Shown here one piece after another: positions 1 through 64,000 of a DNA stretch of 64,000 nt. The stretch is from Clostridium sp. 1001271st1 H5 (GTDB lineage: Bacteria > Bacillota > Clostridia > Lachnospirales > Lachnospiraceae). A program made the position numbers and the translations under genes. The stretch lies in NCBI RefSeq assembly GCF_005845215.1, contig NZ_SPHO01000016.1, forward strand, positions 62,001 through 126,000, read 5' to 3'. The first letter of the stretch is position 1; each line of letters starts with the position of its first letter. The notes under the pieces are model-generated. The model saw only the letters and a list, made by a program, of their open reading frames with translations. It had not been told where the DNA came from and made no database searches.

Positions 1-19
1 TTACTGTAAATTGATTCAT
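1..19 (-). CDS. Start of an unidentified gene running off the left edge
   Basis: An ATG at 17-19 (minus strand) is preceded by a strong AGGAGG ribosome-binding site about 6 bases upstream. Six codons (MNQFTV) are visible before the window ends. It lies 27 bases after the stop of the MerR gene and in the same direction, so the two are probably co-transcribed and this may be the MerR target. Nothing can be said about its function. Confidence 0.5.
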
Positions 20-45
20 GCTGAAACCTCCTTTATTTGATGGCT

Positions 46-897
46 TCAGTCTAAACCCTCACACGGTGTCAGAGTCAATACTCTTTGCACCGGCGTCTGT
101 ACTTCCGTAAGAAAATTCCGGGAATCGGATTCATTGTAGGCACCTATATGGCAAATCTGGCGGCTTGGGCCGGCCATCTCATACTGGCCATGCTCCTCCA
201 GCCAGCAGGCAAAGGCGTGATAGGATGTCCCAATATTCTTATACGGGCCGTAAACCATAATACAGGCCATCTCCTCCACCGGTTCAGTTTCCCTGTAGCA
301 GAATCCACCCTTATCCTGTCCCCTTTTTTCCGCCATGACTCCCACCTCAATGTCCACCCCGTCTCCCGCCTGTTCCTCATTGTGATAAATAGCCAGGTTG
401 TTAACGCCAGGGGCCAGCTCTGCCTGTTCCTCCTCCACAAATGCATAAAGCCGTTCCCACAGATTCCCTTCGCAGAAATGGTCTGCCACGGTTTCCCTCA
501 GGGATAAAATCAGATGGCTGGGAACAGACTTCATGGTCACGTTATAATGTGTCTCAATGGTGTTCTCCATAAAATCCCTCATGGCAGTCTCTATCTTGCG
601 GATGCGCTGCTGTTCCAGCCGGATTGTATCTGAAAGCTGCCTCTTTTTATCCTCCAGATACCCTATCACATCCCCGCTCTCCCAGCATTCCAGCACTTCC
701 CTGATTTCCGTCACATTAAAATCCATGTCCCTGAGCAGGCATATTTTCTGCAGGGCCGGTATCTGGTCCGTGGTATACATCCGGTATCCTGTAAACCTAT
801 CAATAGCAGCAGGCTTTAAAAGTCCCGCCTCATCATAGTAACGCAGCATCCTTACCGACACCCTGGTAAGCTTTGAAAACCCGCCAATCCGGAACAT
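46..897 (-). CDS. MerR-family regulator with GyrI-like effector domain
   Basis: A 283-residue protein of BmrR-like layout. The N-terminal winged helix (about residues 1-70) carries the family signature FRIGGFSKLTRVSVRMLRYYDE. A coiled-coil dimerisation helix follows (about 75-110), then a C-terminal domain (about 120-280) of the GyrI/AraC effector-binding type that binds hydrophobic or cationic ligands in relatives. The start is supported by GGGAGG about 7 bases upstream. By family knowledge it would activate a 19-bp-spaced promoter by DNA distortion. The ligand is unknown; the partial gene at 1-19 is the nearest candidate target. Confidence 0.88.
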   Translation of the reverse strand: MFRIGGFSKLTRVSVRMLRYYDEAGLLKPAAIDRFTGYRMYTTDQIPALQKICLLRDMDFNVTEIREVLECWESGDVIGYLEDKKRQLSDTIRLEQQRIRKIETAMRDFMENTIETHYNVTMKSVPSHLILSLRETVADHFCEGNLWERLYAFVEEEQAELAPGVNNLAIYHNEEQAGDGVDIEVGVMAEKRGQDKGGFCYRETEPVEEMACIMVYGPYKNIGTSYHAFACWLEEHGQYEMAGPSRQICHIGAYNESDSRNFLTEVQTPVQRVLTLTPCEGLD

Positions 898-928
898 AAA
901 GCCGCCTCCCTTTATCTGATGTATTCAA

Positions 929-944
929 TATACACTTTAGTATA
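929..944 (-). promoter_or_regulatory. Inverted repeat upstream of the MerR gene
   Basis: TATAC-N6-GTATA is a perfect 5-bp dyad about 32-47 bases upstream of the MerR start codon. It sits where an autoregulatory MerR operator would be expected. No confident -35/-10 pair was assigned around it. Confidence 0.4.
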
Positions 945-996
945 ACGGTTCTTTAAGCATACTTCAATACTCGGTATGCTCCATTATGATGTATCT

Positions 997-1644
997 CTAC
1001 CGGTCCATGACCCTGCAGAATATCACCGCAACCACAGTGCTGATAAAGGTGGCCGCCAGGGCAGGACCCACAATGGCAGTGGGATTCACGCTCCCGTACT
1101 GGCTCCGGTATGCAATCATATTCATGGGTATGAGCTGCAATGAGGATATATTGATAATGAGAAACGTACACATCTCATTGCTGGCAGTTCCCTCCTGCCT
1201 GGCTGCACTGCCCTTTCCAGCTGCACCGCCCTTTCCCGCTGCACCGCCCTCAGCCGCACCTGACTGCCTGCGTCCCTCCTCCACCTTTTTCAGTTCCTCC
1301 ATTGCCTTTAGACCGGCTGGTGTCGCAGCCCATCCAAGGCCAAGTATATTTGCAATCATGTTGACGCTTATCTGTTTCCTGGCCTCGCCGTCCGGGTCCA
1401 GCCTTGGAAAGAGAAAGGTGAGTACAGGTCCCATTCTTTTTGCCAGCTGGTCCACCAGCCCGGAACGGTGCCCTATTTCCAGTACCCCGGTCCACAGGGT
1501 CATGACACCCAGCATGGTGATGCAGAGCGTCACCGCCTCTTTTGATGCCTGGATTGCCCCGTCGGTCACAGCCGTCATCTGGCCGTGAAGCGCCCCCCAA
1601 AGTATTCCTGTCAATGTCATTCCCGCCCATAGATAATTCAGCAT
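997..1644 (-). CDS. spmA: Spore maturation protein A (SpmA)
   Basis: A 215-residue membrane protein of the nucleoside-recognition (Gate) family. Visible SpmA features are the N-terminal hydrophobic start MLNYLWAGMTLTGILWG, the segment ITMLGVMTLWTGVLEIGHRSG, and the conserved stretch NEMCTFLIINISSLQLIP followed by IAYRSQYGS. In Bacillus SpmA acts with SpmB in spore core dehydration and heat resistance. No spmB follows here; the next gene downstream is the MerR regulator. A low-complexity Gly/Ala/Lys loop (about residues 130-155) interrupts the protein between two conserved halves and is encoded by a tandem repeat. Confidence 0.88.
   Translation of the reverse strand: MLNYLWAGMTLTGILWGALHGQMTAVTDGAIQASKEAVTLCITMLGVMTLWTGVLEIGHRSGLVDQLAKRMGPVLTFLFPRLDPDGEARKQISVNMIANILGLGWAATPAGLKAMEELKKVEEGRRQSGAAEGGAAGKGGAAGKGSAARQEGTASNEMCTFLIINISSLQLIPMNMIAYRSQYGSVNPTAIVGPALAATFISTVVAVIFCRVMDR
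1203..1256 (-). repeat. Three tandem 18-bp units inside spmA
   Basis: Three consecutive 18-base units at 1203-1220, 1221-1238 and 1239-1256 differ from one another at only a few positions. They encode a six-residue Gly-Gly-Ala-Ala-Gly-Lys-type unit in the loop of SpmA. Copy-number change would alter protein length without shifting the frame. Confidence 0.75.
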
Positions 1645-1849
1645 GTTTTCCCGCCTGTTTCATGGCATTCTTATTCCATTTTATTCCCGGCCCTGTAGAA
1701 TATACCCATTCTGACCCTTGTCTGAAAATCCAATCCCGCCGGCTTTTCTGCCCAATCCTTCCCAAATATTCATAATTGCCCCTTCTCTGTAAGAATTATT
1801 ACACTGGCTTGCGTAAAATTTACAGTTCATTACGTTTACATAACTTCTA

Positions 1850-1878
1850 TTGACCCTGGAGCAGCTCCATAGTATATT
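1850..1878 (+). promoter_or_regulatory. Vegetative promoter for the cell-wall-binding protein
   Basis: TTGACC (1850-1855), a 17-base spacer and TATATT (1873-1878). The spacer holds a perfect dyad TGGAGC-A-GCTCCA (1857-1869) that could be an operator. The leader to the start at 2015 is about 130 bases and contains a small CGCCGG/CCGGCG hairpin near 1910. The rest of 1645-2014 shows nothing else recognisable. Confidence 0.6.
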
Positions 1879-2014
1879 CTCACCATGTCAGTGATGACAA
1901 CGTGCGGCGCCGGCCAGTACACCGGCGAAACGGCAGCCGCATCCCCGAAAGAATATTGAGATAAAAAATATGAAAATGAATGGACTGATTGACAGACTGA
2001 AAGGAGACATGATT

Positions 2015-3439
2015 ATGAAGAGACAGACAAAATGGTTCCTGATTCCATGTGCAGCCATGGCCCTGACCCTGGGCAGTGCGCTGGTATCATTTGCAGCTAC
2101 CGGATGGGCCGAGGAAAATGGCGAATGGGTCTATTATAACAACGACGGGAGCAAGGCTGCCGATGTATTTAAGAAATCCGGCAACAACTGGTTTTATCTG
2201 GATTCCGACGGAATCATGGCAAAGAGCCGGCTGATTGAGGATGATGACAATTACTTTTATGTCAACTCAGCCGGGGCAATGGTCACCAACCAGTGGCGCT
2301 CCATTGAAAATGAGGACGCGGGCTCTGATGAGCCGGATGAGTGGTGGTACTATTTCCAATCCAACGGCAAGGCCGTTAAAAAATCCGGCAGCAGTGACAA
2401 TGTAAAGTTCGTCACCCTTCCCACCTCCACCGGACAGGCCAAGTTTACCTTTGACGACGAAGGGCACATGCTTTACGGATGGATTGACGAGAGCGGGGAA
2501 ATGCTTACCGATGATGACGCCTGGAAAAGCGGCATGTACTATTGCAGCGATAACGGGGACGGACGCATGGCCACCGGATGGAAATACATCACGGCTGTCA
2601 ATGACGAGGATGATGACAGGGACGGCGACGGCTACTGGTTCTATTTCTCCACCAACGGCAAAAAAACAGCGGACACTGATTCCAAAAAAATCAACGGCCG
2701 CAAATACCGCTTTGATGAAAACGGCGCAGCCCACTTTGAGTGGTATAACAATCCCGGTACCGCATCTTCCTCTACGGTGAACAAATACTATAACACAGAG
2801 GAGGAGTGCTGGATGTCCACCGGCTGGTTCAAAACAGTTCCCAGCGAGGACGTGGACCCGGAGGCCCACGATGACGGAGAAGCCCACTGGTTCTATGCAG
2901 AATCAAACGGTGACCTTGTAACAGCCCAAATCAAAAAAATCAACGGACAGTATTATGGTTTTGATGTAAACGGCAAAATGCTTCGGGGCCTTTACCGCAT
3001 TGAATTTGAGGAGAACGGAAAGACCATTAAGTCTGCGGAGGAAATTGAGGACGCGGATGAGATTCCGGACGAGGATGAAGAGGGCGTATTCGTATACTAC
3101 TTTAGTGATTCCCCTAAGGAAGGCGCCATGAAGACCGGCACCATGACCATGGAAATCGACGGCGATACGTATTATTACAGCTTTGAGAAATCCGGCAGCA
3201 GAAAGGGAGCCGGAACAGACGGCATTGACAATGACTCCATCTATGTAAAGGGCAGAAGGCTGGAGGCCGAGGAGGGCACCAAATACCAGCCCGTGACCTA
3301 TAAGGATGAAACTTACCTCATCAGCACATCCGGTAAACTGGTCAAGAACAAGAAGAACGTAAAGGATTCCGACGATGTATACTACAAGACAGACAGCAAG
3401 GGCAGAATCGTGGATTCCGGTACGGAAAAGCTGGACTAG
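2015..3439 (+). CDS. Secreted acidic cell-wall-binding repeat protein
   Basis: The start at 2015 is preferred over upstream in-frame ATGs because AAGGAGA lies 7 bases before it and because it gives a clean signal peptide: MKRQTK, a hydrophobic core, then a probable cleavage after SFA. The mature part of about 445 residues consists of aromatic-glycine repeats of the choline/cell-wall-binding type (for example WVYYNNDGSKA, WFYLDSDG, YYFQSNGKAVKK, WFYAESNGDLVTA). Asp/Glu-rich linkers are strikingly acidic. No catalytic domain is visible, so it probably decorates the cell surface, binding polymer through the repeats. It has its own promoter and no operon partner. Confidence 0.82.
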   Translation: MKRQTKWFLIPCAAMALTLGSALVSFAATGWAEENGEWVYYNNDGSKAADVFKKSGNNWFYLDSDGIMAKSRLIEDDDNYFYVNSAGAMVTNQWRSIENEDAGSDEPDEWWYYFQSNGKAVKKSGSSDNVKFVTLPTSTGQAKFTFDDEGHMLYGWIDESGEMLTDDDAWKSGMYYCSDNGDGRMATGWKYITAVNDEDDDRDGDGYWFYFSTNGKKTADTDSKKINGRKYRFDENGAAHFEWYNNPGTASSSTVNKYYNTEEECWMSTGWFKTVPSEDVDPEAHDDGEAHWFYAESNGDLVTAQIKKINGQYYGFDVNGKMLRGLYRIEFEENGKTIKSAEEIEDADEIPDEDEEGVFVYYFSDSPKEGAMKTGTMTMEIDGDTYYYSFEKSGSRKGAGTDGIDNDSIYVKGRRLEAEEGTKYQPVTYKDETYLISTSGKLVKNKKNVKDSDDVYYKTDSKGRIVDSGTEKLD

Positions 3440-3463
3440 GGGGTGTTTGGATAAAGTCCCCTC

Positions 3464-3494
3464 TTGACAGCCCCCGGGGTACATAAGGTATACT
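3464..3494 (+). promoter_or_regulatory. Promoter with 19-bp spacer upstream of the YitT-type gene
   Basis: TTGACA (3464-3469) and TATACT (3489-3494) are separated by 19 bases, the over-long spacing typical of MerR-activated promoters. The spacer contains the G/C dyad CCCC-C-GGGG. A MerR regulator gene lies convergently just beyond the driven gene. The family link is inference. Confidence 0.5.
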
Positions 3495-3511
3495 GGTACT
3501 GCAACGTAACA

Positions 3512-3547
3512 GGGCGGCCCGGAATCCATCGGATTCCCGGACCGCCC
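3512..3547 (+). terminator. Strong hairpin in the leader of the YitT-type gene
   Basis: A stem of about 16 bp (GGGCGG...CCGCCC outer arms, ATC loop) with one bulge and one mismatch. It lies just downstream of the predicted transcription start, so it may act as an attenuator or stabiliser for the next gene. It may instead end transcripts from the upstream gene; only a weak T-run (GGTTTTA) follows. Confidence 0.4.
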
Positions 3548-3605
3548 CTAACCGGTTTTATAACCCATTTCGTTTTACAACCATATACAGAAAGGACGTT
3601 TTATT

Positions 3606-4289
3606 ATGAAGCAGCTGAAGAAGCTGGCCTGCCGCACTGTACAGGAATTATCCGTAACCTTTCCTCCAAGGACTGTGTTATCCATTATTCTCGGTACAGC
3701 CATTACCACCTTTGGTATCTACAATATCCACCAGCAGGCGGATATAACGGAGGGAGGTATCCTGGGATTGATTCTGCTTTTCAATTTCTGGCTGGGCATG
3801 TCATCTTCCATACTGTCACCTGTACTGGATGCCTTAAGCTATGCCCTTGGGTTCCGTTTCCTGGGCAAGGAATTTCTCAAGACTTCCATCTTTGCAACTA
3901 TATGTATGGCCGGATTTTTCCGGCTCTGGGAACTGTTTCCGCCGGTGCTTCCAAGCCTGGCCGGCTATCCTCTCCTGGCTGCCCTGGCAGGCGGATGCTT
4001 TATCGGTACGGGCTGCGGCCTGGTGGTCCGCCAGGGAGCTTCCTGCGCCGGGGACGATGCCCTGGCCCTGGTTATATCCAAGGTCACGGGCTGCCGTATA
4101 TCCAGGGCATACCTGCTGACGGACGTGTCCGTGCTAGTGCTGTCCCTGTCCTATATACCGGCAGGACGTATCGTATATTCACTTATAACAGTAACCGTAT
4201 CATCCTTCCTGATTGACTTCATACAGAACTTCGGTGTTCAAAAGGAGGATGAGGACAGCGATAAAGAGACACTGGCTGACAACGGATAG
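3606..4289 (+). CDS. YitT-family integral membrane protein
   Basis: A 227-residue hydrophobic protein with about five to six membrane segments. It has the YitT/DUF161 hallmarks: TEGGILGL after the first membrane span, and RQGASCAGDDALAL near residue 145 preceding another conserved segment. The usual C-terminal cytoplasmic DUF2179 domain is absent, as in the short members of this family. AAAGGA lies about 9 bases upstream of the start. Function in the family is not established. It is transcribed alone from the 19-bp-spaced promoter and is convergent with the following MerR gene. Confidence 0.75.
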   Translation: MKQLKKLACRTVQELSVTFPPRTVLSIILGTAITTFGIYNIHQQADITEGGILGLILLFNFWLGMSSSILSPVLDALSYALGFRFLGKEFLKTSIFATICMAGFFRLWELFPPVLPSLAGYPLLAALAGGCFIGTGCGLVVRQGASCAGDDALALVISKVTGCRISRAYLLTDVSVLVLSLSYIPAGRIVYSLITVTVSSFLIDFIQNFGVQKEDEDSDKETLADNG

Positions 4290-4314
4290 GGATGGGCCGG
4301 AAAGCCCTGCCCTG

Positions 4315-5151
4315 TTATACCGGTGAAGCAATCCTCTTAAAGGGCATATAAATTTCCAGACAGTACGTAGTCCTGTCCTTTGCAAAAAAGGACGTCATAT
4401 CATTGGCATATACGCGTTCCGCGGGCTCCAGTCCATACTTATGTGCCCACTGGACCATCCTGTGAATCATATCAAAATCCGGAAGGGTATACTCTGACTC
4501 AATGATGGTATAAATACATTCCACCTCATCCGTCATGGTATACAGACTCCGGTCAAACTCTTCACCCAGCCCCTTCTCCAGTCCCTCATAGAGCAGGAGC
4601 TGGGTTCCCTTTTCCTCCAGGTCCTGTCCCGTGTAAGTGAGGACATTATAAAAATAAGCCATATCCAGCCCCGGAATGGTGGAGGACAGCTTGAACCACC
4701 TTCTCAGTCCCTCCTGCAGGCCGGAACAGTTGGCCATCACATATGCTCTGGGGAAATTCCTGATGGAATACCTTCCTATGCATTCCTCTATACGGTTTAT
4801 ATCCTTTTCCACCAGCTTAAGCCTCATAATTGCCTGGCTGTGCCGCCTGAGAGCCTCCTCCTCCTCGGCCATGCGCTGACGGACATGCTGTCTCATGGCG
4901 GATGTGGAGTTCTGCCCGCTCATAAGGCCCCCTATCTCCTCCAGGCTGGTATTCATCTTTCTGTGATAAAGTATGTACATCAATCTGTAGATATCATCCT
5001 CTGAATAATATCTGTATCCATTTTCCTTTTTATCCGCACGGATAATTCCCTTTTTCTCATAAAAACGCAGGGCATCCCTGCTCATGCCCACCATCTGGGC
5101 AACGTCACCAATGAGATACCCCCCTTGTTTCTCTGCCAACGCTTTTTCCAT
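4315..5151 (-). CDS. MerR-family transcriptional regulator
   Basis: The N-terminal winged helix reads YLIGDVAQMVGMSRDALRFYEKKG. It is followed by a coiled coil to about residue 130 and a C-terminal domain of about 150 residues that looks like a divergent ligand-binding domain. An ATG at 5184 would add 11 residues. I prefer 5151 because the predicted promoter would start transcription at about the upstream ATG, because GAGG lies 8 bases before 5151, and because this places the helix-turn-helix at the usual distance from the N terminus. Its target may be the adjacent convergent YitT-type gene, but this is not shown by the sequence. Confidence 0.82.
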   Translation of the reverse strand: MEKALAEKQGGYLIGDVAQMVGMSRDALRFYEKKGIIRADKKENGYRYYSEDDIYRLMYILYHRKMNTSLEEIGGLMSGQNSTSAMRQHVRQRMAEEEEALRRHSQAIMRLKLVEKDINRIEECIGRYSIRNFPRAYVMANCSGLQEGLRRWFKLSSTIPGLDMAYFYNVLTYTGQDLEEKGTQLLLYEGLEKGLGEEFDRSLYTMTDEVECIYTIIESEYTLPDFDMIHRMVQWAHKYGLEPAERVYANDMTSFFAKDRTTYCLEIYMPFKRIASPV

Positions 5152-5190
5152 CTTCGCACCCTCTGTTTCATTCAGTTTTTTCATAGATAT

Positions 5191-5219
5191 ATTTTAAGAC
5201 CTTCCCTTTTGAGGGTCAA
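5191..5219 (-). promoter_or_regulatory. Promoter with MerR-type dyad for the regulator gene
   Basis: On the minus strand, TTGACC (5214-5219), a 17-base spacer and TAAAAT (5191-5196). The spacer carries an imperfect dyad GACCCT...AGGG-AGGTC, resembling BmrR-class operators and suggesting autoregulation. Confidence 0.5.
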
Positions 5220-5283
5220 TGGCCAGGTGGAAAATGAAAGAGAACCGTAATAAAAATGACAGATGAAAGTGCTGTGGAATGTC

Positions 5284-5349
5284 TCTGGATATCCGATGGT
5301 GGATAATGTGGATAACTTGTGGATATCTTTGTTAATTATCTGGGGATAA
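5284..5349. other. Cluster of DnaA-box-like 9-mers
   Basis: In the otherwise gene-free stretch 5185-5396 there is one exact DnaA box (TGTGGATAA, 5307-5315). Four one- or two-mismatch copies lie in the same orientation at 5284-5292, 5298-5306, 5318-5326 and 5341-5349. The spacing is tight and an A+T-rich stretch lies between the last two. No replication gene is adjacent. Confidence 0.45.
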
Positions 5350-5396
5350 GGATTGCTTCTTTGCTGCCTCCATTGGGAATTTATTGCAAAATAAGG

Positions 5397-5423
5397 AAAA
5401 AAGAGCCGGCACTAAGCCAGCTC
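5397..5423 (-). terminator. Terminator of the fatty-acid operon
   Basis: On the minus strand, GAGCTGGC, a five-base loop, GCCGGCTC and then six T. The stop codon of the last gene (5412-5414) lies in the loop, so the end of the reading frame is part of the terminator. Confidence 0.85.
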
Positions 5424-6545
5424 TCCTGTTAATTCCTTCATGACGTTATCCACAGTATCGATTGTTTCAGCGCGGTAAGCATTACTTCCGCAGAATAACA
5501 GGCCATGGTCTGTATCCCCTTGCGCCGCATTGACCAATGCCATGGTAATGCAGTAGGGAATGGTCCTGATGTCGCAGTGCTCCAGGCACTGGAAGCAGGA
5601 CTTGATGGCCGGCCTGCTGCCTTCCTTTATCTGGCTCAGGAATGGATTTAAGATTGCCCTGCCCGGCATTCCCACGGGACTCTTGGTGATGACAATGTCT
5701 TCCTTTCCTGCCTTTATATAAGCCTGCTTATATGCATCCGAGGCATCGCACTCCTGCGTTGTCACAAACCGGGTTGCAACCTGGACCCCGTCAGCTCCCA
5801 GCTCAAGCTGGTGCATCACATCCTCATGGGTATAGATGCCGCCTGCCGTGACCACAGGAATATGCCTGCCGTACTTGGCTCCATATTCCTCAACCACCTT
5901 CATGACCGCCTTTACCTCCCGGTCATAGGCATCCTGGTCATAGGTGGCCGGCACATCTGCGGTATCCGCTCCATAGGCGGATATCTGGTCCAGCGAGAAT
6001 CCCAGATGGCCTCCGGCCAGCGGTCCCTCCACCACAACCAGGTCAGGGGCAATGTGACATTTCCTGTCCCACATCTTGCAGATAACCATGGCTGATTTGG
6101 CAGATGATACAATAGGCGCCAGCTTAATCCTGCGGGCCGGCTTTTCCACCATCTCAGCATAGGCCGCTTCCACGTATTCAGGCAGGGACACCGGAAGCCC
6201 GGCTCCTGATATGATGATATCAGCGCCTGCCTTCACAGCCTCCTTTACCCACATATCATAGTGCTTGGTAGCTACCATGATGTTGAAACCAATCGCTCCC
6301 TGGGGGGCGATTTCCCTGGCCAGCTTCATCTCCCGGCGGATGGACCTTAGGTTTGCTTCCACGAAATTGGTGGTGAAATCCGGCTCCCTGAAACCAATCT
6401 GGGCAGCTGATATGATGCCCATGCCGCCGGCCTTTGCCACGGCTCCGGCCAGCCTGTGCAGGCTGATGCCCACGCCCATTCCTCCCTGGATGATTGGTTT
6501 TTCAACTACTAAATCCCCGATTACCAATGGTTTTAACTCACTCAT
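5412..6545 (-). CDS. FabK-like FMN enzyme (nitronate monooxygenase family)
   Basis: A 377-residue TIM-barrel flavoprotein of the 2-nitropropane dioxygenase / FabK superfamily. Visible motifs are PIIQGGMGVGIS at the N terminus, GADIIISGAGLP, VEGPLAGGHLGF (region of the catalytic His) and GADGVQVATRFVTTQECDAS for FMN phosphate binding. It carries extra segments compared with true FabK, including a Cys-containing C-terminal part (KSCFQCLEHCD). Its start overlaps the accDA stop (TAATG), implying translational coupling. It is the last gene of the fatty-acid operon. Whether it is a second enoyl-ACP reductase or a detoxifying oxidase cannot be told from sequence. Confidence 0.8.
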   Translation of the reverse strand: MSELKPLVIGDLVVEKPIIQGGMGVGISLHRLAGAVAKAGGMGIISAAQIGFREPDFTTNFVEANLRSIRREMKLAREIAPQGAIGFNIMVATKHYDMWVKEAVKAGADIIISGAGLPVSLPEYVEAAYAEMVEKPARRIKLAPIVSSAKSAMVICKMWDRKCHIAPDLVVVEGPLAGGHLGFSLDQISAYGADTADVPATYDQDAYDREVKAVMKVVEEYGAKYGRHIPVVTAGGIYTHEDVMHQLELGADGVQVATRFVTTQECDASDAYKQAYIKAGKEDIVITKSPVGMPGRAILNPFLSQIKEGSRPAIKSCFQCLEHCDIRTIPYCITMALVNAAQGDTDHGLLFCGSNAYRAETIDTVDNVMKELTGELA

Positions 6546-8269
6546 TACATTCTCCTAAATCTCTGGTACCTGTGCTCCCTAAGCTCCTCATCGCTCATGG
6601 CGAGATACGTTTTAAAGAACTCTGCCATGGCGCTGTCCATATATTCAGCGAGACGGTAGAGATTGTCCGTGCATGCTGGTTCTTCCTCAGGCACGATACG
6701 TTCAATCAGCTGAAGCTGTAAAAGGTCCCTGGCCGTCACCTTCATGACCTTGGCGGCATCGGGCGCTTTTTTGCTGTCCTTATACAGGATGGAGGCAAAG
6801 CCCTCCGGCGAAAGGATGGAGTAGATGGCATTTTCCAGCATCCACACCTCGTCGGCCACAGCCATGGCCAGCGCTCCTCCGCTTCCGCCCTCTCCGATTA
6901 CAATGGAGAGTACCGGCACTTTCAGGTCGGAAATCTCGAACAGGTTCCTGGCAATGGCCTCGCCCTGTCCCCTCTCCTCTGCCTCCAGCCCGCAGAAAGC
7001 TCCCGGCGTATCCACAAAGCAGATAACCGGACGCCCAAAGGTCTCTGCCTGCTTCATCAGACGCAGCGCCTTGCGGTAGCCGTCAGGGGACGGCATTCCG
7101 AAGTTGCGGGTGATATTGTCTTTGGTGTTCTTGCCCTTCTGCTGTCCGATGACCGTCACAGGCATGCCGTGGAACATGGCAACACCGCCCACAATGGCTC
7201 CGTCATCCTTAAAATACCGGTCCCCGTGAAATTCGATGAATTCATCAAACAGGGCGTTGATATAATCCGTGGCAACGGGACGGTCGGACTTTCTGGAGAG
7301 AAGAACCGTATCCCAGGCGGTTTTTCCACCTTCAGCCCCAGAATGGGCTGGTTTATCCACAAAGGTTCTGGATGTATCCACGGGATTCTTTAATTCTATA
7401 TTCATTTTGTGGCTGCGGTGCATGTACAGAATCTGTCCAATGACCCGCTTCTGGTCCTTCCGTTCCACAATCTTATCCACAAAACCATGTTCCAGAAGGA
7501 ATTCAGAACGCTGGAACCCTTCCGGCAGCTTCTGCCCAATGGTCTGCTCAATGACCCTGGGACCTGCAAATCCAATCAGGGCGTGAGGCTCTGCCAGGAT
7601 GATGTCGCCCAGCATGGCAAAGCTGGCCGTGACGCCTCCTGTAGTGGGGTCTGTGAGCACGCTGATAAACAGCTGCCCTGCCTCATGATGACGCTTTAGG
7701 GCAGCGGAGGTCTTAGCCATCTGCATCAGGGATACAATGCCCTCCTGCATCCTGGCCCCGCCTGAGCAGGCAAAGAGAATGACCGGCAGTTTTTCCCTGG
7801 TGGCGCGTTCCACTGCATCGGTAATTTTCTCACCCACCACATGGCCCATGCTGCTCATGATGAAACGGGCATCGCAGACACCCACTACAGCCGGATTCCC
7901 CTCAATCCTGGCCTTACCCGTGACAATGGCCTCATTGAGGCGGCTCTTTTCCCTGGCAGCCAGAACCTTTTTCTCATAGCCCGGGAAGTTCAGGGGGTTG
8001 GAAAAAGGCATCTCTTTGTTCCACTCCTCAAAGGTTCCCTCATCCACAAGCATCTCGATACGGCGGTATGCATGAACACGGAAATAGCCGTTGCACTTGG
8101 GACATACGTAGTAATTGTTCTTTACGTCTTCCACATAGATTGGCTGCCCGCACTTGTTACATTTGCGCCATAATCCTTCCGGAATGACCGGTTCCTGGTC
8201 GGACCCGGCCTGCGGCTTATATTTCGTATCTATTTTTGTATACGTTTTTTTGAACATGTTCCGCAACAT
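6545..8269 (-). CDS. accDA: Fused acetyl-CoA carboxylase carboxyltransferase, beta-alpha
   Basis: One 574-residue chain carries both carboxyltransferase subunits. Residues 1-290 are AccD-like, with the zinc ribbon Cys37-x2-Cys40...Cys56-x2-Cys59 and the crotonase-fold segment [23 protein letters not shown]. From about residue 300 it is AccA-like, with [27 protein letters not shown] and [31 protein letters not shown]. It transfers the carboxyl group from biotin on AccB to acetyl-CoA to make malonyl-CoA. Fused forms are known in some lineages; separate subunits are more usual in bacteria. AAAGGAAA precedes the start. It sits between accC and the FabK-like gene. Confidence 0.92.
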
Positions 8270-8306
8270 AGCAATTTCCTTTCATTCATAAACCCACAGA
8301 GCAAAA

Positions 8307-9659
8307 TCACCGCACATAATCCGGGAAATGCTTCTCAATAAAGCTGGTATCTGTATCGCCCTGCTGGAATGCATCATTTTCCAGGATTTCGTACTGGAAA
8401 TTGATATTTGTCTCGATTCCCTCGATGATTACCTCGCCCAGGGCGCTGCGCATCTTGGAGATAGCCGCCTCCCGGTCCTTATCATACACAATCAGCTTCA
8501 TCAGCATGGAGTCGTAGTTTGCAGGCACCTTGTAATCATTGTAGATATGGGTATCCACACGTACCCCGTTGCCTCCGGGAATGTGCACATTGGTAATGCG
8601 TCCGGGACAGGGCATGAAATTCCTGGCCGGATTTTCGGCATTGATTCGGCACTCAATGGCATGGCCCTCAATCCTTACATCCTCCTGGCTGACGCTTAAA
8701 GGCTCCCCTGCCGCCACGCGGATTTGTTCCTTAATCAGGTCCATTCCCGTCACCATCTCAGTTACAGGGTGCTCCACCTGAATTCTGGTATTCATCTCCA
8801 TGAAATAGAAATTTTTATCCTTATCCAGGAGGAATTCAATGGTTCCCGCGTTCTCATAGCCCACTGCCCTGGCTGCCTTTACAGCGGTGTCGCCCATGGC
8901 TTTGCGCAGATTGGGGGAAATCACATCACAGGGCGCTTCCTCCAGCACCTTCTGGTGACGCCTCTGGATGGAGCAGTCGCGCTCTCCCAGATGGACCACG
9001 TTGCCGTGCTTGTCGGCCATAATCTGGAACTCCACATGTCTTGGCTTTTCAATGTATTTCTCGATGTACATGGTGTCGTCGGAAAAGCCCTTCACAGACT
9101 CCATCTGGGCCGCATGAAAGAGCTCCGTAAAGTCCTCTGCGCTCCTGGAAATCCTCATGCCCTTGCCGCCGCCGCCGGATGATGCCTTAATCATCACCGG
9201 GAAGCCGATTTCTTTTGCCATGGCCAGACCGTCCGCAGCCGTATGGACCGGCTCCTTGCTGCCAGGCACCACTGGTACCCCTGCTTCCATCATGGTCTTT
9301 CGGGCTTCGGATTTATTGCCCATCTTATTGATGATTTCAGCGCTGGGCCCGATGAATGCAATATTGCACTCTGCGCACAGCTTGGCAAACCTGGCGTTCT
9401 CAGACAGGAAGCCGAATCCCGGATGGATGGCGTCCGCCTTCATGGCCACCGTGGCAGCCAGTATCCTCTCAATATTCAGATAACTATCCGTGGAGGCTGC
9501 TGGTCCGATACAGATGGCCTCGTCAGCCAGCATAGTGTGAAGGCAGTCCCTGTCAGCCTCGGAATATACGGCCACGGTCTGGATTCCCATCTCACGGCAG
9601 GCCCGGATGACGCGGACCGCAATCTCACCTCTATTGGCAATCAAAATCTTGTTAAACAT
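8307..9659 (-). CDS. accC: Biotin carboxylase subunit of acetyl-CoA carboxylase
   Basis: About 450 residues, the normal AccC length. It starts MFNKILIANRGEIAVRVIRA, has the ATP-grasp glycine loop IKASSGGGGKGMRI, then HLGERDCSIQRRHQKVLEEAP and the active-site stretch EMNTRIQVEHPVTEMVTG. It carboxylates biotin on AccB using ATP and bicarbonate. The second in-frame ATG (9659) is chosen because GAGGGAG lies 8 bases before it but overlaps the first ATG too closely. It lies between fabZ and accDA in the operon. Confidence 0.95.
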   Translation of the reverse strand: MFNKILIANRGEIAVRVIRACREMGIQTVAVYSEADRDCLHTMLADEAICIGPAASTDSYLNIERILAATVAMKADAIHPGFGFLSENARFAKLCAECNIAFIGPSAEIINKMGNKSEARKTMMEAGVPVVPGSKEPVHTAADGLAMAKEIGFPVMIKASSGGGGKGMRISRSAEDFTELFHAAQMESVKGFSDDTMYIEKYIEKPRHVEFQIMADKHGNVVHLGERDCSIQRRHQKVLEEAPCDVISPNLRKAMGDTAVKAARAVGYENAGTIEFLLDKDKNFYFMEMNTRIQVEHPVTEMVTGMDLIKEQIRVAAGEPLSVSQEDVRIEGHAIECRINAENPARNFMPCPGRITNVHIPGGNGVRVDTHIYNDYKVPANYDSMLMKLIVYDKDREAAISKMRSALGEVIIEGIETNINFQYEILENDAFQQGDTDTSFIEKHFPDYVR

Positions 9660-9679
9660 CGGCATTCTCCCTCGATTCC

Positions 9680-10105
9680 CTAACCTACCATAAATGTCAG
9701 CTCTGCGCTCACCGCCAGCTTCCCGTCAACCGTTGCAGTGGCTTTGCCCACGCCTACCGGTCCCTTCTGCTTGATGATTTCACACTCCAGCTTAACCTTG
9801 TCGCCCGGCACTACCTTGCGCTTGAACTTTGCCTTTTCAATTCCGCCAAAGTAAGCCACCTTTCCCTTGAACCCTTCCTGGGACAGTATGGCAACCGCCC
9901 CTGTCTGGGCCAGGGCTTCAATCAGAAGCACCCCTGGCATGACCGGCTCCTGGGGAAAATGTCCCTTGAAAAAGGACTCATCATAGGTCACGCATTTGTA
10001 TCCCACTGCGCGCACGCCCGGTTCCAGCTCCTCTATACAGTCCACCAGCAGGAAAGGATGCCTGTGCGGTATGATTTCCTGGATTTCTTTTACTCCCATC
10101 AACAT
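9680..10105 (-). CDS. fabZ: 3-hydroxyacyl-ACP dehydratase FabZ
   Basis: A 141-residue hot-dog-fold enzyme of standard length. The catalytic His is in FKGHFPQEPVMPGV (His49) and the Glu in LLIEALAQTG (Glu63). The start region reads IQEIIPHRHPFLLVD. It dehydrates 3-hydroxyacyl-ACP in each elongation round. No fabN/fabM-type isomerase is visible in this operon, so how unsaturated fatty acids are made is not explained by this window. GGAGGG precedes the first of two close ATG codons. Confidence 0.95.
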   Translation of the reverse strand: MLMGVKEIQEIIPHRHPFLLVDCIEELEPGVRAVGYKCVTYDESFFKGHFPQEPVMPGVLLIEALAQTGAVAILSQEGFKGKVAYFGGIEKAKFKRKVVPGDKVKLECEIIKQKGPVGVGKATATVDGKLAVSAELTFMVG

Positions 10106-10132
10106 ATCCTTAAATCCCTCCGTCTTTTGATG

Positions 10133-10636
10133 TTACTTGATTCGGAACAACGGCTGGCCGTATTCCACTACTTCCTCGTTGTTCACAAGGACAGCCTCCA
10201 CTATGCCGTCGTATTCGCTTTCAATCTCGTTCATCAGCTTCATGGCCTCGATGATTCCCAGTACCTGGCCCTTTTTCACGGTATCTCCCGCCTGTACAAA
10301 GGGTGCTGCATCCGGTGAGGAGGCATTGTAAAAGGTTCCCACTAAGGGGGAGGCAACTACCTTGTCTGAACCGATATCAGCGCGGTCAGCCGTGTCCTGG
10401 GCTGCCTGAGGCATTACCATACCCTGGGGCATCATGGACGGGCCTGCCAGGCCGTTCTGCACAGCCGCCATCTGCACAGCTGCCGCATCGGCGGACGGGG
10501 CGCTTACCGTCACAATCTGAGGCATCTCTTTTTCACGCTTCAGGGAAAGCTTAAGCTCCCCTTCCTTTAACTCCAGGCTGGTAAGCCCATTGTCGGAAAC
10601 TGCCTGCATCAATTTTATGATTTCATCTACGTTCAT
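10133..10636 (-). CDS. accB: Biotin carboxyl carrier protein
   Basis: 167 residues. An N-terminal helical region is followed by a Pro/Ala/Met-rich linker (about 40-90) and a C-terminal biotinyl domain with the motif EAMKLMNEIES; Lys133 is the predicted biotin site. The preceding SPLVGTFYNASSPDAAPFV segment is typical of AccB. TAGGAGG lies 9 bases before the start. It is the mobile carrier between AccC and the fused carboxyltransferase, which are encoded two genes downstream. Confidence 0.95.
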   Translation of the reverse strand: MNVDEIIKLMQAVSDNGLTSLELKEGELKLSLKREKEMPQIVTVSAPSADAAAVQMAAVQNGLAGPSMMPQGMVMPQAAQDTADRADIGSDKVVASPLVGTFYNASSPDAAPFVQAGDTVKKGQVLGIIEAMKLMNEIESEYDGIVEAVLVNNEEVVEYGQPLFRIK

Positions 10637-10652
10637 AGCTCATGGCCTCCTA

Positions 10653-11891
10653 TTATTCGCTGAACTTCTTCACAATCAGGCTGGCATTGTGTCCGCCAAA
10701 TCCCAGGGAATTGCTGATGGCCACATCCACGTTCATGGATACGCCGTCGCCCATGGTGTAATCCAGGTCGCAGCCCTCTCCCGGTGTCTTCAGTCCTACC
10801 GTGGCATGGATAAATCCGTCCTGGATGGACTTCACACAGGTGATGAACTCCACGCCGCCCGCTGCTCCCAGGAGATGGCCAATCATGGACTTGGTGGAGT
10901 TAATCTTCACCTTTCCTGCATGGTCCCCTAAAGCCAGCTTGATGGCCTTTGTCTCAAATAAATCGTTGTGATGGGTGCTGGTGCCGTGGGCGTTGACATA
11001 ATCAATATCCTCTGCCTCAATGCCTGCGTCCTTCATGGCATTCTCCATGGCGCGGGCAGCCCCGCTTCCGTCCTCTGCCGGGGAGGTAATATGGAATGCG
11101 TCGCAGGTAGCGCCGTATCCCACCACCTCAGCCAGGATATTGGCTCCTCTGGCCTTTGCGTGTTCCAGGGACTCCAGCACTACCACGCCGGCTCCCTCGC
11201 CCATAACAAAGCCATTTCTGTCCTCATCAAAGGGAATGGATGCCCTGGAAGCGTCATCTGTGGTATTCAGGGCTGTAAGGGATGTAAATCCTGCGATGCC
11301 GATTGGTGTAATGCTGGCCTCTGCTCCGCCGGCCACCATCACATCCGCCTCGCCGTACTGGATGGAACGGAATGCTTCACCGATGGAATGGGTTCCGGTT
11401 GCGCATGCAGTTACCACGTTGAAGCATTTTCCCTTAAGTCCGAACTGGATGGCAACATTGCCTGCCGCCATGTTGCTTATCATGAGGGGCACCAGAAGGG
11501 GATTCACGCGGCTGGGTCCCTTCTCATTCAGCTTCTTCACATCCTTTTCCATGGCCTGGAGGGATCCGATGCCGGAACCCACGCACACGCCTACACGGTA
11601 GGGGTCCTCTTTCTCCATATCAATACCGGACTGCTCCAGGGCTTCCTTGGAGGCAGCCACTGCAAACTGTGAAAATGCTTCCATACGGCGGGCTGCCTTG
11701 GCATCCATGTACTGCTTTGGGTCAAATCCCTTTACCTCAGCAGCCAGCTTGCACTTATAGTCGGTTGTATCAAAATACGTAATGGGTCCGATTCCAACTG
11801 TCTTATCCTTAAGTCCCTGCCAGAAGCTCTCCACATCATTTCCAATGGGAGTAATGGCACCCATACCGGTTACTACTACTCTTGTTTTCAT
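10653..11891 (-). CDS. fabF: 3-oxoacyl-ACP synthase II FabF
   Basis: 412 residues, the usual FabF length. The Cys-His-His triad is in VTACATGTHSIG, NAHGTSTHHND and KSMIGHLLGAAGG. It condenses acyl-ACP with malonyl-ACP in elongation. GGAG lies about 11 bases upstream of the start. It is placed between fabG and accB in the operon. Confidence 0.96.
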   Translation of the reverse strand: MKTRVVVTGMGAITPIGNDVESFWQGLKDKTVGIGPITYFDTTDYKCKLAAEVKGFDPKQYMDAKAARRMEAFSQFAVAASKEALEQSGIDMEKEDPYRVGVCVGSGIGSLQAMEKDVKKLNEKGPSRVNPLLVPLMISNMAAGNVAIQFGLKGKCFNVVTACATGTHSIGEAFRSIQYGEADVMVAGGAEASITPIGIAGFTSLTALNTTDDASRASIPFDEDRNGFVMGEGAGVVVLESLEHAKARGANILAEVVGYGATCDAFHITSPAEDGSGAARAMENAMKDAGIEAEDIDYVNAHGTSTHHNDLFETKAIKLALGDHAGKVKINSTKSMIGHLLGAAGGVEFITCVKSIQDGFIHATVGLKTPGEGCDLDYTMGDGVSMNVDVAISNSLGFGGHNASLIVKKFSE

Positions 11892-11943
11892 ACTAATCTC
11901 ACTCCTGTTCTTTTACAGCCTGGATACATGGTTCCAGGTCATC

Positions 11944-12684
11944 CTACATGGCCATTCCGCCGTCCACACTCAGTACCTGGCCTGTGATATATCCTGCCTT
12001 ATCGGAAGCCAGGAAGGCAACTGTCTCCGCAATGTCTTCTGTGCTTCCGAAATGTTTCATTGGAATCTGCTCCGCAGCAGCTGCCTTTACGCTGTCGCTG
12101 AGAACATCGGTCATCTCCGTGGTAATGAAACCAGGAGCCACTGCATTCACCGTGATGCCCCTGCTGGCCAGCTCCCTGGCAGCTGATTTGGTGATGCCGA
12201 TGACGCCGGCCTTGGCCGCGCAGTAATTGGCCTGGCCTGCATTGCCCAGAACCCCTGATACGGAGGAGATGTTGATGATTCTTCCTGCCTTCTGTTTTAA
12301 CATCTGGCGGGAAATATGTTTGATGCAGTTAAATACGCCCTTCAGATTGGTATTGATGACAGCGTCGAAATCTTCCTCTGACATCTTCATGAGCAGGTTG
12401 TCCCTGGTGATTCCTGCATTGTTCACCAGGATATCCAGGCGGCCATATCTGGAAACCACGTCCGCCATCATCCTGCCGCAGCTCTCAAAATCAGAAACAT
12501 TGCACTGAACTGCCTCTGCCCTGCCTCCTGCTGCTTCGATTTCCTTCACAACTTCCTCTGCCTTTGCCGCAGAGCCATTATAATTCACGATTACGGCTGC
12601 GCCTTCCCGGCCCAGGGTAAGGGCAATCTGGCGGCCGATTCCGCGGCTTGCGCCTGTTACCAGTGCAATCTTTCCTTCCAGCAT
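11944..12684 (-). CDS. fabG: 3-oxoacyl-ACP reductase FabG
   Basis: A 246-residue short-chain dehydrogenase. It shows the NADPH-binding motif [13 protein letters not shown] near the N terminus, [14 protein letters not shown], the catalytic Ser in INISSVSG, and Tyr-x3-Lys in YCAAKAG. It ends with the typical [19 protein letters not shown] lies upstream of the start. The fifth gene of the operon, it reduces 3-oxoacyl-ACP. Confidence 0.96.
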
Positions 12685-12701
12685 ATAGTCTCTCCTCCTG
12701 A

Positions 12702-13625
12702 TTATGATTTAAGTGCTTCCACTACTTTACCCATATCTTCCAACGTTTCCACATTAAAGGTCTTTACGTCCCGGCTTATTTTTCTCATGAAACCGGCCAG
12801 GGTCTTACCCGGACCAATCTCGATGAAGGTGTTCACGCCGTCCGCAATCATGGCCTCCACGCTCTGCTGCCATCTGACAGAGGATGAAACCTGCCTTGTG
12901 AGCAGCTCCTTTACCTCTCCCGCATTCTTTACATACTGTGCCGTCACATTGGCCACATAGGGAATCTGCGGCTCATGAATCTCCACCTGGGAAAGGACCT
13001 GGCCCAGCTTTTCCCCTGCGGCTGCCAGCATACCGGAATGGAAGGGTCCGCTTACATTTAACATCACCGTTCTCTTTGCTCCGGCTGCCTTCAGCTTCTC
13101 ACACGCTTCCTCCACGGCTGCCTTCTCACCGGAAATTACAATCTGTCCCGGACAGTTATAATTGGCAATCCACACGCCTTCCATGGCTCCTGTCACTTCC
13201 TCAATGGCTGCAGCGTCCAGGGCCAGAATGGCTGCCATGGCGCCCTGTCCCACAGGTACGGCCTCCTGCATAAATATTCCCCTCTGGCGGACTGTGCGGA
13301 TGGCATCCTCGTCACTCATGACTCCGGCCGCTGCCAGGGCGCAGTATTCGCCAAGGCTGAGTCCCGCCGCCACATCCGGCCTGATTCCATTTTCCTCCAG
13401 CACGCGCATCATAGCGATGCTGGCGGTTACCATGGCGGCCTGGGTGTATTCCGTGATATCCAGCCTGTCATTTTCCTCAAAGCACAGCTCCGGCATGGAA
13501 AAGCCCATTAACTCCGTTGCCTTGTCAAAGATTCTTTTTCCGGTCTCAGTCTGCTCGTAGAAATCCTTACCCATTCCGCAGGCCTGGGCTCCCTGTCCCG
13601 GGAAAATAAATGCAATCTTGCTCAT
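12702..13625 (-). CDS. fabD: Malonyl-CoA:ACP transacylase FabD
   Basis: 307 residues. [15 protein letters not shown] lies near the N terminus, the nucleophile Ser90 is in [14 protein letters not shown], and the His is in [10 protein letters not shown]. It moves the malonyl group from CoA to ACP. AAGGAG precedes the start. The gene lies 17 bases before fabG. Confidence 0.95.
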
Positions 13626-13663
13626 ACCTGTAATCTCCTTATCCTGAATCCTGTCCCAATCCT

Positions 13664-14590
13664 CTAGTTCCAGCCCATCAGCTTTCCTGCCTGGGCCATG
13701 ATTTCCTCAATCATCTCCTTGCAGGTCTGCTCCTTGGATATCATGCCTGCAATCTGTCCGGCCATAACGGTTCCGCCGTTCACATCGCCCTCCATGACTG
13801 CCTTGCGCAGGGTTCCCAGAGTCAGGTACTCCAGCTCCTCAAAGGACCGGCCTTCCTGCTCCAGTTTGATATACTCTCTGGTCATCTGGTTCCTGAGTCC
13901 CCTCACTGGATGGCCGTGGCTGCGTCCTGTAACCGTGGAATCAATGTCCTTGGCCTTGATAACGCGCTGCTTATAATTTTCATGTACAATGGATTCTTTG
14001 GCTACCACGAACCTGGTTCCCATCTGGACTGCCTCAGCGCCCAGCATGAAGGCTGCCGCCATCCCTCTTCCGTCTCCGATACCGCCTGCCGCGATAACCG
14101 GGATGGATACAGCGTCCGCTACCTGGGGCACCAGTGTCATGGTGGTCTGCTCTCCTATATGGCCGCCGGACTCCATTCCCTCAGCAACCACTGCATCCGC
14201 GCCGTATTTCTCCATGCGACGGGCCAGGGCCACGCTGGCAACCACGGGAATCACCTTGATGCCCGCTGCCTTCCACATATCCATATATTTTTCGGGGTTT
14301 CCGGCACCGGTGGTAACCACCTTAATGCCTTCCTCCACAACCACCTTTGCCACATCCTCCGCATGAGGGCTCAGCAGCATGACATTGACGCCAAAAGGCT
14401 TATCTGTCAGCTCCCTGGCCTTGCGGATTTCGTCCCGCACCACTTCTCCCGGTGCGTTGGCTCCGCCAATCAGTCCGAAACCGCCTGCCTCGGATACGGC
14501 TGCCGCCAGGTTGTGTTCTGCTACCCAGGCCATGCCGCCCTGAATAATAGGATATTCAATTCCTAACATTTCTGTAATTCTTGTTTTCAT
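13664..14590 (-). CDS. fabK: FMN-dependent enoyl-ACP reductase FabK
   Basis: A 308-residue TIM-barrel flavoprotein. It begins with MLGIEYPIIQGGMAWVA and has the FabK signature VAEGMESGGHIGE with its catalytic His, followed by IPVIAAGGIGDGRGMAAAFMLGAEAVQMGTRF for FMN binding. Position directly after acpP and before fabD is the common Firmicute order. It replaces FabI as the enoyl reductase and is therefore expected to be triclosan-insensitive (family knowledge). GGAGGT precedes the start. Confidence 0.94.
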   Translation of the reverse strand: MKTRITEMLGIEYPIIQGGMAWVAEHNLAAAVSEAGGFGLIGGANAPGEVVRDEIRKARELTDKPFGVNVMLLSPHAEDVAKVVVEEGIKVVTTGAGNPEKYMDMWKAAGIKVIPVVASVALARRMEKYGADAVVAEGMESGGHIGEQTTMTLVPQVADAVSIPVIAAGGIGDGRGMAAAFMLGAEAVQMGTRFVVAKESIVHENYKQRVIKAKDIDSTVTGRSHGHPVRGLRNQMTREYIKLEQEGRSFEELEYLTLGTLRKAVMEGDVNGGTVMAGQIAGMISKEQTCKEMIEEIMAQAGKLMGWN

Positions 14591-14688
14591 TGTTCTACCT
14601 CCAGTTCTACATTTCCTGGGCTCTCCCCTATTAAAGTAACAGCGTGCTTCAATTCATCCACACGCCGTTGTCAAACCCTATCTGCTAT

Positions 14689-14922
14689 TTAAGCCTCTAC
14701 GCCCTTGCCTTTTAAGTAGTTCATAACCTCGCCCACCGTTGTCAGCTGCTCTAAGTCCTCAGCAGGAATCTCTACGGAGTACTCATCCTCCAGGGCCATA
14801 ACCAGTTCAAACAGGTCTAAGGAATCAGCGCCTAAATCTTCTTTGAAGGAAGAAGCCTCTGTAACGGTATCTGCCTCTACGCTTAACTGCTCTGCAATAA
14901 TTTCTTTCATCTTCTCTAACAT
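14689..14922 (-). CDS. acpP: Acyl carrier protein
   Basis: 77 residues. The phosphopantetheine attachment Ser34 is in DLGADSLDLFELVMALEDE. The start at 14922 is chosen over an upstream extension because AAAGGAGA lies 9 bases before it and the protein then begins MLEKMKEIIAEQL, as in other AcpP. It is acidic and helical. It is followed by a 98-base gap before fabK in which I see no clear promoter. Confidence 0.95.
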   Translation of the reverse strand: MLEKMKEIIAEQLSVEADTVTEASSFKEDLGADSLDLFELVMALEDEYSVEIPAEDLEQLTTVGEVMNYLKGKGVEA

Positions 14923-14972
14923 GATTGTTGTTCTCCTTTTACATTTTCTTGATTTATATTTTAATTTTATTT

Positions 14973-15935
14973 TTACCACTCTATAAGGGCTGCACCCCAG
15001 GTAAGGCCCGCGCCGAATCCTGACAGCACCACTTTGTCTCCGGCTGCCAGCATACCCTTCCGGTTCATCTCATCCAGCAGAACAGGAACCGATGCCCCTG
15101 ATGTATTGCCGTAGTGTTCCATGTTAACCGGGAAACGGTCCACATTTACCTTCAGCCGCTTTGCTATGGATTCAATGATTCGGTAATTGGCCTGATGAAT
15201 GGCGAAATACTTCACATCCTCCACGCCCACGCCGGTATCCTCCAGCACTTCAATTATGCACTGCGGTACCTTTTTCACCGCAAACTTAAATACCTCCTGG
15301 CCGTCCATGGTCATATATCCAAGCTCTGGCTTCTTCCCCATAAGGAAATTCCCGTTGGTCCTGGAACCGCAGGTCAGTACCCCGCCTTTTGTTCCGTCCG
15401 AGTGCATGTTCATTCCCAGGATTCCGGTCACATCCGCCTTTACCACCACTGCCCCTGCGCCGTCTCCAAACAATACGCAGGTTCCCCGGTCCGTCCAGTC
15501 AATCAGCTTGCTTAACACATCCGCGCCAATCACAAGGGCCGTCTTATAGATGCCGCTGCTTAAGAATGCATGGGCTGTGTTCAGTGCGTATACAAAACCG
15601 GTACAGGCCGCGCTTATATCAAAGCAGGCCGCATTTACCGCACCTATCCTGCCCTGTACCTCGCATGCCCCATTGGGGAAACAGAAATCCGGTGAAGAGG
15701 TAGCCAGCAGTATAAGGTCGATTTCCTCAGGCTTTACACCTGCATTCTCCAGGGCGTTGACTGAAGCTTCAGCCGCCATATAGGAGGTGCTTTCGCTGGT
15801 GGCAATCCTTCTGGCCCCTATCCCTGTGCGACTGCGAATCCACTCATCATTGGTCTCCACAATCTTTGCAAGGTCGTCATTGGTCACAATCTGCTCCGGT
15901 ACATATGAACCGGTTCCTATGATTCTTGTTGTCAT
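14973..15935 (-). CDS. fabH: 3-oxoacyl-ACP synthase III FabH
   Basis: About 320 residues. It starts MTTRIIGTGSYVPEQIVTNDDL. The catalytic Cys is in FDISAACTGFVYAL, with His and Asn in FAIHQANYRIIESIAKRL and NTSGASVPVLLDE. An in-frame TTG 30 bases upstream would extend the protein, but the family start argues for the ATG at 15935. It initiates fatty-acid synthesis by condensing acyl-CoA with malonyl-ACP. It is the first gene of the operon. Confidence 0.93.
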   Translation of the reverse strand: MTTRIIGTGSYVPEQIVTNDDLAKIVETNDEWIRSRTGIGARRIATSESTSYMAAEASVNALENAGVKPEEIDLILLATSSPDFCFPNGACEVQGRIGAVNAACFDISAACTGFVYALNTAHAFLSSGIYKTALVIGADVLSKLIDWTDRGTCVLFGDGAGAVVVKADVTGILGMNMHSDGTKGGVLTCGSRTNGNFLMGKKPELGYMTMDGQEVFKFAVKKVPQCIIEVLEDTGVGVEDVKYFAIHQANYRIIESIAKRLKVNVDRFPVNMEHYGNTSGASVPVLLDEMNRKGMLAAGDKVVLSGFGAGLTWGAALIEW

Positions 15936-16008
15936 TCTACTTACCCGTCCCGAATCCATCAGCAATCAGCGGACTCATGCCTTCCTTCTTTTGCTTGCTC
16001 AGAGGAAA

Positions 16009-16027
16009 TACTTTGAACATCAAAGTA
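16009..16027 (-). promoter_or_regulatory. FabT-like operator at the fatty-acid operon start
   Basis: TACTTTGA-ACA-TCAAAGTA is a perfect 8-bp inverted repeat with a 3-base spacer, placed directly after the -10 box and over the predicted transcription start. It resembles the TTTGA-N3-TCAAA boxes bound by the MarR-family repressor FabT in Firmicutes. No fabT gene accompanies the operon. Confidence 0.7.
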
Positions 16028-16056
16028 ATACTACAGGAAAGATAAGTATTTGTCAA
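16028..16056 (-). promoter_or_regulatory. Promoter of the fatty-acid operon
   Basis: On the minus strand, TTGACA (16051-16056), a 17-base spacer and TAGTAT (16028-16033). The leader to the fabH start is about 85 bases. Confidence 0.8.
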
Positions 16057-16104
16057 GAAATATTTTTTGTCGCTTTTTGTTAACTTTACTGTTCTCTGAC
16101 ATTT

Positions 16105-16159
16105 CTTACCAATTCTGACATTTACATATATTGACTTTGCTCCCTGAATTTGGTAAGTT
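16105..16159 (+). promoter_or_regulatory. Promoter region of the AbrB-type gene with dyad
   Basis: TTGACT (16131-16136), 17 bases, TAAGTT (16154-16159). CTTACCAA (16105-16112) is mirrored by TTGGTAAG (16150-16157), which overlaps the -10. The direct repeat TCTGACATTT occurs at 16095-16104 and 16114-16123. Autoregulation is plausible but not shown. Confidence 0.45.
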
Positions 16160-16207
16160 AAACTTGTACAAATGGGGCGAATACAATTTAACAAGGGGGT
16201 ATTAACC

Positions 16208-16471
16208 ATGAAAACCACAGGTGTTATCCGTAAATTGGATGAACTCGGCAGAATCACCCTTCCCATCGAATTAAGAAGAAGCCTTGATTTGGATGTGAAA
16301 GATGGTCTTGAAATCACGGTCCAGGATGACTGCATTATCCTGAAAAAGGCAGAATGTGCCGACATATTCACCGGAAGCACTGACGACCTGCTGGAATACG
16401 AAGGCAAGAAAGTATCCCGTCAGTCCGTTGTTGCTCTGGCTAAATTGGCCGGCCTTAATGTCACCGAGTAA
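16208..16471 (+). CDS. AbrB/SpoVT-family transition-state regulator
   Basis: An 87-residue protein beginning MKTTGVIRKLDELGRITLPIELRRSLDL, the swapped-hairpin AbrB DNA-binding fold. It continues with GLEITVQDDCIILKK and a short C-terminal helical tail. The start at 16208 is supported by AAGGGGG about 8 bases upstream; an upstream in-frame ATG would add 12 unusual residues. Relatives control growth-phase transitions and sporulation. It is transcribed divergently from the fatty-acid operon and ends in a strong terminator. Confidence 0.88.
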   Translation: MKTTGVIRKLDELGRITLPIELRRSLDLDVKDGLEITVQDDCIILKKAECADIFTGSTDDLLEYEGKKVSRQSVVALAKLAGLNVTE

Positions 16472-16491
16472 TCAAAACATGTACATAGAGA

Positions 16492-16545
16492 GAACCTGCG
16501 GCTCCTTCTCAATATCAGAAGGCATCTAAGCCGCAGGTTCTTTCT
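16492..16545 (+). terminator. Terminator after the AbrB-type gene
   Basis: A perfect 12-bp stem GAACCTGCGGCT / AGCCGCAGGTTC, with an inner CCTTCT/AGAAGG extension, is followed by TTTCT. It separates the AbrB-type gene from the convergent rsmI. Confidence 0.85.
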
Positions 16546-16594
16546 ATATTATTACTGCTTTCTATACTATTACCTTCTATATTACTGCATCTAA

Positions 16595-17440
16595 TCACAG
16601 AAGCTGCTGGTACACATCCCGCTTTGTGATTCCCCGGTCCTTTGCCACCGCCTTCATGGCTTCCTTCCTATCCATACCCTGGTCTGTATAATAGGACATA
16701 TGTTCCTGGATTTCCATCTCTTCCCAGCGGCTTATCTGCTCCTTGCGGAGCTGTTCCAGAGGCTTTCCTTCTATTACTATGACACACTCCCCTTTGGGCT
16801 CCTCCACCTGGTAGTGTTCCAGGGCCTCCCGGAACGTGGTCCTGTAAGCTGTCTCATATTTTTTTGTAAGCTCCCTGCATATGGTTATGTTCCTGTCCCC
16901 GAGAACCTCATATAAATCTTCAAGGGTCCTCACCAGATGATGGGGCGCCTCATACACGATGATGGTTCTGGTCTCCTGCCTCAGCTCCTCCAGGATTCTG
17001 GCCCGTTCCTTCTTATCCCCCTTCTCAGAGGGCAGAAATGCCTCAAAGCAGAATCTCCTGGTGGAAAGCCCGGACATGGTAAGGGCCGTGATGCAGGCTG
17101 CCGGGCCCGGAAGGGAAGTGACCCGGATTCCCGCCTCATAACACTGCCTTACCAGCTCCTCTCCGGGGTCCGATATACCTGGGGTCCCTGCATCCGTAAT
17201 CAGGGCTATGTTCAGCCCTTCCTCCAGCTGACCCACCAGATATCTGGCCTTGTCCACCTTGTTATACTCATGGTAGCTGGTCATGGGAGTCTTTATATCA
17301 AAATGATTCAGAAGCTTGATGCTGTGGCGTGTGTCCTCCGCAGCAATCAAATCCGCTTCCTTTAATGTCTTAAGTACCCTGAAGGTAATGTCCTCCAGAT
17401 TGCCGATTGGCGTGGCGCAGAGATATAATGTTCCTGCCAT
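16595..17440 (-). CDS. rsmI: 16S rRNA 2'-O-methyltransferase RsmI
   Basis: 281 residues. It starts MAGTLYLCATPIGNLEDITFRVLKTL and continues DLIAAEDTRHSIKLLNHF; both are hallmark stretches of the RsmI tetrapyrrole-methylase fold. SLPGPAACITALTMSGLSTRRFCFEAFLPSE is the AdoMet-binding region. It methylates the ribose of C1402 in 16S rRNA. It is the last gene of the holB-ricT-trmN6-rsmI run, an order conserved with Bacillus. Confidence 0.94.
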   Translation of the reverse strand: MAGTLYLCATPIGNLEDITFRVLKTLKEADLIAAEDTRHSIKLLNHFDIKTPMTSYHEYNKVDKARYLVGQLEEGLNIALITDAGTPGISDPGEELVRQCYEAGIRVTSLPGPAACITALTMSGLSTRRFCFEAFLPSEKGDKKERARILEELRQETRTIIVYEAPHHLVRTLEDLYEVLGDRNITICRELTKKYETAYRTTFREALEHYQVEEPKGECVIVIEGKPLEQLRKEQISRWEEMEIQEHMSYYTDQGMDRKEAMKAVAKDRGITKRDVYQQLL

Positions 17441-17515
17441 GAGCCTCTCCCTTCTGTCCGCTGAGCCCCGTTTGTCCGTCCATTGGACTCCTGCCCTCGC
17501 ACATCATATAATCCG

Positions 17516-18244
17516 TCAATATCCGTAGGTGGTCCGTATCTCCTGGGAATACTCCCCATTCTGGTCAAAAACAATAACCGGGGCTTCCATCTTAAGGAGA
17601 GGTCCCCCTCCCCTCACGGCCTCTATGAGCACCATGTTGGCCTCCCTGTCCCCATAGGGGTGGACCATCTTCATGCGCTTTGGCTCCAGTCCATGATGTT
17701 TCATGGTGGTAATGATTTCAATCAGGCGCCTGGGCCTGTGGACCATGTAGAAACGTCCTCCGGGCCTCAAAACCCGGGTTCCCTCCCTCACCACATCCTC
17801 CAGCGTGCATTTTACCTCATGGCGGGCAATGGCCTTGGCATCCTCCGGATTCTTAAGTCCATGGGATTCATTCATATAAGGGGGATTGGTGGTTACCACA
17901 TCAAAAGAAGCCAGTGCAAATAAACTGCTGGCCTCCGCTATATCGCCGGTGACGATGTCCACCTTGTCCTCCAGATGATTATATGTCACGCTCCGCCTGG
18001 CCATATCCGCCGACTCTTCCTGTATCTCCAGGCCGGTAAAATGCCTTCCCTCTGTTTTGGCGGTCAGAAGAATGGGGATAATGCCTGTACCTGTCCCCAG
18101 GTCCAGCACCCTCTCCCCCTTTTTCACCACGGCAAAGCCGGACAGAAGGACAGCGTCCATGCCGAAGCAGAACGCGCCCTTCCTCTGGATGATTCCATAA
18201 TGATTGCGCTGCAAATCGTCTATCCGCTCGTCGTCCCGCACCAT
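17516..18244 (-). CDS. tRNA1(Val) adenine-37 N6-methyltransferase family (TrmN6/YfiC)
   Basis: A class I methyltransferase with the AdoMet motif VLDLGTGTGIIPILL and the amino-methylating motif TTNPPYMNE. The N terminus ERIDDLQRNHYGIIQRKGAFCFGMDAVLLSGF is typical of this family. The start at 18244 is preferred because AGGAAGGG lies 7 bases before it and it gives the usual length of about 242 residues; longer starts would overlap ricT. It lies between ricT and rsmI. Confidence 0.85.
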   Translation of the reverse strand: MVRDDERIDDLQRNHYGIIQRKGAFCFGMDAVLLSGFAVVKKGERVLDLGTGTGIIPILLTAKTEGRHFTGLEIQEESADMARRSVTYNHLEDKVDIVTGDIAEASSLFALASFDVVTTNPPYMNESHGLKNPEDAKAIARHEVKCTLEDVVREGTRVLRPGGRFYMVHRPRRLIEIITTMKHHGLEPKRMKMVHPYGDREANMVLIEAVRGGGPLLKMEAPVIVFDQNGEYSQEIRTTYGY

Positions 18245-18287
18245 AATGGTCCCTTCCTGACGCCAGGTATGTTTCACGGTAACTGTA

Positions 18288-19217
18288 TCAGTTGTCATCC
18301 AGCTTCGACTTTCCTTCCTTCTTTTCAAGGGCCTCCAGCTGTTTCAGCTCTGCATCCGGCGTGTCGCCTCCGTGCTTTTCCCCGCCTTTGCCCTTTTTCT
18401 TCCTGGGCTTGAATTTAAGCTGGTCTACCTTGTATTCCCTGATTTCCTTTTCATCGCGCTCCACGGTCACAATGACCTTTACCTGCTGGCGCAGCACGTT
18501 GACACTGTGCACCTCGCCCTTTAGCCCGTCATTGGTGGTCACGTAATCCCCCGGATTGGGCAGCTTGCTGTTTAATACCTCATATGTTTCCTCTTCATTC
18601 TTAAGGCAGCACATAAGGCGTCCGCACACCCCCGATATCTTGGTGGGGTTTAAGGACAGGTTCTGTTCCTTGGCCATCTTGATGGACACAGGGATGAATT
18701 CGGACAGATAGGAGTGGCAGCACAGCGCTCTTCCGCAGATGCCGATACCTCCCATGATTTTTGTCTCGTCCCTGACCCCCACCTGGCGCAGTTCAATCCT
18801 GGTCTTAAACACACTGGCCAAGTCCTTCACCAGCTCCCTGAAATCGATTCTTCCGTCGGCCGTAAAGTAAAACAGGACCTTATTGTTGTCAAATGTATAT
18901 TCGGCGTCAATAAGCTTCATCTCCAGGTGATGCTTTCTGATTTTTTCCTGGCAGATTTTGAAGGCATCCCTCTCCTTCTGCTTATTTCTGGCTTCTGCAG
19001 CCTCATCTTCATCCGTTGCCATGCGGATGACTGATTTTAAGGGCGGAACCACCTTGGATTCATCCACTTCCCGGTTTCCCAGAACCACATACCCGTATTC
19101 AATGCCCCTGGCCGTCTCCACGATAACGTGGTCGCCTGTCTTAATCTGGCGGCCTGCAGGGTCGAAATAATATATCTTTCCTGCGGTGCGAAAGCGCACC
19201 CCGATTACTGTAATCAT
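18288..19217 (-). CDS. ricT: PSP1-domain protein RicT (YaaT)
   Basis: 309 residues. The PSP1 core includes ADGRIDFRELVKDLASVFKTRIELRQVGVRDE. The Cys clusters GGIGICGRALCCHSYL and KISGVCGRLMCCLKNEE match the iron-sulfur ligands of RicT. In Bacillus RicT acts with RicA and RicF in RNA processing and sporulation. The C-terminal tail is charged and low-complexity (Lys/Glu/Gly). It is located directly after holB, as in Bacillus. Confidence 0.92.
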   Translation of the reverse strand: MITVIGVRFRTAGKIYYFDPAGRQIKTGDHVIVETARGIEYGYVVLGNREVDESKVVPPLKSVIRMATDEDEAAEARNKQKERDAFKICQEKIRKHHLEMKLIDAEYTFDNNKVLFYFTADGRIDFRELVKDLASVFKTRIELRQVGVRDETKIMGGIGICGRALCCHSYLSEFIPVSIKMAKEQNLSLNPTKISGVCGRLMCCLKNEEETYEVLNSKLPNPGDYVTTNDGLKGEVHSVNVLRQQVKVIVTVERDEKEIREYKVDQLKFKPRKKKGKGGEKHGGDTPDAELKQLEALEKKEGKSKLDDN

Positions 19218-19250
19218 TTTATGTTCTCCTTCTCTTGCAGCCCCGGCACG

Positions 19251-20240
19251 TTAATTCTCCTTCATGGTGAGAAGCATCAGCTCCATGACCAGTTCGGTGT
19301 TCACGTTGGCGTCCAGCCTGATTCTGGCCTTGTCAATGGCCTCCAGAATCCGTTCCAGACCGTCATACCCGCTTGTGGTGCTGACACTCTTGACAGTAGA
19401 GAATTCGTCCTTGAATATCAGCAGGTTAATATCCTTTGTGGTCTTATACATCAGGATATCCCGGTACCACATCTGCATAAAGTCCAGGCATTCCCGGATA
19501 TCCAGATTCTCCTCCTTAACCTTGCGGATGTAGTCTAAGAGTTCAGATATATCCGTATCCTTGATGTGTTTCAGAAGGCGGAGCATCTCTTTATACATAA
19601 TCCCAAACTCCTCTGACTGGGCCAGATGAATGGCTTTCCCCAGGTTTCCCCTGGCAAAGGCCGCATAGATATCGGCCTGGCTCTCATCCTCCCCCAGCGA
19701 CTGGACCAGATATTCCTTTACCACTGTATCCTTTAAGGGTTTCAGCTTAAGCTGCACACACCTTGACAGGATAGTGGGCAGGAACGAGTCCTGGTTGGTG
19801 GTCAGAAGCAGGATAACTGCATAGGCAGGCGGCTCCTCTATGGTCTTCAGGAGGGCGTTCTGCGCCTGTACCGTCATCTTTTCCGCTTCATCCACTATAT
19901 ATATCTTATAATAACTGCTGTAGGGACGTACCTGTATGGTATCGTTAAGCTGTTCCCTTATATCATCCACGCCAATGCTGGCGGGCTTCTCATGTGTCAC
20001 GTAAATCAGGTCCGGATGGTTCCCGGAAAGTACCTGCTTGCAGGCATGGCACTGCATACAGGGCTCTGCCATTCCCTTCTCGCACAACAGGCTGAGGGCA
20101 AATGCATTGGCCAGGGATTTCCTTCCCATTCCGGCCTCGCCGCTCAGTATATAAGCATGGGAAACCTTCCCTGTCTCCACTGCGTTGCGGAAATGTTCCT
20201 TTATCTGTTCATGTCCTAATATATCGTTAAATCCCAACAT
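19251..20240 (-). CDS. holB: DNA polymerase III delta' subunit
   Basis: 329 residues. An AAA+ clamp-loader fold with P-loop SGEAGMGRKSLA, a zinc-binding Cys set (CEKGMAEPCMQCHACK), the Walker B-like IVDEAEKMTVQAQNALLKTIEEPP and the sensor SRC region LPTILSRCVQLKL. It loads the beta clamp during replication. GGGGGAG precedes the start. It is the first gene of the run holB-ricT-trmN6-rsmI. Confidence 0.94.
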   Translation of the reverse strand: MLGFNDILGHEQIKEHFRNAVETGKVSHAYILSGEAGMGRKSLANAFALSLLCEKGMAEPCMQCHACKQVLSGNHPDLIYVTHEKPASIGVDDIREQLNDTIQVRPYSSYYKIYIVDEAEKMTVQAQNALLKTIEEPPAYAVILLLTTNQDSFLPTILSRCVQLKLKPLKDTVVKEYLVQSLGEDESQADIYAAFARGNLGKAIHLAQSEEFGIMYKEMLRLLKHIKDTDISELLDYIRKVKEENLDIRECLDFMQMWYRDILMYKTTKDINLLIFKDEFSTVKSVSTTSGYDGLERILEAIDKARIRLDANVNTELVMELMLLTMKEN

Positions 20241-20268
20241 AGTGATTGGCTCCCCCTTGTGCTGCCGG

Positions 20269-20287
20269 CCTGGTTTTCAAAACCAGG
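20269..20287. other. Short perfect palindrome upstream of holB
   Basis: CCTGGTTTT-C-AAAACCAGG has 9-bp arms with a single central base. It lies about 30 bases upstream of the holB start, in the 171-base gap after the response-regulator operon. It could be a leader hairpin; there is no T-run. Confidence 0.4.
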
Positions 20288-20411
20288 AAAATGCCTGAAA
20301 CCGGTCTGTCCGGACCTCTGCCCTGATGGGGACAAACGTCCTCAATAAGTATAGCATAAGAATTTTTCAATGTATAGTACTACATTTTTCCCTGTTTTCC
20401 CTATTTATAAC

Positions 20412-21173
20412 CTATCTGCATCTATCCTGATACTCCGACGGGGACACCCCCAGAATCTTCTTAAACTGGGCGCTGAAATAAGCTGTATCCGAATATCCCA
20501 CCTGGTCCGCCACCTCGTACACCTTCACCCGGCAGTCCTTCAACAGGTTCATGGCCACCTGCATCCGGTAATAGGCCAGGTAGTTGGTAAAGGTATAATC
20601 GGTTTCCTTCTTAAAGACCCGGCTCAGATAGCCTTCGCTGATTTCCAGGAAGGAGGCCACGGTGCTGATAGTAATATCCTCCCGGTAATGCTCCCTGATA
20701 TACTGGGTGGCTGCCTCCACGTACTTATTCTTGGTTTTCCGGTCCGAATGGAACCGGAGGACCGGGGCGGCATCTGTTTCCTCCTCCCTGGCCGGACGCT
20801 CTTCCATCTGCTCCCTGATGTGTTCCACTGCATGTTCCAAATCTCCGTCCCTCAAAGGCTTCAGCAGATAATCGCTGACGCCCAGCCGCAGGGCGCTCTG
20901 GGCGTACTTAAAATCCCCGTAGGCCGTCAATATGATAAATTTGGCGCGGCAGCCCTGCTTACGCAGTTTTGTTATCATCTCCACGCCGTCCATCCTGGGC
21001 ATCTTTACATCCGTCACAATAATATCCGGTGAAAGGCGCACTGCCAGCTCCGCCCCTTCTTCCCCGTTGGCAGCCTCCCCTGCAATGACGCAGTCCAGGG
21101 CCGCCCAGTCAATGGTCAGGATGATTCCCCTCCTTACCATTGTCTCGTCTTCCACCACAATGACCTTATACAT
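20412..21173 (-). CDS. YesN/HptR-type response regulator (AraC output)
   Basis: A receiver domain (about residues 1-120) with the phosphorylated Asp in DIIVTDVKMPRMDG and the Lys in LLKPLRDGD. A linker and a C-terminal AraC-type double helix-turn-helix follow (ISTVASFLEISEGYLSRVFKKE, then VYEVADQVGYSDTAYFSAQFKK). AAGGAGG lies 7 bases before the start at 21173. The start overlaps the kinase stop by 8 bases. It is the third gene of a binding protein-kinase-regulator unit whose layout matches Staphylococcus HptRSA. The target is probably an importer gene; the Afu-type ABC system at 35.3-39.3 kb is the best candidate in the window. Confidence 0.9.
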   Translation of the reverse strand: MYKVIVVEDETMVRRGIILTIDWAALDCVIAGEAANGEEGAELAVRLSPDIIVTDVKMPRMDGVEMITKLRKQGCRAKFIILTAYGDFKYAQSALRLGVSDYLLKPLRDGDLEHAVEHIREQMEERPAREEETDAAPVLRFHSDRKTKNKYVEAATQYIREHYREDITISTVASFLEISEGYLSRVFKKETDYTFTNYLAYYRMQVAMNLLKDCRVKVYEVADQVGYSDTAYFSAQFKKILGVSPSEYQDRCR

Positions 21174-22884
21174 CCGGCACCTCCTTCTGAACCGGCAGCC
21201 TGAGTGTAATGGTGGTCCCATCCTCCGTAACAGCCGCCCTCATACCGTATTCCTGTCCGTAATATATTTTCAATATGTTGATGACATTGTACAAGCCCAG
21301 ATGGCCGTCCCGCTTAGCCGGGGAATCGCTGTTAATCCAGTCCACCATGTCCTGTCCCATGCCGCATCCGTCGTCTGTCACCGATATGTTCAGTATCCCT
21401 TCCTTCTGGAAGGCATAGATACAGATATAGCCGTGCTCGCATCCGTCCAGCCCATGGATAATGGCATTTTCAACCAGGGGCTGCAGAATCATCTTGGGCA
21501 CCATGCAGTCCTCCAGCTGGTCCGGTATCTCTGTCTCGTACAGAAACCGTCCTGTAAAACGTATTTTCTGTATCTCCACATAGCTCTCTATGGTCTCCAG
21601 TTCCTCCCTCAGGGTGATGAAGGGCCGGCTGGATATGCTCTTTCTCAGGATAACCGCCAGGTTTTCCGCCAGCACGGCAATCTCCGGCACCTGGTTGATT
21701 CTGGCGCTCCACTTAATGGAATCCAGGGTATTGTACAGAAAATGGGGATTCAGCTGGGTCTGGTACAGCTTAAGGGTTGTCTTATTTAAGTCCTTCTGCT
21801 TCTGCACCGTGTCCTCCAGGTATTTCTGCAGGTCACCGGTCATCTGGTTAAAGCTCTCTGTCAGCCTGCCTAATTCATCCTGGCGGCTGGTATGGATGCG
21901 GATGGATAAATCCCCTTTCTTCACCTTGGCCATGGCTTTGTCCAACAGGCTCACCGGCTGGCCCATGCTCCGGGACAGCGCGCCTGCTATAATAAGGCAG
22001 AGCACCAGCCCCAGACCGGACAAGGCTAAACTCACCGTACCCATGGTGCGCACAGCAGGAGCGCTGATGGGAGCCGAACAGCGCAGCAGGATGTAAAAGC
22101 CCCTGGAAGGCTCCCTGGTCCACAGATATCTGGTGTATACCCCTCTTTTCTCCGTTCCCCCCTGGCCTGAAATGGTATGTTCGATAATATCATTGATTTC
22201 TCTTTCCCCGTACTCAGGCCTGGAACAGTAAAGTGGTTTTTGGTGGGAATCCAGCACCAGCAGGGTGTCACCGGATGAATAGAAGCCATTCAGCAGGTTA
22301 TCAAAATTTTCCCTGGTAAAATCCAGCACCACATATCCGGTTCTGGCTCCATGGGCGCTCTCCAGCGAAAATGCTCCCTGCATCAGGACATCACTGCCAG
22401 AAGAGGAAAGGTAGGGGTCAGTCCTGTAATAGGTGATTCCCGGTTTCTCCGACGCTTTGTTGAGCAGTCCCCAGCTCACAGGCAGACGGCTGCTTTTAGG
22501 CGCAGTATCCGTGGTAAAACGCAGTTTTCCGCCTGCATCGTAGATGCTGAACTGGGCATGGCTGTAAATCTCCTGGACAGCCTGGTACATGGACAGGTAT
22601 AAATCCTTCTGGAACTCTATGGTTTTATTGTCAATCATAACCCAGGCAGCAGAACCGTCCTCAGTCAGTGTTTCACAGGCGTTCTGGCAGTTCTCCAGCA
22701 GCTGGGCAAACCGTTCCCTGACTTCCTCCAGCTGCTGGTTTCCGTCCACGGTTATCTGGCGGTTAATGGAGGCGGTGAACAGGCGCATCATTACAACGCT
22801 TGAAAATGTAAGGGGAACCAGGGCTACCAGGAGGCAGCCCAGGAATACCCTGGCCTTAAAAGAGAGTCTCCGATACCATCTCAT
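21166..22884 (-). CDS. YesM/HptS-type sensor histidine kinase
   Basis: 572 residues. The first membrane helix is at about 12-33, an extracytoplasmic sensor runs to about 275, and a second helix at about 278-300 leads into a HAMP domain. The His_kinase domain contains the phospho-acceptor motif TQLNPHFLYNTLDSIKW, and the ATPase boxes are LQPLVENAIIHG and VTDDGCGMG. Its start overlaps the stop of the preceding binding-protein gene by 4 bases, so the three proteins are likely made together. The sensor domain probably reads the ligand-bound lipoprotein, as HptS does with HptA (inference). Confidence 0.9.
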   Translation of the reverse strand: MRWYRRLSFKARVFLGCLLVALVPLTFSSVVMMRLFTASINRQITVDGNQQLEEVRERFAQLLENCQNACETLTEDGSAAWVMIDNKTIEFQKDLYLSMYQAVQEIYSHAQFSIYDAGGKLRFTTDTAPKSSRLPVSWGLLNKASEKPGITYYRTDPYLSSSGSDVLMQGAFSLESAHGARTGYVVLDFTRENFDNLLNGFYSSGDTLLVLDSHQKPLYCSRPEYGEREINDIIEHTISGQGGTEKRGVYTRYLWTREPSRGFYILLRCSAPISAPAVRTMGTVSLALSGLGLVLCLIIAGALSRSMGQPVSLLDKAMAKVKKGDLSIRIHTSRQDELGRLTESFNQMTGDLQKYLEDTVQKQKDLNKTTLKLYQTQLNPHFLYNTLDSIKWSARINQVPEIAVLAENLAVILRKSISSRPFITLREELETIESYVEIQKIRFTGRFLYETEIPDQLEDCMVPKMILQPLVENAIIHGLDGCEHGYICIYAFQKEGILNISVTDDGCGMGQDMVDWINSDSPAKRDGHLGLYNVINILKIYYGQEYGMRAAVTEDGTTITLRLPVQKEVPDV

Positions 22885-23972
22885 TCCACAGGCCTCCCTT
22901 CCCTACGGGACAGTATGCCGTTCCACCTGGCCAGTACGTCCTTCTTTTCCCTGGAAAGCTCCTCCAGGTCCATCTCAATCAGCGGAAGCCTGCCAATGGG
23001 CGACAGTCCGGGCAGCGGCGGCACATCGCTTCTCACGGACCTGCGGTTTAAATCCGATACCAGAATCCGCTGGACATCCCTGCTCACCGTAAAATCCAGA
23101 AACTGCCTGGCAGCGTCAGGGTTTGTGCATCCCTTTACAATGGCTGTGCCGTCCGGAAGAGCCGTGGTGCCCTCCTGCGGGTAAATATAGTCTATATCCG
23201 CTCCCTCAGACAGCAGGGCCTGGGCGGACTCCTCCATGGTGACCCCAATGGAATACCGCCCGTCCAGGATACCGGCATTTACCTCCTGCATACTGTTCAG
23301 GGTGCCGTATCCCAGGTTTTCCATGAACTGTTCCAGATAATCCCCCTTTTTCTCCCACGTATGGACAGCCGTCACAAGGGCGGAGGAATACACATCGGAC
23401 CTGCGCGGGTCCACAAAGGCAATTCTGCCCTTCCACCTGGGTTCCAGAAGGCTGTTCCATCCCACCGGCAGCTCCCGGTACGTAACCACATTTGTATTGT
23501 ACATGATGACCAGGGGCAGGGCGGAAAAAGAGGTCCAGCGGCTATCCTCACACCGGAAATTTTCTGTTATGAATGCTGCTTCCGGGCTTTCATATACCTG
23601 CCAATGCTCCTTTGACTGTTCCAGTGTCTCTATGCCAACCCCGAACACCACATCCCAATCAGGTCCATCCTCAGCCTCCAGCCAGCCTGTCATTTCCTCG
23701 GAGGACCCGCGTTCCACCTTTACCATCAGATTGGTGCGCTCCTCAAACTCCTTGATGATGGGCTCATATATCTCTTCCTCCTGGGCTGTATAAAGAACCA
23801 GGTCCGGCACAGCAGGCATGGGAGCTGACTCCGGCCCCGGCTGGCATGAGGAAAGAAGGGCTGTGCAGAAAAGGCACAGGCCCCTTAGCGCCGGATGCAT
23901 CCTTCCCACGGCAGTTCTTTTCCTGCCTGCAATTGTTTTTTTCCTGCCAGCGGCAGCTCTGTTCGTATACAT
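22881..23972 (-). CDS. Afu/Fbp-type binding lipoprotein of a sensing module
   Basis: 363 residues. A long basic N-terminal region of repeated AGRKK/AGRKR-type units precedes a hydrophobic stretch and the lipobox LLSSC (Cys about 43), so it is membrane-anchored. The mature part is a family 1 solute-binding fold: DLVLYTAQEEEIYEPI, WDVVFGVGIETLEQ, ALPLVIMYNTNVV, EPRWKGRIAFVDPRRSDV, YPQEGTTALPDGTAIVKGCTNPDAARQFLDF. It is clearly related to the transporter binding protein at 38.2-39.3 kb but has no permease genes beside it and is fused by overlap to a kinase gene. It therefore likely serves sensing rather than transport. Confidence 0.85.
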   Translation of the reverse strand: MYTNRAAAGRKKTIAGRKRTAVGRMHPALRGLCLFCTALLSSCQPGPESAPMPAVPDLVLYTAQEEEIYEPIIKEFEERTNLMVKVERGSSEEMTGWLEAEDGPDWDVVFGVGIETLEQSKEHWQVYESPEAAFITENFRCEDSRWTSFSALPLVIMYNTNVVTYRELPVGWNSLLEPRWKGRIAFVDPRRSDVYSSALVTAVHTWEKKGDYLEQFMENLGYGTLNSMQEVNAGILDGRYSIGVTMEESAQALLSEGADIDYIYPQEGTTALPDGTAIVKGCTNPDAARQFLDFTVSRDVQRILVSDLNRRSVRSDVPPLPGLSPIGRLPLIEMDLEELSREKKDVLARWNGILSRREGRPVE

Positions 23973-24064
23973 GGCGGCACCCCCGTGTCCTATACTACCG
24001 GTAGAATCAGTCCTGTTTGCTACATTATATCAAAGAAAAACATATTTTTCCATTGCGGAAGCCC

Positions 24065-24122
24065 TTGAAATCATTCCCTTAAAATCATTCCCTTTGAAAT
24101 CGTTCCCCTTGAAATCGTTCCT
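24065..24122. repeat. Four tandem copies of a 14-15 bp unit
   Basis: A unit of the form TTGAAATCRTTCCC is repeated four times with small variations between 24065 and 24122. It lies in the 209-base region between the divergent lipoprotein gene and the PP2C-like gene. Its role is unknown; it sits in the probable promoter/leader zone of the latter. Confidence 0.7.
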
Positions 24123-24181
24123 TCCCCATGTTACCCTTAAGGCAGAACGCAAAGAGTATCGTCAAAGGGGAGGCAGACAAT

Positions 24182-25036
24182 ATGAACGTGCAGATGATAG
24201 AACAATTTATCTGTTCCAAATATACGGACCAGCAAAAATGCGAGGATGGTCTTTTTATCAGTGATGACTTCATTGCCGTCATAGACGGTGTCACCAGCAA
24301 GGGGGCGCTGACATGGCCGGTACAGACAGAAGGCGCGGCCGGTACCCTTCCTTCCATGACCAGCGGCCGCTATGCCAGGGAGGTACTGGAAAAGGCCCTT
24401 AAAGCCATGAAGCCCAGCATTGATGCCGCCTCTGCCATAGAATATTTAAACCAGGCTCTGGCAGCAGCCGGCACCAGCCGCCGGGATTATCTGAGGGACC
24501 ATCCTGAGGAACGGCTCCAGGCAGTGGTCATCCTGTACAGCTGTCACAACAGGGAGGTATGGGCCTTCGGAGACTGTCAGTGTATGATTGGGAATACGCT
24601 TCATACCCACAGCAAGGAAATTGACAGTCTTATGACAGAAATCCGCTGTCTCTATGACCAGGCAGAACTGATTTTAGGTGGGTCCGAGAATGAATTGGCA
24701 GAGCATGACCCTGGCCGGGTCTGCATCCTTCCTCTGCTGCGCCGCCAGTTTCTGCTGGCCAACCAGGACTGCCCCTATGGTTATGATGTGCTTGATGGTT
24801 TTTCCATTCATGCCCACCATGTATCCATTTATCCTGTCCTGCCCCAAACCCAGGTCGTCCTGGCCAGCGACGGCTACCCTGCATTAAAAGGCACTCTGGC
24901 TGAAAGCGAGGAGGCGCTTAGGGCGCTTCTGCAAAAAGACCCCCAGTGCCTCCGGGAAAACAGGGGCACAAAAGGGCTGGTAAAAGGCAACCAAAGCTTT
25001 GACGACCGGACCTATGTGCGGTTTATGGTTTTATAA
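24182..25036 (+). CDS. PP2C-like protein of unknown role
   Basis: 284 residues, soluble, no signal peptide. The N-terminal SDDFIAVIDGVTSKG resembles the first metal-binding motif of PPM/PP2C phosphatases. EVWAFGDCQCMIGN and VVLASDGYPAL resemble later PP2C motifs, and TKGLVKGNQSFDDRTYVRF looks like the terminal Asp-containing motif. A stand-alone gene: GGGAGG lies 8 bases before the start, and an upstream in-frame ATG is less well supported. Function as a Ser/Thr phosphatase is inference; the substrate is unknown. Confidence 0.55.
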   Translation: MNVQMIEQFICSKYTDQQKCEDGLFISDDFIAVIDGVTSKGALTWPVQTEGAAGTLPSMTSGRYAREVLEKALKAMKPSIDAASAIEYLNQALAAAGTSRRDYLRDHPEERLQAVVILYSCHNREVWAFGDCQCMIGNTLHTHSKEIDSLMTEIRCLYDQAELILGGSENELAEHDPGRVCILPLLRRQFLLANQDCPYGYDVLDGFSIHAHHVSIYPVLPQTQVVLASDGYPALKGTLAESEEALRALLQKDPQCLRENRGTKGLVKGNQSFDDRTYVRFMVL

Positions 25037-25057
25037 TCGGGAGCTGATATGCGGTAA

Positions 25058-25087
25058 GAGCGCCCCCTGTATAAACAGAGGGCGCTC
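25058..25087. terminator. Hairpin repeat, copy 1
   Basis: GAGCGCCCCCTGT-ATAA-ACAGAGGGCGCTC pairs along its whole length except one C/A mismatch. It lies between convergent genes and could end both. It is almost identical to the copy at 26721-26750. Neither copy is followed by a good T-run, so an origin as a dispersed repeat is possible. Confidence 0.6.
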
Positions 25088-25108
25088 CTGCCAGTTATCA
25101 TTTGTACA

Positions 25109-26560
25109 TTATTTTAATATATATATTCTCGCCCTTCTCTCCCCCTGCTCCTGCAATATCCCATCCTCTGACATCTGCTTAAGAATTCGTTTGGTAGTTG
25201 ATTCAGCAAGTCCCAGAATCGCGCGCGCCTCTTTATTGGAAATCATTCCATACTCTTTTACATGGTTAAGAATCAGTTTCTGCCGTTCCGTCTTTATCGG
25301 CTTTTTACCGGTCTTTTTTATGGACCCTTTATCGGCTTTTTTTATCGGCTTTTTATCGGCTTTTTTTATCGGCTTTTTACTCTTTAGACGATAGAGATTC
25401 ACTCTGAAGGTATCACCAATTTCAAAAAAATCCGGTTTGGGCAATCCATACTCATTTGACCGCTTTAGAATACGGCGTATTCCAGTTCCCCATTCCTCAA
25501 TTAATTCCATCCGGCTGAATACCTCCGCAACCGCACGGTTACGAATTTTAGAACGCCCGCTCATAGCTTCCTCCAGTGTCAGGCCACCATAAAGCATTCC
25601 CGGAGAGGTGACTTCCAATCTGTCATCATAAAGTGCCACCTGCACACAGGAATTATCCATGAAATTCCTATGACACTGGGCATTAATAATCATCTCCCTG
25701 ATTGAACCTATCGGAAGCTCATAACGTTCCTTACGAACCAACCCGTCAATCTCCGCACTCCGGCTTATATGTCTTAATACAAACTGATAGGCACCTTCTA
25801 TCTGCTCATATAAAGGTCCACAAAACTCCTTTTTATCGATAAATTCATCACGGTCCATTCCCTTAAAGAGAGCGCATTGAATTTTGGCAAATGGGAAATA
25901 ATCACTTGTGAGTAAAACAAACGCATTTGTAGGAAGTATCTCACCCTCTGCCTTTTTCAAAATTTTCCAATTTAACAACTGTTCTTTTGTCACCCTAGAT
26001 ACTGCATTCTTCTCTTCCTCGGTATCTGCCGCATTGACCATATAATTGTGTATATCCTGACATAACTTTTCTATTGCCTCATCTGATACATGGTATCCAA
26101 CACAGGTCAGCTCATCCCAGGACAAATTTAGACCTTCCAACTCCAGTTCCTTAATTTTATATTGGTCAGCGGGACGGGATGTTCCTGCAACACGAAGATA
26201 AGTCCCCTTCTCTTTACCAATATGTTTCAGATAATATGGACGGTTGGCACCTGGATAAATTTCGACTATCACGATACACTTACCGTCAATTGTCTGGAAT
26301 GTTATGTCCGGAATAATTTGAGGCTCACAACAATCAGAAATCCCATTGGCTATACTATCCATTATATAAAATACTGCTTCTTTATCAACACCAATAATTG
26401 TTCTGGTTTTATCATCAATGCCAATCATTAACTTGCCACCGCTGGTATTAGAAAAAGCAATGATGGACTTCATGTATTTATCACTTCTTTTCGGAAGTTC
26501 GGATTTAAACTCTACATTTTTTGATTCACCTTTTAAGATATCTTCAAGTGTCATCTCCAA
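25109..26560 (-). CDS. AlbA_2/Schlafen-type ATP-binding regulator
   Basis: 483 residues. The N-terminal AlbA_2 domain includes EFKSELPKRSDKYMKSIIAFSNTSGGKLMIGID. Next comes a GHKL-like ATPase segment (SIREMIINAQCHRNFMDNSCVQVALYDDRLEVTSPG and EWGTGIRRILKRS). A Lys-rich tandem repeat (about residues 390-420) precedes a C-terminal winged helix (MISNKEARAILGLAESTTKRILKQM). The likely start is TTG at 26560, with AAGGAAG 7 bases upstream; the ATG two codons later is an alternative. Base composition is more A+T-rich than its neighbours, and identical hairpins flank it, both suggesting acquisition by transfer. Relatives occur near mobile or defence genes; the role here is unknown. Confidence 0.8.
   Translation of the reverse strand: MEMTLEDILKGESKNVEFKSELPKRSDKYMKSIIAFSNTSGGKLMIGIDDKTRTIIGVDKEAVFYIMDSIANGISDCCEPQIIPDITFQTIDGKCIVIVEIYPGANRPYYLKHIGKEKGTYLRVAGTSRPADQYKIKELELEGLNLSWDELTCVGYHVSDEAIEKLCQDIHNYMVNAADTEEEKNAVSRVTKEQLLNWKILKKAEGEILPTNAFVLLTSDYFPFAKIQCALFKGMDRDEFIDKKEFCGPLYEQIEGAYQFVLRHISRSAEIDGLVRKERYELPIGSIREMIINAQCHRNFMDNSCVQVALYDDRLEVTSPGMLYGGLTLEEAMSGRSKIRNRAVAEVFSRMELIEEWGTGIRRILKRSNEYGLPKPDFFEIGDTFRVNLYRLKSKKPIKKADKKPIKKADKGSIKKTGKKPIKTERQKLILNHVKEYGMISNKEARAILGLAESTTKRILKQMSEDGILQEQGERRARIYILK
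25330..25379 (-). repeat. Tandem repeat encoding a Lys-rich linker
   Basis: Units of the form TATCGGCTTTTT(TT) recur four times (plus strand) and encode repeats of Lys-Pro-Ile-Lys-Lys-Ala-Asp. Runs of seven T lie within the repeat. Copy-number or slippage changes here would alter the linker or the frame before the C-terminal winged helix. Confidence 0.75.
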
Positions 26561-26626
26561 CGTCTCACTTCCTTTCTATGCCCAAATTCAATCTCTCCTG
26601 CGTTTTACCAATATCTTATCTCTTCA

Positions 26627-26655
26627 AGTGTACAGTGAATTATTTTATTTGTCAA
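26627..26655 (-). promoter_or_regulatory. Promoter of the AlbA-type gene
   Basis: On the minus strand, TTGACA (26650-26655), a 17-base spacer and TACACT (26627-26632). The 11-mer TCTTCAAGTGT covers the -10 (26621-26631) and recurs just inside the gene (26541-26551), suggesting a possible autoregulatory site. Confidence 0.55.
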
Positions 26656-26720
26656 ATTATGCTTTTTTCCTTATTTTCGTTTGCCTCCATCTGACAAATA
26701 TAATACACCTGCCAAAGCAA

Positions 26721-26750
26721 GAGCGCCCCCTGTATAAACAGAGGGCGCCC
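26721..26750. terminator. Hairpin repeat, copy 2
   Basis: It matches the element at 25058-25087 over 28 of 30 bases, continuing two bases further to the left. It lies 16 bases beyond the stop of the enolase-superfamily gene and may terminate it. The two copies bracket the AlbA-type gene. Confidence 0.6.
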
Positions 26751-26765
26751 TTACCGCACCTACAC

Positions 26766-27899
26766 CTATTCACCTACATAAAAATCCTTAATCTCGTATT
26801 CCCTTAAAGCTTCCTCATCCGGCTCAAAGCCAAGTCCCGGCTTCTGGGGAACATGCATGTAGCCATCCTTGTCAACTAATACCCTGTCCTCCTCCTTAAG
26901 GATATAATCCCTGCGGTCAACCGTCCATACAGGCGGGTCAAAGGGATATTCCAGATATTCCGCATCGCTGACAGCACAGGCCATATGAAGGTTGGCCAGA
27001 AGTCCCACGCCGTTGGACCAGGTGTGCGGACAGAACACAGCTCCCTTGGACTGCACATAGTCGGCAATCTTCTTAGTGCGGGTAAAGCCTCCGCACAGCA
27101 CCGTGTCAGGCTGATACACATCATAGCTTCCCTTATCCGCCAAATCCCTGAAATCGTGCCATCTGCGGTTCATCTCGCCGCCTGCAATACGAATATCCGT
27201 CATCTCCCGCAGGCGGGCCAGGTTGTCGTAATCCGCGTGATGGAGCGGCTCCTCCAGCCAGTATACACCCAGCTTCTCCAGTTCCCTGGCCACCTTGACC
27301 GCTTTTTTCAAATCCCAGATACGCTCCACATCCCACGGCATTTTCCAGGCCTGGTTGCCGTCCACCATGATTTCCATCTTATCGCCAATAGCCTTCCTGA
27401 CAGCCTCTATGACCTTGATATCCTCCCTTACCTCCTCATGATGGAAACGGATTTTCATTGCCTTAAATCCCATGTCCACATATTCCTTAGCCTTCTCAGC
27501 CCTTTCCTCAGCCGGAATCCTGGCGCCGCAGGAGCAGTATGCCTTTATCTTATCCTGCTTCCCTCCCAAAAGCTTATATACAGGCTGCCCGCATTTCTTT
27601 CCTATGATATCCCACAGCGCAATATCCAGAGGCCAGCACCTTCCATAATGGAAATCAATGTTGTCAATGACCTTGTTATGGTTTTCCATCTCAAACGGGT
27701 CCTTGCCGATAAAGAATTTCTCATGTCCCGCAAAGCCTGTCATAAGGTCGCCGGAGCCAATTCCCGTAATTCCCTCGTCCGTGTATACATAAACAATGGT
27801 AGATGCAAACTTTACACGGGGATTCGGGTCCCATGATGCCAAAAATGGCGGGTCCAATGGCTTTGCATACTGTTTGATTTCAATGCCTGTGATTTTCAT
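26766..27899 (-). CDS. Mandelate racemase / muconate lactonizing enzyme family protein
   Basis: 377 residues of the enolase superfamily: an N-terminal capping domain (MKITGIEIKQYAKPLDPPF), then a TIM barrel. Metal ligands are visible as Asp in IMVDGNQAW, Glu in YWLEEPLHH and Glu in IAGGEMNRR; a candidate catalytic His is in FCPHTWSNG and a Lys in MKIRFHHEE. Members dehydrate or epimerise sugar acids; the substrate cannot be told. GGAGG precedes the start. It lies 70 bases downstream of an MFS gene in the same direction, suggesting uptake followed by conversion of a carboxylic acid. Confidence 0.87.
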   Translation of the reverse strand: MKITGIEIKQYAKPLDPPFLASWDPNPRVKFASTIVYVYTDEGITGIGSGDLMTGFAGHEKFFIGKDPFEMENHNKVIDNIDFHYGRCWPLDIALWDIIGKKCGQPVYKLLGGKQDKIKAYCSCGARIPAEERAEKAKEYVDMGFKAMKIRFHHEEVREDIKVIEAVRKAIGDKMEIMVDGNQAWKMPWDVERIWDLKKAVKVARELEKLGVYWLEEPLHHADYDNLARLREMTDIRIAGGEMNRRWHDFRDLADKGSYDVYQPDTVLCGGFTRTKKIADYVQSKGAVFCPHTWSNGVGLLANLHMACAVSDAEYLEYPFDPPVWTVDRRDYILKEEDRVLVDKDGYMHVPQKPGLGFEPDEEALREYEIKDFYVGE

Positions 27900-27969
27900 A
27901 AAATACCTCCATACTTATATATGATTTTTATTTTTTCTGTTTAAGCTTATAGCTTCCCGGGCAGCTTTC

Positions 27970-29205
27970 TTATCCCTTAACCGGGGTCTTTCTGATACTC
28001 TTAATAAGGATGACTGCCACGGCAGCGCCAACGATACATGTACCGATGCCGTACAGGAACATGGAACGGTACCCCTGGACCCCCTGGTCAATCCAGCGTC
28101 CAATCATAGTGTACAGGAACACGTCCGGAAGATAACCGATGCAGGATGCCATACCGGAGACCGCGCCTGTAACTGAACGGTCTATCTGGGCCTCATCAAT
28201 AACTGCAAAATAAATGCCTCTCACCGCGTACACGGTTACATTTAACAGGATGAAGTCAAAGACACAGAGCATGGCCAGCGAAGGCTGCTGAGGTGTCAGC
28301 AGGAATACAATCAGGAAGGCGATGATAGCCGTATATCCCAGCAGGACTGTCTTTATCCTGGAGCCAATCTTATCAGCCAGGAAACCGCCTGTGATTCCGC
28401 CTGCAAACTGTATGATGTATCGGATGCCTCCTATCTGGACGCTGAAATTCTTGGACATGCCGTATACGGATACCATGTAAGGCGGCAGGAAACTGAGGAT
28501 TGCGTAAATGGAATAAGCGGTAAAGATTATGAGACAAATCATCCACATTTTCGGCATCAGAAGTACGCTCTTAATCTGCTGCACCAGGCTTGTGCCGCTT
28601 GCCGCATCCTCCTTCTTATCCTTAATCAGGAACCAGAGGGCGATACCAACTATGATTGCCAGAAGGGCATAGGAGCGGATCACCCAGCTCAGTCCGAACT
28701 TGCCGCCTCCCAGGCTGTTAAAAAGTCCCAGAAGCACAAACACTGCCGTGGCCGACACAACACCCCTGCCCCCTTCCAGGATGCCGAACAGCCTTCCCTG
28801 CTCATTGCTGTCCCCCAGACACCGCACCGCCTTGATAAGCGCGGACCAGTATGTAAGCACGGTGGTTACGCCGAAGGCCGCAAATATCAGCCTCATTGTG
28901 CCGTAGCTTGGGAAGGTGGAAAACAGAAGTCCCACCAGGCCCGTGGATATAAAGGAAATGGTCAGCAGCTTTCTTGGGGACACACGGTCTGCAATCCACC
29001 CGCCGAAGAAATAACATATCATGGAAATGGTTGCGTAGGATGTGGAGAGCGCCCCGAATTCCTCATTGCTTAGATTAAGGGCCTCCACCAGCGGAATATA
29101 AAATGTATTCCGGATATAGGGAAGCTGGAAAATGACACCAGTACCGCAGCAGAGCACCAACAGGGACGTCCACTTTTTCACATCAAATTTTTTCTTACTG
29201 TTCAC
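27970..29205 (-). CDS. MFS transporter, probably for an organic acid
   Basis: A 411-residue protein with about 12 hydrophobic helices. The loop motif GGWIADRVSPRKLLTIS after helix 2 is the MFS signature, and a second copy-like GGFLADKIGSRIKTV lies after helix 8. The start is GTG, with AAAGGGGG 7 bases upstream. It is the first gene of an operon with the enolase-superfamily enzyme and is preceded by a palindromic operator. The substrate is inferred only from the partner gene. Confidence 0.85.
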   Translation of the reverse strand: MNSKKKFDVKKWTSLLVLCCGTGVIFQLPYIRNTFYIPLVEALNLSNEEFGALSTSYATISMICYFFGGWIADRVSPRKLLTISFISTGLVGLLFSTFPSYGTMRLIFAAFGVTTVLTYWSALIKAVRCLGDSNEQGRLFGILEGGRGVVSATAVFVLLGLFNSLGGGKFGLSWVIRSYALLAIIVGIALWFLIKDKKEDAASGTSLVQQIKSVLLMPKMWMICLIIFTAYSIYAILSFLPPYMVSVYGMSKNFSVQIGGIRYIIQFAGGITGGFLADKIGSRIKTVLLGYTAIIAFLIVFLLTPQQPSLAMLCVFDFILLNVTVYAVRGIYFAVIDEAQIDRSVTGAVSGMASCIGYLPDVFLYTMIGRWIDQGVQGYRSMFLYGIGTCIVGAAVAVILIKSIRKTPVKG

Positions 29206-29243
29206 TGTAAAACCCCCTTTGTACAGTCTTTACTTGTTTTTTG

Positions 29244-29275
29244 TTGATACGCGTCTCAACTTGTCTCCCATTATA
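29244..29275 (-). promoter_or_regulatory. LacI-type operator and -10 box of the MFS operon
   Basis: A consensus TATAAT lies at 29270-29275 (minus strand) with a poor -35. Just downstream of the predicted start is TTGATACGCGTCTCAA (29244-29259), palindromic at 14 of 16 positions with a central CGCG as in LacI-family operators. No LacI-type gene is in the window. Confidence 0.5.
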
Positions 29276-29281
29276 GCGGAT

Positions 29282-29323
29282 AAAAATCAAACTGCTGTCT
29301 TCTTGTTCAAAAGACAACAGTTT
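29282..29323 (-). terminator. Terminator of the two-component operon
   Basis: On the minus strand, AAACTGTTGTCTT, a 9-base loop, AAGACAGCAGTTT (12 of 13 pairs), then GATTTTT. It lies about 40 bases past the kinase stop. Confidence 0.7.
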
Positions 29324-29359
29324 TGTTACAGCTTTGATACAATCCGCCAAAATTCCTTG

Positions 29360-30823
29360 TTATCTTATAATATTTGACGCCTCGTACATCCACAGAGTGT
29401 CCGGTTTAATCTGGTCTGTCTGGTCCGGCGACTCCAGACGGAGGTAGTCCCCAGCCGGGAACCCCATGGTGACCGTGGTATATACTCCCTCTGCGCTCTC
29501 GTATTTCAGCGAACCGTGATGATGCTGCATCACCGACTTGCAGATGGCCAGTCCCATGCCGAAACCGTCCTCCCCCTGGCTGTGGGCCTTATCTCCCTTA
29601 TAAAACGGCTGGTCTATCTTATCCAGAATATCGGCCGGGATTCCGATTCCATGGTCCGTTACCCGGATAAATGCCAGGGCGTTTTCTTCCCCGGCCGCCC
29701 TGATTTCAATCAGTCCCCCTTCATGGGAAGCCTTAATTGCATTGTCCAGCACGTTTTCCATCATGGTAATAAGCAGCTCCCTGTCCCCATAGCAGAATAT
29801 GCCCTCCGGGATGTCCGTGGTAAAACGGATTTCTTTCTGGTTGGCTTTCATCCGTACTGCCATCAGCGATGTCTCCAGCATTTTTTTCACATCCTGCCGT
29901 TCAATATTCAGCAGTCCCGGCTGTATGCGTGACAGCTTAATCATTTTCCGGGTAATGGAATTCAGCCTTTTGCCTTCCTCCAGGATATAGTCCAATGCCT
30001 GTTCCTGAAGCTCTTTATCACAGTCGTGGTTTTTTAGCAGTTCCGCATAGCCTATGATGGATGTCAGCGGCGTCTTGATTTCGTGGGTCAGATTGCCCAC
30101 AATCTGTTTGTAATCATCAATGTTTCTGTTGATGGCAGCAGACATGAGATTGAAATTATGGGACAGCTCGCTGATTTCATCCTCTCCCTCCACGGGCAGC
30201 TTAAGGGGAATGGATTCCTGAGCCATGAGTTTTGCCGCCTCATTCAGCCGTTCAATGGGAGAGGTAATCCTCTTTGTTATCAGAAACATAATCATGGCTG
30301 TAATAAAAGCCTGAAGCAGGCACAGGGCAAAGAAAATATTCAGCTGCATGTCGCAGGATTTATATATATCAGATAAATCCTTAATCATCACTACCTTATA
30401 CATCATATTGTCATATGGAAATTCAGACTCCACGTACAGATACCTGGAATCCCCTATGTCCTTCATATAAGTGGGCGTATAGGCTGCCTGCCCCTCCACA
30501 AAGGTGTAGCGGGGAGCCGGGGGGAACTTTTCAAAGCTGTCATATGTAAGCCTCTCCCCGGCCCATACCTGCAGGTACCGTCCCTCTCCCGCCAGCTCCT
30601 CCCTGAAACCGTCCATGAACCCTGACAAGCCTTTTCCGGCCTCTGACTCCTGAAAAAAATTCTCAATTTTCCCCGCGTATACGGACTGGTAATATTCCGT
30701 CCTCTCCATCTCTCCTTCCAGCGTAAAGTGCAGTCCTGTCACCACAAGATAAAATCCGCAGAAAAAGAAAATGGCCACGCTGGCTATGAATGCGCCCAGG
30801 AATATTTTCTGCCAAAGTTTCAT
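29360..30823 (-). CDS. Sensor histidine kinase (HAMP-HisKA type)
   Basis: 487 residues. The first transmembrane helix is at about 8-30, an extracytoplasmic domain runs to about 150, and the second helix (ALCLLQAFITAMIMFLI) is followed by a HAMP linker. The phospho-acceptor motif is GNLTHEIKTPLTSIIGYAELL. ATPase boxes are ENVLDNAIKAS, VTDHGIGIP and GFGMGLAICKSVMQHH. It overlaps the regulator gene by 4 bases. The signal is unknown. Together with its regulator it lies just downstream of the BCCT gene, which may be its target. Confidence 0.9.
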   Translation of the reverse strand: MKLWQKIFLGAFIASVAIFFFCGFYLVVTGLHFTLEGEMERTEYYQSVYAGKIENFFQESEAGKGLSGFMDGFREELAGEGRYLQVWAGERLTYDSFEKFPPAPRYTFVEGQAAYTPTYMKDIGDSRYLYVESEFPYDNMMYKVVMIKDLSDIYKSCDMQLNIFFALCLLQAFITAMIMFLITKRITSPIERLNEAAKLMAQESIPLKLPVEGEDEISELSHNFNLMSAAINRNIDDYKQIVGNLTHEIKTPLTSIIGYAELLKNHDCDKELQEQALDYILEEGKRLNSITRKMIKLSRIQPGLLNIERQDVKKMLETSLMAVRMKANQKEIRFTTDIPEGIFCYGDRELLITMMENVLDNAIKASHEGGLIEIRAAGEENALAFIRVTDHGIGIPADILDKIDQPFYKGDKAHSQGEDGFGMGLAICKSVMQHHHGSLKYESAEGVYTTVTMGFPAGDYLRLESPDQTDQIKPDTLWMYEASNIIR

Positions 30824-31485
30824 CTGTCATCACTCCCCTTAAGCAGATACCCCACCTTGGTAACAGTCTGTATGATGCCTTCCCAATCCAGCTTTTTCCT
30901 CAGCCTCTGGATGTGGATATCCACAGTCCTGGTTTCCCCCACATAGTTATATCCCCATACATCGGAGAGGATTTCCTTTCTGGTCAGCACCTTGTCGCAG
31001 TTGGAGCACAGATAATACAGCAGGTCAAACTCCTTGGGAGTCAGCTCCATTTCCTTTCCGTCCTTAAGCACACGGTGCAGGTCAGGGTCCACACTGATGT
31101 TCCTGACATTGAGGGACACGGGACGGCGCCTGCACCGGCGCAGCACCGCTCCCACTCTGGCTAAAAGGTCCATACTGTCAAATGGCTTTGTTATGTAATC
31201 ATCGGCTCCCACCTGGAGGCACTGGACCTTGCTGCTCAAATCATCCAGGGCAGTCACCACGATAATGGGCATCCGGAAATCCTTTACCCTGGCCAGGATA
31301 TCAACCCCGCTTACCTTTGGCAGCATCAAATCCAGAATCAGCAGGTCAAAGGGTTCTGCCTCCAGAATCTCCAGTGCAAACTCCCCGTCATAAACCTGGC
31401 TGGTATCGTATCCGGCAAAGGACAGGTGGGTCTTAATCAGGTTGGATATGGCCTTATTATCTTCTGCAATCAGTATCCGGTACAT
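30820..31485 (-). CDS. OmpR-family response regulator
   Basis: A receiver with the phosphorylated Asp in LLILDLMLPKVSG and the Lys in YITKPFDSMDLL, then a winged-helix output domain (ELTPKEFDLLYYLCSNCDKVLTRKEILSDVWGY...RTVDIHIQRLRKKL). The start at 31485 is chosen because GGGGG lies 9 bases before it but abuts the ATG at 31494. It is translationally coupled to the downstream kinase. Confidence 0.92.
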   Translation of the reverse strand: MYRILIAEDNKAISNLIKTHLSFAGYDTSQVYDGEFALEILEAEPFDLLILDLMLPKVSGVDILARVKDFRMPIIVVTALDDLSSKVQCLQVGADDYITKPFDSMDLLARVGAVLRRCRRRPVSLNVRNISVDPDLHRVLKDGKEMELTPKEFDLLYYLCSNCDKVLTRKEILSDVWGYNYVGETRTVDIHIQRLRKKLDWEGIIQTVTKVGYLLKGSDDR

Positions 31486-31503
31486 GCTTCTCATCCCCCT
31501 ATC

Positions 31504-33077
31504 TTACATTTCGTCATTTGTATTCTGGCTGCACTTATCGTATTTCCCGGGATTGCGCATTATCTTAATCAGTGCTGCGCAGGAGGCAATCTGCAGGAAC
31601 ATGGAGGGAAAACCGCCTATGCTGGCAAGAGTCTTTGCGCCTCCCACTCCTGTGAACACAGCCATGACAGCCGCCATAATGCCGATTATCAGGCCCCAGA
31701 GTATCTTAAGGCCACCGGGGCCTCCATCTCCTCCTCAGACATTCCGCTGGTGCACACAGAAGCAATTGCATTGGTATTGGAATCAGCGGCAGTGACAAAG
31801 GATATGAAGGTGGCAAGCACAAACACAGGAATACACAGCTGACGCAGGGGAAGCACCTCGAAAAGCTTATATACAATGGATTCTGCCCCGGATGTCTCCA
31901 GCAGCGGAATCAGGCTCTCCTGCATGTGCATATGGATGGCGGTGCCGCCGAATATGGAAACCCAAATCATGGAAAAAACAGTGGGCACAAACAGGTTTAT
32001 GATAATACAGTCTCTTATTTTATATCCTCTGGCCAGTTTCCCCAGGAACAAGGCTGTAACCGGCGCCCAGGCCAGGTAACTGGCCCAGTATCCCACCTTC
32101 ATATTCCCCAGGCTGGACCAGGAGCTGTTGCCAAGATTCATGGAATCCGTAAACAGATTGCGCATGAAAAAGGAATCCATCAGCTCTCCCACTGATTCCG
32201 TACCAAAATTCAGGATAAATTTTGTGGGACCAAACAGGAAAATGAACAGAATCAGAAACGAAAATATGTATACATTAAAGCTGGAAAGCCACTTAATCCC
32301 CTTCATAATGCCGGACGACGCCGATATGGTATAGACCAGTATAATGGCCGACATAACCATTATCAGCATAATGCTGTTGGTGGGTATGCCTGTTATGTTG
32401 GATACGCCTCCTGCCACGGAAAAAGCTCCTGTGGACAGGGAACCGGACATGCCGGCGCAGAGTATGAAGATACAGAGAGCGTCAATGCCGTCCGCCAGTC
32501 TTCCCTTTGTGGCCCGTTCCCCCAGTAACGGAGAGATGCAGGACCCCAATGAAAATGGTTTCTTCATATTGTAATAGGTAAATGCAAACACGGTTGCCGC
32601 CAGGGCATAGATTGCATAAGGTGTGATTCCCCAGTGCAGATACATCTGGGCCATGGCAAAAACAGCTGCCTGGGGCGAGTTTGGCTCAATATCAAAAAAG
32701 GGCGACGGGTCGCTCATGAGATAAAGCGGCTCTGCCGCTGCCCAGAACATCAGGCCTGCCGCAATGGTGGTACACAGGCTGATAGCAAACCAGTTGAATT
32801 TGCCCAGTATTGGTTTGGCGTCTTTTCCGCCAATAACCGTGTTGCCGAATTTAGAAAAGCAGGCATAAAAACAAACTCCCACTGCCGCCAGTCCATAACC
32901 GGAAAACAGCCATTTAAAATTGCCCCAAATCCAATCCTTTACCCCGTTGACCACCTTCAAAAAGGCATCCTGGGACACAAACCCCAGTATCAATACCATT
33001 AACAGTACCAAAAACGGCGGCCAGAATACCCAGCCCCTTAGCCTGCTCTGCCTTTTTCCCCCTGACATGTTCCCCAT
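31504..33077 (-). pseudogene. BCCT-family transporter with a C-terminal frameshift
   Basis: The main frame (33077 to a stop at 31689) encodes 462 residues of a betaine/carnitine/choline transporter: LMFWAAAEPLYLMSDPSP, the signature region WGITPYAIYALAATV and about 11 helices. It ends abruptly after MSEEEMEAPV. Shifting frame by one base near 31705-31715 restores GLKILWGLIIGIMAAVMAVFTGVGG and continues to a stop at 31504-31506, which supplies the expected last helix and tail. One G appears to be missing in GTGGCC where GTGGGCC is expected. GAGGAGG precedes the start. This is either a real inactivating mutation or a sequence error. Confidence 0.8.
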
Positions 33078-33127
33078 TTAACAGTACCTCCTCATCTTTT
33101 GTCCCGTCTCCTTTACTGCCGGAGACG

Positions 33128-33157
33128 TTTAACCTGTGGTTGTATCATTTAACCTGT
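33128..33157 (-). promoter_or_regulatory. Two direct repeats 20 bp apart upstream of the BCCT gene
   Basis: TTTAACCTGT occurs at 33128-33137 and 33148-33157, exactly two helical turns apart and about 50-80 bases upstream of the BCCT start. Such spacing is typical of response-regulator binding; the OmpR-type regulator next door is the obvious candidate. Confidence 0.5.
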
Positions 33158-33250
33158 AAACTAAAGTAATTAGGCTCATTATATCATTTGTACACGGAAC
33201 CCAGAAACAATTTTACAACTCTGATACAAAAACCAGGCAGATTATCCGCC

Positions 33251-33297
33251 AAAAAAAGGCTGCGTTTCCACCGGCCAATGCCGGTGAAACCACAACC
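33251..33297 (-). terminator. Terminator of the ABC importer / phosphohexomutase operon
   Basis: On the minus strand, a long stem built from GGTTTCACCGGC / GCCGGTGGAAAC with further outer pairing is followed by seven T. It lies 35 bases after the DUF1284 gene. Confidence 0.85.
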
Positions 33298-33331
33298 TTT
33301 AATCATAGACCGGTACCTTAAAACCGGCTGC

Positions 33332-33808
33332 CTATTCACTTTGTTTATCCAATCCCAGATATTTCCTCACCCCGGCCGCAAACAGCTGCTCCCTTTTTAC
33401 GGCCGTATCCGGGTACACCTCAGCCTCCTCCTTCCACACATCCATTACAAGCCCCGGCCGCGCCCCCATCATACTGCAAAGTTCTTCAGCCGTGTAAACC
33501 GCATCCTCACACAGACCCAGCATGTCCATGATACGGTGGTCCAGCATCTCATTATAGCTGTTCTTGGAGCTGATTCCTTTTATGTGCGAAATACAGTCCG
33601 TGCATTTCCGGTCACTGCCCAGGAACCGGCAGGGCCTGCATATGTCATCTGCCCCGGCTGTAACTTTTATCTGCTGCTGGCGGTTCTCTATTATCCCGTT
33701 TGCCGCCCTGTAAAAATCATGGCCGTAATCCGTATCCGGTACAAACACCTGGATTCCGCCTCCAAGCAGCTTGATAATATCCATAAAATGATGGGGTTTA
33801 ATAACCAT
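33332..33808 (-). CDS. DUF1284-family protein
   Basis: 158 residues. The N-terminal MVIKPHHFMDIIKLLGGGI and the Cys motif AGADDICRPCRFLGSDRKCTDC match the DUF1284 pattern: an HH motif followed by paired Cys, likely a metal site. Function is unknown. It is 30 bases downstream of the phosphohexomutase gene and shares its terminator, so it belongs to the same operon. An Fe-S or zinc role is only suggested by the Cys arrangement. Confidence 0.65.
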   Translation of the reverse strand: MVIKPHHFMDIIKLLGGGIQVFVPDTDYGHDFYRAANGIIENRQQQIKVTAGADDICRPCRFLGSDRKCTDCISHIKGISSKNSYNEMLDHRIMDMLGLCEDAVYTAEELCSMMGARPGLVMDVWKEEAEVYPDTAVKREQLFAAGVRKYLGLDKQSE

Positions 33809-33838
33809 TTTAATATCTCCTGTTCATCCGGAATCTTT

Positions 33839-35278
33839 CTACAGCCCCAGATACTCCTCAAACAGATTGCACACCCTGACCGCATCCGCCTCATGTTCCA
33901 TCTCGCAGAATATGCGGAGCAAAGGTTCTGTGCCTGAAAACCTGGCGATTACCCAGCCTCCGTTCTTAAAATATACCTTGCATCCGTCAATATAGGATAC
34001 ATGGTCTGTCTCAAAGGGCAGCTCCGGCAGTTTCTTTTCCTCCATAAGGATGTGATGGATACGCTCCTTTTCCTCCGGCGTGAACCTGTAATCACGCTCC
34101 GCCATGTGGATGGCCCCGTACTCCTTTCTGATATCCGCTGCAATCTCCGACAGCTTCTTGCCGCTGACAGCTATCATCTCCACCAGAAGGGTGGCTGCAT
34201 AGATGCCGTCTTTACCGTGTATATGGCCTTTTACCGTCAGACCACCTGAGGACTCACCGCCTATAATGGCGTCTTTCTCCTGCATTTTAGCGGATATATG
34301 CTTGAATCCCACGGGCACCTCGTAGCATTTCTGTCCAAAGCTCTCAGCCACCTTATCCAGCACATGGGTGGTGGCCAGGTTGCGCACGGCAGGTCCCCTC
34401 CACCCCTTGTATTTCAGCAGATAGTAGTAGAGCATGACCAGTATGTCGTTTGCATGGAGATAATGCCCCTGGTCATCAATCACTCCCAGCCTATCCGCAT
34501 CCCCGTCCGTTGCAATACCGATATCACAATAGCGGTCCAGCACATAATTCTGCAGATTCCGCAGGGTCCGCTCCGTGGGCGCGGGCATCTTTCCGCCAAA
34601 GAGGGTATCGTGCCTGGAGTTAATGGTTTCTATGGTGCACCTTGCAATGGAAAGAATGGTGCTCAGGGCCGTCAGGCTCACACCGTACATGGGGTCAATG
34701 GCAATACGCAAATCCCGTTCCTTGATGGCATCCATGTTAATCACGGAAATGATATTATCCAGGTACTCGTTCATGGGATTAATTTCCCGGACCATGCCCT
34801 GCCTTACAAGCTCCAGATATGAGGGCGGGGGCATCTGCCCGTTTTCCTCCTCATTTGGCACGTAGAGCTCCTCCGCCTGTTCCAGGTAATACTCAATTTC
34901 CGAAGTCTGTTTCTCATCCGCATCCCGGCCTCCGTAGGTAAACACCTTGATACCGTTATAGATGGCCGGATTATGGCTGGCAGTCACCATCATGCCGTAG
35001 CTCAGTTCATGCTTCATCACATAGAACATTACCAGGGGGGTGGGCGAGCTGCGGTTTACAAACCACACACGGATTCCCTGATTCCCAAATATCTCGCAGG
35101 ACCATATGATGGCCTCCTTTGAAAGAAACCGCCGGTCATACCCCATGACAATGCCCTGGCCCTCCGCTCCCTCTGCCTTCATCTTAAGGCATATGGCCAA
35201 TGCCAGCTTCTGTATGTTCTCTTTTGTAAATTCTTCTCCAATAATGGCTCTCCAGCCGCCTGTACCGAACTTTACCAT
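33839..35278 (-). CDS. Phosphoglucomutase / phosphomannomutase
   Basis: 479 residues of the alpha-D-phosphohexomutase family. It shows MVKFGTGGWRAIIGEEF at the N terminus, the phospho-Ser loop MMVTASHNPAIYNGIKV, the metal loop GIATDGDADRLGVID, the sugar-binding GGESSGGLTVKGHIHGKDG, and RFSGTEPLLRIFCE for phosphate binding. It interconverts hexose 1- and 6-phosphates. It is the fourth gene after a binding protein, ATPase and permease of the Afu/Fbp type; this suggests the operon handles sugar phosphates (inference). Confidence 0.9.
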   Translation of the reverse strand: MVKFGTGGWRAIIGEEFTKENIQKLALAICLKMKAEGAEGQGIVMGYDRRFLSKEAIIWSCEIFGNQGIRVWFVNRSSPTPLVMFYVMKHELSYGMMVTASHNPAIYNGIKVFTYGGRDADEKQTSEIEYYLEQAEELYVPNEEENGQMPPPSYLELVRQGMVREINPMNEYLDNIISVINMDAIKERDLRIAIDPMYGVSLTALSTILSIARCTIETINSRHDTLFGGKMPAPTERTLRNLQNYVLDRYCDIGIATDGDADRLGVIDDQGHYLHANDILVMLYYYLLKYKGWRGPAVRNLATTHVLDKVAESFGQKCYEVPVGFKHISAKMQEKDAIIGGESSGGLTVKGHIHGKDGIYAATLLVEMIAVSGKKLSEIAADIRKEYGAIHMAERDYRFTPEEKERIHHILMEEKKLPELPFETDHVSYIDGCKVYFKNGGWVIARFSGTEPLLRIFCEMEHEADAVRVCNLFEEYLGL

Positions 35279-35294
35279 ATGTTTTCTCCTAACA

Positions 35295-36947
35295 CTACAC
35301 GATTGACACCTTTCCTTTGCTCACCTTCAGGAAGATAAGCAGCATGACCACTGTGCTCACAGTCAGTATTGATGCCAGGGCTGCCGCTGTGCCGTAACTG
35401 TTGCGCACCACCTCTGTATAGATGGCCACGGAAATGGTACTTGTCTTGCCGCCGTAGAGCATGACGCTGGATGACAGCTCATTGATACAGGTAATCCAGC
35501 TGAGAATGGCTCCGGACAGGACGCCGGGCGCCATAAGCCTTGCTGTCACCTTGCCGAAGGTCTTCATAGGAGACACGCCCAGGCTGATGGACGCCTCCTC
35601 CACACTCGGATCCATCTGCTGCAGGAAGGCGCTTCCTGACCGGACCGTGTAGGGCAGTTTCCTGACCACAAAAGCTATAATGATAATCAGGGCCGTACCT
35701 GTCAGGATGACAGGAGGCTTATTGAATGCAACGATTAAGCTGATACCAAGCACTGCTCCGGGAATGACAAAGGGGAACATGATGATTAAATCCATCAGCT
35801 GCCCGGCCAGACCCTTCTGCCGGACCACGATATAGGAAATCAGCATACCCAGCGCTATGATAAACACAATGGCAATGGTGGAGAATACAAAGGTATTCCT
35901 GATGTTGGTCCACAGGCGGTTGAAAATGGTAATGTAGCTGCCAAGGCTGAATCCCTTCTGGAAGCCTGTGAAATCACACTTGATAAAGCTGGTGATAAGC
36001 ACCACAATCTGGGGCAGGATTCCCACAAAAGTAACCAGCATCACAGGGAAGGTCACCAGGAAACGCTTCAATCCGTGCAGCACCTCTTCCTTGGGAGGAC
36101 GCATGGCTGTCATGACATAATTCTTTCTGGATACATAATACTTCTGCACCAGCAGAACGGTTGTGGAACAGATTACAATGATAACAGACAGGGCACTGGC
36201 CAGGTGGGCGTTGCCCCCAATCTCACTCATGTATTCATTGTATACCAGAACCGGAAGCACCATATATCCCTCGCCAATCAGCATGGGCGTTCCAAAATCA
36301 GCCAGGCTGGTCATAAACACCATGATGGCTCCTGCTGCGATGGACGGAAGCACCACTGGCAGGGTAATGGTCCACAGCCTGCGCAGCTTATTGCTGCCCA
36401 GATTTTCCGCGGCCTCCTCCAGGCTTGAATCAATGCTTCCCATGGCCCCTGAGGTATACAGGTACACATAGGGGAATAATTTAAAGGTAAATACGATGAT
36501 AATGCCAATTTTGCCGTAAATGCTGGGCAGATGGATACCGATATTTGCAAACATGCTGGTGATGAAACCGGAACGCCCGAACAGGGTAATCCAGCTGTAA
36601 GCCCCGATAAAAGGAGGACTCATAAGGCTCATGATGATGAAAATATGGATGAACCTCTTTCCCACTATGTTATATCTGGACATGACATAGGCTATGGGCA
36701 CGCCTACCACCAGGGTGGTCAGTGTAGTTACAACGGACACGAACAGGCTTCGTCCGAGAGCCGTGTAGTAGTACTTCTTAGTAAAGAACCGGATATAGTT
36801 CTCCAGGGTAAAGCCAGCTGCATTTTTTGAAAAGAAGCTTCGTGTTATCAGGGTACAGAAGGGATAAAACAGGAAAATCAGCATGAATCCCACTACCAGC
36901 ACCTTGACCCAGAACCAGAAATCCAGCTTTTTCCGCGATTTTACCAT
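35295..36947 (-). CDS. Afu/Fbp-type ABC permease, two fused domains
   Basis: 550 residues with about 12 membrane helices and two BPD-type permease modules. Each has an EAA loop: EEAAENLGSNKLRRLWTITLPVVLPSI (about residue 185) and EEASISLGVSPMKTFGKVTARLMAPG (about 455). Double-length permeases are typical of FbpB/AfuB/FutB and PhnUV-like systems. AGGAGGTG precedes the start. It overlaps the ATPase gene by 7 bases. Confidence 0.88.
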   Translation of the reverse strand: MVKSRKKLDFWFWVKVLVVGFMLIFLFYPFCTLITRSFFSKNAAGFTLENYIRFFTKKYYYTALGRSLFVSVVTTLTTLVVGVPIAYVMSRYNIVGKRFIHIFIIMSLMSPPFIGAYSWITLFGRSGFITSMFANIGIHLPSIYGKIGIIIVFTFKLFPYVYLYTSGAMGSIDSSLEEAAENLGSNKLRRLWTITLPVVLPSIAAGAIMVFMTSLADFGTPMLIGEGYMVLPVLVYNEYMSEIGGNAHLASALSVIIVICSTTVLLVQKYYVSRKNYVMTAMRPPKEEVLHGLKRFLVTFPVMLVTFVGILPQIVVLITSFIKCDFTGFQKGFSLGSYITIFNRLWTNIRNTFVFSTIAIVFIIALGMLISYIVVRQKGLAGQLMDLIIMFPFVIPGAVLGISLIVAFNKPPVILTGTALIIIIAFVVRKLPYTVRSGSAFLQQMDPSVEEASISLGVSPMKTFGKVTARLMAPGVLSGAILSWITCINELSSSVMLYGGKTSTISVAIYTEVVRNSYGTAAALASILTVSTVVMLLIFLKVSKGKVSIV

Positions 36948-38020
36948 GAAATCACCTCCTGGGTCTGGGCATCGTACACGCCTACAGCATTGATATCAAA
37001 GTTTACCTTCACCCTCTGCCCGTCAGGACGCAGCTCACGCACATCCTTTGTGTACTCGTTAAGCTGCACGGTCTGGCCGTTATCCAGTTCAATTTCATAT
37101 TCAATGAAATCCCCCAGGAAGGTGGATATGACAATTTTTCCCGGCAGTCCTTCCTTCTCGTCAAAGAACAGCTGCTCCGGCCTGGCTGAAATAATCCCCT
37201 TTCCCTTAAAGGGGGCCTTAAGCCTGCATGTGATGGTGCACTCACCCTTGATGTCCAGGATAGCTGCCTCCGGATGTTTGCCGTCCACATCACATTCCAC
37301 AAAATTGGACACGCCGATGAATCCTGCCACAAAGGTGTTCTGAGGCTTCTTGTATATATCCTCAGGGGACCCCACCTGCATCACGTCCCCCTCTTTGATA
37401 ACTGCTATGCGGTCTGAGATGGCCAGGGCCTCCTCCTGGTCATGGGTCACATAGATGGTGGTGATTCCCAGCCGGCGCTGGAGCTTCTTGATAACCGTCC
37501 TCATCTGTACCCTGAGCTTTGCGTCCAGGTTGGACAGGGGCTCATCCATCAGCAGTACGCCGGGCTCTATGACAAAGGCCCTTGCAAGGGCCACCCTCTG
37601 CTGCTGTCCTCCTGACAGCTCATTGGGCTTTCTGTCCTTTAACTTCTTAATCTGAACCAGGTCAAGGGCCTCATCCACCTTGCCTGGAATCTGGTCCTTT
37701 GGATACTTCTTTGCCTTTAACCCGTAGGCCACATTCTCCGCCACAGTCAGATGGGGGAAGATGGCGTAGTTCTGGAACACCATGCCGATATCTCTCTTAT
37801 GGGCTTCCAGATTGTTGATGACCTTGTCGTCGAAGCAGATTTCCCCGCCATCCACGCTGTTAAACCCTGCTATCATCCTGAGCAAGGTGGTCTTGCCGCA
37901 TCCGGAGGGCCCCAACAGTGTAAAAAATTCGCCCTGTTTTATCTCCAGATTCACTCCTTTTAACGCTGTAAAATCACCGTACCTCTTAACGGCGTCCTTT
38001 ATGATAACTGCATGGCTCAT
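36941..38020 (-). CDS. Afu/Fbp/Pot-type ABC transporter ATPase
   Basis: 359 residues. Walker A is LGPSGCGKTTLLRMIAG, the Q-loop is in VFQNYAIFPHLTV, the signature is NELSGGQQQRVALARA, Walker B is VLLMDEPLSNLDAKLR and the H-loop is TIYVTHDQEEAL. A C-terminal OB-like TOBE domain follows. The start at 38020 is chosen because GGAGGAG lies 6 bases before it; an in-frame TTG 15 bases upstream overlaps that site. It powers the importer encoded on both sides. Confidence 0.92.
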   Translation of the reverse strand: MSHAVIIKDAVKRYGDFTALKGVNLEIKQGEFFTLLGPSGCGKTTLLRMIAGFNSVDGGEICFDDKVINNLEAHKRDIGMVFQNYAIFPHLTVAENVAYGLKAKKYPKDQIPGKVDEALDLVQIKKLKDRKPNELSGGQQQRVALARAFVIEPGVLLMDEPLSNLDAKLRVQMRTVIKKLQRRLGITTIYVTHDQEEALAISDRIAVIKEGDVMQVGSPEDIYKKPQNTFVAGFIGVSNFVECDVDGKHPEAAILDIKGECTITCRLKAPFKGKGIISARPEQLFFDEKEGLPGKIVISTFLGDFIEYEIELDNGQTVQLNEYTKDVRELRPDGQRVKVNFDINAVGVYDAQTQEVISW

Positions 38021-38048
38021 ACCAGTCTCCTCCAATCATACCCTTTAC

Positions 38049-38092
38049 GTGAAAGACTGTCCCGCCCTTCCGGGTCCGGACAGCCTTTTCAC
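38049..38092 (-). other. Intergenic hairpin between binding protein and ATPase genes
   Basis: GTGAAA-GA-CTGTCC pairs with GGACAG-CC-TTTTCAC across the gap. There is no T-run on the minus strand. Such hairpins often stabilise the upstream binding-protein message or cause partial termination. Confidence 0.5.
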
Positions 38093-38169
38093 CATGTTCC
38101 TCTGACAGTTTAACGTTTCCTGATTACTTAATACCTACTGCTTATATATACACAAATACTCCCTCGGAT

Positions 38170-39297
38170 TTAGTCTACCATAATGTCATTGAAGTGCTCA
38201 ATGATGGCTTCCTTCTCATTGGCTGCCCAGTCAAAGTCATAATCAACCAGCGGGATATCTTCCAGTTTAGCCATGCCCTCGCCAACTTCCATGTCGCTTC
38301 TTACAGGACGTCGTCCCCAGTTTCCGCTCTGCTCTGTCTGGCACTCTTTGGAAGTAACAAAATCAATGAACAGCTTTGCATTTTCCTCATTGGGGCATCC
38401 CTTAACCAGGGCAACGCCGTCAGGAACAGCACTGGTTCCATCCTTCGGATATACAAATCCTACCGACGGGTCATCCTTATACTGTACAGCTGCCTTCTCC
38501 AGGGTCAGACCTACATAGAACTCGCCGTCTGCCACCATCTTATGGCACTTGCCTGAAGAGTCAACAATCTTTCCGTCCAGGTTGTCATATAATTTCTTGA
38601 TGAAATCCCATCCGTCTTCCTTGCCGCCATGGCCCAGAATCATGGTACACAGCTGTGTATAAGCAGAACCGGACTTGGATGGCAGACAATATGCAATCTT
38701 GCCCTTCCACTCAGGCTTTGTCAGGTCTTCCCATGTCTCCGGAATGGTCAGTCCGTCCTTCTCAATCAGGTCCTTGTTATAGAAAATAACCATTGGCAAT
38801 GGGCTCTCGCCAATCCACAGCCCATCCGGGTCCTTGTAAGCAGCGCCTATGAATTCATCGTTAGCACATACATAAGGTTCAAAATATTCCTTAAATGCTG
38901 CCAGGGAGTCAGCGCCGCCGCCCCACAATACGTCTGCAATGGGGTTGGCTGTCTCAGCCGCAATACGGTTGCACAGCTCGCCGGTACCTGCTGCCACTAC
39001 CTCAACCTTAACATTGGGATACTTCTCCATGAACAGGTTAACGCCTGCATTCAGCGGATCTGCATCATGGGGTGAATATACCACCACGGTTCCCTTATAA
39101 TCCTCAGGAGCCTTCTCACCTGCGGCCGCTGCCTCTGCCTTAGGCTCTTCTGCCTTCTCCTCCGCCTTAGTCTCTGCCGGTGCTTCTGTGGCAGCAGGAG
39201 CTGCCGTGGTATCGGCCGGCTTATCGCCGCCGCCGCATGCCGCCAGGCTTAAAACCATCATTGCTGCCAGTGAAGCTGTTAAAAACCGTTTTTTCAT
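38170..39297 (-). CDS. Afu/Fbp-type ABC transporter binding lipoprotein
   Basis: 375 residues. The signal peptide ends in lipobox LAAC (Cys about 21), followed by an Ala/Glu/Thr/Lys-rich linker (about 25-65). The solute-binding domain shows VVVYSPHDADPLNAGVNLF, IADVLWGGGADSLAAF, PLPMVIFYNKDLIE, KPEWKGKIAYCLPSKSGS and YPKDGTSAVPDGVALVKGCPNEENAKLFIDF. Relatives are annotated as ferric or 2-aminoethylphosphonate binders, but AfuA itself binds hexose phosphates. The downstream phosphohexomutase gene favours a sugar phosphate (inference). AAAGGAGAGG precedes the start. Confidence 0.88.
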   Translation of the reverse strand: MKKRFLTASLAAMMVLSLAACGGGDKPADTTAAPAATEAPAETKAEEKAEEPKAEAAAAGEKAPEDYKGTVVVYSPHDADPLNAGVNLFMEKYPNVKVEVVAAGTGELCNRIAAETANPIADVLWGGGADSLAAFKEYFEPYVCANDEFIGAAYKDPDGLWIGESPLPMVIFYNKDLIEKDGLTIPETWEDLTKPEWKGKIAYCLPSKSGSAYTQLCTMILGHGGKEDGWDFIKKLYDNLDGKIVDSSGKCHKMVADGEFYVGLTLEKAAVQYKDDPSVGFVYPKDGTSAVPDGVALVKGCPNEENAKLFIDFVTSKECQTEQSGNWGRRPVRSDMEVGEGMAKLEDIPLVDYDFDWAANEKEAIIEHFNDIMVD

Positions 39298-39362
39298 AAT
39301 ACACCTCTCCTTTTATATCATATTTTCAGTTCACGTAATCATTGGGAGTTTTTACCTCCGAT

Positions 39363-39379
39363 AGTCATATTATATGACT
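39363..39379 (-). promoter_or_regulatory. Palindromic operator containing the -10 of the importer operon
   Basis: AGTCATAT-T-ATATGACT has perfect 8-bp arms. On the minus strand it contains TATAAT (39369-39374), with a weak -35 TGGAAA at 39392-39397 (17-base spacer). A bound protein would block the promoter directly. It lies about 65 bases upstream of the start codon. The rest of 39298-39638 shows only the terminator below. Confidence 0.55.
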
Positions 39380-39536
39380 TTATTGTGCGTTTTTCCATTT
39401 GTTATTCTTACATTTCTTTTGTTATTCTGAACTATTGCATAGTTTTAATGGCTTTTTTTATATTTATATATGCATATTATCCACTCTCCAGGAGCCCTTT
39501 TACCGAACCGGCATAAACATCTGTATAAATATGGGC

Positions 39537-39569
39537 AAAAAAAGCCGCGGCATTTTCAATCTGCCACGG
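39537..39569 (-). terminator. Terminator of the PTPS-like gene
   Basis: On the minus strand, CCGTGGCA, a 9-base loop, TGCCGCGG (one G-U pair) and then C plus seven T. It is 70 bases after the stop codon. Confidence 0.85.
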
Positions 39570-39638
39570 CATTCTCTGTTTCAAACACATATTTAGTTAA
39601 TACCAGCGCCTGTTCCGCCTGCCTGTTCCTGTTCCGGC

Positions 39639-40202
39639 CTATTTCCTATATCCGCATTTCGGACACACGCCGTTTTCATCTAATGCAATACCGCATAACG
39701 GACAGCGGTCCATGGTCCTCTGGGGCTTAAATTCCTCGGACGCTGCATTTACACCGCTGGTAAAGGTTATTTTCACGATGTTTAACTTGTCCTTCAGCAA
39801 GTCATAGACAATTTTAATCATGCCCTCAACCGTCATTGTCTCCTTTGTTACAACCAGACGGCATTCCGGATATGCTGTGGCAAGCTCTGTTTTAAAGGCC
39901 GGGCCTTTCATTGTATTGTTAGGAGCCCCGTCCTTGATACCCTGGGCCTCATATACCCCCAGGAGCGCCGGAAGCAATGGGTCGTCTTCCCGTAAAATCG
40001 TAGCATGGTCAAAGTTTTTCAGAACCTCCCATGCTGTTTTCTGAATCTCGTTACAGGGGAATACCATATTGACACCTGCATTAACCGTATCCTCTACCTC
40101 CAATGTCAATATGCCTGTGTGTCCGTGCAGATACTGTGCTTCACCCTTAAAACCATAAAACCTGTGTGCATACTGTAAATCCAACCTGGTGATACTTCTC
40201 AT
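39639..40202 (-). CDS. 6-pyruvoyltetrahydropterin-synthase-like protein with zinc ribbon
   Basis: 187 residues. The PTPS/QueD fold is visible from DLQYAHRFYGF and YLHGHTGILTLEVED, giving the three zinc-binding His (about 13, 26, 28). The catalytic Cys expected four residues before HGH in QueD is Ala22 here. KETMTVEGMIKIVYDLLKD is the later conserved region. A C-terminal extension CPLCGIALDENGVCPKCG forms a four-Cys zinc ribbon not normal for QueD. AAAGGAGG precedes the start. It is a single-gene unit under a strong promoter with a Fur-like box. It is probably not a classical queuosine enzyme; the real activity is unknown. Confidence 0.75.
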   Translation of the reverse strand: MRSITRLDLQYAHRFYGFKGEAQYLHGHTGILTLEVEDTVNAGVNMVFPCNEIQKTAWEVLKNFDHATILREDDPLLPALLGVYEAQGIKDGAPNNTMKGPAFKTELATAYPECRLVVTKETMTVEGMIKIVYDLLKDKLNIVKITFTSGVNAASEEFKPQRTMDRCPLCGIALDENGVCPKCGYRK

Positions 40203-40240
40203 ATAAAACCTCCTTTTCTTCTGTATTTACGGGTTTCTAA

Positions 40241-40292
40241 AAATAATAACTATTCTTATTATCATTATAGTCAATATACCCGCAGAAGTCAA
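40241..40292 (-). promoter_or_regulatory. Strong promoter with Fur/PerR-like box
   Basis: On the minus strand, TTGACT (40287-40292), a 17-base spacer and TATAAT (40264-40269). From the -10 onward the minus strand reads ATAATGATAATAAGAATAG and continues GTTATTATT (40241-40269), an A+T palindromic array that matches 14 of 19 positions of the Fur consensus and also resembles PerR boxes. It would cover the transcription start. Confidence 0.6.
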
Positions 40293-40335
40293 GGAAAATC
40301 CATCTGTAATTTCAACTATCTTAACATGCAAATCC

Positions 40336-41475
40336 TTACTCTTCCTCAGCCAATTCCCTTACTGCCCGGATTCCGGTATCAACCTCTTCCTCTGTGTTAA
40401 AGTAAGAAAAGCTGAACCGCACCATTCCCTGTTCCACGGTTTTAAAGGATTCATGCATCAGAGGCGCACAGTGGGCGCCCGGCCGGGTGGAGATTCCGTA
40501 GGTGACAGCCAGTTCGTCGCTGACCTCCGAGGAATCGTAATTTCCGATATTCAGGGCCACGATGGCTGCCCGCTCATCCGAAGAGAAATCACCGTACACC
40601 CGTACACCCGGTATCCCCGACACTCCCTCATAAAACCGGCGCATCAGTTCCGCCTCTCTCCGGTGGATGTTTTCCACTCCCGTCTCCTTTATGAAGCCAA
40701 GGGCGGCGTGAAGACCTGCTATTCCATGGCCGTTCAGCGTACCTGCCTCCAGGGCAGTGGGCATGTCCTGGGGATGTTCTTTCAGATAGGTGTGGACGCC
40801 GCTTCCCCCTGCCTTAAGGGGTTTTATACGGATGCCGTCACCCACGCAGATTCCGCCTGTTCCCTGGGGGCCCAGAAGCCCCTTATGGCCGGTAAAGCAC
40901 AGCACATCTATATGCATCCGCTTCATGTCAATGGGAAGGACTCCCGCTGTCTGGGACGCATCCACCACCAGGCGGATTCCATGTCTGCGGCACAGCCCGC
41001 CAATGCGTTCCAAATCCATCCGGTTGCCCGTCAGGTTGGAAGCATGGGTACATACAACTGCCTTTGTCTCAGGCCGTATGCTTTCCTCCAGCCGGTCATA
41101 ACACAGAACTCCCTTCTCATCGCAGGGCAGAATCGTCAGGCTGACTCCCCGCTTTTCCATCAGATAAAGAGGACGGAGCACGGAATTATGCTCCAGCACC
41201 GTGGTAATCACATGGTCCCCTTCTGAGAACAGGCCCTGGATGACCGTGTTCAGGCTTTCCGTGGAATTACTGGTAAATGCAACCTGCAGGGGATTGCCCA
41301 GGTGAAACAATTCAGAAATCCTCTCCCTGGTTTCATAAATCATCCTGGACGCATCCAGGGAAGCCTCATGGGCCCCTCTGCCGGAATTGCCAAAATTCCT
41401 CATGGCATCCGCAACCGCGTCTATAACGCAGTCCGGTTTCCTCATGGTAGTAGCTGCATTGTCAAAATAAATCAT
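40336..41475 (-). CDS. Cysteine desulfurase-family PLP enzyme of the selenium cluster
   Basis: About 379 residues, class V aminotransferase fold. It shows MIYFDNAATTMRKP at the N terminus, THASNLTGNRMDLE, the PLP Lys in CFTGHKGLLGPQGTGG and a Cys in STRPGAHCAPLMHES, the NifS active-site region. The start at 41475 has GGGAGG 7 bases upstream; a longer frame lacks support. This NifS subgroup is known to travel with YedE, YedF and DUF3343 in selenium-handling loci (family knowledge). It probably liberates S or Se from cysteine or selenocysteine for selenium supply; the choice is inference. Confidence 0.82.
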   Translation of the reverse strand: MIYFDNAATTMRKPDCVIDAVADAMRNFGNSGRGAHEASLDASRMIYETRERISELFHLGNPLQVAFTSNSTESLNTVIQGLFSEGDHVITTVLEHNSVLRPLYLMEKRGVSLTILPCDEKGVLCYDRLEESIRPETKAVVCTHASNLTGNRMDLERIGGLCRRHGIRLVVDASQTAGVLPIDMKRMHIDVLCFTGHKGLLGPQGTGGICVGDGIRIKPLKAGGSGVHTYLKEHPQDMPTALEAGTLNGHGIAGLHAALGFIKETGVENIHRREAELMRRFYEGVSGIPGVRVYGDFSSDERAAIVALNIGNYDSSEVSDELAVTYGISTRPGAHCAPLMHESFKTVEQGMVRFSFSYFNTEEEVDTGIRAVRELAEEE

Positions 41476-41583
41476 AATAGCGCCTCCCTTTCCCACCTTA
41501 TCAATCGGGAAATTCCAATCACAATCCGGTCCCGCCCAACATTCATACACGGGGCGGGACATCTGTTGGCATACACCCTGATA

Positions 41584-41820
41584 TCAGTACATGAGCTGAA
41601 CCATTTCCTCATGCTCCACGCCCTTTTCCTTCATAAACCCTGCCATCTCTTCTTCCATGTCAGGTTCGCAGCACCAGGCAAGGCCGCAGCCCGCGGATAT
41701 TTCCCTGGGCACCGGTATCATCCTTCCTGACTTCCGGTTCTCCTTACAAAGCTTTTCCATGGCAATGGCTTCAGCCGTGGTATGAAATGTAATAATTAAT
41801 TTCGGTTCTTTTTTTCTCAT
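41584..41820 (-). CDS. DUF3343 small Se/S-carrier-like protein
   Basis: 78 residues. It has the conserved pattern KLIITFHTTAEAIAMEKLCKE, GRMIPVPREISAGCGLAWCCEP with three Cys, and a C-terminal helix. DUF3343 proteins co-occur with YedF/YedE in selenium-related clusters and are suspected S/Se carriers. It lies between yedF and the NifS-like gene, separated from yedF by a large hairpin. Confidence 0.8.
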   Translation of the reverse strand: MRKKEPKLIITFHTTAEAIAMEKLCKENRKSGRMIPVPREISAGCGLAWCCEPDMEEEMAGFMKEKGVEHEEMVQLMY

Positions 41821-41841
41821 CCCATCAATCCTTTCGTATCT

Positions 41842-41905
41842 AAAAATATGCTGCAGCAGACTGTCACCAGGCTGTCAAACAGCCTGACACCTTCCACTGC
41901 AGCAT
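41842..41905 (-). terminator. Two-tier hairpin with T-run between yedF and DUF3343
   Basis: On the minus strand, an outer stem ATGCTGCAG / CTGCAGCAT (9 bp) encloses an inner stem around CAGGCTGT-TTG-ACAGCCTG, followed by ATTTTT. It has the form of an intrinsic terminator inside an otherwise collinear gene set, so it probably sets relative expression of the upstream transporter genes and the downstream pair. Confidence 0.6.
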
Positions 41906-41956
41906 CCGGTTTCAGAAGCCCTGGTTCAGACACGCTGTGACTCCGGGACATCTGTT

Positions 41957-42163
41957 TTATTCAATCACTATTTCAAATTCAGACCCTTTTTCGGTTACTG
42001 TAGCCGTCTTTCCCTGGCTCTTTGCGTACTTTTCAACATTCATCCTGGTATGAGGTTCACTGACCAGCACCCTGACTGTCTCTCCCTTGTGTTTCTTAAG
42101 GGCCGCCGCTGTCAGCAATACAGGCTCCGGACAGGATAGTCCTCTTGCATCTACTTCGTACAT
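41957..42163 (-). CDS. yedF: TusA/YedF-type sulfur (selenium) carrier
   Basis: 68 residues with the TusA-fold signature YEVDARGLSCPEPVLLTAAAL; Cys11 in CPEP is the expected S/Se-carrying residue. It corresponds to the N-terminal half of longer selenium YedF proteins. It lies 12 bases downstream of yedE, so the transporter and the carrier are co-expressed. Confidence 0.85.
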   Translation of the reverse strand: MYEVDARGLSCPEPVLLTAAALKKHKGETVRVLVSEPHTRMNVEKYAKSQGKTATVTEKGSEFEIVIE

Positions 42164-42175
42164 ATCTCCTACCTC

Positions 42176-43270
42176 CTATTTCCCTTCCTCTGACTTTGGC
42201 ACAAATCCAATGATGAACAGGATGACAATACATCCAATCACCGCAGCCTTGCCGGCCACGGCAAGGCCGCCTGGCGCCGCCGGGGTATCTGCGGTGGCTG
42301 CCGCTGCCGCGGATGCAGCCAGCCCGAAGTTGTGGCAGAAAGCAGCTCCCACAAGAAGCCCAAGGAATGTAACCGCAGAGTCAGATGAGCCCTGACCGGC
42401 TAAGACCAGCTGGCGCAGCGGGCATCCGCCTGCCAGGACCGCTGCAAAACCAACAGCGTAAAGTCCCAGGATATTCCAGATATGTTGTGAATGTGCTACC
42501 GGCTGTCCTGCAAAGGAAAGCTTGAAGCCGCCTGTGGCCAGGTTAAACACCAGCATGACAGCAAACAGTCCGCCGATGACAGTAATCAAATCAAAATTCT
42601 TCATTAAAATGACGTCGCGGATACTGCCTGCAAAACAGGTTCTGCATTTCTGTGCTATGGCGCCAAACAACAGGGCCACAACCAGAGCAAGAAGCGCTGG
42701 TGCATGCATGCTGCCAGGACCTTTTTCACTGAATGCAAATAATGTGGTGGTCAGGCTCAGTACAAACAATATCACCAGGGCAACCGGGAGCACTGCCCCG
42801 TTTATCTTTCCGGTTTCATGAGCCCTTCCCAGTGAAAAGCCCTGCTTTAAGGCGATTGTACCTGTAAATACACCGGCCGCAAATCCGATGAATCCTACAT
42901 ATGCATTTAAATCACCGGCTGACATGCGGATTACCATGCGCAGCGGGCATCCCAGGAATGCCAGGGAGCCAATCATCATGATGACGCCCAGGATAAAACG
43001 CAGCATGGGAGACGACCCGGCTGTGGAACGGTATTCCCTGGTTGCCAGTGCAATCAGGAAGGAGCCGCAGACAAAGCCCACGATTTCAGGCCTGAAATAC
43101 TGCACAACGGCTGCCGTGTGAAGCTTCATGGCCCCGGCGGAATCCCTGATGAAGCAGGCCACGCAGATAGCCATGTTCTTTGGGTTTCCAAAGTAAGCGA
43201 GAATACATGCCAGTATTCCCAGCGCCACTCCGGACAGGAGCAGTGTCTTTTTAGAACTTGTCAGATTCAT
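42176..43270 (-). CDS. yedE: YedE-type selenium transporter
   Basis: About 364 residues with roughly 10 membrane helices. It has the YeeE/YedE motifs GCPLRMVIRMSAGD and GGCPLRQLVLAGQG, and two conserved Cys positions in IAICVACFIRDSAGA and CRTCFAGSIRD. This selenium-linked form is family knowledge from its constant neighbours YedF and DUF3343. The second ATG (43270) is chosen for spacing to GGGG. It is driven by a promoter with an upstream LysR-type box. Confidence 0.85.
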   Translation of the reverse strand: MNLTSSKKTLLLSGVALGILACILAYFGNPKNMAICVACFIRDSAGAMKLHTAAVVQYFRPEIVGFVCGSFLIALATREYRSTAGSSPMLRFILGVIMMIGSLAFLGCPLRMVIRMSAGDLNAYVGFIGFAAGVFTGTIALKQGFSLGRAHETGKINGAVLPVALVILFVLSLTTTLFAFSEKGPGSMHAPALLALVVALLFGAIAQKCRTCFAGSIRDVILMKNFDLITVIGGLFAVMLVFNLATGGFKLSFAGQPVAHSQHIWNILGLYAVGFAAVLAGGCPLRQLVLAGQGSSDSAVTFLGLLVGAAFCHNFGLAASAAAAATADTPAAPGGLAVAGKAAVIGCIVILFIIGFVPKSEEGK

Positions 43271-43352
43271 AATCATATCCCCTTTTCTTTTGGTAAAATC
43301 AACTGAAAATCATTCGTAAATCAATTCATGTTTTACCTATATTTCCTTAATC

Positions 43353-43382
43353 ATCTTACCAAAATGGAAGGGGCAAATCCAA
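43353..43382 (-). promoter_or_regulatory. Promoter of the yedE operon
   Basis: On the minus strand, TTGGAT (43377-43382), an 18-base spacer and TAAGAT (43353-43358). The leader to the start codon is about 75 bases. Moderate match. Confidence 0.5.
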
Positions 43383-43410
43383 TTCAAAAAAACATGGAAC
43401 CGCTTTTTAA

Positions 43411-43427
43411 TATAGACTTTTTCTATA
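43411..43427. promoter_or_regulatory. LysR-type binding box upstream of yedE
   Basis: TATAGA-CTTTT-TCTATA is a perfect 6-bp dyad of the T-N11-A class used by LysR regulators. It is centred about 73 bases upstream of the predicted yedE transcription start, the usual recognition-site position. The LysR gene ends 37 bases away. Confidence 0.6.
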
Positions 43428-43463
43428 CAAAACACTATTCCCGCCTGATTCATACATAACCCG

Positions 43464-44396
43464 CTACATAAACCGCCCGATATCCTGCTGCCAGTTCCTG
43501 TCCCTGTATTCAATCACAAGGTCCCGGAATGCCTCCGCAATCGGAGACAGGCGAATGTTCTTGCAGTATACCATGTAAAAGGTCCGTTTCTTCTCCAGGC
43601 CGTCTATCTTTAAATATTTAATCCGGTGGCTTTCTTCCTTTTCACCGGCAGCCATCCTGGAGAGAATGGATATTCCCAAGCCTCCGGCCACTGCCTGCTT
43701 AATGGCCTCAGTGCTGTTCATCCGGGCAATCACATCCACATTTTTAAACACAGGCACACCGTGGATTTCCGCCTTTTCCATCTCCTGCTTTGTGCCTGAG
43801 CCTTCCTCGCGCAGAATGAATGTCTCATGTTCAAAGTCCTGGAAGCTCACCGTACTTCCCTTTTTCCACCGTGCAAACTTTTCCGTGTCCGGCACAATCA
43901 GCACCAGCTCATCCATGAAAACCGGCTCATACACCAGACTGTTATGCATCTTATAGCCCGTGAGTCCAATCTCACCCTTCTGGCTCATAACATTGTCAAT
44001 CACCGTCTTGCTGTCCGACTGGTCCACATAAAACCGTATTTTCGGGCATTTGGCGTGAAACTCCCCTATGAGCCTTGGAAGATAATACTGTCCCGGAATA
44101 CTGGACGCATATACATCCAGAACACCATCCATTGCCTCGCACTGGGTCTGCACGGTTGCCAGTGCCTGGGACCGGGTATGGAGCATGTCGATGGCATAGG
44201 GATAAAACAGCTCGCCCTGCTTTGTCAGGGTTATCTCCCTTCCTGTACGGTTCACAAGGGTTGTTCCCAGCTCATTTTCCAGGTTATTGATATGAGCGCT
44301 GATGGTTGGCTGGGTCAGGAAGGTGGCATCTGCTGCTTTTGAAAAACTTTTGTACTTTACCGCATTTACGAATGCTTCTAATTGTCTGAATTCCAT
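43464..44396 (-). CDS. Selenium-metabolism-associated LysR-family regulator
   Basis: 310 residues. The N-terminal winged helix reads MEFRQLEAFVNAVKYKSFSKAADATFLTQPTISAHI (shown in part), followed by the two-lobed periplasmic-like effector domain (about 90-300). It starts 6 bases after the selB stop with AAGGTAGG as binding site, so it is co-transcribed with selA-selB. LysR proteins of this group recur beside sel and yedE genes. It likely controls the adjacent yedE supply operon through the box at 43411-43427; the effector may be a selenium compound (inference). Confidence 0.88.
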   Translation of the reverse strand: MEFRQLEAFVNAVKYKSFSKAADATFLTQPTISAHINNLENELGTTLVNRTGREITLTKQGELFYPYAIDMLHTRSQALATVQTQCEAMDGVLDVYASSIPGQYYLPRLIGEFHAKCPKIRFYVDQSDSKTVIDNVMSQKGEIGLTGYKMHNSLVYEPVFMDELVLIVPDTEKFARWKKGSTVSFQDFEHETFILREEGSGTKQEMEKAEIHGVPVFKNVDVIARMNSTEAIKQAVAGGLGISILSRMAAGEKEESHRIKYLKIDGLEKKRTFYMVYCKNIRLSPIAEAFRDLVIEYRDRNWQQDIGRFM

Positions 44397-44402
44397 AGCC
44401 GC

Positions 44403-46322
44403 CTACCTTGTCTTCTGGACAAGAATACGCACATCGTCCTGTTTCTTTGTTATCTTCTGCTGGTCGCAGTACTCCAGGAACAGAACGGCATACTTTCTGG
44501 AGGTTCCCAGCAAATCCCTGTAATCACCCAGGGAAATGGTAGGATGGCTCTCAAAGTATCCCCTAAGAAGTCCCATGGCTTTGTCCCAGTTGTCCTTATG
44601 AATCAGGGCGCCGGGATTTATCTTGACCAATGTGCCTTTCTTCACCAAATCATTCGCAATCTGTTTGGCCATCTTTTTGTCCTTGAATTTATTGATTACA
44701 TCGTCCGTGGCCGGTATCTCATATCCCGCCTTCAGGTATGTCTCCTCTATCTCCTTTAACATCCCCTTAAGCTCATGGGAATATTCAGCATTAAATCCAG
44801 CAGCTGCAATGGCGCTTGCCATGGTAACCGTGATGCTGCGCTTTATCATCTCATTTAAGAGGACGTCTGCTTTCCTGGACTCCCGAATCTTAAAATTATC
44901 CAATATACGGCTCTTAAATTCTTCCTTCTCCATACCATCGGAAATAGGATTCTCCTTATGGAACTGATTCAGAAGCTCGGTACCAAACTGTGTAATTTCA
45001 TTCCAGTAATCCTTATGGATAAAGCTTCCATCGCTGAGACGGATGGCCCTCTTTCCCTTGACCAGGACCTCCAGCTGCTCCTCTGTCTCCTGGTTGGTCC
45101 AGTTCAGCTTGGTAGCCAGTATCTTTGGAACAGGGAAGTACCGGCTCTCCTCTTTAAGCTCCAGCTCCAGTACCTCCAAATCAGTGCCCAGCTCCTTAAT
45201 ATGAAGGCTGTCAATGACCTCATCGTGGTTCCTCTTATGCTTTAAGGCCTCTGCCTCCAGCACAATGCCTCCGCCGAAGGTAATGGTGGGCGAATAGAAA
45301 CGGATGATGAACCTGTCATTCCTCCTTACGGCCACAGGCTCGTCGAAACGGAACTGCACATAGGCCTCCTCGCCCGCGGACAGCACGTCCTTGTCAAGCA
45401 GGACTGCCTTGCATATGGCCTGGGCCGATCCATAGTTGATGTGGACCCTGTCCCCGTTTCTCAGTTCCCTGTCCGTGGATGAAAACAGCTGCACCTTAGC
45501 ATCTATGAACTGGCTTTTCAGCAGGGAATCCTGGGCAGCCAGAACCTCTCCCCTGTTAATCTCATCCTTTTTAATGTTCACCAGGTTCAGGGCTGTTCTC
45601 TGCCCCGCATAGGCCATGTCCACCTTGTGGCCATGGGTCTGTATCTCCCTGATTTTAACTGTTTTTTCAGTGGGATACAATTCTACCTCCTGTCCTACCT
45701 GGCAGCAGCCCTCCAAAAGGGTGCCGGTAACAACCGTACCAAATCCTTCCATGGTAAATACACGGTCTATGGGAAGGCGGAACAGTTCCTTTTCCTGGCG
45801 CCTGGCGCCAGCCGCCCTTACCTTATCCACTATCATCTGCTTTAACTCATTGATATTTTTGCCGGTATAAGCAGATACCTGGATGCGGTCGGCCTTTTCC
45901 ATAAAGGTCCCCTTGACCAGGTTGTCCACATCGTCATTTACCAGCTCGGCCCAGTCCTCATCCACCAGGTCGGCCTTGGTAAACACCACAATGCCCTGCT
46001 TGATATGGAGCATCTTCAGAATCTCAAAGTGCTCCACGGTCTGGGGCATAACGCCCTCATCCAGGGCAACGACCAGAAGCACCAGGTCTATGCCGCCAAT
46101 ACCTGCCAGCATGTTCTTCACGAACTTCTCATGGCCCGGAACATCGATAATACCAATATGGATTCCGGCATCATTGGGCAGGTTGGCGAATCCCAGCTCT
46201 ATGGTGATTCCCCTTTTCTGCTCCTCCTTCAGTCTGTCCGTATCCGTCCCTGTAAGAGCCTTTATGAGACATGTCTTGCCGTGGTCCACATGACCGGCTG
46301 TTCCTACTATCACATTTTGCAT
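44403..46322 (-). CDS. selB: Selenocysteine-specific elongation factor SelB
   Basis: About 639 residues. The GTPase domain begins MQNVIVGTAGHVDHGKTCLIKALTGTDTDRL and has GITIELGFA (switch I), IIDVPGHEKFVKNML (G3) and FTKADL (G4). EF-Tu-like domains II-III follow, then four C-terminal winged helices (about 380-639) that bind the SECIS hairpin. The start at 46322 follows GAGGGGTG by 5 bases and lies 4 bases after the selA stop. It delivers Sec-tRNA to UGA codons such as those in grdA and grdB. Confidence 0.95.
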   Translation of the reverse strand: MQNVIVGTAGHVDHGKTCLIKALTGTDTDRLKEEQKRGITIELGFANLPNDAGIHIGIIDVPGHEKFVKNMLAGIGGIDLVLLVVALDEGVMPQTVEHFEILKMLHIKQGIVVFTKADLVDEDWAELVNDDVDNLVKGTFMEKADRIQVSAYTGKNINELKQMIVDKVRAAGARRQEKELFRLPIDRVFTMEGFGTVVTGTLLEGCCQVGQEVELYPTEKTVKIREIQTHGHKVDMAYAGQRTALNLVNIKKDEINRGEVLAAQDSLLKSQFIDAKVQLFSSTDRELRNGDRVHINYGSAQAICKAVLLDKDVLSAGEEAYVQFRFDEPVAVRRNDRFIIRFYSPTITFGGGIVLEAEALKHKRNHDEVIDSLHIKELGTDLEVLELELKEESRYFPVPKILATKLNWTNQETEEQLEVLVKGKRAIRLSDGSFIHKDYWNEITQFGTELLNQFHKENPISDGMEKEEFKSRILDNFKIRESRKADVLLNEMIKRSITVTMASAIAAAGFNAEYSHELKGMLKEIEETYLKAGYEIPATDDVINKFKDKKMAKQIANDLVKKGTLVKINPGALIHKDNWDKAMGLLRGYFESHPTISLGDYRDLLGTSRKYAVLFLEYCDQQKITKKQDDVRILVQKTR

Positions 46323-46326
46323 ATTA

Positions 46327-47739
46327 TCACCCCTCAACCTGTCTGCTGTCCATTGCCAAAAATGCTGCTACAATATATTCAAACTCATCTTCCCTGATGG
46401 TCCTCACATCCAGATATACCTGGTTATGGGTAATCCTGACAATAATCGGAATCTCTTCCTTGCGGAGAAGACGCTCAATCTTCTCCGGCGTCAGCGCTCT
46501 GCCCTGTATGGCCACCGCATATCCGTCCAGGAGCACGGTTGGCGCGGAGCCGCCTCCCACCTGGTCCTTGCACGCCTCTACCTCCACGGTAAAGTTATGG
46601 GTTGCCCCGCGGATGGCTTCGGCCAGGCGCTCTGCCTTGTCCTTAAGCTCTTTTGCCGGCGTGGTAATCATGTTCAGCACAGGGATGGTTTTTCTGGCCT
46701 GGCGGATATCCGAATACTCAAAGAAGGTGGCCTCCATAGCTGCCAGCGTCATCTTGTCCACCCGGAATGCCCTTGCCAGGGGGTGGGCCTTCATTTTATC
46801 AATGTACTCTTTCTTTCCTGCAATGATACCGCCCTGGGGTCCGCCTAACAGCTTGTCCCCGCTGAACAGAATCACGTCTATGCCGGTCTTTAAGGCATCC
46901 AGAACCGTGGGCTCGTCCACCCCATACTCTGTCAGGTCTGCCATAAGACCGCTTCCCATATCGTAGATAACCGGAAGATTTAATTTTTTACCCAGCTCCA
47001 CCATCTCAGGAAGTTCCACCTCCTGGGTGAATCCCAGTATCCTGTAGTTACTTGTGTGTACCTTCATCAGGGCGCCGGTCTCACCTTCGTGATAAGCGTT
47101 CAGATAATCCGATGGCTTTGTCTTGTTGGTGGTTCCCACATCCATCAGCTTGGCGCCGCTCTGTTCCATGATTTCCGGCACCCGGAAGGAACCGCCTATT
47201 TCCACCAGCTCTCCCCTGGATACAATGACTTCCTTGTCCTTTGCCAGAGCAGAGAGGCAGAGCATGGTTGCCGCCGCATTGTTGTTGACCACCATGGCTG
47301 CTTCCGCGCCCGTAATCTTGGTCAGAATTTTCTCCACATGGTCATGGCGGGAACCTCTGGACCCCCGCTTTACATCATATTCCAGGTTTGTATAGTTCCT
47401 GGCCACGTCCATGATGCTCTCGCAGGCCTTGTCCGACAGATTTGCCCTTCCCAGATTGGTGTGAAGCACCACTCCTGTTGCATTTATGACCCGACGCAGG
47501 CTCTTTTTCTTCTTGCCTGTGATGCGCGCCACAATTTCTGTCATCAGTGTTTCCTTTGTCCCCACCTGATTCCGTTTGCCTTCCAGGATGTCTTTTCTCA
47601 GCTCCTCAATGACTTCCCTCACTGAGTCAACAATCACTGACCTGGGCGTACTTTCCGTAAAAAAAAAGAGACGCTCATCCTGCAGCACCTCGTCTATTTT
47701 CGGAATCTTTCGGAGTAACTCTCTTCTATCTTCCATCAT
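46327..47739 (-). CDS. selA: L-seryl-tRNA(Sec) selenium transferase SelA
   Basis: 470 residues. It contains RRVINATGVVLHTNLGRANLSDKA, TNLEYDVKRGSRGSRHDHVE and the PLP Lys in ILFSGDKLLGGPQGGIIAGK, all SelA hallmarks. It converts Ser-tRNA(Sec) to Sec-tRNA(Sec) using selenophosphate. GGAGGT precedes the start. The tRNA gene lies immediately upstream in the same direction, so selC-selA-selB-lysR form one unit. selD, which makes selenophosphate, is not in the window. Confidence 0.96.
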   Translation of the reverse strand: MMEDRRELLRKIPKIDEVLQDERLFFFTESTPRSVIVDSVREVIEELRKDILEGKRNQVGTKETLMTEIVARITGKKKKSLRRVINATGVVLHTNLGRANLSDKACESIMDVARNYTNLEYDVKRGSRGSRHDHVEKILTKITGAEAAMVVNNNAAATMLCLSALAKDKEVIVSRGELVEIGGSFRVPEIMEQSGAKLMDVGTTNKTKPSDYLNAYHEGETGALMKVHTSNYRILGFTQEVELPEMVELGKKLNLPVIYDMGSGLMADLTEYGVDEPTVLDALKTGIDVILFSGDKLLGGPQGGIIAGKKEYIDKMKAHPLARAFRVDKMTLAAMEATFFEYSDIRQARKTIPVLNMITTPAKELKDKAERLAEAIRGATHNFTVEVEACKDQVGGGSAPTVLLDGYAVAIQGRALTPEKIERLLRKEEIPIIVRITHNQVYLDVRTIREDEFEYIVAAFLAMDSRQVEG

Positions 47740-47769
47740 ATATTACCTCCACTACAGATATGGTTTAAA

Positions 47770-47863
47770 CGGAGGAGGTGGGAATCGAACCCACCCAGAG
47801 GGCTCTTAACCCCCCACAACGGTTTTGAAGACCGCGAGGCACACCAGCAACCTATCTACCTCC
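47770..47863 (-). tRNA. selC: Selenocysteine tRNA (anticodon TCA)
   Basis: 94 bases without encoded CCA. The anticodon loop CTTCAAA gives anticodon TCA, decoded as UGA. There is an extended D-arm, a long variable arm (GGGGGGTTAAGAGCCCTC) and a T-arm GTGGG-TTCGATT-CCCAC, with G at the discriminator. The 5' acceptor strand is GGAGGTAG, but the 3' strand is CTCCTCC, one base short of CTACCTCC: an A opposite U6 appears to be missing, leaving a 7-bp stem with one bulge. It is placed directly upstream of selA. Confidence 0.93.
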
Positions 47864-47892
47864 ATATCTTTTGGATAGCATTTAACTTTAAT

Positions 47893-47921
47893 ATACTATC
47901 ATGTATTCAGTTGTCTGTCAA
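47893..47921 (-). promoter_or_regulatory. Promoter of the tRNA-Sec / selA / selB unit
   Basis: On the minus strand, TTGACA (47916-47921), a 17-base spacer and TAGTAT (47893-47898). The predicted start lies about 23 bases before the tRNA 5' end. Confidence 0.8.
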
Positions 47922-47963
47922 TCCATAACTTTCTAAATGTTATCGCGAAAACTTTATATTATA

Positions 47964-47997
47964 TTCCGCGCCGCGGAATTTCTCCGCGGACACGGAA
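47964..47997 (-). other. G+C-rich hairpin between grdD and the tRNA-Sec promoter
   Basis: CCGCGG-AATTTCT-CCGCGG with outer TTCCG/CGGAA pairing. It stands out in an A+T-rich gap. On the minus strand it is followed by TATAATAT rather than a T-run. It may insulate the grd operon from the selC promoter. Confidence 0.45.
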
Positions 47998-48033
47998 CAT
48001 ATAACTTATGAATGAATGGCTTTCAGTATGGTA

Positions 48034-48052
48034 TCAGGCCAGAAGGGCCTGA
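48034..48052 (-). terminator. Hairpin just after grdD
   Basis: TCAGGCC-AGAAG-GGCCTGA is a perfect 7-bp stem 12 bases past the grdD stop. There is no clear T-run, so it is a weak terminator candidate or a 3'-end stabiliser. Confidence 0.4.
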
Positions 48053-48063
48053 CCAGCATGTAC

Positions 48064-49185
48064 TTAGCTGACGTATCCGGCGGCCTTCAGAATCTCATGG
48101 GCCTTATCCTTGTTGGCATCGGACATCAGTACGATGGGTCCTGTACAGCCCATGCCGCTCTCCGCATAGATGCCGGCCTTCCACAGTGCCTTAACAGCAT
48201 CCTCCAGGTCCATAACCTCGATACCCGGAATCTGTGAAGTAACCACTTCCTTAGGAGGCATCTTCACTTCCTCGGCTGCTGCGCCAGCATCCTTCTTGCC
48301 TGCAGACTTCAGCTCGTTGATGATATCCTTAAGTCCGGCCTTGTTAGCCTTCTCAAATTCTTCATCAGCAACCTTCTTCCAGTCATGGCGGACCAGGTTG
48401 GTGGCGAACTCCATGGCTCCTGCAATAACAGGCGCGCCGGAAGCACGTGATACAATCATGATGAGACGGTCATAACCCTCACCAATACCAGGGCCGTAAC
48501 CAAATCCAAGGGACTCGTAATTACCGCCTGTGGTGTAGGAGGAGAATACCTTCATCATCAGGTTGCCTGTAAGTGAATCCATAACCATGATATCAGGCGT
48601 TCCGCCTAACAGGTCGTTTCCTCTCATGACAATGCCGCCGTCAGCCCTTACGGACTCTGCGAAATGAATGTCATAGCCGTTCTCAGCCAGCTTGAGCAGA
48701 GCCTTCTCTGTCTGGCGTGCGCCGTCAATATTAGCAATGCCCACGGTTGGATTCTCCACGCCGTCAGCCTTTGCCGCAATAATTCCATAGATTGCATTCT
48801 TTACCATGCCGCTGATACGGTCTGTGTCGGACGTACCTGTGGTAGTTGCGATATACATTGGTTTTCCCTTGCCCGGGGTGATAACCTTTCCGACTGTGGA
48901 CACACCGATGGGGAATGGATAGTGCATGGTAACGGCGCCGTCAATCTCGCCGGAATCCAGCATCTCTTCCATTTTCTTATGAAGGTCTTCCCCCTCGATA
49001 AGGACAGCCTTAAGTCCCTTCATCTCGGCAATCTTCATGGCTTCTTCGATATTATCCTGGCCATGTTCGCTGCCTTCTGAGGCGAAGCCGATAACCGGCT
49101 TTTTGCCATATTGTCCTGTTTCAAGAGCATCGGCCACCTCAAGAAAAGTATTAGCAATCATAGCTTTTATTTTCTTATCAGACAT
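48064..49185 (-). CDS. grdD: Glycine reductase complex component C, GrdD
   Basis: 373 residues with a PlsX-like fold. Visible are KPVIGFASEGSEHGQDNIEEAMKIAE, AVTMHYPFPIGVSTVGKVITPGKGKPMYIATTTGTSDTDRISGM (part) and MGCTGPIVLMSDANKDKAHEIL. With GrdC it releases acetyl phosphate from the acetyl-selenoprotein A intermediate. AGGAAA precedes the start. It is the last gene of the grd operon, followed by the tRNA-Sec unit. Confidence 0.95.
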   Translation of the reverse strand: MSDKKIKAMIANTFLEVADALETGQYGKKPVIGFASEGSEHGQDNIEEAMKIAEMKGLKAVLIEGEDLHKKMEEMLDSGEIDGAVTMHYPFPIGVSTVGKVITPGKGKPMYIATTTGTSDTDRISGMVKNAIYGIIAAKADGVENPTVGIANIDGARQTEKALLKLAENGYDIHFAESVRADGGIVMRGNDLLGGTPDIMVMDSLTGNLMMKVFSSYTTGGNYESLGFGYGPGIGEGYDRLIMIVSRASGAPVIAGAMEFATNLVRHDWKKVADEEFEKANKAGLKDIINELKSAGKKDAGAAAEEVKMPPKEVVTSQIPGIEVMDLEDAVKALWKAGIYAESGMGCTGPIVLMSDANKDKAHEILKAAGYVS

Positions 49186-49212
49186 AACATATTTCCTTTC
49201 TCTCGGTGAAAA

Positions 49213-50769
49213 TTATTCCTCTTCGCCCATCAGACCCTCAGCAAACGCTCTCATGGCCTGGCCAATCATAGCCTTTACCTTGCTCTCATCCACGCCGCCG
49301 CTCTCTTCTGAAGCAGAACCGTCGTTGGCCTGAACCACGAAGGATACGCCGTCAAACAGATTGGTCATTCTTCCAAGGAATAAGCTTCCCTTACCGATAA
49401 TCATGGCGCGCTTTGTCTCGCCTGCCAGGATTTCATCTCTCAGAAGTCCCAGGTAAGGAACGCCTGAAGGAATATGTCCCTGGGTGGGAGCCCAGCCTGT
49501 CATACCATGTTCCTTAACGAAATCCGCAATCTCATTGCGCTGTAATTCGCCTCTCTTAACGCCCAGGGCAGCAATCATCTTGTAGTTTGCTTCCGGGACA
49601 TCGCCTGCGCCTGCCGGCTTGGTGATATCCGGGTTCTGCATCTCAGGAGAGTACTTGTCGATATCCACAATCTTTAAACCAGCCTCATCCAGAGGATTGG
49701 TTACCAGGGAGGAGATAACGTTCTGAGGAGCGGAACCTGTTCCAACGGTGTGGCGTCCAACGATATCAGTCCTAATCTGCGGGCTTACACCGTCGTCAGC
49801 GCTTACTAATACGGAGAAGCCAGCGATAGCGTCTTCCAGAATCGGAAGGCCCTTCTTCACATGGTCTTTGCCGTTCATGCCTAATTTAGCGGTACAGCCG
49901 CCGGCTGTAACCACAACGTTCTTAAATGTGCCGGATTTTACCAGGGCAGCTGCGTGAAGCATTGCATGAGCTGGTCCTGCACAGAAGCCTCTTACGTCAG
50001 ATCCGGTTGCGTTAACAAATCCTGCAACCTCAGCTGCAGCCTTTGCAAAGTTGCCGCCGCCTCTCTGGTTCATATCGCCGCATGCTTCCTCGCAGCAGTC
50101 AACTACATAATCTATATCAGCCGGATTAACTCCTGCCTTTTTTACCAAGTTAAGTAAGGATAATACGTTAGAAGCCTTTGTAACCAGGTTCTCTAACATA
50201 ACGTGTGCGGATAAGTTTACATCCACATCATGAGCTCTCTTAACAGCGCCAACCAGTACATTGTTATAGTACAGAGGCTCTGCATGCTCGTCATTTACCA
50301 GGGCAGCGATTTCTTCTTCTGTTGTCTCGCTGTTCTTATCAAGAACCGCTACATGCTCGTCTGTAAACATGTGATGAGCAGACAGCTTAGCCTTAACATC
50401 AGCTGCAAATCCCTTTTCCAGTTTAACCAAATCAAATACGTCACAAATCTGAATCAGACCGTAAAATTCATCTTCCGGCATGATTTCGCCGTACTTACCT
50501 TCTTTGCTGGCTCCCTCCATCAATTTATCATACCAGGGGAATCCAACCTCAGCCATCTTCTGTGGCTTTTCATTGCCAATATATACCTGGTTCGGCATAT
50601 AGTTAACGGCATCCTCAAAACTCCTCAAATGACTTGGAAGTTCCTTCAAATATTCTGACTCAGGATTAACAATCATCTCTGTTGTCTGTGTTGTACCATT
50701 GTGAATAACCATATCAGGTGTAACCGCCAATGTATAGCTGGCACCCTTTAAAACTGCATAACCGTTCAT
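49213..50769 (-). CDS. grdC: Glycine reductase complex component C, GrdC
   Basis: 518 residues with a ketoacyl-synthase III-like core. CCEEACGDMNQRGGGNFAKAAAE, GFCAGPAHAMLHAAALVKSGTFKNVVVTAGG (part) and GQGSLFLGRMTN-type C-terminal motifs are present. It accepts the carboxymethyl/acetyl group from selenoprotein A and, with GrdD, forms acetyl phosphate. GAGGTGAAGGA precedes the ATG. It is separated from grdA by a terminator and a mobile-element-like inverted repeat. Confidence 0.95.
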   Translation of the reverse strand: MNGYAVLKGASYTLAVTPDMVIHNGTTQTTEMIVNPESEYLKELPSHLRSFEDAVNYMPNQVYIGNEKPQKMAEVGFPWYDKLMEGASKEGKYGEIMPEDEFYGLIQICDVFDLVKLEKGFAADVKAKLSAHHMFTDEHVAVLDKNSETTEEEIAALVNDEHAEPLYYNNVLVGAVKRAHDVDVNLSAHVMLENLVTKASNVLSLLNLVKKAGVNPADIDYVVDCCEEACGDMNQRGGGNFAKAAAEVAGFVNATGSDVRGFCAGPAHAMLHAAALVKSGTFKNVVVTAGGCTAKLGMNGKDHVKKGLPILEDAIAGFSVLVSADDGVSPQIRTDIVGRHTVGTGSAPQNVISSLVTNPLDEAGLKIVDIDKYSPEMQNPDITKPAGAGDVPEANYKMIAALGVKRGELQRNEIADFVKEHGMTGWAPTQGHIPSGVPYLGLLRDEILAGETKRAMIIGKGSLFLGRMTNLFDGVSFVVQANDGSASEESGGVDESKVKAMIGQAMRAFAEGLMGEEE

Positions 50770-50797
50770 TCCTTCACCTCACCATAATTTATGACAT

Positions 50798-50898
50798 CTA
50801 GTACTGCGTTGCGCAAGTCTCAGTCCGCGGCTGTCTCCGCGCTGCTGATGCGGATTACAGCTATGTACCATACTGGAACTTGCGCAATGCAGTACTAG
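50798..50898. mobile_element. MITE-like 101-bp inverted-repeat element in the grd operon
   Basis: 21-base terminal inverted repeats (50798-50818 and 50878-50898), beginning CTAGTACTGC and containing TTGCGCAAGT, match with a single difference that would still pair as G-U. A 59-base centre separates them. CAT flanks both ends (50795-50797, 50899-50901), compatible with a 3-bp target duplication. It has no coding capacity. It lies between grdA and grdC and in RNA would form a very stable hairpin. Confidence 0.55.
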
Positions 50899-50930
50899 CA
50901 TAGTTGCACAATAAAACCCCTTTATTGCAC

Positions 50931-50966
50931 AAAACCCCCGGAGACCCCATGAAGAGCCTCCAGGGG
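50931..50966 (-). terminator. Terminator after grdA
   Basis: On the minus strand, CCCCTGGAG pairs with CTCCGGGGG (one T-G pair) across a 14-base loop, followed by TTTTG. It probably lowers transcription of grdC-grdD relative to grdA and the upstream genes. Confidence 0.7.
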
Positions 50967-50979
50967 AATTACATTTTAA

Positions 50980-51453
50980 TTATAAATATTTGCAATACTG
51001 CTCTCTGATGGAAGACATCTCCTTAGCGATGTCATCAACGTCCATAACCATCTCCATCATACTAATCTGGTCGTCATAAACGCTGCTGTCAACCTCATCT
51101 TTGATTTCGTTCTCACAAACATGGAATACACTTAGTCCCAACTGGACTCCTGCTAGAGGACCTGCAAAAGTAGGATCGCCTGCTGTAACGGTTTCTGCAG
51201 CTAAACCAGCTGCCTCACCCTCTGCTGCTCCAAGAACAACTACAATGTTCTCAGCGCCGTACTGCTCAGCGAAATCTTTAACTCTCTTCTGATTTTCCAG
51301 ATCCATAGCACCAGCGGCCGTTCAGACGAAGCACTCAGTTGAAGAATATACAACTTCGGCGCCTGCGGTCTTTACGCATTCTTCTATGGCTGGTCCCGGA
51401 ATACCGTCACGGTCTCCGATGATGATGACTTTTTTGTCTTTCAAAATTGCCAT
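50980..51453 (-). CDS. grdA: Glycine reductase selenoprotein A (UGA-encoded Sec44)
   Basis: 157 residues when the in-frame TGA at 51322-51324 is read as selenocysteine. The sequence around it is SSTECFV[14 protein letters not shown], identical in layout to known GrdA with Sec44 next to Cys41. The start has AAGGAGG 9 bases upstream and begins [17 protein letters not shown]. GrdA carries the carboxymethyl group as a Se-ether between component B and component C and is re-reduced by thioredoxin. Its genes trxA and trxB lie just upstream. I see no unambiguous SECIS stem immediately after this UGA. Confidence 0.95.
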
Positions 51454-51496
51454 ATCCGTTTTCCTCCTTATTTTATTTTTGGTATTTAATTTGGCT

Positions 51497-51514
51497 GCCG
51501 GGCGTATGCCCGGC
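51497..51514 (-). other. Hairpin between trxA and grdA
   Basis: GCCGGGC-GTAT-GCCCGGC is a perfect 7-bp G+C-rich stem in the 128-base gap. There is no T-run. It probably stabilises or processes the grd message so that grdA is made in larger amounts. Confidence 0.45.
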
Positions 51515-51581
51515 GCCATAATATAGACAAACGTCAGTATTGACGGTTGCTAGTAAAATAATGCGGTTGTCTGAGGACAAA

Positions 51582-51899
51582 TTATAAGTTAGCCTCAATC
51601 ATAGCCTTGATGTTCTCAACAGTTGCATCGTCCTTAACGCACTCGGCAACCTTCTCGCCGCCCTTGTAGATAGCGATAACAGGAAGACCAAGAATCTTCT
51701 GTCCGATTGCCAGACGACGTGCCTTGGTGGTGTTTAAAGAGGTGAATTTAATCTTATCGCCGTAATCACCCTCCATAGCATGGATATGTGGCATAAGAGC
51801 CTGGCATGGTACACATCCATCACCGTAGAAGTCAACCAGTACTGTGCCTTCAGCCTTCAATACTTCTTCTTCAAAATTGTCCTTGGTTAAATCTACCAT
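51582..51899 (-). CDS. trxA: Glycine-reductase-associated thioredoxin
   Basis: 105 residues, thioredoxin fold. The active site is GCVPC (Cys29, Cys32) instead of the usual WCGPC, a change known for thioredoxins of glycine-reducing clostridia. VDFYGDGCVPCQALMPHIH and LGLPVIAIYKGGEKVAE are visible. It supplies electrons to oxidised selenoprotein A. GGAAGGT precedes the start. It lies between trxB and grdA. Confidence 0.93.
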   Translation of the reverse strand: MVDLTKDNFEEEVLKAEGTVLVDFYGDGCVPCQALMPHIHAMEGDYGDKIKFTSLNTTKARRLAIGQKILGLPVIAIYKGGEKVAECVKDDATVENIKAMIEANL

Positions 51900-51932
51900 T
51901 GGTATTACCTTCCTTTCTCAACTATGAATCAC

Positions 51933-52874
51933 TTATTTCTGCTCTGCCAGCCATCTCTCAACCTGCATGGAAGCGATTGCTCCGTCAGCAGCAGCAGTAA
52001 CAACCTGTCTTAAGCTCTTTACACGGATATCGCCAACTGCGTACACGCCTTCCACACTGGTATGCATGTCTTCGTCGGTCTTGATATATCCGCGGTCCAT
52101 CTCTAACTTGCCTTCGAACAGTTCGCTTCTTGGGTTGTATCCGATGAAGCCGAATACGCCGAACAGGCCGTCGTCCTCGTCTGCATCGATTCTTGTAAGC
52201 TCACCTGTCTTAACATTCTTAACAGTCATGCCGGAAAGGATGCCGTCTCCGTGAAGCTCTTCCACAACTGTATCCCACATGAAGAACAGCTTAGGATTCT
52301 TGAACGCGCGCTCCTGAATGGATTTTGCTGCACGCAGTTCATCACGGCGATGGATGACAGTAACTTTTCTTGCAAACTTAGTCAGGTACATGGCTTCCTC
52401 AACAGCAGAATCGCCGCCGCCAACCACGAATACTTCCAAATCCTCGAAGAAGGAAGCATCGCAGGTTGCACAGTAGGAAACGCCCTTGCCCATGAACTCG
52501 CCCTCGCCCTTGCAGCCGATTGGCCTTGGGAAAGCGCCGGTAGCGATAATCAGGGTACGTGCCTTATAAGTTCCGTTGCTGCCAACCAGTGTCTTTACCG
52601 GGCCTTCGATATCAACGCTGACAATGGTATCGCTGACACGCTCAGCACCGAACTTCTCGACCTGCTTGGTCATTCTTTCAATCAGGGAAGGACCGCTCTC
52701 GCCGTCTACCATCTGTCCGGGATAATTCTCAATCTCGTCCGTGATGGCAATCTGTCCGCCGTCTTTTCCTTTTTCAATGAGCAGCGTATCCAGACGCGCT
52801 CTTCCCGCATAGATTCCGGCTGCAAGTCCGCCAGGACCTGCACCCAGAATGATGACATCATAAATCTTGTCCAT
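51933..52874 (-). CDS. trxB: Thioredoxin reductase
   Basis: 313 residues. The FAD motif is IILGAGPGGLAAGIYAGRA, the redox pair is in CATCDASFF, the NAD(P)H motif is FVVGGGDSAVEEAMYL, and the C-terminal FAD motif is GVYAVGDIRVKSLRQVVTAAADGA (part). It reduces the adjacent thioredoxin. AAGGAGAT precedes the start. The 204-base gap from grdB holds a possible weak promoter (TTGCAT-16-TAAAAT near 52950) and nothing else recognised. Confidence 0.95.
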   Translation of the reverse strand: MDKIYDVIILGAGPGGLAAGIYAGRARLDTLLIEKGKDGGQIAITDEIENYPGQMVDGESGPSLIERMTKQVEKFGAERVSDTIVSVDIEGPVKTLVGSNGTYKARTLIIATGAFPRPIGCKGEGEFMGKGVSYCATCDASFFEDLEVFVVGGGDSAVEEAMYLTKFARKVTVIHRRDELRAAKSIQERAFKNPKLFFMWDTVVEELHGDGILSGMTVKNVKTGELTRIDADEDDGLFGVFGFIGYNPRSELFEGKLEMDRGYIKTDEDMHTSVEGVYAVGDIRVKSLRQVVTAAADGAIASMQVERWLAEQK

Positions 52875-53078
52875 CAGAATATCTCCTTACACATCAATTG
52901 AATTTCAGGGTTTGCAAAATGCCGCTTCAAATAATATTTTATCATTAATCTGACGGAATGCAAACTCTTTTTTGTGCAATTACACCATTTTCAGAACGTT
53001 GTTGAATCATACCATGGTAACTTTAGGCACCATTGGAAGGACCGGCAAAGTTCTTTTTTACGGATGTCTAGCTTCGGT

Positions 53079-54386
53079 TTACTCAAATACAGTCTGCTCT
53101 GTAACCGGGGTCTCCAGTGCTGTCAGAGCCTTAGTAAGTATTCTCCTTCTGATATCCTTCTCTTCTTCCAAGGTCAGAGCCGGATTTCCAAGAGGATGAG
53201 GAATAGCGATAGCAGGAACAATACGGTTAGCTCCTACTGTCAGTGAAATCGGAACTACAGTTGCAATATGAACTACAGGGATTCCTGCTCTTTCAATTTC
53301 TTTTACCATCGTTGCACCGCAACGTGTACAGGTACCTCAGGTAGAGGTCAGAATGACCGCATCTACCCCGTCATTCCTCAGCTCCTGTGCAAACTCTGCA
53401 GCAAATCTCTTGGAGTTAGCTACGGATGTACCGTTACCAACTGTCGTATAGAAATATCTGTGCAGGCTGCCGATTTTTCCTTCTTTTTCAAATTCTCTTA
53501 AAACGTCAACAGGAAGGACTCTGTCTGAATCTTCATTGGCATATACTGGGTCGTATCCGCCGTGAGCAGTCTCATATGTAGCTTCTGTCAGGTCCATGAC
53601 ACCATCGATGTCATATTTGCCGTACTTGGAAGCACTGGAGGACTCGATGTGGTCCGGGTTGCCCTTTGGTACGATACCGCCGGAGGTAACCAGAGCGATT
53701 TTTGCATGAGCCATATCCTTAACAGCCGGATTTGGTTCTACCCTGTCGAAGTCAGGCATTGGGAACTCGGTTGTGAATTCCTTGCCGGCCAGCTTCTTAA
53801 CCAGCATCTCAACAGCTCTCTGGGAGCCTCTCTTGTCCTCAAAGAAGTTGACACGGATGCCGTTCGGCATATAGCCCTCTTCCTTGGAGGAGCCAAGCTT
53901 CTCACCCTTGGCAAGCTTAAGTGCCAGAGGAGCCATGGTAGCAACAGCACTTCTCATGCCGGCTGCGCTGTTCTTTGTCTCAACGATATATACTTTTGTC
54001 TTGTACATATCAGCGCCCGGGTTCTCTTTGTACATACCAGTCAGGACCGGAAGGTTTAACTCTTCCTTAACTGCCAGTGCAACGGTACCGCAGGCAACGC
54101 CGTAACGTCCTGCATTGAATGCCGGTCCGCAGATAACTGCGTCTGGCTTCTGGCTGCTAATCATATCCAGAATGGTCTTCTTAGCAGCTTCAACGTTCTC
54201 GTTGAAGTAAGAGTCGCCGCAGATAACGGTAGCTACGATTTCTGCCTCTTCTCCGAATGCCTGGTTGAACGCCATACCAGGGCCTACAATGCCTTCTCTT
54301 AATTCTGGCTGGTAATCAGCCTTTTCCTCGCCGCCGATGTTAGCGAAGAACTGGTTAATATAATGAACAATTCTTAACTTTGACAT
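53079..54386 (-). CDS. grdB: Glycine reductase component B selenoprotein GrdB (UGA-encoded Sec350)
   Basis: 435 residues when TGA at 53337-53339 is read as selenocysteine. The 349 residues before it end in VILTST, and after it the frame continues GTCTRCGATMVKEIERAG, giving the redox motif Sec350-x2-Cys353-x2-Cys356 at the position known for GrdB. It activates glycine, held as a Schiff base on the GrdE pyruvoyl group, and attacks it with the selenol. GGAGGAT precedes the start. A hairpin suitable as SECIS follows the UGA. Confidence 0.96.
53310..53339 (-). promoter_or_regulatory. UGA-Sec codon and candidate bacterial SECIS in grdB
   Basis: After TGA (53337-53339) come 12 bases, then CGTTGC-GGT-GCAACG (53310-53324), a perfect 6-bp stem with a GGU loop. 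Bacterial SECIS elements have the hairpin shortly after UGA with a GU-containing apical loop, which this satisfies. SelB binding is inference. Confidence 0.65.
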
Positions 54387-54395
54387 CTTATCCTC

Positions 54396-55676
54396 CTATC
54401 TGGCACTTAATTTATTGAAGCCCATCTCGTTTGTTGCTCCTGTGATAACCTGAAGCTCAGCAACAATGGAACCGTCTTTCTGTAAGCTTCCGTCGAATCC
54501 GCCTGCAATGATATCAGCAACCTCAGGATAGCCGATAACTTTGTCCATTGCCGGTAAGTTGATGACCATGTTTGCGTTTCCGCCTGTAACAACAGCATTA
54601 GCGCTTGCATCTGCATCTGCCAAGGACTGGGAAGCGCCGTCGCGGCCTGCGTACTCATCGGTGATGATAACAGTCTTAACGCCTTTTCCTTCAATCTTCT
54701 TGCAGTTCATGATAAGGTCAGTATCAGGGTTACCGAAGCCCTCCTGGGAAACGATAGCGCCGTCAACGCCTAAGAACTCGCAAAGCTTGGATGTCCAGTC
54801 AGAAGAACGCATCTTGTCAGCAAGGTATACGTTCTCGTTGGTGATGATTACACCTACAAAGTTCAGGGTCTTTCCGTGCTGTTCAAATAAGTCTGCAATA
54901 ACAGGGTTATTAAGGTGATGATAGGTTGTATTCTTGTCGCATGCAGATACGCAGTTACCGCTTAAGATAGCGCCGTCCATTAATTCGGTTGGGTTTAAGA
55001 TAGTTGGTAAGGACTGCTTCATATCTACGCCGTATACATATGTATCATGCATCAGGCCCTGGCTCTGAAGCATCAGTACGTAAGCTACTCTTGGAAGCTC
55101 AGGATATTTCTCAATTCCCTCTTTTACGGAACAGGTCTCATATACTTTAACTTCATCAGGCTCTACGTCCTTGGCCAGCTTGCCGATGTAATCAGCAGCC
55201 TTCAGGCCTGCAAATCTGACAGCCTTCTCATGAGCATGCTTTGCAAGTCCGTCGATTGGCTCGCATACAACAACCAGGTTGTTTAACTGGGAGAATGGTG
55301 TGTACTTAGCTCCCTCGCCGCACATATCGATGATACCTTCCTGGAAGCCGACAATCTTACCTGTGGTAACAACTGCGGAACCCTTTAACACGTTGGTCCT
55401 TCCGCTTCCCACTGTCTCCACCTTGGAAATAACGCCTGGGAATAAGTTTCCACCTCCGTTGACTTTTACACGTGGCTCAATCACGTCCTTTACTGGCATG
55501 ATACGGACACTCTCTCCTGGTCTTGCAATCTCCAGCTCAACAGACTTCAGGTTTTCATCTTCCAACAAAAGTGCCTTCAACTCTTCTGCATTAACATAAA
55601 TAGTTCCGTTTTCCACTTTTGATTCCGATGCAAACTGAATGTCGTTAATCTGAACGCACCCCAACTCAAGTTTCAT
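54396..55676 (-). CDS. grdE: Glycine reductase component B proprotein GrdE
   Basis: 426 residues. The precursor is cleaved at Asn-Cys in SGNCVSACDKNTTYHH; Cys242 is expected to become the pyruvoyl group that binds glycine. The N-terminal MKLELGCVQINDIQF and C-terminal GATNEMGFNKLSAR match GrdE. AAGGAGGAG precedes the start. It pairs with GrdB, encoded 9 bases downstream. Substrate type glycine (rather than sarcosine or betaine) is inferred from the GrdE/GrdB pairing with trx genes and grdX. Confidence 0.95.
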   Translation of the reverse strand: MKLELGCVQINDIQFASESKVENGTIYVNAEELKALLLEDENLKSVELEIARPGESVRIMPVKDVIEPRVKVNGGGNLFPGVISKVETVGSGRTNVLKGSAVVTTGKIVGFQEGIIDMCGEGAKYTPFSQLNNLVVVCEPIDGLAKHAHEKAVRFAGLKAADYIGKLAKDVEPDEVKVYETCSVKEGIEKYPELPRVAYVLMLQSQGLMHDTYVYGVDMKQSLPTILNPTELMDGAILSGNCVSACDKNTTYHHLNNPVIADLFEQHGKTLNFVGVIITNENVYLADKMRSSDWTSKLCEFLGVDGAIVSQEGFGNPDTDLIMNCKKIEGKGVKTVIITDEYAGRDGASQSLADADASANAVVTGGNANMVINLPAMDKVIGYPEVADIIAGGFDGSLQKDGSIVAELQVITGATNEMGFNKLSAR

Positions 55677-55680
55677 CTAA

Positions 55681-56076
55681 TCACTCCTCCTTGTATATTA
55701 TTTTTTTTACAGCTCCTTCAATCAATGATAAATCCACGTCCCTGAAGTCTTCCAGTATATTTTCCGGCCAATCAGGAGTTCTTCTGTCCTTCATGAATTT
55801 CTCGCAGGACTGAATACTGTTCTCCATCACCATCTCAAACTGGTAAAATTCTTCTCTTTCAACCTCAGAGTCGGAAATTATGATTGTCTTGTAAGGAATC
55901 TGGTTAGGCTTCAGGCTCCCTGCCATAGGATGGGTTTCCAGGCGATAACCTTTATGTATATAGTTTCTCACCCTGATTAACACATCAATGTAGGAACCAT
56001 TTTCCAGGAAGTCCACTTTTAATTTGTCCTGATACTTGTCCCTGCACTTCACGTTGTTTGTAACTACGATGTACAT
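55681..56076 (-). CDS. grdX: GrdX, first gene of the glycine reductase operon
   Basis: 131 residues. The MYIVVTNNVKCRDKY start and the TIIISDSEVEREEFYQFEMV segment are typical of GrdX, a small protein of unknown role always encoded at the head of grd operons. It is soluble, without membrane segments. AAAGGGTG precedes the start. It is preceded by a sigma-54 promoter and a divergently transcribed activator gene. Confidence 0.93.
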   Translation of the reverse strand: MYIVVTNNVKCRDKYQDKLKVDFLENGSYIDVLIRVRNYIHKGYRLETHPMAGSLKPNQIPYKTIIISDSEVEREEFYQFEMVMENSIQSCEKFMKDRRTPDWPENILEDFRDVDLSLIEGAVKKIIYKEE

Positions 56077-56140
56077 GATGTTTCACCCTTTGAATCTTTC
56101 TTATTTATTAGGCATAGGATTCCATTCCACATAATAATAG

Positions 56141-56156
56141 AGCAATTATCGTGCCA
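56141..56156 (-). promoter_or_regulatory. Sigma-54 promoter of the grd operon
   Basis: On the minus strand, TGGCAC-GATAA-TTGCT (-24 element 56151-56156, -12 element 56141-56145), a full match to the TGGCAC-N5-TTGC(A/T) consensus. The predicted start is near 56130, leaving a leader of about 55 bases to grdX. No sigma-70 promoter is visible for grdX. The A+T-rich upstream gap could carry enhancer sites; a candidate is the ACTAT/ATAGT dyad near 56313-56330. Confidence 0.85.
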
Positions 56157-56321
56157 ACTTTTTCTAAAGTGGGATTTTTTTTTATTTTTTACCTTTTAAC
56201 CAATGGAAATTCATTTTTTCTATTGCTTTTCCGTCCTTTATAGGTTTTCTATATTGTCTATTTTGTCATTCTTTTAACTTCTGACTTTTTTAAAATTTCT
56301 TTTTTTCGTGAACTATTTTTC

Positions 56322-56350
56322 TTGATAGTGAAATAAATTTCAGTTATAAT
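56322..56350 (+). promoter_or_regulatory. Promoter of the sigma-54 activator gene
   Basis: TTGATA (56322-56327), a 17-base spacer and TATAAT (56345-56350). The spacer holds a perfect dyad TGAAAT-AA-ATTTCA (56329-56342), a likely repressor or autoregulatory site. The leader is about 125 bases and very A+T-rich. Confidence 0.75.
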
Positions 56351-56481
56351 AGGGGGTAGGGAGGGATTCTTTTTATTTTTGGCATCCATTTTTCCCTTCT
56401 TTTACAATTTTCATGTTAATTTTTTCTCAATTTTATGCATAATTAATAAAATTTAAAAATCTAACCACAGGAGACCCGATT

Positions 56482-57504
56482 ATGGACGAAAACGATATGA
56501 AAAAAAAGTTTTTTTTCAACACAAAATCCCCTGCCTACCGGAGGGCATTGGAAGACTGTGAACGTGTGGCAGCATCCAATGTAAACGTCCTCCTCATCGG
56601 TGAATCCGGTTCCGGCAAGGATGTGGCTGCCCAGTACATCCATGCCTGCAGCCGCCGTTCCGACATGCCGCTCATAGCAGTCAACTGTAATGCCTACACG
56701 GAGTCCCTTCTGGAGGCAGAGCTGTTCGGCCATGAGCAGGGCGCATTTACAGGCGCCATCAAGGGGCGGGCCGGAAAGTTTGAGCTGGCGGATAAAGGCA
56801 CCCTGTTCTTAGACGAGGTGGGCGACATCAACCTGACCACCCAGGTAAAGCTGCTGCGGGCCATTGAGACAAAGAGAATTGAACGAATCGGCGGCAACAA
56901 CAGCAAACAGCTGGATTTCCGGCTCATTACAGCCACCAACCGCGACCTGGTAGCCAAGGTGCGCAACAGCACCTTCCGGGAGGACTTCTTTTACCGTATC
57001 AGTACCATTGTCATCCGCATCCCCGCCCTCAAGGAAAGGAAGGAGGACCTGGTGGACATGATTCACTTCTTCCTGGAGGAATCCCAGAGAGTGAATCAAA
57101 TCAGAATCGACCGCATTGACGAGAAAGCCTGGGACTTCCTTATTAACTATGATTATCCGGGCAATATCAGGGAACTGAGAAACCATGTGGACAGAATGGT
57201 GGTTCTTTCCAAGAACCATGTCATTACCACGGAAGGCATCCCGATTCTCTATAACCTGAAGACAACAGATGATGACACTCCATCCAGCTCCTTCACCCAG
57301 GCCGGCATTGTGCCCTGGCGCGAATTTAAACGGCGCAGTGAAAAAGAGTATCTGCAGTGGGTCCTGAACCAGATGGGATGGAACATATCAGCTACCGCCT
57401 ACAAGCTGGGCATCAGCGCCAGGCAGCTGTTTAATAAGATTAATGAATATAATCTGGAGAATCCCCAGACCGGAAGGCCTCAGAAGCCGGTGCACAGTAT
57501 CTGA
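56482..57504 (+). CDS. Sigma-54-dependent activator without a sensor domain
   Basis: 340 residues. The AAA+ domain starts almost at the N terminus: Walker A GESGSGKD (40-47), the sigma-54 contact loop GAFTGA (87-92), Walker B TLFLDE (107-112) and the arginine-finger region [10 protein letters not shown]. The C terminus has a Fis-type helix-turn-helix ([19 protein letters not shown]). There is no receiver, PAS or ACT domain, so activity must be set by expression or a partner protein. AGGAG precedes the start. It is divergent from grdX and is the probable activator of the grd operon. Codons 7-12 contain A8 and T8 runs. Confidence 0.92.
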
Positions 57505-57530
57505 GGCCGCGATATTACACAAAAACAAAG

Positions 57531-57566
57531 TGCTGTGAAAGCAAAATACAGTTGGCTTTCACAGCA
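57531..57566. terminator. Bidirectional terminator
   Basis: TGCTGTGAAAGC and GCTTTCACAGCA form a perfect 12-bp stem with a 12-base loop. On the minus strand it is followed by CTTTGTTTTTG; on the plus strand by TCTCTTCT. It separates the activator gene from the convergent kinase gene. Confidence 0.8.
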
Positions 57567-57580
57567 TCTCTTCTATAAAT

Positions 57581-58177
57581 CTAACGTCCTTCCCCGCAAA
57601 TCCTCACAATCTCCTGGATGATTTCCCTGAGGCAATCCTCCAGCACCACATTTTCATACTGCTTTGTAATGCTGCACTGCTCCAGATGGCTGGGGCTGAA
57701 ATCCTCCTCATCTGCCAGAAAACGCCTGCACATCTCTTTATACTTGGGCATTGTCTGCTGCTCCTCCCGCTCCAGGGCCCGCCTCAGCCTCAGTCCGTCC
57801 TCTACATGGATATAGATTGGTACAAGGGCTTCCTTTCCATAATAGGAACGCATCTTCTCATAAGATTCCAATGTCCCCATAATCAGATAATTTCCTGTTT
57901 CCAAATCAATCTGCCCATCGTCCGCTGTAAAATAGCTCCATGGACCGTAAACCGTGTCATAGGTCCGGCACTCAATCAAAATCCCATCCTGCCTGCACTG
58001 TTCCAGATAAGAACGGTCCACAAAAAAATACTCCACTCCGTTTTGTTCCCCGTCCCGTATGGGTCTGGTGGTATACATGGTAACGGTCTTAAGCTCCGGC
58101 ATCCTGCTGTGAAGCTTCTTATATATGGTATCCTTTCCCGAGGCACTCTTGCCCATAACATAAAATATCTTTCCCAT
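57581..58177 (-). CDS. Guanylate kinase-like protein
   Basis: 198 residues. P-loop GKSASGKDTIYKKL near the N terminus, and the GMP-binding stretch TMYTTRPIRDGEQNGVEYFFVD. YSYF-type and lid residues are less canonical than in the housekeeping enzyme, so it may be a paralogue. GGAGT precedes the start. It is encoded downstream of the decarboxylase gene in the same direction. Confidence 0.8.
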   Translation of the reverse strand: MGKIFYVMGKSASGKDTIYKKLHSRMPELKTVTMYTTRPIRDGEQNGVEYFFVDRSYLEQCRQDGILIECRTYDTVYGPWSYFTADDGQIDLETGNYLIMGTLESYEKMRSYYGKEALVPIYIHVEDGLRLRRALEREEQQTMPKYKEMCRRFLADEEDFSPSHLEQCSITKQYENVVLEDCLREIIQEIVRICGEGR

Positions 58178-58254
58178 GATTTACTCCGTACTTCCTTATC
58201 TCATTCAGTCTCTCTGTTCCGTCCCTTTTTCTGTTTCATTCTTCTGATATCCCG

Positions 58255-59796
58255 TCAGTCCTTCTCAACTATGCGGATGGTCCTGAGGGACTGGTCCGCA
58301 GGGCCCTGCACCGGTAGCCCCTTATCCCTGTATTCCAGAATCACTTCCAGGATGGGCCTGCTAATCCATTCCCCCGGAGCCACAATGGGTATGCCGGGCG
58401 GATAGATATAAACAAACTCCCCGGAAATACACCCTGCGCTGTCCTCCAGACCAACGGACTTCATAGTTCTGTCCATGGCCTCACCCATGGACATGGCCGT
58501 GTCACACCGCATACTGTATACACTGCCTCTGTGCATATCCTCTCCGCCTGATTTATCATCCGTTCCCGTGACAGGCCCTTTGCCGTTTTCCCTGCGGGCA
58601 TCCCAACCGCCGGATGCCAGACAGCCGTCAATCCGGGTCAATGCATCCCCCAGGCGCTCCAGGCCTTGGGCGCTGTCCATGGCTGTTGTAATGGCTGTCA
58701 CGTAATCAGCCCCGCACATTTCCATCTCCAGATGATATTCTCTGCGCAGAATGTGGTCCAGCCGGGCGCCTGTAAAGCCGGTATCACCATCTTCCCCTGA
58801 AGCCAGGTGCGTTCCCCTGGTTGAAACCACGACTTTTGAGATATCCAGGTCCCTGATTCCTGCCTGTCCTATGATTCCTGTATCCACCAGACGCAGATGC
58901 CTCATCTGGCCCAGCCTCGTCCGCAGCTTGTGCAGCTGTCTCCCATAGGACGTCATATCCATATGTTCCATCTGGAATATACTGTTCTCTATACTGGCCA
59001 TGAGCACATAGGAGGGACTGCTGCTCTGTACCATGTGGAGATAACGGTCAATGCGCTCCCGGTCAGCATAGCATCCGCCGTCCGGCCGGTTGCACTTAAT
59101 ATGAAGCAGGGCTGTCTGGGTCAGGCTGGGAAGGGTCTTGTGCACACTCTGAATCACCACATCTGCTCCCAGGTCCAGGGCAGACGGCGGAAACATGGCG
59201 TCATACCGGAAATGGGCGCCATGGGCTTCATCCACAATCAGCGGAAGCCCTGCCCTGTGGACGATTTGGGCAATGGCCTCTATGTCGGATACAATTCCGT
59301 CATAGGTGGGGCATACGATGAGGACAGCCTGTGTGTCCATATACCGCTTAAGCATCCTGTCCACATCTTCTGCCGTGATTCCTCCCTGTATCCCCAAGCC
59401 TTCTATCTCCTGTGGATAAACATAGGAGGCCTTAAGCTGATTCAGGCAGATTCCGTGGTACACGGATTTATGGCAGTTCCTGCTCACCAGGATTCTCCCG
59501 CCTCTGGGTACGGCTCCGCATACAGCAGCCAGAATCCCGCTGGTACTTCCATTAATCAGATAATAGGTCTGGTCAGCCCCGTAAAGGGCTGCCGCCCAAT
59601 CCATGGAGTCTCTTAAGATTCCCTCCGGGTGGTGAAGGTTATCAAACCCGTCAATCTCCGTTATATCCACTGTGCAGGGATTCACAAAGCGGTCCATGGG
59701 ACCCGGCATACGCTTATGTCCCGGCATGTGGAAGGGATACATATCTGACCCTGCATATGCAGCCAGCCGGTTTATAAGAAGCTCTTCCTGTCTCAT
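58255..59796 (-). CDS. Orn/Lys/Arg decarboxylase-family PLP enzyme
   Basis: 513 residues of the short (YaaO/SpeA-like) type. It shows MYPFHMPGHKRMP, NGSTSGILAAVCG, IVDEAHGAHFRYD and the PLP Lys in QSVHKTLPSLTQTALLH, then a C-terminal domain lacking the receiver-like wing of enterobacterial forms. It decarboxylates a basic amino acid to a polyamine precursor; Arg or Lys cannot be distinguished. Start codon overlaps the preceding gene stop by 4 bases. Confidence 0.88.
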   Translation of the reverse strand: MRQEELLINRLAAYAGSDMYPFHMPGHKRMPGPMDRFVNPCTVDITEIDGFDNLHHPEGILRDSMDWAAALYGADQTYYLINGSTSGILAAVCGAVPRGGRILVSRNCHKSVYHGICLNQLKASYVYPQEIEGLGIQGGITAEDVDRMLKRYMDTQAVLIVCPTYDGIVSDIEAIAQIVHRAGLPLIVDEAHGAHFRYDAMFPPSALDLGADVVIQSVHKTLPSLTQTALLHIKCNRPDGGCYADRERIDRYLHMVQSSSPSYVLMASIENSIFQMEHMDMTSYGRQLHKLRTRLGQMRHLRLVDTGIIGQAGIRDLDISKVVVSTRGTHLASGEDGDTGFTGARLDHILRREYHLEMEMCGADYVTAITTAMDSAQGLERLGDALTRIDGCLASGGWDARRENGKGPVTGTDDKSGGEDMHRGSVYSMRCDTAMSMGEAMDRTMKSVGLEDSAGCISGEFVYIYPPGIPIVAPGEWISRPILEVILEYRDKGLPVQGPADQSLRTIRIVEKD

Positions 59797-60329
59797 CCCA
59801 ATGTCCTCTCACGGCTCCTCAATATGAGCCTGGTCATACTGTCCTTTAACTGTTTCCGGTTGCGGACCACCAGCATTTTATGGGGATACCTGGCCATGAT
59901 GGACTGATGGCTGTGGGCTTCATCCCGCCCATCCCGGAGAATCCATTTCACGAAGTCCCAGTCCATTTTCTCACGGCAGCCCTCCGCCATGCTCTCCCTG
60001 GTTTTATCCCTGTACTCCAAATACCGTTTTACAGCCTGCCACAGGCAGATTCTCCTTGTATAATCCATAAATACAATCAGGTCTGCTTCCTCCAGACGGC
60101 GTTCCTGGCAGAATTTCGCGTAGTTGCCGTCAATAATCCAGCCTGTATCCTGATTCTCATCCAGAAATGTCTCCGCCATCCTCTTTGCCTCTTCCCTGTC
60201 ACGCTCTTTCCATCCAGGTTCGAATTGTATTCTGTCCAAATACAGAACCGGGCAGTCGTAGAGTCTGCCCAGTTTCTTAGCCAGTGTGGATTTGCCAGCA
60301 CCGCTGTATCCCATGACTGCTATTTTCAT
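59793..60329 (-). CDS. FlaR-like P-loop nucleotide kinase
   Basis: 178 residues. Walker A GYSGAGKST near the N terminus, then LYLDRIQFEPGWKERD and WIIDGNYAKF, which are typical of the adenylate-kinase-like topology-modulation (FlaR) family. A small soluble P-loop protein; substrate unknown. TGGAG precedes the start. It is translationally coupled to the decarboxylase gene. Confidence 0.78.
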   Translation of the reverse strand: MKIAVMGYSGAGKSTLAKKLGRLYDCPVLYLDRIQFEPGWKERDREEAKRMAETFLDENQDTGWIIDGNYAKFCQERRLEEADLIVFMDYTRRICLWQAVKRYLEYRDKTRESMAEGCREKMDWDFVKWILRDGRDEAHSHQSIMARYPHKMLVVRNRKQLKDSMTRLILRSRERTLG

Positions 60330-60466
60330 ATTGTCAACTCCATATCATCCGCATTTTTCTTTTCATAGTATACATGAAAAACCATTGGATTCATAGAGTG
60401 ATTCTCAGAGTTTTCTGCTTATACCTGTACCATGCATGAACCTCCTGCGCCGGTTTCCTTGCAGTC

Positions 60467-61978
60467 TTAATGGTTTCTGAGATACGACCTGGCTTTCAGA
60501 ACTGAAAAATTACAGGTCCGAAGTCCCATTGGTTCTCCGTCATCCCATACCTCATATCTTCCCGCATACCAGGACAGCAGGCGCTCCTTTATCTCAGAAT
60601 CCGCCATTCCCTCCAGGGCAGGGGCAGCATCCGTGGAAAGACGCATAAAATCATTCTGCTCCTCCCTGGCAATGTTGTCTCTGTGGGATACATTATAACG
60701 GGCTGTTATATAGTCCGGACGCATCCACGCTAACACAAGATAGAAGGAAGATACTACTGCCAGGCAGAACCGGAACAAAGGAAAATCGTGATTAAAAATA
60801 AGAATTACCACCCCCGCCATCAGCACAAACAGCATGGCCAGGAACCACAGCACCAGGATTCTGAGGAATGTCAGCTGATACTGCTGTACATACAGCACCA
60901 TCCTGTACACGGCAGACGCCAGCATCACATAGGTACAAAGGCTGACCAACAGCAAAAAAATATTTAACAGGGCATGTTCACGAAAATACTTAAGGCACAT
61001 AAGCACCATCACAAGATTCAGGACAGCCACAAAGAGCAGCTGGAAAAATCCCTGTCTGGCATACTGGGAATACGTCATTCCCAGAGGCAGACTTCCCTTT
61101 CCCATAAAAAGGTACACAATCTGGATGACGCAGAATACCAGGTAAACAATGCCCACCATAGCCATAAAGCTGACCGCTGCCACGGGAGAATGCCTGCGTA
61201 CATCGGCCATTCCGTCACTGATGCTTCCCCCATAGGCGCTGCAAATCAGGCAGTACATGGCCAGCGACCAGAATATGGTCTGAAGCGCCGCAAGAAACAG
61301 GGTGACCGGATTCAGAAACCTGGAGATAACAACCACCAGCATGTTCCTGAATACCATGTCCGCGCCTGACAAAAGCACGCACAGGAATATAACTGCCGGT
61401 ATTGCCGCGCAGGCGCCTGCCAGCAGCCGGAATACATTCCGGCTCCGCTTATCCTTCAGGGACTGTATATATTCCCCTAAATGACGGAACGGATAAAATA
61501 CCATTCCCACTGCCTGGGCCAGGTACAGAACAATGGAAGCCATGTATTTTCCTATGTTCCATTTATTATCCTGATGGCACTGGTGCAGGATGAATATACA
61601 AAACAGAAGAATCAGGGCCAGCCGGTTCATATAATACCCAACTGTCACATTCCCTGTAAAACAGGTGGAAAGTCCAATCAGCAGGGATACAGCAGCCAGC
61701 AGCCGGGAATCCTTCTTAATGGCCACTCCCATTTTCCTGAATATCAGGAATGCTGACCCATAGGTGGCTGCCACGAACAATGGGACTGTAATCCCCATGG
61801 GATTCCGAAACAGGCAGAAACTGGCGCACACGCCGTAAAAAATACTGAGAAGGCCGAAAAATCCAAAATCCCTTCCTATTCTCTGGAGACGCTTACCCAG
61901 CCTTTCCTCTGTCCGGTCCCCGCTGCCGCTTACAGCTCCCCTGGGTGTCACAGCCGTCAAATACATCTTATCATCCAT
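60467..61978 (-). CDS. DUF4173-family membrane protein
   Basis: About 503 residues with roughly 11-12 hydrophobic helices after an N-terminal cytoplasmic stretch. The C-terminal soluble part starts MRPDYITARYNVSHRDNIA, typical of DUF4173/DUF4153 proteins. The start at 61978 has AAGGAG 9 bases upstream and overlaps the preceding XRE gene by 8 bases; an upstream ATG at 62005 would overlap more. Function unknown. It forms a unit with the XRE and DUF2975 genes. Confidence 0.75.
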   Translation of the reverse strand: MDDKMYLTAVTPRGAVSGSGDRTEERLGKRLQRIGRDFGFFGLLSIFYGVCASFCLFRNPMGITVPLFVAATYGSAFLIFRKMGVAIKKDSRLLAAVSLLIGLSTCFTGNVTVGYYMNRLALILLFCIFILHQCHQDNKWNIGKYMASIVLYLAQAVGMVFYPFRHLGEYIQSLKDKRSRNVFRLLAGACAAIPAVIFLCVLLSGADMVFRNMLVVVISRFLNPVTLFLAALQTIFWSLAMYCLICSAYGGSISDGMADVRRHSPVAAVSFMAMVGIVYLVFCVIQIVYLFMGKGSLPLGMTYSQYARQGFFQLLFVAVLNLVMVLMCLKYFREHALLNIFLLLVSLCTYVMLASAVYRMVLYVQQYQLTFLRILVLWFLAMLFVLMAGVVILIFNHDFPLFRFCLAVVSSFYLVLAWMRPDYITARYNVSHRDNIAREEQNDFMRLSTDAAPALEGMADSEIKERLLSWYAGRYEVWDDGEPMGLRTCNFSVLKARSYLRNH

Positions 61979-62198
61979 TCTCACTCTCTCCTTCCTCCGG
62001 CTCATAACTTAATATATCACCCGGCTGGCAGTCCAGGGCTTTGCAGATAGCCTCCAGGGTGGAAAACCGGATTGCTTTTGCTTTATTATTTTTCAGGATA
62101 GACAGGTTTGCCATGGTAATGTCCACTTCCGCAGACAATTCCTTCAGACCCTTTTTTCTCCTGGCCATCATTACATCCAGATTGATTACAATTCCCAT
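61971..62198 (-). CDS. Small XRE-family regulator (YozG-like)
   Basis: 75 residues. The helix-turn-helix is KGLKELSAEVDITMANLSILKNNKAKAIRFSTLEAICKALDC (in part), followed by QPGDILSYEPEE. Such short Cro/C1-type proteins usually accompany DUF2975 membrane proteins. AGGGAGG precedes the start. Tightly coupled to genes on both sides. Confidence 0.87.
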   Translation of the reverse strand: MGIVINLDVMMARRKKGLKELSAEVDITMANLSILKNNKAKAIRFSTLEAICKALDCQPGDILSYEPEEGESENG

Positions 62199-62213
62199 GT
62201 CATTCCTCCCTGT

Positions 62214-62660
62214 CTAGATAGTCAGGTCATTTTCCTGCTTGTAACGGATTGCCTGTTCGAATACCAGACAGAGCACGAAACAGAAAAGACCTGCTATCGA
62301 GAAAACAATAATAATCACTGCCGTGGCCGGGGTAAATGCCACAAACAAACGCAGTACCGACAGAATGGCTATGAGAAAGCTGCATTTTCCCATTCGTTTT
62401 AAGGACGCTGCATTTTCCATGACAAAGGCGTCGTCTGCCAGCACAGTGGCAAACATCCGCCGCAGCTCCAGCACAAGCAAAAGTGCCAGCACCCCTGAGG
62501 CCATGTATAGCATGCACTGGACCACGTAATAGGTCCTGAACGTCTCAATATACATGCCCACATAGTGAAAAAGAACCGGAATCGCCGCTGTTATAGCCAT
62601 CCCCATATAAAACATGATGTCCAGAAGCCCTTTTGTAAATCTTACCAAACGCATATTCAT
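62214..62660 (-). CDS. DUF2975 membrane protein
   Basis: 148 residues with four hydrophobic helices. The N terminus MNMRLVRFTKGLLDIMFYMGM and the cytoplasmic loop RRMFATVLADDAFVMENAASLKRMGK match DUF2975. The start at 62660 is supported by AAAGGCGG about 8 bases upstream; longer in-frame starts read into A+T-rich leader. It is co-transcribed with the small XRE regulator. Confidence 0.78.
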   Translation of the reverse strand: MNMRLVRFTKGLLDIMFYMGMAITAAIPVLFHYVGMYIETFRTYYVVQCMLYMASGVLALLLVLELRRMFATVLADDAFVMENAASLKRMGKCSFLIAILSVLRLFVAFTPATAVIIIVFSIAGLFCFVLCLVFEQAIRYKQENDLTI

Positions 62661-62733
62661 ACTAAAATCCGCCTTTCTGTATTGCTTATATGCCCCCCGG
62701 AGGGCTTTTACCTTACTCGAAATCCTTAATTGG

Positions 62734-62762
62734 AATATAACACCGTTTATATTATTTTTCAA
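62734..62762 (-). promoter_or_regulatory. Promoter of the DUF2975-XRE-DUF4173 unit
   Basis: On the minus strand, TTGAAA (62757-62762), a 17-base spacer and TATATT (62734-62739). Further upstream the direct repeat TATTGATAT occurs at 62771-62779 and 62792-62800, 21 bases apart, a possible site for the XRE regulator. The remaining A+T-rich gap to 62890 holds nothing else I recognise. Confidence 0.6.
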
Positions 62763-62896
62763 TATATTTTTATTGATATTCGATAAATTAATATTGATAT
62801 ATAATAACAATTAAGAAGATTGTAAGGATTACATGGGGGCGCAGAAGAATAAAGGGGGGACGCAGGAGCGCAGAAAGGCAGGGACGCAGAAATCGG

Positions 62897-62942
62897 TTGA
62901 CACCGCCTATGGTTAGAATTATAATAGTTAGAATTCTAACTA
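62897..62942 (+). promoter_or_regulatory. Consensus promoter and MarR operator
   Basis: TTGACA (62897-62902), 17 bases, TATAAT (62920-62925): an exact consensus promoter. TAGTTAGAATTCTAACTA (62925-62942) is a perfect 18-bp palindrome starting at the last base of the -10. A half-site GTTAGAAT lies in the spacer. This is the expected layout for tight autorepression. Confidence 0.85.
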
Positions 62943-62966
62943 TTTGGAAAGGCGGTCCGTTTATCC

Positions 62967-63404
62967 ATGAATTTTCATTATCTGTTAATGTCAGGCCATG
63001 CCATCTATTTAAAACAGCTTATGGCCCAGCTGCACCATACCGGCCTGACATCCGGCCAGCCCAAGGTCCTGGACTATCTCATGGGACATGATGGAGCAAA
63101 CCAGAAGGAGATTGCAGATGCCTGTCACATAGAGGCCGCCACCCTCACATCCGTACTCAATGGAATGGAAGCAAAATCCCTTATTGAGCGGAGACGGGCG
63201 GATGGCGACCGGCGTTCCTTTTATATTTATCTGACGGATATTGGGAAAGAGATGGGACAGAACGTAACAGAGGCATTTTCCAGACTGGAAAAAGATACAT
63301 TCCGGGATATCCCGCCTGAAAAGGTGCAGGAATTTATGGAACTGTTCCAGGAATTATATCTAAGAATGAAACGGAATCTTGATACAGAAGAACCCGCAAA
63401 GTAA
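62967..63404 (+). CDS. MarR-family transcriptional regulator
   Basis: 145 residues. The winged helix is visible as GANQKEIADACHIEAATLTSVLNGMEAKSLIERRRADGDRRSFYIYLTDIG (in part). N- and C-terminal helices form the dimer interface. It is probably the repressor of its own promoter through the adjacent palindrome. The downstream gene, once its likely partner, is now a remnant. Confidence 0.9.
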   Translation: MNFHYLLMSGHAIYLKQLMAQLHHTGLTSGQPKVLDYLMGHDGANQKEIADACHIEAATLTSVLNGMEAKSLIERRRADGDRRSFYIYLTDIGKEMGQNVTEAFSRLEKDTFRDIPPEKVQEFMELFQELYLRMKRNLDTEEPAK

Positions 63405-63406
63405 AC

Positions 63407-63811
63407 AAGGAAGCTCTCCCCAATATCTTTGGCCTGTCTGCCATTACCATGGGAATCAGCCTTATTATCATGTTAAAAAGTCTGTCTGCCGTGGTGCTGG
63501 CCCTTATTGCGGGTACTGTCATAGGAGAACTTCTGAACCTGGAGGATAACCTGCTAAAGGGGCTTCACCGGCTGGAGGAACGGCTTCCCCTGACACTGGA
63601 TGACCAGCAGATGGATGTGTTAATCAGTATGATAATCCTGTTCTGCTTCAGCGGAACCGGGGTATTCGGCGCCATGCTGGCTAATTTTAATGCCTGCGGG
63701 GAAATCATCACCCTGGCAGTGGGTTTAAAAATTGCAGGTATCAAGCGGACCAAGGTCTTAAATATTCTTCCGGCCATTGCCATCATTTTCCCGCTGTCCT
63801 GCCTGCTTTAA
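63407..63811 (+). pseudogene. DUF554 membrane-protein remnant
   Basis: From 63407 the frame reads KEALPNIFGLSAITMGIS and continues with IGELLNLEDNLLKGLHRLEERL, a DUF554 N-terminal region lacking the first 30 or so residues and a start codon at the right place. After ILFCFSGTGVFGAML it jumps directly to NFNACGEIITLAVGLKIAGIKRTKVLNILPAIAII (in part), the DUF554 C terminus, so roughly 80-100 middle residues are missing. An ATG at 63449 would give 120 residues, but no ribosome-binding site precedes it. The truncation begins two bases after the marR stop. Confidence 0.65.
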
Positions 63812-63837
63812 AAAATATGTTAAAATCAGCAGATAAG

Positions 63838-63881
63838 ATGTTGTCATAACAACATACATTTTCGGTTTTCCATAGTATACT
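63838..63881 (+). promoter_or_regulatory. Crp/Fnr-type activator site and -10 of the ferredoxin gene
   Basis: ATGTTGT-CATA-ACAACAT (63838-63855) is a perfect 7-bp dyad. TATACT lies at 63876-63881 with no usable -35. The dyad centre falls 41.5 bases before the predicted start (about 63888), the classic class II activator position. Confidence 0.65.
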
Positions 63882-63928
63882 TCCAGCATAACAACAATTC
63901 ACTGTTTTGCTTCAAGGAGGATAAAGGA

Positions 63929-64000
63929 ATGATTCGAAGAATTATTAAGATAAATGAAGACCTGTGCAACGGATGCGGCGCATGTGCTGCGGCCTGTCAC
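63929..64000 (+). CDS. 4Fe-4S ferredoxin-type protein (N-terminal part)
   Basis: 24 codons are visible: MIRRIIKINEDLCNGCGACA followed by AACH. The C-x2-C-x2-C-x3-C arrangement is a 4Fe-4S cluster motif. AAGGAGG lies 8 bases before the ATG. Proteins with this start are often encoded beside hcp (hybrid-cluster protein) under a Crp/Fnr-like regulator; the rest of the gene is outside the window. Confidence 0.8.
   Translation, partial: MIRRIIKINEDLCNGCGACAAACH

Follow-up and report, generated by a model that had tools for sequence, protein, structure and literature searches.

The glycine reductase (grd) operon of the window, by which we mean the whole 64,000-nucleotide stretch of DNA analysed, is probably switched on from a sigma-54 (-24/-12) promoter at 56157-56141 by a divergently encoded activator without a sensor domain, which would bind a tandem dyad and repress its own synthesis. 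Sigma-54 control of grd by such a bare activator had been put forward in an initial annotation of this DNA, and comparison with related genomes favours it: promoter, tandem dyad and activator motifs occur together in all nine genomes with an intact ortholog of the activator, and the promoter is absent from all seven with an altered one. The proposal that the level of the activator is itself the signal fared less well and is set aside below.

Gene content of the operon

The genes downstream of the promoter (Table 1) include the glycine reductase operon set of grdE, grdB (with selenocysteine), grdA, grdC and grdD. With its TGA read through, the window grdB passes the glycine-reductase equivalog (737.8 against a cut-off of 602.2) and lies below the cut-off of the sarcosine model (732.5 against 800). 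At the corresponding site in a sister genus, that of genome G057, grdB and grdE pass the sarcosine models (831.1 against 800 and 869.4 against 780, respectively), this grdB also being above the broader glycine cut-off (631.8). It appears that one regulatory module serves two targets, sarcosine reductase in the genus of G057 and the core glycine reductase operon in that of the window.

Rfam at the gathering score gave no riboswitch in the window or in the loci L082 and L080. In another locus, L108, a single T-box leader lies well away from grd. The window's own genome includes further grd-type loci (L084, L085 and L086, on C18, C74 and C66) with three more GrdX-model matches, one of them below cut-off; these loci have neither the tandem dyad nor a -24/-12 site near grdX.

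Table 1. Features of the grd region, in positions of the window
Feature	Position	Strand	Basis
LysR-type regulator associated with selenium metabolism	43464..44396	-	NF040786
selB	44403..46337	-	PF09107, PF25461 and others
selA	46327..47739	-	TIGR00474
tRNA-Sec	47771..47863	-	RF01852
grdD	48064..49185	-	NF040747
grdC	49213..50769	-	NF040746
grdA, part after its TGA	50980..51306	-	PF04723, NF040748
Thioredoxin, trxA	51582..51899	-	PF00085
Thioredoxin-reductase-like gene, trxB by position	51933..52874	-	PF07992; conserved in related loci
grdB, selenoprotein, TGA = Sec at residue 350	53079..54386	-	Models and read-through
SECIS element just after grdB TGA	53299..53336	-	RF01990
grdE, component B proprotein	54396..55676	-	PF09338
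grdX	55681..56076	-	NF038093 (NCBIfam GrdX), 143 bits, cut-off 40
Sigma-54 (-24/-12) promoter of grd operon, TTGGCACGATAATTGCT	56141..56157	-	Consensus fit, matrix score and genome count
Tandem dyad GAA-N6-TTC-N8-GAA-N6-TTC, probable activator site (UAS)	56310..56341		Pattern and comparison; centre 176.5 bp from promoter centre
Sigma-70-type promoter of activator gene, TTGATA-N17-TATAAT, 11 of 12	56322..56350	+	Best site in 55600-57700
Sensor-less sigma-54 activator: AAA+ with GAFTGA, lid, Fis-type HTH; 340 aa	56482..57504	+	Pfam and motifs

The sigma-54 promoter upstream of grdX

The sequence TTGGCACGATAATTGCT on the minus strand upstream of grdX (56157-56141) matches YTGGCACGRNNNTTGCW, which we take to be the full sigma-54 promoter consensus, and has GG at -24, GC at -12 and 10 bp between them. 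The full consensus occurs at four sites in the 6.52-Mb, 75-contig genome and its reversed pattern at none; each of the other three sites lies at most 8 kb from a Sigma54_activat match on the same contig. On a matrix built from 27 distinct C. difficile SigL promoters (Table 4 of PMC7438776; training scores 19.1-26.7 bits), the grd promoter scores 24.7 bits against 9.3 for the runner-up in the 64-kb window, in agreement with the full sigma-54 promoter of the initial annotation. Transcription of grdX would be expected to start near 56131, with a leader of about 55 nt to the ATG at 56076.

It is extremely improbable that the match arose by chance and that grdX depends on some sigma-70 promoter that escaped notice. 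When one mismatch is tolerated, a 15-letter pattern turns up 5.85 times on average in shuffles and twice in the window itself, which leaves the exact, full match as the only informative one; under a looser sigma-70 rule, the five best matches also include two weak ones (8 of 12) whose ends lie 238 and 269 bp upstream of grdX. Against a chance origin, the exact match is far above background and, at the threshold of the tool, no sigma-70 site toward grdX ends less than 353 bp upstream of the gene. The earlier remark that no sigma-70 promoter is visible for grdX holds at this threshold within 350 bp.

A sensor-less activator and its candidate site

Divergent from grdX lies the gene of an AAA+ protein with Pfam matches to Sigma54_activat (residues 14-178), AAA_lid_14 (184-258) and HTH_8 (286-323), the Fis-type HTH (PF02954) scoring 34.9 bits against a cut-off of 22. 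Pfam detects no domain before residue 14, as expected of the activator with GAFTGA and no N-terminal sensor that had been described. GAFTGA, LFLDE, Walker A, Walker B with the catalytic DE and the arginine-finger region are all present, and we assume the customary roles for the Walker, catalytic DE and arginine-finger motifs. The protein is a sensor-less (PspF-like, type Ic) EBP, and simple circuits built on a bare AAA+-Fis protein are of a known kind. Among solved chains ZraR and NifA are the closest by sequence, with PspF further down. A close named locus is found in [Clostridium] clostridioforme AGR2157, a species placed in Enterocloster (Lachnospiraceae), where the activator is 98% identical to that of the window. 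The AGR2157 locus (L033:11042-12604) also carries an AbgT-type transporter gene between the activator and a guanylate-kinase-like gene, absent from the window.

The window's genome has a sigma-54 factor gene and 14 Sigma54_activat matches above 130 bits including the activator, whose open frame is the shortest of them (353 codons against at least 424 for the other 13). As these 13 are EBP-like, the promoter might be used and yet be activated by one of them, a possibility we consider very improbable given the divergent position of the sensor-less activator and the way in which presence or absence of the promoter tracks the integrity of this particular protein.

The probable site of the activator is the tandem dyad, whose N8 holds the -35 element, TTGATA (56322-56327), of the activator gene. 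The initial annotation had placed a dyad in the spacer of that promoter; the dyad exists (TGAAATAAATTTCA, 56329-56342) and turns out to be the second half of a tandem pair. The window has a single copy of the full pattern; 100 shuffles gave no copy at all, and of 20,000 first-order resamples of the intergenic region one contained it. In the alignment of the window clade, in which 56 of 407 columns vary, both elements are invariant in all four genomes; for the promoter this is unremarkable taken alone, and because 21% of 17-column stretches are likewise invariant against 1.6% of 32-column stretches, invariance in the clade favours the UAS more than the promoter. Across 24 whole genomes the UAS pattern occurs 0-4 times each, at 34 places in total, and its reversed form at 10. 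Five genomes in which no activator was found have one copy each, so that the pattern alone is neither specific nor proof. Around UAS matches away from grd (11 of 20 matches), no -24/-12 site above 8 bits was found within 250 bp.

More telling is the placement of the UAS in the sister genus. There, the same tandem dyad with the same N8 lies beside the grd genes, at 144-156 bp from their -24/-12 promoter. No tandem pair was seen ahead of the activator gene, and in the three loci that include both, 6-8 kb separate the dyad from that gene. This distance argues that the UAS is not simply the operator of the activator gene, and the placement, together with the nine of nine intact genomes, that the tandem pair goes with the sigma-54 promoter. 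The sister-genus promoters carry a G in place of the consensus C/T and score 12.2-17.1 bits, compared with one match above 12 bits in 153 kb of reversed sequence as matrix control.

Alternatively, the tandem dyad might belong to a different regulator, for example ArgR, that acts on the activator gene, the activator itself binding elsewhere. The ARG box and its two-turn tandem spacing resemble the dyad, which in the window clade and in a clade of altered orthologs marked by GIFSDT sits on the activator's own sigma-70-like promoter. We consider this decidedly unlikely, since sister-genus loci have the dyad ahead of the grd promoter, and none was seen ahead of the activator gene; the dyad follows the sigma-54 promoter and not that of the activator. 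The ARG-box reading was dropped for the same reason, and we regard the dyad as the probable binding site of the activator. A second candidate site by eye, TATAGR-N3-YCTATA near 56241-56255, is AT-rich and has no clear sister-genus counterpart by eye.

A model for the circuit

These features suggest a model in which the activator, expressed from a sigma-70 promoter of its own, occupies the tandem dyad, reaches the -24/-12 promoter by looping over about 176 bp and opens sigma-54 polymerase with ATP and its GAFTGA loops, as would be expected from its family. Because the UAS embraces the -35 of the activator's own promoter, the same binding would cover this element, and from the overlap we predict negative autoregulation, in which the activator represses its own synthesis. 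With no sensor domain and a self-limited activator level, the physiological signal would have to enter elsewhere, through a partner protein, in the way that PspA acts on PspF, through ATP/ADP, through the supply of sigma-54 or through a second regulator.

Activator concentration as the signal, with some other factor tuning the level via the dyad and grd output following, was the earlier interpretation. The lack of a sensor domain is in its favour. Against it, the dyad most plausibly serves the activator itself as a tandem site across its own -35 element, an arrangement that would steady the level and make it self-limiting, and we therefore judge this interpretation unlikely.

Intact and altered orthologs

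Orthologs of the activator were taken at E <= 1e-75, the window's own genome being counted. They occur in 5 of 250 genomes of the family (9 of 397 in a larger, overlapping draw), in 4 of 17 genomes of the window's own genus and in 5 of 6 in the genus of G057. The 16 genomes compared amount to about four lineages, two intact and two altered, and their counts are not independent, so the contrast between the two sets is strong in kind and not in number. A search of other grd loci for the same promoter and activator, as the initial annotation had suggested, returned the promoter with all nine intact activators and with none of the seven altered ones.

The intact set (G000, which is the window's own genome with the window on contig C7, and G252, G253, G260, G057, G616, G618, G620 and G617) has GAFTGA in four genomes and GSFTGA in five, with LFLDE, and the UAS stands 144-178 bp from the -24/-12 site in every one (9/9 for both elements). 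The G260 gene has one A fewer than the window in a run near its start, placing the ATG used here out of frame with the core; the genome was counted as intact, its core being intact. G617 and G620 were picked up by the UAS pattern with no prior knowledge, and in both the UAS and promoter lie on a contig other than that of the activator. The G620 promoter leads into grdE with no grdX in between. In G617, grdX (L104:384-800) is interrupted by an in-frame stop; the UAS and promoter are found on a different short contig (L123), 2 kb long and ending short of the grd side. As the UAS and promoter persist in these two genomes without an intervening grdX or with a stopped one, GrdX is probably not an obligatory partner there. 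The two G617 contigs share a 26-base stretch, which by eye suggests a mobile element between promoter and grdX.

A wider survey of grdX began from 34 GrdX matches, of which two had no locus and one (L009) was unplaced; of the 31 placed, L063 had no upstream sequence, leaving 30 regions with at least 300 bp. The UAS is found in four of these and a promoter above 10 bits in two, all in activator-bearing genomes, and the best promoter score among the remaining regions is 6.7 bits.

The altered orthologs have lost GAFTGA and the Walker B glutamate. Six genomes have the GIFSDT/LFLDA form, GIFSDT occurring in at least four other genera, and G117 has the further decayed TSLHGA/LFLEEAF. No promoter is found by the grd genes in any of the seven, and the UAS is kept in six; a single 14.1-bit match in L083 is inside a LysR gene about 12 kb from grdX. 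The HTH of these proteins is alike by alignment, and three pairs give dN of 0.068-0.084 and dS of 1.25-1.80 (dN/dS about 0.04-0.06; a fourth pair is saturated in dS), values that indicate purifying selection and not decay. With protein and site kept in a sister lineage, the sigma-54 loop and Walker B residue lost and no -24/-12 promoter at the operon, we infer that the altered activator should act without sigma-54 there. A sigma-70-like site by grd is clear in G117 only (TTGCTT-N17-TATAAT), those in the scanned regions of the GIFSDT clade (G228, G645, G647 and G019, whose region lacked its last bases) being weak or none. At the G117 locus (L081:4755-6218), a sodium:alanine-type symporter gene with a good sigma-70-like promoter heads grdE-grdB, next to the most altered activator.

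Sigma-54 itself is retained: among the seven altered genomes, rpoN is present in all four that were examined (G228, G019, G117 and the record of L038), and was found in all activator-bearing genomes examined for it. In three genomes of the intact set a full-length sigma-54 factor gene directly adjoins the sensor-less activator in divergent orientation (L080:6103-7434 in G057, L105:10318-11667 in G618 and L106:1155-2519 in G620), an arrangement that might point to a dedicated sigma factor. The rpoN neighbour in G617 is short, without a match to the core-binding domain, G616 has none among the listed ORFs, and G057 has a second rpoN elsewhere in its genome. A single sigma-54 copy in each of 57 genomes is reported by Nie et al. 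(PMC6615313).

Just upstream of grdX in the altered clade, near the ribosome-binding site, a conserved dyad, GTTGAAACAGG-N5/6-CCTGTATCAATA, occurs in L082, L083, L107, L108, L109 and L036, its version in G647 having CAGA/TCTG in place of CAGG/CCTG. This dyad is possibly an eroded -24/-12 promoter, or else an RNA hairpin. Six altered regions score 27-37 against the G616 promoter core and 26-36 against that of G057, compared with a maximum of 25 against either for 26 control regions upstream of other grdX genes, five of which come from activator-holding genomes. Between 0 and 23 of 1000 shuffled altered regions reach the score for G616, and 0-33 of 1000 for G057. With the window promoter as reference, the altered regions (16-22) do not exceed the controls, which reach 22; with the G618, G617 and G620 promoters they are only partly better than shuffles. 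Taken together, these scores are only suggestive of an eroded promoter in the altered clade.

Origin of the module

Outside the sensor-less proteins, an order-level draw of 392 genomes gave matches of 45-46% in four others, all of them full response regulators (Response_reg, AAA+ and HTH_8); ahead of each one stands a sensor kinase that carries a solute-binding domain. In the tree the sensor-less proteins form one clade (support 99/97), which the response regulators join next with lower support (90/89 and 93/96), the root not being fixed. An origin of the activator by loss of the receiver domain is plausible on this topology. The nearest outgroup EBPs (L087, L088 and L089, from G502, G401 and G479) are response regulators whose genes follow those of large sensor kinases carrying solute-binding domains, and a sigma-54 site of 17-24 bits is found close to them; L088 has a gene of the Na+/H+ antiporter family in the next position.

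We give an even chance to a broader reading in which bare EBP, tandem UAS and -24/-12 promoter constitute a transferable module, probably derived from response-regulator EBPs, that passed between sarcosine and glycine reductase and at least twice turned into a form independent of sigma-54, keeping the protein and, in one lineage, the site, while losing the ATPase glutamate, the loop and the promoter. If this is true, the circuit has been caught before and after leaving sigma-54.

Comparison with known systems

Glycine reductase is a main Stickland energy route of gut Clostridia. In the titles, abstract openings and some passages that were covered, most subscription journals being outside, no published sigma-54 control of a core grd operon was found. 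The elements that appear new here are the tandem UAS, its overlap with the activator -35 and an ortholog split that matches presence or absence of the promoter. The tandem site offers a defined target for binding tests, and the intact and altered sister lineages a natural pair for how an EBP may leave sigma-54.

The window activator resembles PspF-type proteins in its AAA+ core with GAFTGA, its Fis-type HTH, its lack of an N-terminal sensor and a site over its own promoter, through which PspF autorepresses. It differs from PspF proper in lying below the pspF equivalog cut-offs (247.6 against 443.55 and 225 against 529 bits), and from the PspF type in its predicted target, glycine reductase, and in its nearest sampled relatives outside the clade, which are response-regulator EBPs. 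Sigma-54 activators without a regulatory domain form type Ic in Francke et al. 2011 (PMC3162934), and EBPs without an N-terminal domain make up 11 of 490 clostridial ones in Nie et al. 2019 (PMC6615313).

Among Stickland reductases, PrdR, the proline reductase activator of Clostridia, likewise works with sigma-54 and is the best NCBIfam match of the window activator at 311 bits. Its cut-off of 795 is far from reached and only model positions 272-577 are matched, the N-terminal part being missing in the activator. The SigL promoters of C. difficile include those of prd, had, ord and the sarcosine reductase CD1740-41, the last with SarR/SarS (PMC7438776), and Nie et al. tie SarR to grdGF, the word "glycine" being absent from their main text (PMC6615313). 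The SarR/SarS system (PMC7438776, PMC6615313) is like the present one in joining a sigma-54 promoter and an EBP to a grd-type reductase, and the sister-genus module appears to serve genes above the sarcosine cut-offs. Unlike SarR, which belongs to a two-component system, the window activator has no receiver domain, and its target would be the core glycine reductase operon. The altered orthologs, and not the window protein, can be likened to the TyrR-like sigma-54-independent EBPs of PMC3162934 in having lost GAFTGA and the Walker B glutamate while the DNA-binding domain is kept and the protein conserved.

A contrast is also seen with C. difficile grd itself, which is reported not to have a -24/-12 promoter driving its transcription and to rise 8- to 60-fold without SigL (PMC7438776); Rex is reported to repress grdE there (PMC9450991). 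If sigma-54 is the direct activator of grd in the window genome, as predicted, gut anaerobes would have opposite wiring for one and the same pathway.
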